The position numbers and the translations under genes are program-made. A stretch of 21,302 nt of DNA from IMG/VR virus record IMGVR_UViG_3300005526_000035, positions 1 to 21,302 of that record. The stretch is one strand, 5' to 3'. Under the pieces are notes generated by a model. The model saw only the letters and a program-made list of their open reading frames with translations, searched no databases and was not told where the DNA came from. The first letter of the stretch is position 1. Each line of letters opens with the position of its first letter. Origin of the DNA: a virus. Positions 1-21,302 of the stretch are shown here, one piece after another.

Positions 1-573
1 CGTGCCCGACGTATCGACAAAGAGAGCGCCGCAGTCTGGAGCGCCGGCAGCGTTCGAGGGACGGCCGTACACGGCTACGCCGCCGCGCTGCTGCACGGCG
101 ACCAGGTCGACGTACCCGACGAATACGTCGACTACGTCGATAGCTGCCTCGCGTTCCTCACCGACTGGAACGTCGACGAGCTGCACGTCGAGGCCGTCGT
201 CGTAAACCGCGCCGATCGGTACATGGGAACGGTCGACCTGCTCGCGCACGTCGGCGACGACGTCTGGTTATTCGACTGGAAAACGAGCAAGTCAGGTATC
301 TGGCCTGAGGTCGCGTTACAGCTCGCCGCGTACGCCTGGTGCGAAACGCTGCTCGACGAGGTCGCCGGTTTCGAGGTACCGCTACCGCACGTCGCGCACG
401 CGGCCGGCGTCTGGATACGCGCCGACGGCTACGACGTACACGAGGTCGATATCTCTGAGGCGACGTTCCGCACGTTCTTGTACGTGAAAGAGGTCGCCGA
501 CTGGCGCGCACGGCCGCGCGAAACGTACGTCGGGCCGGCGCTGCCGGCACCTACCGCGGCGGCGACCTCGTGA
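1..573 (+). CDS. RecB/Cas4-like PD-(D/E)XK nuclease (5' end outside window)
   Basis: The reading frame is open from the first base, so the start lies outside the window and about 190 residues are visible. The order of motifs is that of the PD-(D/E)XK exonuclease family related to RecB, AddB and Cas4. There is an early GTAVHGYAAAL segment with His near visible residue 24, then GTVDLL with Asp near 79, then DWKTSK with Asp 92 and Lys 94, and finally QLAAYA with Gln near 107. Asp-Asp-x-Lys are the expected metal-binding and catalytic residues. Phage proteins of this type degrade duplex ends to give single strands, or recess ends for an annealing partner. The next gene, a RecT-like protein, overlaps its stop by 4 nt, which supports an exonuclease-annealase pair. 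The family call is firm; exonuclease polarity cannot be read from sequence. No 4-Cys iron-sulfur cluster signature of true Cas4 is seen in the visible part. Confidence 0.85.
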   Translation, partial: RARRIDKESAAVWSAGSVRGTAVHGYAAALLHGDQVDVPDEYVDYVDSCLAFLTDWNVDELHVEAVVVNRADRYMGTVDLLAHVGDDVWLFDWKTSKSGIWPEVALQLAAYAWCETLLDEVAGFEVPLPHVAHAAGVWIRADGYDVHEVDISEATFRTFLYVKEVADWRARPRETYVGPALPAPTAAATS

Positions 574-1655
574 CGCTCGCGCTCTCGCGTGTCGAGCCCG
601 TTACCCGATCCTGGGTCGAGCTGATGGCGCCGGCCGTCGAGCTGGCGAAAGCTATCGCCGGTACCCAATTCGTACCGGCGGCGCTGCGGCGCGACCCGGC
701 CGCGATCGCCGCCGCGATCCTGTACGGCGACGAAATAGGCGTCGGGCCTATGCAATCGCTCGCGACTATCGCCGTTATCGACGGCCGGCCGTTCGTCGCT
801 GCGCAGACGCAGCGCGCGCTCGTGCTCGCAAAAGGTCACGACCTGTGGCTCGACGAGGCGACGAACAGCCGCGCGACCTGGGCCGGCCGACGTACCGGCG
901 GCGACCAGGTGACGCGCATTACGTGGACACTCGACGACGCACGCCGCGCGCGCCTCGACGGCAAACCAAATTGGCGCGCGTACCCGCGCGCAATGCTGAG
1001 CGCGCGAGCGAGCGCTGAGCTGGTGCGCGCCGTGTTCGCTGACGTCGTCGGCGGCCTCGCCGCGATCGAGGAACTAGAGGAATTCGACGCCGGCCTCGTC
1101 GGCCTCTCGACGGCGCCGGCCGTCGACGGCACGCTCGGGCCCGCGCCGGCTGGGCGTCGCTCTAGGGCGCCTCGACGGGCTGCTCGTGCTACGCCGGCCG
1201 GCCCGGCCGTCGAGGCCGCCGTCGAGCGTCGCCGGCCGCCGCTCTCACGCGAGGTCGAGGCCGCCGGCGAGCACGACACCGCGCGCGACGGCGCGCGGCT
1301 AGCGGCGACGGCGCCGGCAAATACTGAGCCCGTCGCCGCGATAACGCCGGCGCAGCGAAACCGGATGCACGCGCTATTCCGCCGGCACGAGGTCGCCGAC
1401 CGGGCCGAACGGCTGCGCCTCTCGTCGGGCTGGATCGGCCGCGAGGTCGGCAGCGCGAACGAGCTGACCAGCGCTGAGGCCGACCGGCTAATAGACGTGC
1501 TCGAACACCTGGGCGACGTCGACGAGGTCGAGGCGCCGGTCGGCGACCCGCCGGGCGACGTCGGGCCGACCTGGCGCCGGCCCGTCGAGCCCGACGAGCC
1601 CGTCGCGCCGCCGGCGGAGGACGTACCGCTACCGCTCGACGAGCAGGCGCCGTAA
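570..1655 (+). CDS. recT: RecT-like single-strand annealing protein with C-terminal actinobacterial domain
   Basis: This 361-residue protein starts with GTG overlapping the stop of the nuclease gene. Residues about 20-165 carry the pattern seen in actinobacterial and actinophage RecT-family proteins: AILYGDEIGVGPMQSL, DGRPFVAAQTQRALVL, a TWT strand, then GKPNWRAYPRAMLSARA and ELVRAVFADVVGG. RecT proteins bind single-stranded DNA and anneal complementary strands, working with an adjacent exonuclease. Residues about 180-255 are a Pro/Ala/Arg-rich linker. Residues about 258-314 form a compact helical segment (TPAQRNRMHALFRRH to DRLIDVLEHL), which I recall as a common C-terminal domain of this actinobacterial group. 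The tail is Pro/Asp/Glu-rich. An in-frame ATG at codon 19 could be the true start. The annealase call rests on remembered family patterns, not on a search. Confidence 0.75.
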   Translation: MTLALSRVEPVTRSWVELMAPAVELAKAIAGTQFVPAALRRDPAAIAAAILYGDEIGVGPMQSLATIAVIDGRPFVAAQTQRALVLAKGHDLWLDEATNSRATWAGRRTGGDQVTRITWTLDDARRARLDGKPNWRAYPRAMLSARASAELVRAVFADVVGGLAAIEELEEFDAGLVGLSTAPAVDGTLGPAPAGRRSRAPRRAARATPAGPAVEAAVERRRPPLSREVEAAGEHDTARDGARLAATAPANTEPVAAITPAQRNRMHALFRRHEVADRAERLRLSSGWIGREVGSANELTSAEADRLIDVLEHLGDVDEVEAPVGDPPGDVGPTWRRPVEPDEPVAPPAEDVPLPLDEQAP

Positions 1656-1795
1656 TGCTGTTCGTGCTCGTGCTCGTCGTCGCCGTATCGGCGTTCGTGC
1701 TCGGCTACTGCGTCGGCGGCGCCGACGCCGACGACGGCCTCGACGACGAAACGCTGCGCACGCTGCGCCGTATGCACGAGCGAGGCGAGCTATGA
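1655..1795 (+). CDS. 46-residue single-span membrane protein
   Basis: ATG overlaps the last base of the RecT-like gene's stop (TAATG) and its own TGA overlaps the next ATG. The first 20 residues (MLFVLVLVVAVSAFVLGYCV) form one hydrophobic helix, followed by a short acidic then basic tail (ADADDGLDDETLRTLRRMHERGEL). The likely topology is one membrane anchor with a small cytoplasmic tail. No function is recognised. It is one of three micro-proteins of this kind in the early block, the others being at 2644 and 3468. The tight start-stop coupling supports translation. Confidence 0.6.
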   Translation: MLFVLVLVVAVSAFVLGYCVGGADADDGLDDETLRTLRRMHERGEL

Positions 1796-2004
1796 GCGCG
1801 CCGGCGTGGCCTGCCTCGCCGCCGGCACGGCTGCTCGACCTCGCCGTCGAGGTACCCGCCGGCCTCTGGATACCGCAGCGCGCGAGCGACGGCGCGCTGC
1901 TGCTATGGGCCGGCCTCGAACCGGTCGCGCAGGTTTACAGCGCCGATATCGGTAAGTACGTCGCGTGCTGCTCGCCGGCCGTGCTGCTCGGGCTGGGCGT
2001 ATGA
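1792..2004 (+). CDS. Small hypothetical protein (70 aa)
   Basis: ATG at 1792 overlaps the preceding stop as ATGA. The product is a small Ala/Leu/Pro-rich protein with a beta-like middle (GLWIPQRASDGALLLWAGLEPVAQVYSADI, read in pieces) and a CC pair near residue 59. No membrane helix or catalytic motif is convincing. I do not recognise it. It is kept because of the translational coupling and because no other frame makes better sense here. About 97 nt with no convincing gene follow, to the next start at 2102. Confidence 0.5.
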   Translation: MSAPAWPASPPARLLDLAVEVPAGLWIPQRASDGALLLWAGLEPVAQVYSADIGKYVACCSPAVLLGLGV

Positions 2005-2101
2005 GGTCGCCGACGCGCTCGTCGTTCGCGCGCGGCGACGCCGGCCGGCGCCGTGCTGCACCTCGGAGAGCTGCACGGCGCCGGCCCGGCTGGGAGGCGC
2101 C

Positions 2102-2644
2102 GTGTTCCTGCTGATAGTTACCGACGAGGTCGGCGACCCTCGCAAGCTCGCCGCCGCGCTCGCCGACGCACCCGGCCTCGCGTTCGAGCCGATCGCCGGC
2201 GACGGCTGGCTCGTACACGTCGACGTCGACGACGATAACGACGACGACGACGCGAAACGGCGCTCGTCGCGAGCCCGGCAGCGCCGATACCGGGCGCGGA
2301 AACGAGGCGACGACGTTACGCGCGGCGTTACGCGCGACGACGCGCCGCGTAACGCCGTTACGCGTAACGCGCGTAACGCTGACGACGCCGAAATTCTCGA
2401 AATTCGGCCGGGTAGTAACTCTCTCCCCTCTAGGGGAGAGAGAGTTACTGCCGGAAACGTTACGCGAAACGTTACGGCCGTTACGCGTAACGCCGTTACG
2501 CGCGGTGACGCGAGCGTTACGCGTAACGCTGCCGACGACTGGAAAGCTGACCGGGCGCCGCTGACCGACGACGAGCGCGCCCGCGCTCGCGCCGGCCTCG
2601 ACGCCGCACGTACCGCACTACGCCGAACCGGGAGCAAAACGTAA
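2102..2644 (+). CDS. VTRN-repeat protein encoded over an iteron-like array
   Basis: GTG at 2102 is preceded by GGGAGG at good distance. The 180-residue product has an N-terminal globular segment (about 1-48), an Asp-rich stretch (VDVDDDNDDDD), a strongly basic segment (KRRSSRARQRRYRARKRG, about 52-69), then many VTRN/VTRD/VTRG units (about 72-143) and a helical C-terminus (LTDDERARARAGLDAARTALRR). The basic segment would bind nucleic acid. Similar VTRD/VTRN-rich proteins occur in actinophages and actinobacteria near replication genes, from memory. The VTRN units are simply the translation of GTTACGCGTAAC repeats, so selection may be acting on the DNA as much as on the protein. The function is unknown; a replication-linked DNA-binding role is an inference. 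Confidence 0.6.
   Translation: MFLLIVTDEVGDPRKLAAALADAPGLAFEPIAGDGWLVHVDVDDDNDDDDAKRRSSRARQRRYRARKRGDDVTRGVTRDDAPRNAVTRNARNADDAEILEIRPGSNSLPSRGERVTAGNVTRNVTAVTRNAVTRGDASVTRNAADDWKADRAPLTDDERARARAGLDAARTALRRTGSKT
2315..2527 (+). repeat. GTTACG/CGTAAC iteron-like array, candidate replication origin
   Basis: Thirteen copies of GTTACG or its reverse complement CGTAAC lie in 213 bp. Plus-strand copies start at 2315, 2327, 2357, 2459, 2471, 2480, 2495 and 2516. Minus-strand copies start at 2348, 2363, 2372, 2486 and 2522. Three of these pair into perfect 12-bp palindromes GTTACGCGTAAC at 2357-2368, 2480-2491 and 2516-2527. The copies form two clusters either side of a 2378-2458 island that is less GC-rich and contains a direct repeat CGAAATTC (2389-2396 and 2398-2405) plus a long hairpin. 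Iterons flanking an easily melted island are the usual layout of an iteron-type origin, but the role here is inferred. Confidence 0.6.
2411..2452. other. Long hairpin inside the iteron array
   Basis: The arm at 2411-2428 pairs with 2433-2452 around a 4-nt TCTA loop. The stem has about 17 pairs, a single 2-nt (AG) bulge on the right arm and one G-T pair. It includes a pyrimidine run (CTCTCTCCCC) facing a purine run (GGGGAGAGAGAG). No T-run follows, so it is not a classic terminator. It lies within a coding frame and between two clusters of iterons. Confidence 0.7.
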
Positions 2645-2739
2645 TGACGCACCTACAGGCTGGTTTCGTTACCGTCGCCGTCGTCGTTCTCGCCGTCGTC
2701 GCGCTCGTATCGCTGCTGCTCGGGCTGCGCCGGCCGTGA
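2644..2739 (+). CDS. 31-residue single-span membrane peptide
   Basis: ATG overlaps the TAA of the preceding gene (TAATG) and the TGA overlaps the GTG of the next (GTGA). After MTHLQAG the sequence is one continuous hydrophobic helix (FVTVAVVVLAVVALVSLLLG) ending in LRRP. It is too short for routine gene callers. The coupling at both ends and the clean hydrophobic segment argue for translation. Function unknown; small phage membrane peptides include superinfection-exclusion and lysis-timing proteins, but nothing here identifies one. Confidence 0.5.
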   Translation: MTHLQAGFVTVAVVVLAVVALVSLLLGLRRP

Positions 2740-3047
2740 ACCGGTACAGCGTGCTCGTACTGAGCAAGGGCGCGACCGTGCTGGAGTGTCAGGACTGCGG
2801 CGCCGTCGTTTTCCACAGAACAATTCACGACGCGTGGCACGCTGTGAACGAGCGCGAGGCGCAGGCCGTCGCAGCGCTGCTCGCGCGCCTCGTACAGCAG
2901 GCCGGCGGCGACGCCGTCGCCGTAGTCGACGAGGTCGAGGCCGCCGCCGTCGAGGTCGAGGTCGCCTACCTCGACGCCTACCACCAGGCGCAGCTCACAG
3001 CGCACCGCGCAATACGCGAGTACCGCAGCGATGCCCGACGCAACTAA
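2736..3047 (+). CDS. Small CxxC/His zinc-finger-like protein (103 aa)
   Basis: GTG overlaps the previous stop. The N-terminal region carries LECQDCGAVVFHRTIHDAWH, with Cys 18, Cys 21, His 27, His 31 and His 35, which suits a single zinc-binding finger. Residues about 38-100 look helical, with an acidic stretch (VVDEVEAAAVEVEVAYLDAY). Short actinophage proteins with an ECxxCGAVV...H...H finger are common in early operons, from memory. The likely role is nucleic acid or protein binding, with no specific function assignable. The next gene starts inside its end (ATG at 3031). Confidence 0.6.
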   Translation: MNRYSVLVLSKGATVLECQDCGAVVFHRTIHDAWHAVNEREAQAVAALLARLVQQAGGDAVAVVDEVEAAAVEVEVAYLDAYHQAQLTAHRAIREYRSDARRN

Positions 3048-3189
3048 CGCCGACCTCGCCGGCCTCGTCGCGCGCGCCGTCGACCAGCTCGCCGCGCTCG
3101 CCGGCCTCGTCGACGACCTCGACCGCAAGGTCGCGCAGCTCGCCGACGACGTCGACCGCCTCGAACAGCTCGAACGAGGCCGACCGTGA
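3031..3189 (+). CDS. 52-residue coiled-coil protein
   Basis: ATG at 3031 lies inside the end of the preceding gene in another frame, and the stop overlaps the GTG of the HNH gene. The product is a regular heptad pattern (LAGLVARAVDQLAALAGLVD, then DLDRKVAQLADDVDRLEQLE), so a parallel or antiparallel coiled coil of nearly its whole length is expected. It could be an oligomerisation partner or a small regulator. No family is recognised. The overlap of 17 nt with the preceding gene is larger than the 4-nt overlaps elsewhere, so I rate it moderately. Confidence 0.5.
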   Translation: MPDATNADLAGLVARAVDQLAALAGLVDDLDRKVAQLADDVDRLEQLERGRP

Positions 3190-3464
3190 CCGATACGGGC
3201 CGGCTGCTGTGGACTGCCGGCTACCGGCGGCTGCGCCTCGCCGTGCTCGACCGCGACGGCTGGGCCTGCCAAATACAAGGGCCGCGCTGCACGCGCGCCG
3301 CTACTGAGGTCGACCATATCGTCGCCCGCGCCGACGGCGGCGCCGTGTACGACCCTGCGAACCTACGGGCCGCGTGTCGGGCCTGCAACGGCCGCCTCGC
3401 CGCACAGCGAACGAACGAGGCGAGATATCGCGACACGGTCGCCCGGTACGGCACGCGACTATGA
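3186..3464 (+). CDS. HNH endonuclease (small, phage type)
   Basis: The 92-residue product has a Cys pair C28 and C35, then EVDHIVARADGG with Asp 43 and His 44, Asn 59 in PANLRAAC, then C64 and C67 in CRACNGR. This is the beta-beta-alpha metal fold of HNH nucleases with a structural zinc site made of the four cysteines. It makes nicks or double-strand breaks in DNA. In many HK97-type phages an HNH protein sits next to the terminase and is needed for packaging, and here it is about 1.1 kb upstream of the terminase genes. Alternatively it is a free-standing homing-type nuclease. GTG start overlaps the preceding stop; its TGA overlaps a following ATG. Confidence 0.88.
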   Translation: MTDTGRLLWTAGYRRLRLAVLDRDGWACQIQGPRCTRAATEVDHIVARADGGAVYDPANLRAACRACNGRLAAQRTNEARYRDTVARYGTRL

Positions 3465-3467
3465 GCC

Positions 3468-3572
3468 GTGGATTTAGCAGCGTTCGCGCTCGTGCTCGTG
3501 CTCGGCGTCGGCCTCGCCGCATTCTGCGCCGGCTGGATCTTTCACGAGGAACGAGAGCGAGGTAGGCGATGA
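3468..3572 (+). CDS. 34-residue single-span membrane peptide
   Basis: GTG at 3468 opens a frame with one hydrophobic helix (LAAFALVLVLGVGLAAFCAG) followed by WIFHEERERGRR, and its TGA overlaps the ATG of the next gene. A competing ATG at 3461 in another frame would give an Arg-rich, low-complexity peptide and is less credible. This is the third micro-membrane protein in the early block. No function can be read. Confidence 0.45.
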   Translation: MDLAAFALVLVLGVGLAAFCAGWIFHEERERGRR

Positions 3573-4063
3573 GCGACACGGCCGTCGACGACGGCGTACG
3601 CGGCCCGGCGCTCGACCTGCCCGTCGAGGTCGCGCTGTACGCCGCGCACGTCGGGATCTTGCGCGAGTACGCCGCCGTCGAGCAGCGCCGCCGGCCGGCC
3701 TATGGGCAGTCGCCGGCCCGTACCTGCGTCGACCATATCGTCGGCGCGATCGGCGAGCAGACCGTCGCACGCGCGCTCGACGTCGACTGGAAACCGAACA
3801 TCGGCGGCACCGACCGGGCCGGCGGCGACGTCTGCGGCCTACACGTACGAGCGACAACCGGGCGCGAGCTGGTGATCTACGACGGCGACCAGCTCGACGC
3901 CGTGTACGTGCTCGTGCTCGTACGGCCGCCGGTCGTACGTATCGGCGGCTGGATATACGGCCGCGACCGCGAGCGAGGCGTATACGAGAGCCGGTACGGC
4001 CGGCCGGCCGCCTGGTACACGCTTACGCACCTGCTCGACCACTGGGATACCCGGCCGTTATGA
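3569..4063 (+). CDS. Putative PD-(D/E)XK-fold nuclease-like protein (164 aa)
   Basis: The core reads HIVGAIGEQTVARAL (Glu 63), then GGDVCGLHVRATT (Asp 87, Arg 94), then LVIYDGDQLDAVYVLVLV and a GGWIYGRD strand. The arrangement of helix with Glu, strand with Asp, then a polar pair resembles the restriction-endonuclease-like fold of phage resolvases and other small nucleases. The usual catalytic E-x-K is replaced by V-R-A-T-T, so it may be inactive or use Arg. I recall similar VR(S/T)-type proteins in actinophage early regions without known function. ATG overlaps the preceding stop and the TGA overlaps the next ATG. It could take part in recombination or packaging alongside the HNH and RecB-like proteins. 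Confidence 0.5.
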   Translation: MSDTAVDDGVRGPALDLPVEVALYAAHVGILREYAAVEQRRRPAYGQSPARTCVDHIVGAIGEQTVARALDVDWKPNIGGTDRAGGDVCGLHVRATTGRELVIYDGDQLDAVYVLVLVRPPVVRIGGWIYGRDRERGVYESRYGRPAAWYTLTHLLDHWDTRPL

Positions 4064-4332
4064 GTACCGACGGCGAGGTCGCAGCAGCAGCACGCGCCTA
4101 CGTCGCAGCCCGGCGCGTGTTCCTCACCGCACGCGAACGAACCGGGCCGCGTCTCACGCTCGACCGGGCGTACCTCGCGCTGAGCGAGCTGATAGGCCCG
4201 GCCTGCGCCGGCTGCGAGGACGGGCTGAGCATCGAGGCCGACGGTATCTGTGCGCTGTGCGGTAGGCGCGGCGCCTGCCCGGCCTGCGCTGAGGATGACT
4301 GCCGGCACCTACACGCAGCAGACCCGGCCTAG
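4060..4332 (+). CDS. Cys-rich zinc-binding protein (90 aa)
   Basis: The C-terminal half holds three CxxC knuckles: C49-x2-C52, C64-x2-C67 and C73-x2-C76, followed by C81, H83 and H85. This fits one or two zinc ribbons. Residues 5-46 are helical. Such proteins often bind nucleic acid or polymerase, but no family is recognised. ATG overlaps the previous stop. It is the last gene of the early block and its stop codon lies in the loop-side base of a perfect hairpin (4323-4348). Confidence 0.6.
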   Translation: MSTDGEVAAAARAYVAARRVFLTARERTGPRLTLDRAYLALSELIGPACAGCEDGLSIEADGICALCGRRGACPACAEDDCRHLHAADPA

Positions 4333-4348
4333 CGGGGGCGAGGCCGGG
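4323..4348 (+). terminator. GC-rich hairpin at end of early block
   Basis: CCCGGCCT (4323-4330) pairs perfectly with AGGCCGGG (4341-4348) around a 10-nt loop. It spans the stop codon of the last early gene. There is no T-run after it, which is common for actinobacterial terminators, so termination is plausible but unproven. Confidence 0.45.
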
Positions 4349-4572
4349 CCTGCTATGGGCTAGCTGGTGACCAGCCCGGCGGACCGGGCGACACTCACCC
4401 TAACGAACGGCCGACCCCTATCGCGCGACCCGGCTGCGTTTCTCCCAGCGCTGCAGCACGCGCCGCCGCGCGCCGCGTTTTTTGGTGGCGACGCACGCGC
4501 GCAACCCGTACGCACGGCAAATTTTCTCTCGAATCGGCCGGCCGGGCCGGGCTGTAGGCGAGACTGGCCGGG
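4333..4572. other. Non-coding junction between early and packaging genes (cos candidate)
   Basis: These 240 bp have no convincing gene. They contain several inverted repeats: GCTGGT-G-ACCAGC at 4363-4375, CCCGG-CGGA-CCGGG at 4375-4388, a short stem followed by T6 at 4467-4483, and the palindrome CGGCCGGCCG at 4535-4544. In actinophages with cohesive ends the cos site lies just upstream of the terminase small subunit, so this is where cos would be expected. I see no clear -35/-10 pair. Which of these functions applies cannot be decided by eye. Confidence 0.45.
4467..4483 (+). terminator. Short stem plus T6, possible intrinsic terminator
   Basis: CGCG (4467-4470) and CGCG (4474-4477) form a 4-bp stem with a CGC loop, followed directly by TTTTTT (4478-4483). 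T-runs of this length are rare in this window. The stem is short, so confidence is low to moderate. Confidence 0.35.
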
Positions 4573-4872
4573 ATGGCTCGGAAACGTACGCCGGTCGGCC
4601 GGGTAGAAAGCGGCCTCGAACGGCAGCTACGCGAAACGCCGAATATCGGGCCGGCGGAACGGGCCGCGCTGCGCGCGCAGGCGCGAGCCGTCGACGTCGG
4701 CGAGCACGAGCGCGACCCGGACGCCGTGAGCCGGGCGAGCGCTGTCTACCTGAGTCTGCGCGCGGCTGCTGGGATGGTGGCTGGTGACACTCGACCCGGC
4801 GACCCTTTCGACGAGCTGCTGCGAGAGCTATCGCAGCCCGCCGCCGGCGCTCGCGACGTGCCGAACACCTGA
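4573..4872 (+). CDS. Probable terminase small subunit
   Basis: This 99-residue protein lies directly upstream of the large terminase gene, where the DNA-recognition subunit is normally found. It is largely helical and charged: RVESGLERQLRETPNI, PAERAALRAQARAVDVGEHER, then a second helix SRASAVYLSLRAAAGM. That pattern matches the short actinophage small subunits, or the small helical proteins that take their place, in which a classic HTH is not obvious. The small subunit binds the packaging site and loads the large subunit. The call rests mainly on position. It overlaps the large-subunit gene by 89 nt. Confidence 0.6.
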   Translation: MARKRTPVGRVESGLERQLRETPNIGPAERAALRAQARAVDVGEHERDPDAVSRASAVYLSLRAAAGMVAGDTRPGDPFDELLRELSQPAAGARDVPNT

Positions 4873-6253
4873 CCGGGCGACGTTCGGGCCGGCCGTCGGT
4901 GCGCTCGCGAGGGCGATGGGCCGGCCGCTTATGCCGTGGCAGCAGCAGGTAGTCGACGTCGCGTTAGAGGTCGACGACGACGGCCGCTACGTGTATCAGC
5001 TCGTGCTCGTGACCGTGCCGCGCCAGTCGGGTAAGACAACGCTGTTCGGTACCGTGCTCGACCACAGGGCGATTGTCGTACCGCGTGCGCGCTGCTGGTT
5101 CACGATGCAGACCGCTAAGGATGCCGTGGACTGGCTTACGAACGAACACTGGCCGCTGCTCGCGCCGTTCGGCGACCTCGTACGGCTGCGCCGTATGGCC
5201 GGCAGCGAAAATATTCGCTGGGTACGCAGCGGCGGCCTGGTGCGGCCGTTTCCGCCGACGCCGGCCGGGCTGCATAGCAAGGTAAGCGACCTCGTCGTCG
5301 TCGATGAGGCCTGGGCGTTCGATTACGTGCGAGGTACGCAGCTCGATCAGGCGATAGTGCCGACGCAGGCGACACGGCCGGGCGCGCAGGTCTGGAAAGT
5401 GTCGACGGCCGGCGACGCGGCGGCGACCTGGTGGCTGGGTACGGTCGAGCAGGGCCGCGCGGCGGCGCTCGCCGACCGGCGCGAGGGCGTCGCCTATTTC
5501 GACTGGAGTGTCGGCGACGACGTCGACCCTTGCGACCCGGCGGCCTGGCCGACGTATCACCCGGCGTACGGTCGTACGGTCGGCGCTGAGGCGATGGGCG
5601 CGGCGCTCGCGATGCTCGGGCCTGACGAATTCGGCCGGGCGTACGGGAATCGCTGGACGTCGCAGGTAGCGCGTGTGATTCCGCTCGCCGCGTGGCGCGC
5701 GGCTGCTGCGCCTGAGCTGCCGGTACCGGAGGTCGGCGACGTCGCGCTCGGTTTCGACGTCGCCGTCGACCGGTCCGACGCGGCTGTCGTCGCCGCTTGG
5801 CGCCGCGAGCTCGGCGGCGCTGCGCCGGCGGCTGCGCTCGAGGTCGCCGATTGTCGGCCGGGCGTCGGCTGGGTGGCCGACCGTGTCGTCGAGCTAATCG
5901 AGCGATGGGCGCCGCGTGCCGTGTATTACGACGCGGCCGGGCCGGCGCTCGACGTCGCCGACCAGCTCGCCCGGCGCGGCGTCGACCTCGTCGGCCTAAA
6001 GGCGCGCGAGTACGCCGCCGCGTGTGCTGGGCTGCTCGACGCCGTCGTCGCCGACCCGCCGGCCGTGCAGATACGGCCGCACCCGACACTCGATCAGGCC
6101 GCTGCGGCTGCTGCTCGGCGTACGCTTGGCGACGCCTGGGCCTGGGGGCGCCGGCAGTCGAGCACGTCGATATCGACCCTGACGGCGGCGACCGTCGCGC
6201 TATGGGCCTACGATCACGCGCCGGCCGACCTGGGCGTATTCCGCGTCTGGTAG
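4784..6253 (+). CDS. terL: Terminase large subunit (packaging ATPase and nuclease)
   Basis: The 489-residue protein has the two expected domains. The ATPase has PLMPWQQQVVDVALEV (about 48-63), Walker A PRQSGKTT (79-86) and Walker B VVVDEA (171-176), with a WKVSTAG coupling segment near 204-210. The RNase H-like nuclease has GFDVAVDRSDA (Asp 325) and VYYDAAG (Asp 383), with a third acidic residue likely in LGDAWAWGRR near the C-terminus. It cuts concatemers and drives DNA into the prohead through the portal. The GTG at 4784 is the only start upstream of the conserved TFGPAVGALARAMG region, giving an 89-nt overlap with the small-subunit gene; the next candidate, ATG at 4919 (codon 46), would cut into the conserved N-terminus. 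Confidence 0.93.
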   Translation: MTLDPATLSTSCCESYRSPPPALATCRTPDRATFGPAVGALARAMGRPLMPWQQQVVDVALEVDDDGRYVYQLVLVTVPRQSGKTTLFGTVLDHRAIVVPRARCWFTMQTAKDAVDWLTNEHWPLLAPFGDLVRLRRMAGSENIRWVRSGGLVRPFPPTPAGLHSKVSDLVVVDEAWAFDYVRGTQLDQAIVPTQATRPGAQVWKVSTAGDAAATWWLGTVEQGRAAALADRREGVAYFDWSVGDDVDPCDPAAWPTYHPAYGRTVGAEAMGAALAMLGPDEFGRAYGNRWTSQVARVIPLAAWRAAAAPELPVPEVGDVALGFDVAVDRSDAAVVAAWRRELGGAAPAAALEVADCRPGVGWVADRVVELIERWAPRAVYYDAAGPALDVADQLARRGVDLVGLKAREYAAACAGLLDAVVADPPAVQIRPHPTLDQAAAAAARRTLGDAWAWGRRQSSTSISTLTAATVALWAYDHAPADLGVFRVW

Positions 6254-6278
6254 CAGGCCCGGCGTAGCCTCGTGCCTA

Positions 6279-7499
6279 ATGACGCTCGCGACGGCGCCGC
6301 CGGTACAGGTCGGCCGGCCTGCTGCTATTCGGACACCCGGCGGCCTGATACCGCCGCCGGGAGGCCTGAGCGCCGGCACGTTCGGCCTGCCCGGCCCGTA
6401 CGTAAACGACCCGGCGACCGCGCGGCGCATACCGGCCGTCGGTCGCGCGATCCAGCTATACGCCGGCCTCGTTCGGCAATGCCCTATCGACGCTGTGCGC
6501 GGCTACGACCGGCTGCCGTCGCAGCCCCGCTTATGTGCGGCACCGGACCCGACGCGCGGCGGTAGCTGGTTCGTCGGCGTAAACGTCGAGGATTATCTGC
6601 TGTCGGGTAACGCCGTGTCGCTCGTGACTGCGCGCGGCGCCGACGGCTGGCCGCTCGCCGTCGTATGGCTGCCGGCCGCGTCGGTTTACATCGTCTGGAA
6701 TTCGTACGACGACGAGAACGCAATCACGTATTCGTACCTGGGCCAGACGCTGCCGTTCGAGGACGTCATACACGTACGGCGCGGCGCCGACCGGGCGTAC
6801 CCGATACGAGGTATCGGCGTCGTCGAGGAATATCTGTCGACGCTCGACCGTGTCGCAATGGAGGAGGAGTACGAGCGCGGCGCGCTCGCCGGCGGCGCCG
6901 TACCTAGCGTGGCTGTGATTGCGCCGCAGTCGCAGATAACGCAAGAGGTCGCCGACGAGGCGAAAGCCGGCTGGCTCGCGAAATTTTCGGGGCCGCAGCG
7001 CGAGCCGGTAATCCTGCCTAGCGGTACGCAGGTAATACCGCTCGCCTGGTCGCCGACCGATACGCAGCTCGTCGAGGCGCGCCGGCTGTCGCTGCTCGAC
7101 GTCGCGAATATGTTCAATTTGGACGGCTACTGGTTGGGCGCGCCGGTCGCCGGTATGACGTACCGCAGCTCGGCGCCGCAGTACCAGCAGATACTCCGTA
7201 CGTCGCTCGAACCGGTACTCGCCGATTTCGAGGACGTCTGGAGCGCGGCCTGGTTACCGCGCGGAACGAACGTACGTTTTCGTCGGTCGCAACTACTGCG
7301 CGAGGACCTGGCGACGTCGGCGACCGCCGCGGCGGCGCTGTACGCGGCCGGTATCTGGTCGCAGGGCGAGGCGCGCGCCGCGACCGGCGTACCGCCGAAC
7401 CAGGCCGGCGGCGTCGGCGCGATGGCCGACGTACTCGCGCCGTCGCCGACCTCGACGCTGCCGGCCGCCGACGCCGAAAACCTGGGAGGTACGCCGTGA
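6279..7499 (+). CDS. Portal protein (HK97 type)
   Basis: The 406-residue protein shows hallmarks of HK97-family portals. Near the N-terminus is IPAVGRAIQLYAGLVRQCPI. Next come NVEDYLLSGNAVSLV and PAASVYIVWNS, DVIHVRRGADRAYPIRGIG, a VAMEEEYERGALAGGAVPS helix, and LSLLDVANMFNLDGYWLG in the wing/stem region. Twelve copies form the ring at one vertex through which DNA enters and to which the tail attaches. It follows the large terminase by 25 nt and its stop overlaps the protease start. No strong Shine-Dalgarno sequence precedes the ATG. The C-terminal 40 residues are Ala/Pro-rich and variable. Confidence 0.92.
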   Translation: MTLATAPPVQVGRPAAIRTPGGLIPPPGGLSAGTFGLPGPYVNDPATARRIPAVGRAIQLYAGLVRQCPIDAVRGYDRLPSQPRLCAAPDPTRGGSWFVGVNVEDYLLSGNAVSLVTARGADGWPLAVVWLPAASVYIVWNSYDDENAITYSYLGQTLPFEDVIHVRRGADRAYPIRGIGVVEEYLSTLDRVAMEEEYERGALAGGAVPSVAVIAPQSQITQEVADEAKAGWLAKFSGPQREPVILPSGTQVIPLAWSPTDTQLVEARRLSLLDVANMFNLDGYWLGAPVAGMTYRSSAPQYQQILRTSLEPVLADFEDVWSAAWLPRGTNVRFRRSQLLREDLATSATAAAALYAAGIWSQGEARAATGVPPNQAGGVGAMADVLAPSPTSTLPAADAENLGGTP

Positions 7500-8149
7500 C
7501 TGTGATTGCACCTGAGGCGCGCGCTGTCGTCGCCGACCTGCGCCTCGTCGACGCGCAGGCCGTCGGGGTCGGCAGCACGTACAAGTACCTGGAGGGCCGG
7601 GCCGTACCGTACGACGTGTACGCCGACGTCGGTTTTTTCATGGAGGAACACCGCGCCGGTTCGTTCGAGAAAAGCACGAAAGCTGGTACGGGCCGGGCGT
7701 TACCGCTGCTGCTGTTTCACGACAACCGGGCCTTTCCTATCGGTAAGGCTGAGAGCTGGTCGCATGACGACGGCGGCCTCGACGGCGTCTGGAAAGTGAA
7801 CGAGAGCACAGAGGCGCAACGCGCCGCGCAGGCCGCCGACGACGGCGAGCTGCGCGGCCTGAGTATCGGTTTCCAACCGATCGTTTCGGAATGGTCGTAC
7901 GTCGACGACTGGAATCCTGACCTGGGCGCCGACCATATCGACCGGGTAACGCGCGTCGAGAGCCGGCTGCTGGAGGTTTCGCTTACGCCTACGCCGGCGT
8001 TCGACGAGGCCGCCGTCGCTGCTGTTCGTACTGCGTTTACGATCGAGCAGCGGCACGCCGCGGCGCGCGCGGTCGGCCGTCGGCCGGCCCGGCCGGCGGT
8101 AGATACCTGGCGCGAGCTGGTCGACGGCCTACGATCCTCGCAGCACTAG
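7496..8149 (+). CDS. Prohead maturation protease (HK97/U35-like)
   Basis: The 217-residue product has LLLFHDNRAFPIGKA with His 75 and GLSIGFQPIV with Ser 123, the catalytic His and Ser of HK97-type prohead proteases. LLEVSLTPTPAFDEAAV is the typical end of the domain. It cleaves the N-terminal scaffolding segment of the capsid protein during head maturation. The Ser-His pair and the location between portal and capsid genes make the call strong. GTG start overlaps the portal stop; the C-terminal region from about 180 is Ala/Arg-rich. Confidence 0.92.
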   Translation: MTVIAPEARAVVADLRLVDAQAVGVGSTYKYLEGRAVPYDVYADVGFFMEEHRAGSFEKSTKAGTGRALPLLLFHDNRAFPIGKAESWSHDDGGLDGVWKVNESTEAQRAAQAADDGELRGLSIGFQPIVSEWSYVDDWNPDLGADHIDRVTRVESRLLEVSLTPTPAFDEAAVAAVRTAFTIEQRHAAARAVGRRPARPAVDTWRELVDGLRSSQH

Positions 8150-8157
8150 AACGCAGC

Positions 8158-8176
8158 CGGCCCGTCGTACGGGCCG
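8158..8176 (+). terminator. Perfect hairpin between protease and capsid genes
   Basis: CGGCCCGT (8158-8165) pairs with ACGGGCCG (8169-8176) around a CGT loop. It lies 9 nt after the protease stop in the 144-bp gap ahead of the capsid gene, the longest gap in the structural block. No T-run follows. It could be a weak terminator, an RNA-processing site, or a barrier that stabilises capsid mRNA. Confidence 0.45.
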
Positions 8177-8279
8177 CCTCTCGGTAGGTATGCGAGGCGT
8201 CGAGCCCGTACCGCCGGCGCAGGCGACCGTTACCGGCAGTCGAGCGAGCACCTAGCGGCGACCGACACGCTCGACGCTC

Positions 8280-8284
8280 GGAGG
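8280..8284 (+). promoter_or_regulatory. Strong ribosome binding site of the capsid gene
   Basis: GGAGG lies 9 nt ahead of the ATG at 8294. Most genes in this window rely on overlap coupling and have no such site, so this fits high expression of the capsid protein. It also fixes the start. Confidence 0.75.
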
Positions 8285-8293
8285 CGTAACGCT

Positions 8294-9616
8294 ATGACCA
8301 ACCCCGTACTCGAAAGCCTGCGCGCACAGCGCGCGGAACAGATTTCGACAATGGATGCGATTTTGGATCAGGTCGACGAACGGGATCTCGTCGACGCTGA
8401 GCGCGGACTGCTGGAGGCGAGCCGCGCACGTATCCAGCTCATCGATCAGCAGATTGAGCCTCTGGCCGCGTTCGAGGCGCTGCGCGCGACGCATGACGGC
8501 ACGGTCGCCGGCCTGCCCGCGCCGGCGCAGACCGCCGGCCGGCGCCTCGACGTCGCCGAACGGCCGCCGCTGTACCGCACGGCCGGCGAGTACGTCGTCG
8601 ACTACCTCGCGTCGCGCGGTATCGGCCGCGACGGCCGACCCGACGAGGCCGCCGCCGCGCGCGTGTATCAGGCGCGCGTCATCGCCGACCAGAAAACAAG
8701 CGATACGCCTGGCCTGCTGCCGACCCCGATTGTCGGCGGCGTCGTGAACCTCATCGACGCGAACCGGCCGCTGATTACGTCGCTGGGCGGCGCGAAACCG
8801 ATGGGCGGAATTCCTGGTACGTCGTTCGGCCGGCCCAAAATCGTGACGCACACGGCCGTCGGGAAACAGGCGACGCAGAAAACGCAGCTCGCCTCGCAGG
8901 CAATGTCGATTACGTCGGTCGCGTTCACGAAAGAAACGCACGGCGGCACGGTCGATATCAGCCGGCAAGATATCGACTGGACGAGCCCGTCGGCCTGGGA
9001 CATTCTGGTGCGCGACCTCGCCGACGTGTACGCCGTCGAAACCGAAACGACCGTGTCGGCCGCATTCCACGCCGCCGTCGCGAGTACGCCTGTCGTCGTC
9101 GCAACGAACGACCTGAAAGGCTGGACGCTCGCGCTCTACACGGCCGCGATGCACAGTTACCAGGCCGGCGGGAGAATGCCCGACCGTATCTGGTGCAGTC
9201 TCGACGTGTGGGCTGCGCTCGGTGCGCTCGTCGACGTCGCCCGGCCCGTTTTCCATGCGAACGAGGGCGCCTCGTCGCTGTCGGCGTTCTCTGGTGACGT
9301 GCTCGGCCTACCGCGCGTCGTCGTTCCTACGTTCGCGGCCGGTACCGCCGTCGTCGGCAATTCGGCGTTCTACGAGGTTTACGAGGAAATGATCGGCCTA
9401 CTGAGCGTTATCGAGCCGTCGATCCTCGGCGTACAGGTCGCCTACGGCGGCTACCTCGCCTACGGCGCGCTGCACGGCGCGGCGCTCGTACCGCTCACGG
9501 CGCCGGCCGGGATGCCGACCCTCGCCGAAATGAGCGAGGACGCGATGAGCGAGCGCGGCGGCGTCGTCGTCGACGTCGACGACAAGGCCGGCAACGGCGG
9601 CAAGGCCGGCAAGTAA
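8294..9616 (+). CDS. Major capsid protein (HK97 fold) with N-terminal scaffold
   Basis: The 440-residue protein starts with a helical, charged N-terminal segment (about 1-65, MTNPVLESLRAQRAEQI and repeated helices), the delta-domain-like scaffold that the protease removes. The mature part begins somewhere after about residue 75. It has PTPIVGGVVNLIDANRPLI, FGRPKIVTHTAVGKQ, a beta-rich SITSVAFTKETHGG, and ISRQDIDWTSPSAWDILVRDLADVYAVETE, the E-loop/spine-helix pattern of HK97-fold capsids. VWAALGALVD, FSGDVLGLPRVVVP and the final AYGGYLAYGALHGAALVPL also match the family. The last 25 residues are a flexible Asp/Gly/Lys tail. It forms the icosahedral shell. Confidence 0.93.
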   Translation: MTNPVLESLRAQRAEQISTMDAILDQVDERDLVDAERGLLEASRARIQLIDQQIEPLAAFEALRATHDGTVAGLPAPAQTAGRRLDVAERPPLYRTAGEYVVDYLASRGIGRDGRPDEAAAARVYQARVIADQKTSDTPGLLPTPIVGGVVNLIDANRPLITSLGGAKPMGGIPGTSFGRPKIVTHTAVGKQATQKTQLASQAMSITSVAFTKETHGGTVDISRQDIDWTSPSAWDILVRDLADVYAVETETTVSAAFHAAVASTPVVVATNDLKGWTLALYTAAMHSYQAGGRMPDRIWCSLDVWAALGALVDVARPVFHANEGASSLSAFSGDVLGLPRVVVPTFAAGTAVVGNSAFYEVYEEMIGLLSVIEPSILGVQVAYGGYLAYGALHGAALVPLTAPAGMPTLAEMSEDAMSERGGVVVDVDDKAGNGGKAGK

Positions 9617-9619
9617 CTA

Positions 9620-9946
9620 ATGGCGGCCTGGCCGAACCTTGCGGCTGTACGTACGTTCCTACGACTACAGCCCGACGCCGCGCAGGATGCGGTAATAGGT
9701 TCGGCGCTCGCCGCTGCCGTCGACTACGGCGTCGGCCGGTACAACGGACTGCACCCGGCCGACGCTACCGACGTACCCGACTCCGGATATCAGGCCTGCC
9801 TCATGCACGCGGCCCGGCTGTACCGCCGGCGCGACACGGTCGACGGCACAATTTCGTTCGGCGACGCCGGCGCGATCCGTGTCGGCCGTGTCGATCCTGA
9901 TATCGACGCAATGTACGCGCAGCACGCGCCGCTCGTATTCGGATGA
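9620..9946 (+). CDS. Head-tail connector (gp6-like adaptor)
   Basis: This 108-residue protein follows the capsid gene, the standard place of the adaptor that docks to the portal. It is mainly helical: VRTFLRLQPDAAQDAVIGSALAAAVDYGVGRY in two helices, then YQACLMHAARLYRRRD, and an extended C-terminus (GTISFGDAGAIRVGRVDPD). The helix pattern with a Tyr/Arg-rich third helix fits the gp6/adaptor family. ATG start; stop overlaps the next ATG. Confidence 0.75.
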   Translation: MAAWPNLAAVRTFLRLQPDAAQDAVIGSALAAAVDYGVGRYNGLHPADATDVPDSGYQACLMHAARLYRRRDTVDGTISFGDAGAIRVGRVDPDIDAMYAQHAPLVFG

Positions 9947-10326
9947 GCTGGGAACGGCAGCCGGTCGCGCAGGCGCTCGTCGCGCTGCTCGAACCTCTCG
10001 ACCCGACGGTCGCCGTATTCGAGGCGCCGCCGTCGACACTGAATCCGCCGGCGTACGTCGTCTGGTGGCCGACGAGCGTGACGTATAACGCGTTCGCGTT
10101 CGGCGTCGACCTCGTGCTGCTGCCGATCTTGTGCGCGGCCGGCGCCGCCGAATTCGACCGTGTCGACGCGCTGGTATCGGCAGCGAAAACGGCCGTCGAC
10201 GGCAGCCCGCAGCTCGACGACGCCGTCGCGAGCTGCATCGCCGATTCACAATCAGGATGGCGGCTACTGAGCGTCGGCGGCGCCGACGTGCTCGCCGCCG
10301 ACCTCGTACTCGAAATACGACGATAG
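9943..10326 (+). CDS. Head-tail joining protein (tail terminator or stopper type)
   Basis: The 127-residue protein mixes helices and strands: VAQALVALLEPLDPTVAVFE, PPAYVVWWPTSVTYN, FGVDLVLLPILCAAGAAEFDRVDALVSAAKTAVDG, and a final strand ADVLAADLVLEIRR. That order (N-terminal helix, strands, helix, strand) is like tail terminator proteins and some neck proteins of siphoviruses. It lies between the adaptor and tail tube genes. I cannot separate the terminator from the head-closure role by eye; no other obvious closure protein is present. Confidence 0.6.
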   Translation: MSWERQPVAQALVALLEPLDPTVAVFEAPPSTLNPPAYVVWWPTSVTYNAFAFGVDLVLLPILCAAGAAEFDRVDALVSAAKTAVDGSPQLDDAVASCIADSQSGWRLLSVGGADVLAADLVLEIRR

Positions 10327-10336
10327 GAGAACCGAA

Positions 10337-10840
10337 ATGGTGGACCGACCCGAAACGCAGACCGACGACGAACCGACGGCGCAGGTATCGGCCGCCGACC
10401 TGCCCGGCCCGGCGACGACGGCGCCGGTAATGATGGTCGACGCGTACGTCGAAATTGGCGGCGCGAACCTCTCATGCCTCGGGATCGAGGTATCGATCGA
10501 GCCGGAAAACAAGCCGATCGAGCTAACGACATTCTGCGGCGTGAAAGATTACCCAGGGCCGACAAAGTGGCACCTGAAAGCAAAGCTCGCGCAGGATTTC
10601 ACGGCCGGCAGCACAGACGCGACCTTGTACGCGGCGCTCCAGGCGTACGCGTCGGCGTCGACGCTGTGCGCGTTCCGCGTGCGGCCGTACAAGTCTCGCC
10701 CGGTAAGCGTGACCAATCCGTCGTTCGAGGGCAGCGTGATTCCGCAGCCGTACACGCTGTTCGGTGGCGCGGCCGGCAGCGCGAGCGAGGTCGATATCGA
10801 CTGGATTCTCAACGCGCCGCCGACCAAAGTAACTACGTAG
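10337..10840 (+). CDS. Major tail tube protein
   Basis: AGGAG at 10326-10330 precedes ATG at 10337. The 167-residue product has a flexible Asp/Pro-rich N-terminus (1-33), then beta strands: VMMVDAYVEIGGANLS, LGIEVSIEPENKPIELTTFCG, TKWHLKAKLAQDFT, a helix ATLYAALQAYASAST, strands ALCAFRVRPYK-like and a final SASEVDIDWIL. That is the layout of tail tube proteins that stack as hexameric rings. Position just ahead of the chaperones and tape measure, with a good ribosome site, supports it. Confidence 0.8.
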   Translation: MVDRPETQTDDEPTAQVSAADLPGPATTAPVMMVDAYVEIGGANLSCLGIEVSIEPENKPIELTTFCGVKDYPGPTKWHLKAKLAQDFTAGSTDATLYAALQAYASASTLCAFRVRPYKSRPVSVTNPSFEGSVIPQPYTLFGGAAGSASEVDIDWILNAPPTKVTT

Positions 10841-10850
10841 GCGCGACCTC

Positions 10851-11303
10851 GTGGCTGCGCCGGCCGTCGTCGGTATCGTCGGTATGGCCGCGCTACGGCG
10901 CGACCTGAAAACGCTGAGCACCGACGTAACCGGCCCGCTCTACAAAGAGATACGCGCCGCCGGTAAGGCTGCCGTCGAGCCCGTCGCCGCGCTGACACGC
11001 GACCGGCTACCGCACGCGACCGGCACGCTCGCCGGCACGGTACGCAGCTCGGGTACCAAAACCGGCGGCGCCGTACGCGTCGGCAGCGCGGCGCGACCGT
11101 ACGCCGGCTGGATCGAATTTGGTGGCTCGCGACCTGACGGCAGCAGCCGGCCGTACATCGCGACCGGCCGGTATCTATTTCCTGCGGCGCGCGACCTCGC
11201 CGGTAAGGCCGCCGGCGAATACTCGACCGCGCTAGAGCGAGTGTTCGCACGGTCTGGTATCTGGACGAACACCACTACGAACGGGAGCGCCGTACATGAC
11301 TAA
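10851..11303 (+). CDS. HK97 gp10-like tail completion/neck protein
   Basis: GTG start. The 150-residue protein shows VGMAALRRDLKTLS, AGKAAVEPVAALTRDRLPHATGTLAGTVRSS, then GAVRVGSAARPYAGWIEFGGSRPDGSS and a final helix around ATGRYLFPAARDLAGKAAGEY. The R-LPH-TG-LA-T-R, PYA-WIEFGG and AR pattern is typical of HK97 gp10-family proteins, which join head and tail. In most phages this gene lies before the tail tube gene; here it lies after. Its end overlaps the chaperone start by 8 nt. Confidence 0.75.
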   Translation: MAAPAVVGIVGMAALRRDLKTLSTDVTGPLYKEIRAAGKAAVEPVAALTRDRLPHATGTLAGTVRSSGTKTGGAVRVGSAARPYAGWIEFGGSRPDGSSRPYIATGRYLFPAARDLAGKAAGEYSTALERVFARSGIWTNTTTNGSAVHD

Positions 11304-11640
11304 CGACCAGCTCGACGAGGTCGGCGACGACGACGTCGTCATACAACCCGACCGGCCGTTACGCCTGAGCGCCGACGCGATACGCGCGCTGGTGAAAGCG
11401 ACCGGCCGCACAATTACCGACCTGCTCGGCGACGACGACGACGAGGCGAACCGGGTGCAGGTAATGGCGTTCGCTGAGCTGCACCGACGGTACGCGCGCC
11501 TCGGCCACCTACCCGACGCCGGCGAGCTGTGGCAGCGTGCGGCGCTCGTACCCGTCGATTTCATGGCGCCGACGACGGCCGACCCTTTAGGCGCCGAATC
11601 CTCGACAATCTCGCCGCATTCTGCCGACACTGGAGAATGA
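11296..11640 (+). CDS. Tail assembly chaperone, short form (gpG-like)
   Basis: The 114-residue product is the unshifted reading. It has an acidic N-terminus (DQLDEVGDDDVV), a helical middle (LSADAIRALVKATGRTITDLLGDDDDEANRVQVMAFAELHRRYARLG) and an extended end. Chaperones of this kind coat the tape measure during tail assembly and are absent from finished virions. The region after residue 98 (AESSTISPHSADTGE) is just the run-out past the slippery site. Position between tail tube/neck genes and tape measure is diagnostic. Confidence 0.85.
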   Translation: MTNDQLDEVGDDDVVIQPDRPLRLSADAIRALVKATGRTITDLLGDDDDEANRVQVMAFAELHRRYARLGHLPDAGELWQRAALVPVDFMAPTTADPLGAESSTISPHSADTGE

Positions 11641-11744
11641 CGCCTAGTGAGGTCGACGCGCTCGACGACGAAACGTACGCCGCGTTCGTTCGTTACATGG
11701 AGCGCGAGGCGCGCGAGATTGAGAAAGCGAACCGGGCGAGGTAG
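11296..11744 (+). CDS. Tail assembly chaperone, -1 frameshift fusion (gpG-T-like)
   Basis: A -1 slip at CCCTTTA (11583-11589) joins 98 codons of the short form to 51 codons of the overlapping frame, giving about 149 residues. The joined C-terminus reads RRRILDNLAAFCRHWRMTPS, then EVDALDDETYAAFVRYMEREAREIEKANRAR, a plausible two-helix domain that matches the T domains of actinophage chaperones. This segment has no good start or ribosome site of its own until the ATG at 11637, which would remove the first helix. Lambda gpG/gpGT works the same way: the fusion at low level links the tape measure to the tail tube protein. Confidence 0.88.
11583..11589 (+). promoter_or_regulatory. Slippery heptamer CCCTTTA for -1 frameshifting
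   Basis: In the zero frame this reads C CCT TTA, an exact X XXY YYZ heptamer. After the slip the tRNAs sit on CCC and TTT and reading resumes at 11589 with AGG. The new frame stays open to TAG at 11742-11744. Confidence 0.9.
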
Positions 11745-11748
11745 CTGA

Positions 11749-13842
11749 ATGGCCGGGCCGTCGGTAGTCGTACGCGTACTGGGCGACCTGAAAGGCCTCT
11801 CGTCGGCCGTCGACACCGCCGCGAGCAAGGGCGCCGGCGCCGCGTCGAAACTACGGTCGGCGTTTAGCGGCACGCTCGGCGCGCTGAATCAGTCAGGCGT
11901 ACTCGGCCCGTTCGCTGGTGCGCTCGCCGGCGTCGATACCGCAATGTCGCAGGTCGGCGAGCACGGCAAAAAAACCGGCGCCGTAATGATGGGCGTCGGC
12001 GGCACGATGGCCGGCGTCGGCGTCGCGCTGTCGGCGCTGGGCGACAAAGAGAAAGTGTCACACTCGCAGCTCCAGCAGGCGATAACGAACACTGGGAAAA
12101 GCTACGACGACTACGCGGAACATATCGAGGCCGCCGCGAAACATAACGAACGTTTCGGGTACACGACACACCAGACCGACGACGCGCTACGGATACTGAC
12201 GCAGGCGACCGGCGACCCGAAAAAGGCGCTCGACCTGCTCGGTACGGCGACCGACCTCGCCGCCGCGAAACACGTCGACCTTACGACGGCCGCGACGCAA
12301 ATGGGCCGCGCGTACAACGGCGCCGGCAAAATCCTAAAAGAATTCCATATCACCGCGGCGCCGAAAGCGGCGGCGGCGACTAAGGCGCTCGCGTCGGCGA
12401 CGAAAGCGGCGACGAGCGCCGACGAGCACGCGAAAACGGCACGGCAAAAACTCGCCGATTTCCTAGAGGTTTACAACAGCAAAACGAAACATACGATCGC
12501 CGACCAGCAGCACCTACGCGACGCGATCAAAAACGTCGCCGACAAAAACGAGGCGGCGCGCCTCGCGCACGTCAAGCTCGCCGGCGCGCAAGACCTCGTA
12601 CGCAAGGCGAGCAAGGGCCAACAGGCGAACATGGAACAGCTCGCGCGCGCCGTACATGGGCAGGCCGAAAAGGCCGCCGATAGTTTTAGCGGCAAGCTGA
12701 AAGCGATGCGCGCGCACGTCGAGGACGTCGCCGCCGGTATCGGCCAAAAATTCGGGCCGGCGTTGACTATCGGCGGTACCGCAATGGCCGGCCTCGGCGG
12801 CGCGATCACCGCGACGCAAGGGATCTTGTCGGCGTTCCGTGGCGCGCAGGTCGCGAGTACCGGCGCAACTGAGGCGATGACGGTCGCTGAGGACGGCGCC
12901 GCCGTGTCGAGCTGGGCGATGCTCGGGCCGATCCTGCTCGTAATCGGCGCGATAGCTGCGCTCGTGCTCGCCGGCTACGTGATTTACCGCAACTGGAAAA
13001 CGATCTGGAAAGCGATGCACGTCGCCGTACGCGTCGTATGGGACTGGATAAAACACAACTGGCCGATGCTGCTCGCAATCCTGCTCGGGCCTATCGGTAT
13101 CGCCGCGATGCTCATCGCGAAAAACTGGGATCGGATCAAGGCCGGCGTCGCTGCCGCGTGGAATTGGATACGCGAACACTGGCCGCTGCTGCTCGCGATC
13201 TTGACCGGGCCGGTAGGCGCGGCCGTGCTCGTGATCGTTTCGAATTGGGATCGGATCAAAGGCGCGATCCGCGCGGTATGGGACTGGATACGAACCGCGT
13301 TCGGCCAGGTGTACGAGTGGCTTACGCTGCCGTTCCGTCGGGCCGGCGACGCGATACGTTCCGCGTTCGGCGCCGTGTACGACTGGATACGCGGGCTACC
13401 GCGCCGTATCGGCGACGTGTTCGGTCGCGTGCAGTCGTTACTCGCGTCGCCGTTCCAAAACGCCGCGAACACTATCCAGCGCCTCGCCGACTCGATCGTC
13501 GGTTTCATTACCGGGATACCGGGCCGTATCGCCGGCGCGCTCGGGAAAATCGGGTCTGGTATCAAGGGCGCGCTGTCGCACGTACCCGGCGCGAGCATCA
13601 TCGGGCTACAGACCGGCGGCTACATCACGCGCGAGGGCCTGGCCTACCTACACGCCGGCGAGACAGTCGTACCGAAACTGCCGTCGTCGCATTCTGCGAC
13701 GGCGTCGGCGGCGGCGACGCCTACGACGCTCGGCCGTGCGGCGCCGTCGGTCTGGATCGAGCACGCGACATTCGCCGAAACGCTCGACGTCGATACGTTC
13801 CTGCGCCGTGCCGCGTGGGCTGTGCAGAGGGAACGTATCTAG
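11749..13842 (+). CDS. Tape measure protein
   Basis: At 697 residues it is the longest protein in the window and follows the chaperones, as expected. It has Gly/Ala-rich hydrophobic segments near 75-95, a long helical, Lys/Ala-rich middle (about 100-330), and membrane-spanning candidates around 393-414. It then has three related units of about 40 residues, each ending in a W-D-W-I-type motif (VVWDWIKHNWPMLLAILLGP; NWDRIK; AAWNWIREHWPLLLAILTGP; NWDRIK; RAVWDWIRTAFG). The C-terminal part has LQTGGYITREGLAYLHAGE, a segment common to actinophage tape measures. It sets tail length and helps DNA pass the membrane; by the usual 1.5 angstrom per residue a tail near 100 nm is expected. Confidence 0.93.
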   Translation: MAGPSVVVRVLGDLKGLSSAVDTAASKGAGAASKLRSAFSGTLGALNQSGVLGPFAGALAGVDTAMSQVGEHGKKTGAVMMGVGGTMAGVGVALSALGDKEKVSHSQLQQAITNTGKSYDDYAEHIEAAAKHNERFGYTTHQTDDALRILTQATGDPKKALDLLGTATDLAAAKHVDLTTAATQMGRAYNGAGKILKEFHITAAPKAAAATKALASATKAATSADEHAKTARQKLADFLEVYNSKTKHTIADQQHLRDAIKNVADKNEAARLAHVKLAGAQDLVRKASKGQQANMEQLARAVHGQAEKAADSFSGKLKAMRAHVEDVAAGIGQKFGPALTIGGTAMAGLGGAITATQGILSAFRGAQVASTGATEAMTVAEDGAAVSSWAMLGPILLVIGAIAALVLAGYVIYRNWKTIWKAMHVAVRVVWDWIKHNWPMLLAILLGPIGIAAMLIAKNWDRIKAGVAAAWNWIREHWPLLLAILTGPVGAAVLVIVSNWDRIKGAIRAVWDWIRTAFGQVYEWLTLPFRRAGDAIRSAFGAVYDWIRGLPRRIGDVFGRVQSLLASPFQNAANTIQRLADSIVGFITGIPGRIAGALGKIGSGIKGALSHVPGASIIGLQTGGYITREGLAYLHAGETVVPKLPSSHSATASAAATPTTLGRAAPSVWIEHATFAETLDVDTFLRRAAWAVQRERI

Positions 13843-14744
13843 TGGTCTGCGTACGGCGCGCCTGGCTTACCCTCGACGGCGATACCGTCGAGCTGCACGA
13901 CGAGGCCGCCGGCTATTTCGTTACCGAACTCGACCTCGGATCACCTGACGTGCGCGAGGTAACGAACGGCCGACCAGACCGGCACGGCCTCGACGACCGT
14001 ACGGCGCTGTTCGGTGGCCGTGTCGTATCGGTATCGATTAGTGCGCTGGTCGGCGCCGGCGCTGTGCTCGACGAGGTCGCCGCAATGTTCGCGCCGTACA
14101 TGCTGCCGGGCGTACGGCCGACACTCCACTACGTGCTCGACCGGCCGGGCCTACCCGAACGTACGCTCGTCGTACGTGCGCAGACGTACGCGTACAAGGT
14201 CGACGACGCCTACCAGCGCGACGTACAGCTCGCCTGGGTAGCTGCCGACCCGGTCGCGCGCGACCCGGCCGCGACGACGGCGACCGCCTGGGCTGGTGCG
14301 AGCAGCGCCGTCGCCGGCCGTTCGTACGACCTCGTATTCGACCGCGTGTACCCGGCCGGCAGCTCGGCGCCGGCGCCGGCCGTGATCGTTTCACCCGGCG
14401 ACGTCGACGTACTGCCGGTAATCCGAATCTATGGGCCGATCACAGAGGCGAGCGTACGATTCTCTGACGGCGCCGACCCGGTCGGTAACGGCAGCGTCGG
14501 CCTCGTCGCCTCGTACGTGATACCGGCCGGCGCGTACGTCGAGGTCGACTGCGACGCACGTACCGCGTACCTGAACGGGAACCGGCAGCAGTCGGTACTT
14601 ACGTCGCTCGACTGGCTCGAAATATCGGCGAACGGCTGGCCGACGATACCGGCACGTCGGCCGACGACAATGTCGGTAACCGGCAGCTCGACGACGAGCG
14701 CGACGCAGGCCGTCGCAACCTGGAATACCGGGTACCTCTCGTGA
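13842..14744 (+). CDS. Distal tail protein (Dit-like minor tail protein)
   Basis: GTG at 13842 shares one base with the tape measure stop and has AGAGGGA upstream. The same frame is open far upstream, but that part lies under the tape measure gene and reads as Arg-rich nonsense. The 300-residue product has beta-rich SPDVREVTNGRPDRHG, ALFGGRVVSVSISALVG, a helix LDEVAAMFAPYMLPG, TLHYVLDRPGLPERTLVVRAQ and YQRDVQLAWVAADPV, the N-terminal domain of siphovirus distal tail proteins. The C-terminal half (from about 200) is a second beta-sandwich with SFDG-like strands and a TAYLNGNRQQ segment. It forms the ring at the tail tip. Confidence 0.8.
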   Translation: MVCVRRAWLTLDGDTVELHDEAAGYFVTELDLGSPDVREVTNGRPDRHGLDDRTALFGGRVVSVSISALVGAGAVLDEVAAMFAPYMLPGVRPTLHYVLDRPGLPERTLVVRAQTYAYKVDDAYQRDVQLAWVAADPVARDPAATTATAWAGASSAVAGRSYDLVFDRVYPAGSSAPAPAVIVSPGDVDVLPVIRIYGPITEASVRFSDGADPVGNGSVGLVASYVIPAGAYVEVDCDARTAYLNGNRQQSVLTSLDWLEISANGWPTIPARRPTTMSVTGSSTTSATQAVATWNTGYLS

Positions 14745-16090
14745 GCGCGACGCTGCACGACGTCGTCGTACCGCTCGCCGGCGCGCTCGACGACTACGCG
14801 CCGTACCCGGTACCGGCCGGCCGTGGCCGATGGCGCCTCACGCTGCACAGCCGCGTATTCGTCGGCGGCGGCTACGGCACGGCCGGCAGCCCGTGGCCGT
14901 CGACACTGTTAGCGGTACTGACGTCGGCGCGCAGCCGACGTATCGAGGTCGAGCTGAACAAGGGCGCGACGCTTACGTTTACGGTCGACGGCCGCGACCC
15001 GCTCGCCGGCGCGCTGCGCGAGCTGCAGGTCGACGTTATGGCTTGGCGCTGGGATGACTGGACCGGCCGCGACGTATGCGTCGGCCGGTTCGTACTGGAT
15101 CACAGCGAGGATCAGATCAGCGAGCAGTCGCACGTCGTGACGTTCGGCGCGCATGATTACCTCGCGATGCTCGAACGGCGGCTACTGACCGGCACGGCCG
15201 CGCTGTCGGTAACGCAGCTCGACCAGGACTCGATCGTAGAACAGCTCGTACGCGACTACGGCGTAAACGCGCGGACGGTACCGGGCGTATCGTTCCTACC
15301 TGGGAGCTGGTTACCGCTGTACGTCGTCGACGTCGACCCGGCCGGCGCGCCGCGCGCACGCTCGGGCCGGCTGCGCGACCGTGTCTACCAGCCGGGCGCG
15401 CAGATATCGGCGCTCGTCGATGACCTCGCGCACGTCGTAAACGGCTACGACTACGACGTGCTGCCGGCACCAGAGGCGAGCGCGCTACTGACCGGCCCGA
15501 CGGCCGGCCCGTTACCAGCGAACGTCGACGCGCTGCGGCTGTTCTACCCGTCGCAGGGCGTCGTACGTTCCGACGTCGCGCTCGTATACGGCGGAAACGT
15601 CGCGAGCCTCACGCGCACGGTATCGAGCGCCGACTACGCGAACCGGGTATGGGCCGTCGGTAACAAGGCGTCGAGCGACCCGCTCGCGCCGCAGCGTTAC
15701 GCCGACCAGTCGACGTCGACGGCGTCGGCGCCGCCGGCTGGACTATGGGCCGACGTACTGAGCGCGCCTGACGTATCCGACCAGTCGACCCTAAACGAGC
15801 AGACCGCCGGGCTGCTCGCGTTCGAGAGCGCGCTAACGCCGTCGTACACGCTGCAGCTACGGCCGGCGTCGTACCGGGCCGGGTACCCGAACCTGGGCGA
15901 CGTCGTCGGCCTCGTCGTACAGTCGGGCCGCCTCGACGTGCGAGAGGATTTACGCGTAGTCGGGATCTCATACGACGTCGGCGACGACGGCGAGGAGGAC
16001 GTCGGCCTTACGGTCGGCCGGGCGCCGACGACGTTAGGCGCGATATTTCGCGATACCCGGCGTACGCTCGACGCACTAAACCGAAAGTAG
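14741..16090 (+). CDS. Tail protein of the ReqiPepy6 Gp37-like type (tail-tip hub)
   Basis: GTG overlaps the preceding stop as GTGA. The 449-residue product has RRIEVELNKGATLTFTVDGRD, LQVDVMAWRWDDW, VGRFVLDHSEDQISEQSHVVTFGAHDYLAMLERRLL and later SADYANRVWAVGN and GYPNLGDVVGLVVQSG. These match the family named for Rhodococcus phage ReqiPepy6 Gp37, which forms the hub below the distal tail ring. It may also help penetration of the cell wall, though I see no lysin or peptidase motif inside it. Position after the Dit-like gene agrees. Confidence 0.78.
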   Translation: MSATLHDVVVPLAGALDDYAPYPVPAGRGRWRLTLHSRVFVGGGYGTAGSPWPSTLLAVLTSARSRRIEVELNKGATLTFTVDGRDPLAGALRELQVDVMAWRWDDWTGRDVCVGRFVLDHSEDQISEQSHVVTFGAHDYLAMLERRLLTGTAALSVTQLDQDSIVEQLVRDYGVNARTVPGVSFLPGSWLPLYVVDVDPAGAPRARSGRLRDRVYQPGAQISALVDDLAHVVNGYDYDVLPAPEASALLTGPTAGPLPANVDALRLFYPSQGVVRSDVALVYGGNVASLTRTVSSADYANRVWAVGNKASSDPLAPQRYADQSTSTASAPPAGLWADVLSAPDVSDQSTLNEQTAGLLAFESALTPSYTLQLRPASYRAGYPNLGDVVGLVVQSGRLDVREDLRVVGISYDVGDDGEEDVGLTVGRAPTTLGAIFRDTRRTLDALNRK

Positions 16091-16095
16091 GAGCT

Positions 16096-16983
16096 GTGAC
16101 TAGGTTCGCGCCGCTGTGGATACAGGCCTCGAACTACCCGGCCGGCGTCGACCGGCGGCTGCTCGGCGCGCTGTGGCCGCAGCCGGCCGTATCGGGTATG
16201 GCCGTTACGCCGGCGTCGGCGATGACTGTGAACATTGCGCCTGGGCAGGCTGCGATACCCGCCGCGAACGGTACCGGCGCCGTGCTCTGCACGAGCGACG
16301 CTATCGAGCAGGTGACGCTCGCGACGGCGCCGGCGTCGGGCCAGAACCGGTACGACCTCGTCGTCGCGCAGGCGCGCGGTAACGACCTCGACGGCGGCGC
16401 GAATAACGACTGGCTATTCGCCGCTGTGACTGGCAGCGCCGCCGCGAGCCCGGCGGTACCGGCAGTACCGGCCGGCGCCGTCGCCGTCGCACGCGTGTAC
16501 GTACCCGGCGCGAGCGTTACCGTGACCGCGCCGAACATTCTCGACGTACGGCCGGGCCGAACGAACCAGCCCTGGTCGACGAGCTGGGGCGTCGTCGGCT
16601 ACGTAAAAAACAGCTCGACGTCAGGGCCGATAACGACGGTCGAAACCGACGTTACGGGCCTAAGCGTTACCTGGCTCGCGCTGTCGGGCCGCCGGTATCG
16701 CACGTCGGTAAAAGTGTCGGTATCGAGCACGGTCGTAAACGACGTCGCGCAGGTTCGCATTACCGACGACGCGAACGTCATGCTGGAGCTGCGGCGCGTG
16801 CAGCTCGTGACTGCCGGCGCCTGGACCGTCGCGACCTGGCTGTGCGTCGGCCAGGCCGGCGCGACCGCCGGCCTACTGACGCATAAGGCCCGATTCGTAC
16901 GCGACGCCGGCGGTACCGGAAATATCTCGGTACTTGCGTCGCCGAATAACGAAATAACGGTCGAGGATATCGGCCCGGCGTAG
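16096..16983 (+). CDS. Minor tail protein, fibre/receptor-binding type
   Basis: AGGAG at 16089 supports the GTG at 16096. The 295-residue product begins with ASNYPAGVDRRLLGALWP and SGMAVTPASAMTVNIAPGQAAIP. It continues with a helix-free beta segment, including QNRYDLVVAQARGNDL and VPAGAVAVARVYV; this part is found in tail fibre N-terminal modules of actinophages. From about 165 (WSTSWGVVGYVKNSSTS) to the end it is a beta-sandwich-like domain (ITTVETDVTGLSVTWLALSG...RYRTSVKVSV), which may be the host-binding head. It is the last structural gene before lysis. Confidence 0.7.
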   Translation: MTRFAPLWIQASNYPAGVDRRLLGALWPQPAVSGMAVTPASAMTVNIAPGQAAIPAANGTGAVLCTSDAIEQVTLATAPASGQNRYDLVVAQARGNDLDGGANNDWLFAAVTGSAAASPAVPAVPAGAVAVARVYVPGASVTVTAPNILDVRPGRTNQPWSTSWGVVGYVKNSSTSGPITTVETDVTGLSVTWLALSGRRYRTSVKVSVSSTVVNDVAQVRITDDANVMLELRRVQLVTAGAWTVATWLCVGQAGATAGLLTHKARFVRDAGGTGNISVLASPNNEITVEDIGPA

Positions 16984-16995
16984 GAGGTAGCAGCT

Positions 16996-17160
16996 ATGAC
17001 ACCGAACGAACCGAACGAGCACGACGACGAGCGCCGGCGCGAGCCCGACGAGCACGAGCAGGCCGTCGAGCCCGTCGTTACCGACGACGACGTCGAGCCC
17101 GTCGACGAGCGCGGCCCGGTCGACGCAAGGCCCGACGACGTCGGCGAGCCCGGTATCTAA
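16996..17160 (+). CDS. 54-residue acidic protein in lysis block
   Basis: A full AGGAGGT (16982-16988) lies 7 nt ahead of the ATG, among the best ribosome sites in the window. The stop TAA overlaps the ATG of the endolysin. About two in five residues are Asp or Glu (HDDERRREPDEHEQAVEP, VTDDDVEPVDERG) and it lacks hydrophobic core residues, so it is probably disordered. It is too short for most gene callers. Function unknown; it may couple translation into the endolysin gene, or mask it, or be a virion or lysis accessory. Confidence 0.7.
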   Translation: MTPNEPNEHDDERRREPDEHEQAVEPVVTDDDVEPVDERGPVDARPDDVGEPGI

Positions 17161-17915
17161 TGCCGGCCGTCGACCTCGTGACAATCCATCACGAGGGCTC
17201 GTTAGCGAACGGCGGCGCGCCGTCCGACGACGTCGCCCGGTTCGAGCACGGCGGCTACTGCTGCGGCCTGGGCGAGACACTGTTCGAGCGCTGGCGCGCG
17301 CCGGCCGAAAACTACGCGACGCTCAATTACAACGGCGAGGACTGGACACCGTGTTTTAGCGGCGACCACCACACCGGCAGCCGGCTACGCGATGCTGATA
17401 TCGACCTGCTACACGCCGCGTACCTCGACGCGTACGCGCGCGGCGAGGTCACCGCCGACCCGCTCGTACGCGCGCACCGGAACAGTCCAGGTAGCGCGAC
17501 CGCGTGCCCTGGCGATTACGTCATCGAACGATGGGCCGATATCGAGGCCGCGTGTCGGCCCGGCCCGTTACCGCCGCCGGCGCCGACCGACGAACCGGCA
17601 CCACCTGGAAAGGCTGACCGCATGATTGTCAATATCAACGCGCCGCGCGCTGCTGCGAACGAACAGCCGTACGCGTACCTCGATACGACCGCGCGCTGCG
17701 TCTGGTCGTTCTACGGGCTGCGTATTCGCTGGGATGGCGGTAGCGGCGGCGACTCGCCGCTCGTCGGCGAGCACGACCCGCGCTCGTTCGGCGTACCCGG
17801 TACGGCGCCGCTGCTCGGCTGGGCTGAGCTGAGCCGTAACGCCGACGGGAGCGAGCGCCGTATCTGCGCGTACGGCGTACAGGGCGCGCAATACACCGGC
17901 ACCGCGCACGCCTAA
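17160..17915 (+). CDS. Endolysin: N-acetylmuramoyl-L-alanine amidase (PGRP/Amidase_2)
   Basis: The N-terminal domain (about 1-135) has the amidase zinc ligands: His 10 in VTIHHEGS, His 106 in VRAHRN and Cys 116 in TACPGDYV. Tyr/His residues in NYNGEDWTPCFSGDHHTG line the active site. It cuts between muramic acid and L-alanine in peptidoglycan. A Pro-rich linker (PLPPPAPTDEPAPPG) follows at about 137-152, then an unrecognised C-terminal domain (155-251, MIVNINAPRAAANEQPYAYL to the end), probably for cell-wall binding. An in-frame ATG with GGAAAGG at the domain junction suggests a separate C-terminal product. The holin gene follows after 5 nt. Confidence 0.9.
   Translation: MPAVDLVTIHHEGSLANGGAPSDDVARFEHGGYCCGLGETLFERWRAPAENYATLNYNGEDWTPCFSGDHHTGSRLRDADIDLLHAAYLDAYARGEVTADPLVRAHRNSPGSATACPGDYVIERWADIEAACRPGPLPPPAPTDEPAPPGKADRMIVNINAPRAAANEQPYAYLDTTARCVWSFYGLRIRWDGGSGGDSPLVGEHDPRSFGVPGTAPLLGWAELSRNADGSERRICAYGVQGAQYTGTAHA
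17607..17624 (+). promoter_or_regulatory. Internal ribosome site and start inside endolysin
   Basis: GGAAAGG (17607-17613) lies 8 nt ahead of an in-frame ATG at 17622 (codon 155), exactly after the Pro-rich linker. It would give a 97-residue C-terminal-domain product. Secondary starts of this kind are known in several phage endolysins, where the short form assembles with the full enzyme. Confidence 0.5.
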
Positions 17916-17920
17916 CGCGT

Positions 17921-18181
17921 ATGGCCGGCCGCGACCGTGTCGCGCTCGCGCTCGCCGTCGGCCTCGCGCTCGGGATAGTGATTATCTGCACGGCCGTCGC
18001 GATAAACGCCGTACAGCACGCCGAACCTCTGAGCGATAATGCGACGCAGGTACTTACGGCGGCGTTCGCTGGGATTGTCGGCGCGCTCGGTGCGTACCTG
18101 GGATTTCGGGCCGGCGACGCGCACGGCCGCCGCCGGCAGGCCGACGAGGTCGAGCCCGACGAGCCCGACGCCGGAAACTAA
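17921..18181 (+). CDS. Holin (two membrane spans)
   Basis: The 86-residue product has a first hydrophobic helix (about 8-29, LALAVGLALGIVIICTAVAI) and a second (about 43-62, VLTAAFAGIVGALGAYLGF), then a charged tail (GDAHGRRRQADEVEPDEPD). Length, two spans, a polar charged C-terminus and position after the endolysin fit a class II holin. It would form pores that let the endolysin reach the wall. The ATG is clear; it ends just ahead of a promoter-like TTGACA. Confidence 0.75.
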   Translation: MAGRDRVALALAVGLALGIVIICTAVAINAVQHAEPLSDNATQVLTAAFAGIVGALGAYLGFRAGDAHGRRRQADEVEPDEPDAGN

Positions 18182-18182
18182 C

Positions 18183-18211
18183 TTGACACGGCGCCGTAAA
18201 CATGATTGACT
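18183..18211 (+). promoter_or_regulatory. Sigma-70-type promoter candidate ahead of integration block
   Basis: TTGACA (18183-18188) is a perfect -35 box. At 17 bp lies TTGACT (18206-18211), a weak -10 keeping T1, A4 and T6. A small hairpin follows (GGCGG 18221-18225 with CCGCC 18231-18235) and then GAAAGG ahead of ATG 18251. It would drive the small genes and integrase. Confidence 0.5.
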
Positions 18212-18250
18212 GTGTCTGTGGGCGGAAACGCCGCCTACAGAAAGGTTCCC

Positions 18251-18463
18251 ATGTTCCGCACTATCGAGGCCGCCGCAAAGGTCGCCGCACAGTCGGCCGA
18301 CTACACCAGCAATTGGACGGCCGTACACGAGGACGGCGACGGCTACCGCGTGCAGTCCTACCCGCAAGGCGCGCCGCCGGCCCGTACGTTCGGCGAGCTG
18401 GGTATCGTCGCCTGGTTCGTTCCTGCGCCGGCGCCGGTCGCCGGCGGCGGCTGGGCGTCGTGA
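18251..18463 (+). CDS. Small hypothetical protein (70 aa)
   Basis: ATG at 18251 is 6-7 nt after GAAAGG, and the same frame could start at a TTG at 18206, but that TTG lies in the predicted -10 box. The product reads MFRTIEAAAKVAAQSADYTS, a middle part DGDGYRVQSYPQGAPPARTF, and a Trp/Pro/Gly-rich end. It resembles no family I recognise. The first gene after a promoter and next to an HTH gene and integrase, it may act in the lysogeny decision, but nothing in it shows that. Confidence 0.6.
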   Translation: MFRTIEAAAKVAAQSADYTSNWTAVHEDGDGYRVQSYPQGAPPARTFGELGIVAWFVPAPAPVAGGGWAS

Positions 18464-18621
18464 GCGACCTTGCCGTCGCCGCAGACAAGGCGCGCGACTG
18501 GACTCGCCGCCGCGACGAGCAGATACGCGCCGCCCGTAAGGGCGGCGCGAGTCTGCGCGCGATCGCACGCGAAACGGGCCTCTCGCATACCGCCGTCGCG
18601 AACATCGCAGGCCGGCCGTGA
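18460..18621 (+). CDS. 53-residue helix-turn-helix DNA-binding protein
   Basis: GTG overlaps the preceding stop (GTGA) and the TGA overlaps the integrase GTG. Residues about 19-50 read DEQIRAARKGGASLRAIARE then TGLSHTAVANIAGRP. This is a three-helix HTH of the homeodomain/resolvase C-terminal kind, with ASLRAIARETGLSHTAV as the turn and recognition helix. It is almost all HTH, with only a short basic helix in front. Tiny HTH proteins next to an integrase act as excision factors or regulators. No repressor (CI-like) gene is visible in this window, so it may also control the integration block. Confidence 0.7.
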   Translation: MSDLAVAADKARDWTRRRDEQIRAARKGGASLRAIARETGLSHTAVANIAGRP

Positions 18622-19814
18622 CCGCTCGTAAGGCGCCTGCGACGCCGCCGGGTATTACGCCGCGCTGGTCGGCACGCCGTAACGGCTGGACGTACCTGGT
18701 GCGCTACCGGGCGCCTGACGGCAGCTCACGCGGCAAGACCTGCACAACGCTCGCAGAGGCGAAACGCTACGCGTCGACCTCGACCGCCGACCGGGCGCGC
18801 GGCGACTGGCTCGACCCGGCAAAAGGCCGCCGCGACGTCGACGCCTGGGCCGACGAATACCTACGTACCCTCGGCGGCCTAAAGCCGTCGACCCGACGCC
18901 GGTACGAAAGCGTGCTCGACGCGCACGTACGGCCGGCGCTCGGCGCGCTACCTATCGCTGCCGTCGACCAGGCGACCGTACGCGCGTTCCTCTCGGGCCT
19001 GCGCGACGAGGGCTACAGCCGCGGCACCGTGCATAACGCGCGTACGGCGCTGTCGGGTCTGCTCGGCCTCGCCGCCGACGCCGGCGCCGTACGCTCGAAC
19101 ACCGCGCGCGGCGCTCGTATCGGTAAGGCCGCGCAGGTCGAGCAGGTTTTCTTGACGGCCGCGCAGGTCGAGGTACTGGCCGACGCGATCGAAACACCGC
19201 CGGTACGTAAGCACGGCGAGCACCGAACGGCGACGTACCCGGCGCTCGCGCTCGCCGTACGCGTCGCCGCGTACACCGGGCTACGGGCCGGCGAACTATG
19301 GGCGCTGCGCGTACGTAACGTCGACCTGCTGCGCCGCCGGCTGCACGTCGTCGAGGCCGTCGTCGACGTCGCCGGCAAACAGTCGGTCGGCACGCCGAAA
19401 AACGGCCGGCGTCGTACCGTTCCGCTGCCCGCGCATCTGGTCGACCAGCTCGTTACGCACGTCGCCGGCCTCGACGCCGACGCGCTCGTATTCGCAGCGC
19501 CGCGCGGCGGCATCATGCGACACGGCCGTTTCTATACCGACCTGTACCGGCCGGCCGTCGTACGCGCCGGCCTACCCGCCGCGACCGTGTTTCACAGCCT
19601 GCGGCATACGTGCGCGGCGCTGCTCGCCGCGGCCGGCCTCACCGAACTAGAGGTTATGGCGCAACTAGGTCACGAGGCGCCGGTCGCGACGTACCGGCAC
19701 CTGTTCCCTGGGAACCTCGACCGTGCGGCGGCGGCGCTCGACCGGGCGTACGAGCTGCGCGACGTCGTCGACGCCGACGTGCTCGACCTCACAGCCGCGC
19801 GAGGTCGGCGATGA
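18618..19814 (+). CDS. int: Tyrosine integrase
   Basis: The 398-residue protein has the three expected domains. An N-terminal arm-binding domain (about 13-70, PRWSARRNGWTYLVRYRAPD) is followed by a core-binding SAM-like domain (about 73-165, VDAWADEYLRTLGG to LSGLLGLAAD). The catalytic domain (about 176-375) has Arg 223 in TGLRAGEL, Lys 261 in TPKNGRRRTVPL, His 326 and Arg 329 in HSLRH, His 352 in LGHE and nucleophile Tyr 359 in ATYRHLF. All six catalytic positions are present, so it should be active. It joins phage attP to a host site; the tRNA-Cys-like core is 0.96 kb downstream. GTG start overlaps the HTH gene. Confidence 0.95.
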   Translation: MTARKAPATPPGITPRWSARRNGWTYLVRYRAPDGSSRGKTCTTLAEAKRYASTSTADRARGDWLDPAKGRRDVDAWADEYLRTLGGLKPSTRRRYESVLDAHVRPALGALPIAAVDQATVRAFLSGLRDEGYSRGTVHNARTALSGLLGLAADAGAVRSNTARGARIGKAAQVEQVFLTAAQVEVLADAIETPPVRKHGEHRTATYPALALAVRVAAYTGLRAGELWALRVRNVDLLRRRLHVVEAVVDVAGKQSVGTPKNGRRRTVPLPAHLVDQLVTHVAGLDADALVFAAPRGGIMRHGRFYTDLYRPAVVRAGLPAATVFHSLRHTCAALLAAAGLTELEVMAQLGHEAPVATYRHLFPGNLDRAAAALDRAYELRDVVDADVLDLTAARGRR

Positions 19815-20056
19815 CGGCGCCTGAGAATCGGCGAGATACCGACCTCGCGCGCCTCGCCGGCGAGAGGCCCGACGCGCCGGCGTCGCGCTGCGCACGCTGC
19901 GGCCTGCTAATCGTCGAGGTCGACGCCGGCGACGGCCGGCGCGCGTGGATACATGGCGACGCCGCATACGACCCGTTCGAGGCGCCGCACGCGCCGCGGC
20001 CGGCCGACGAGGTCGACGACGAGGTCGAGCGGCAATGGTGGCAGGCGCACGGATGA
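19811..20056 (+). CDS. Small CxxC protein after integrase (81 aa)
   Basis: ATG overlaps the integrase TGA as ATGA; upstream codons in the same frame lie inside the integrase gene and are a shadow. The product has CARCGLLIVEVD with a CxxC knuckle near residue 27-30, RRAWIHGDAAYDPFEAPHAPR and an acidic helix VDDEVERQWWQAHG. One more ligand pair could come from the His residues (IHGD, PHAP). No family is recognised. It begins a string of four small genes between integrase and attP. Confidence 0.6.
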   Translation: MTAPENRRDTDLARLAGERPDAPASRCARCGLLIVEVDAGDGRRAWIHGDAAYDPFEAPHAPRPADEVDDEVERQWWQAHG

Positions 20057-20289
20057 GCGCGCCGCGCGCGCTACGACGAGGCCGGGCGCGCGACCTCGAC
20101 GCGCCGCCGGCCGCGATCCTGCTCGACGTCGACCATGACGCCGGCACCGAATCGTTCGTCGTATGGGAACGGGCCTACGTCGGTACGAGCTGGGGCGCCT
20201 GGTCGACGTACTCGCGCGCAATGCTCGACCGGCTCGAAACCGGCTATCACGCGCACGCTCTCGGCGGCTGGCGCGACGAGGTCGCATGA
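20053..20289 (+). CDS. Small hypothetical protein (78 aa)
   Basis: ATG overlaps the preceding stop (ATGA) and its TGA overlaps the next ATG. It has a basic start (PRALRRGRARDLD) and then a beta-like, aromatic-rich part: AAILLDVDHDAGTESFVVWE, RAYVGTSWGAWSTYSRAM, followed by a helix LDRLETGYHAHALGG. I do not recognise it. The aromatic, strand-rich composition suggests a small folded domain. It lacks the Cys pairs of its neighbours. Confidence 0.55.
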   Translation: MSAPRALRRGRARDLDAPPAAILLDVDHDAGTESFVVWERAYVGTSWGAWSTYSRAMLDRLETGYHAHALGGWRDEVA

Positions 20290-20483
20290 GTACGCGCCGC
20301 GTCGTCGTGCTCTGGTGCGACTGCTGCTATCGCACGCTCGGGCCGCTCGACGAGCTGCCGGATTATTTCGACGGCGTACGCCTCGCCGTCGACAAGGCGC
20401 GCGCTGAGGGCTGGCACGTCGCCCGCTCGTCGCACGTCTGCGCGGAATGCGTCGAGGCGCTGCGCGCGCTCGCGCGCTCGTGA
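20286..20483 (+). CDS. Small zinc-ribbon-like protein (65 aa)
   Basis: ATG overlaps the preceding stop. It starts with a beta strand VVVLWCDCCYRTLG carrying a Cys pair (C11 and C13/C14), then ELPDYFDGVRLAVDKARAEGWH as a helix, and ends SSHVCAECVEALRALA with a second pair (CxxC). Two Cys pairs flanking one helix suggest a single zinc ribbon. Such proteins bind nucleic acids or partner proteins. No specific function is assignable. It is coupled to the genes on both sides. Confidence 0.6.
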   Translation: MSTRRVVVLWCDCCYRTLGPLDELPDYFDGVRLAVDKARAEGWHVARSSHVCAECVEALRALARS

Positions 20484-20755
20484 GGCCGGCGCTGCCGGTC
20501 TGCGCCTGCTGCGGCGCGCCGGCGCTGCTGGGCGGCTGGGTACCGGCCGGGCCGCACGTCGCACGCTGGGCCTGCTCGACCTGCGCCGGCGCCGACCTCG
20601 CGCACCCGTTCGTATCGAGGTCGGCGGTACCGCCGGCTAGGGCGCGTATCCGAACGAGCGAGCCCGCCGACCTCGCCGAAAAAAATACCGCGCGTACAAA
20701 ACGCGTACAGCTCGTGCTCGACCTCGACGTCGACGAGCGCCGGCCGGCGCTGTGA
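20480..20755 (+). CDS. Small zinc-ribbon-like protein (91 aa) overlapping left att arm
   Basis: GTG overlaps the preceding stop as GTGA. Near the start is VCACCGAPALLGGWVPAGPH with CxxC, then VARWACSTCAGADLAHP with a second CxxC, a clear four-Cys ribbon. Its C-terminal part (from about 52) is Arg/Ala-rich and contains KNTARTKRVQLVLDLDVDE. The codons for TARTKRVQ are the left arm-type repeat of attP (20691-20709), so the gene end and the integration site share DNA. The stop at 20753-20755 is 17 bp before the tRNA-like core. Confidence 0.6.
   Translation: MRPALPVCACCGAPALLGGWVPAGPHVARWACSTCAGADLAHPFVSRSAVPPARARIRTSEPADLAEKNTARTKRVQLVLDLDVDERRPAL
20691..20709 (+). repeat. Left arm-type repeat of attP
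   Basis: CGCGTACAAAACGCGTACA is itself a tandem of CGCGTACA at 11-bp spacing. It matches 20910-20928 at 18 of 19 positions, and the two copies flank the att core, 63 bp to its left and 93 bp to its right. This is the layout of arm sites bound by the integrase N-terminal domain. Confidence 0.75.
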
Positions 20756-20772
20756 CCTGCGAAAACTCGACG

Positions 20773-20816
20773 AGGCGGCGGCGGGAATCGAACCCGCGTG
20801 AAAGGTTTTGCAGACC
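20773..20816 (-). other. attP core: 3' half of a tRNA-Cys gene
   Basis: On the - strand the 44 bp read as the 3' portion of tRNA-Cys (anticodon GCA). The anticodon loop CTGCAAA lies in 20804-20816, a 4-nt variable loop follows, then the T arm GCGGG-TTCGATT-CCCGC (20781-20797), the acceptor 3' strand CGCCGCC (20774-20780) and discriminator T (20773), as tRNA-Cys requires. Upstream there is no D arm or 5' acceptor strand, so it is not a complete tRNA. Phages that integrate in tRNA genes carry just such a 3' part to rebuild the host gene. The integrase gene nearby supports it. Confidence 0.88.
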
Positions 20817-20823
20817 GTTACGC

Positions 20824-20910
20824 CTGCGCACGGCTGCGTACGCCTGCGCAATAACAGCAGGTCGGCGGCCTGCGCTGCGTATCGCTGCGCACGTCTGCGC
20901 AGGCCTGCGC
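20824..20910 (+). repeat. Helically phased CTGCG repeats between core and right arm
   Basis: CTGCGCA or CTGCGTA begins at 20824, 20834 and 20844, and CTGCGC/CTGCGT at 20875, 20885, 20895 and 20905, with an extra copy at 20870. The 10-bp steps place all copies of a cluster on one face of the helix; the clusters are 31 bp apart. Such arrays suit cooperative binding by an excisionase, integrase or bending protein. The role is inferred. Confidence 0.7.
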
Positions 20911-20928
20911 GCGTACAAACCGCGTACA
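20910..20928 (+). repeat. Right arm-type repeat of attP
   Basis: CGCGTACAAACCGCGTACA differs from the left copy (20691-20709) at one position only. It lies just after the phased CTGCG array and 93 bp from the core. Confidence 0.75.
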
Positions 20929-20946
20929 ACTACGGCGAGGGAAACA

Positions 20947-20975
20947 TTGCCATGCGTCGACGACGAGCGTACGTT
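20947..20975 (+). promoter_or_regulatory. Promoter candidate for the excisionase-like gene
   Basis: TTGCCA (20947-20952) and TACGTT (20970-20975) are spaced by 17 bp, fitting the -35 TTGACA and actinobacterial TAnnnT. Transcription would start near 20982, about 55 nt ahead of the gene. The TACGTTCG octamer recurs at 21000-21007. Confidence 0.4.
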
Positions 20976-20995
20976 CGTCACTCATACGAGCGACG
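20976..20995. promoter_or_regulatory. Operator-like imperfect palindrome
   Basis: CGTCACTCATACGAGCGACG is symmetric at 8 of 10 base pairs. It covers the predicted transcription start of the promoter at 20947-20975, where a repressor would block initiation. Confidence 0.4.
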
Positions 20996-21037
20996 CGCAT
21001 ACGTTCGAGGGCGCGGCGCTCGGTCGAATACGCGGGG

Positions 21038-21302
21038 GTGACTGTGGCCGCATCGAAACGAGGCCGACCCGTCGGCGACGTCGAGGCCCGACTACTGACC
21101 ATCGAGGCCGCAGCCGCGGCGCTCGCCGTGTCGAGGCGTACCGTCGAATACATGCTCGCCGACGGCCGCCTCGAATCAGTACGTGTAAACGGGCCGACGT
21201 CGCGCCGCCTCATACCGACGGCGTCGCTCGACGCGTACGTCGAGATACTGCGTCAATCGCAGCCGCGGCCGCGTAAGGCCGTCGCTCGACCTCGTAAGCG
21301 TG
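21038..21302 (+). CDS. Excisionase/MerR-like HTH protein (3' end outside window)
   Basis: At least 88 residues are visible and the frame is still open at the window edge. Residues about 19-70 read LLTIEAAAAALAVSRRTVEY, MLADGRLESVRVNG, then RRLIPTASLDAYV. This is the winged-helix pattern of excisionases and HTH_17 proteins: a helix-turn-helix with a wing ending in (R)LIP-xxL-xxY. Excisionases bind att DNA, bend it and steer the integrase toward excision. The phased repeats 130-215 bp upstream would be a suitable target. GTG at 21038 or 21044 may be the start, since a G-run precedes both. A basic tail (RPRKAVARPRKR) follows. A repressor or plasmid-type HTH role is possible. Confidence 0.75.
   Translation, partial: MTVAASKRGRPVGDVEARLLTIEAAAAALAVSRRTVEYMLADGRLESVRVNGPTSRRLIPTASLDAYVEILRQSQPRPRKAVARPRKR

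Follow-up and report, generated by a model that had tools for sequence, protein, structure and literature searches.

A phage protein that probably binds a CGTTACG site array in its own gene, at a likely lambda O-type origin

We propose that a small phage protein binds an array of sites within its own gene, and that this array is probably a replication origin of the lambda O type; on balance, we judge this reading to be the likely one. In the model, a basic alpha-helix (residues ~51-68) would read CGTTACG half-sites, with GTGACG as a minor variant. Shortly after the helix codons come fifteen half-sites, split into two clusters with an AT-richer element and a hairpin between them, so that the protein would load onto the gene that encodes it. 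There it would most likely serve to assemble an initiator complex at a replication origin inside the gene, much as lambda O assembles one on the iterons of gene O. Self-binding is very probable because the pairing of helix and array recurs in unrelated phage genes. Physical binding, a bZIP-like mode of binding and origin function are what we infer from the patterns described below. The window, meaning the whole stretch of viral DNA analyzed, is a record of 21,302 bases with ~69% GC. Its relevant features are the following.

1 to 573, + strand: exonuclease, truncated at the 5' end where the record begins (PHROG 298, E 6e-28)
570 to 1655, + strand: RecT-like ssDNA-annealing protein (PHROG 4171, E 2e-46)
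2102 to 2644, + strand: gene of the array-bearing protein, an ORF of 180 amino acids with a GTG start
2252 to 2305, + strand: basic module AKRRSSRARQRRYRARKR, residues 51-68, the proposed DNA-recognition helix, which fits the module consensus
2315 to 2377, unstranded: left half-array, six GTTAC/GTAAC half-sites with one perfect palindrome (2357-2368)
2389 to 2405, unstranded: AT-richer island, a candidate unwinding site, with CGAAATTC twice (2389-2396 and 2398-2405)
2411 to 2452, unstranded: long hairpin GGTAGTAACTCTCTCCCCTCT / AGGGGAGAGAGAGTTACTGCC, with a half-site at each end
2459 to 2527, unstranded: right half-array, seven half-sites with perfect palindromes at 2480-2491 and 2516-2527

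The exonuclease and RecT-like genes lie upstream of the array gene, as the sequence-only reading had noticed when it placed the array beside recombination genes. HNH, terminase and structural genes follow, with a putative terminase small-subunit ORF ~2 kb downstream. The 180-residue protein consists of an N-terminal part of ~50 residues, the basic helix, a disordered stretch encoded by the array and C-terminal helices. Its AlphaFold2 model, of low confidence overall, has a helix at 47-75 and disorder at residues 73-143. The protein has no Pfam match and no recognizable initiator domain (winged-helix or helicase-loader). Its only family match is a weak one to PHROG 2447, 'replication initiation protein' (E 1.9e-4), which may stem from the module and array alone.

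The array is a local concentration of a word that is not enriched overall. GTTACG occurs 24 times in the record against 21.8 expected from composition, a total not above chance, and 13 of the 24 fall within 2315-2527, ~1% of the record. The perfect palindrome GTTACGCGTAAC occurs three times in the record (2357, 2480 and 2516), each time inside the array. The thirteen copies and three palindromes reported by the sequence-only reading were thus recovered, and the palindrome is not equally common elsewhere. The count of GTTAC/GTAAC half-sites is 15 rather than 13 because each hairpin end (2415 and 2444) carries one. We also located the two clusters, the less GC-rich island with its direct repeat and the long hairpin that had been described between them; the AT-richer element is short. 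Folded as RNA, the hairpin at 2411-2452 reaches -35.1 kcal/mol (z -4.8), and folded as DNA, -18.8 (z -4.6). None of 200 shuffles matched its stability, and 7 of 1000 synonymous redraws using the phage's own codon usage did. A contig scan did not find the exact hairpin in other viral contigs.

The array is selected at the DNA level and not as a peptide. All nine of its valine codons are GTT, a codon that accounts for 5.8% of valines in eleven other genes of the record. When synonymous codons were sampled from the phage's own usage, 5000 redraws gave a mean of 4.0 half-sites and a maximum of 11, compared with 16 in the gene; for CGTTACG the mean was 1.7 and the maximum 7, compared with 13. A homologue (L129) that is 55% identical and has the same exonuclease and RecT neighborhood is informative at the right hairpin arm. 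There GTTAC is spelled across GTG-TTA-CTG (VLL), and the window has GTT-ACT (VT) at this place: the DNA word is kept while the peptide changes. The uniform GTT codons and this frame change bear out the idea that the VTRN codons echo a DNA repeat; homologues do not combine VTRN units with codons that vary freely. In the window, in L129 and in a further relative (L126), two half-arrays enclose a hairpin that has an AATT/AATTC element next to it. The hairpin shape is common to all three, and the stem bases and encoded peptides differ. Both relatives also retain the module, the arrays and the AATT element.

The basic helix and the array are strongly linked genetically. The module consensus, built on 30 array-associated proteins, is [N/A/S]xxRQxx[Y/F/H]Rx[R/K], typically YRxRK, and the window version is SRARQRRYRARK. 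When viral contigs were scanned for VTRNVTRN regardless of codon choice, the hits included many unrelated phage genes with a basic motif immediately ahead of the repeats, such as RQARYREKKR, RQAKYREKQK and RQRRYRERKR. For an unbiased test, phage contigs were searched with back-translated helix patterns alone, which gave 23 non-redundant loci. Of 512 strand-collapsed pentamers, GTTAC/GTAAC showed the highest enrichment over the 240 bases that followed (71 occurrences against 6.8 expected). At least two half-sites were present at 14 of the 23 loci; random placement gave a mean of 1.1 and a maximum of 6 in 5000 trials. In the reverse test, a DNA-only pattern often led to a helix upstream (L129, L130, L132, L134, L135, L046 and L126). 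The sequence-only reading had guessed that the basic segment could bind its own gene. Linkage and sequence support this well, and strong independent support comes from the power of the helix by itself to predict GTTAC arrays in phage genes of unrelated kinds. We conclude that the helix probably recognizes CGTTACG. No earlier report of the helix-array pairing was found in the open-access text searched, and the correspondence of helix to site is apparently undescribed.

We compared the half-sites themselves across 34 non-redundant arrays containing 227 half-sites. The consensus word is CGTTACG: C precedes GTTAC in 191 of 227 cases, at a base that the code leaves unfixed, and G follows in 148. 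GTAAC is read as VT (66) about as often as [RSGC]N (85), and the frame that would make a stop is never used. Before AAC, codons of the form xGT account for 76 of 115 cases inside arrays and for 36 of 147 outside them in the genes (p 1e-11). The same form is in excess before GAC (42 of 141 against 24 of 245 elsewhere in the genes, p 8e-7), which indicates that GTGAC is a second, weaker half-site; there is no significant excess in arrays before AAT or GAT. Spacing and orientation vary, so a fixed dimer spacing is unsupported. The 75 nucleotides after the array average 50% AT in the non-redundant set, compared with 45% for the gene. One locus (L303:9393-9630) has the helix SAERQRRYRERKK, then an array of GTGAC/GTCAC only, including GTGACGTCAC, and then an ETETETD repeat; it is possibly a specificity variant.

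These data bear on whether the sites act in DNA at all. An arginine-rich helix could act on RNA instead, recognizing the repeats or the hairpin of its own transcript in the way that lambda N recognizes boxB. The module is arginine-rich, the hairpin is very stable as RNA, and homologues keep the stem with a changed sequence. We nevertheless hold this to be very unlikely. Half-sites occur in both orientations (151:76), which fits double-stranded DNA better than RNA; the GTTACNNGTAAC palindromes leave a two-base loop, too short for an RNA hairpin; and some arrays are intergenic (L124, below). Least probable of all is that the array consists of neutral low-complexity VTRN repeats, or arose by slippage, and has no function as DNA. 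Phage proteins often have repetitive linkers, and the record-wide GTTACG total is unremarkable. The choice of codons, conservation independent of frame, the xGT rule, the flanking C and the link to the module all weigh against this reading.

Most genes that host a helix and array are replication initiators, drawn from several PHROG families (270, 678 O-like, 10469 and 9327). The unit is also found in two terminase small subunits (PHROG 1496, E ~1e-30), in a portal gene (L086, PF06381) and in small proteins without known domains, including that of the window. In the terminase subunits (L151:292-861 and L305:7058-7843), the helix precedes the terminase domain and is accompanied by a short GTTAC/GTGAC array, suggesting a possible parallel to a packaging site. 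One initiator family has a second, nearly invariant VTRNVTRN inside its N-terminal domain (A6 columns 50-57; L087, L011 and others), so these genes hold two separate half-site clusters. In a small protein on the minus strand (L317:7108), the GTTAC array precedes the basic helix. An intergenic array (L124:5517-5713) combines ~12 GTTAC half-sites with an inverted repeat of a C-run and a G-run; it is not crossed by a long reading frame, and no helix was seen in the stretch examined. The closely related L125, L131 and L137 also carry an intergenic array of the same word.

The terminase and portal genes, each with a module and two to four half-sites, raise the alternative that the module binds the array to package DNA, with the array serving as a pac/cos-like site or as a general tether. 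We consider this improbable: the window gene lies near recT, the putative terminase small-subunit ORF is farther downstream (~2 kb), replication genes predominate among the carriers, and genes of the window type contain far more half-sites than terminase genes do.

The same non-initiator carriers (TerS L151 and L305; portal L086) could instead be read as self-linkage in the service of regulation. The array would then be an autoregulatory or self-marking site and not an origin, with the protein limiting its own transcription or marking its genome. Such marking has a precedent in the aba DNA element, which overlaps the start of bstA and marks the prophage that carries it (PMC8585504). Three nucleotidyltransferase-like genes that start with MSTSAERQRRRRARL or similar (L172, L214 and L239) carry GTTACNNGTAAC palindromes a short way before the start codon, a placement suggestive of promoter autoregulation by a related basic N-terminus. 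The lack of initiator domains in the window protein also suits this alternative. We think it unlikely, though worth serious consideration, since most carriers are initiators, the arrays are placed where known in-gene origins sit, and simple repression needs no conserved hairpin and AATT element within the array.

Searches for relatives of the window gene returned little. We obtained nothing by tblastn of the protein in phages or by a close-relative scan of viral contigs, an alignment-based scan recovered only the contig of L129, and 395 bacterial genomes contained no relative; the lineage therefore looks rare. A 51-residue query of module plus array also returned nothing by tblastn, probably because of low-complexity masking. 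We rejected GTTACNNGTAAC pairs alone as a diagnostic. In bacterial genomes most are non-coding, and many resemble what we take to be GntR-type operators (ATGTTACCGGTAACAT). Only intragenic arrays with the module were counted for this reason. Gammaproteobacterial GTTACCGGTAACATGTTACCGGTAAC double palindromes (L156, L181, L202 and others) are likewise mostly non-coding and GntR-operator-like. Prevotellaceae sequences (L152:994-1152 and L179:74-274) contain tandem repeats of 42-bp period with GTTACATGTAAC/GTTACACGTAAC palindromes, which, as far as we have seen, are unrelated to the phage helix. Weak module matches in bacterial genomes (E above 1e-4) mostly had no arrays and look like noise.

Clustered, specific repeats within a coding sequence and selected as DNA are what the window offers toward an origin. 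The prevalence of initiators among the carriers and the similar placement of known origins (lambda O, Tuc2009 rep and 80alpha gp20) favor an origin; the presence of helix-array units in terminase and portal genes, which are non-initiators, speaks against it. A model of one relative has a well-predicted N-terminal domain, a helix at the module, a disordered linker encoded by the array and a C-terminal helical domain; a Foldseek search with the model of a relative found no significant match. This layout resembles that of lambda O, and together with the annotated in-gene origins of Tuc2009 and 80alpha it makes an origin the best reading for the helix-array family. The case is weaker, yet plausible, for the window gene because its protein has no recognizable initiator domains. 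A GC-skew analysis gave no clear turning point at the array, a result that neither supports nor refutes an origin. Self-binding, as first proposed from the sequence, is well supported as a probable role, and the origin role is plausible, with the conditional standing it had then.

It is possible, though we put it forward tentatively, that the helix and array form a portable cassette: a bZIP-like helix with its own CGTTACG (or GTGACG) array in nearby codons, installed in unrelated phage genes and returning each product to the DNA that encodes it. If so, it would represent widespread bZIP-type DNA reading without a zipper in prokaryotic systems and a general device for cis-targeting. In-gene phage origins have been known singly, usually without a recognizable code between protein and repeats. 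A short helix that predicts its own site throughout numerous phage families would make origins and self-binding proteins findable from sequence, including in phages that cannot be cultured.

We compared the unit to known in-gene origins. Lambdoid origins (lambda and Stx phages) lie in the middle of gene O, with iterons and an AT-rich tract (PMC7466680). As in lambda O, initiator-binding repeats would lie in the initiator's own coding sequence, extra iterons mean extra residues, the repeats are followed by a candidate unwinding element and the encoded stretch is a linker. Lambda iterons are longer, whereas the phage arrays have CGTTACG half-sites of variable spacing and orientation; a separate short basic helix is the proposed reader, and the window protein lacks O-like domains. 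Two rep genes of Gram-positive phages also have repeats in the initiator linker: Tuc2009 orf16, whose annotation reads 'contains origin of replication', and 80alpha gp20, with an annotated in-gene rep_origin. Their repeats differ (CAACCAA and CCGTTAA-type). The in-gene origins of Tuc2009, 80alpha and TP901-1 that we examined have neither a GTTAC array nor a YRxRK module. A closer counterpart is the replisome organizer of Enterococcus phage phiEf11, whose module NRIRQAKYREKQK precedes seven GTTAC half-sites and, after these, an AT-rich tail (DKDIDKEID); other annotated initiators similar to it also have the module and GTTAC half-sites. It differs in having a full initiator N-terminal domain (PF09681), a much less GC-rich sequence and fewer half-sites, and no central hairpin was seen. 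Iteron plasmid origins are unlike the arrays, with long, uniformly spaced direct repeats in place of short in-gene half-sites in both orientations and mixed spacing.

The helix was also compared to bZIP proteins. The Pap1/Yap1 basic region, NxxAQxxFR, reads TTAC/TGAC half-sites (1gd2; PMC8450079, PMC3865217). The phage motif [N/A/S]xxRQxxYR, which goes with GTTAC and to a minor extent GTGAC, aligns with it ungapped and in the same register. The bZIP half-site, TTAC or TGAC, is matched by association, in the associated word CGTTACG and its GTGACG variant. By hhalign, the module matched Pap1/Yap1-type sequences at E 2e-4 with none of 300 column shuffles as good, in a small comparison set of five sequences. 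The family profile is in register with the bZIP signature N-x3-[A/Q]-x2-[S/C/F]-R, with N in only 13 of 30; in the window protein Ser takes the place of N and is followed by Gln60, Tyr63 and Arg64. Pap1/Yap1 proteins have a leucine zipper and Ala at -4, whereas the module comes from prokaryotic viruses, has no zipper and has an invariant Arg at -4. In the window, no leucine zipper follows the basic region, which runs straight into the VTRN stretch encoded by the array and predicted to be disordered from residue 76. Pfam and PDB sequence searches with the module gave no bZIP match. The module may work like a bZIP basic region; we do not class it as a bZIP protein. bZIP proteins are thought to be eukaryotic in origin, and the bacterial repressor RptR has been proposed to be bZIP-like, with two helices in one major groove at a short palindrome (PMC12255303). 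RptR is similar in being prokaryotic and recognizing a short palindrome, but it is an all-helical dimeric repressor whose site, TAGCTA, lies in its own promoter, with no in-gene array. The resemblance to Pap1/Yap1 raises a testable question of common origin or convergence. Set beside these systems, the phage gene shows a variant layout, of either the in-gene origin or the self-binding kind, and an apparently novel correspondence between helix and site.
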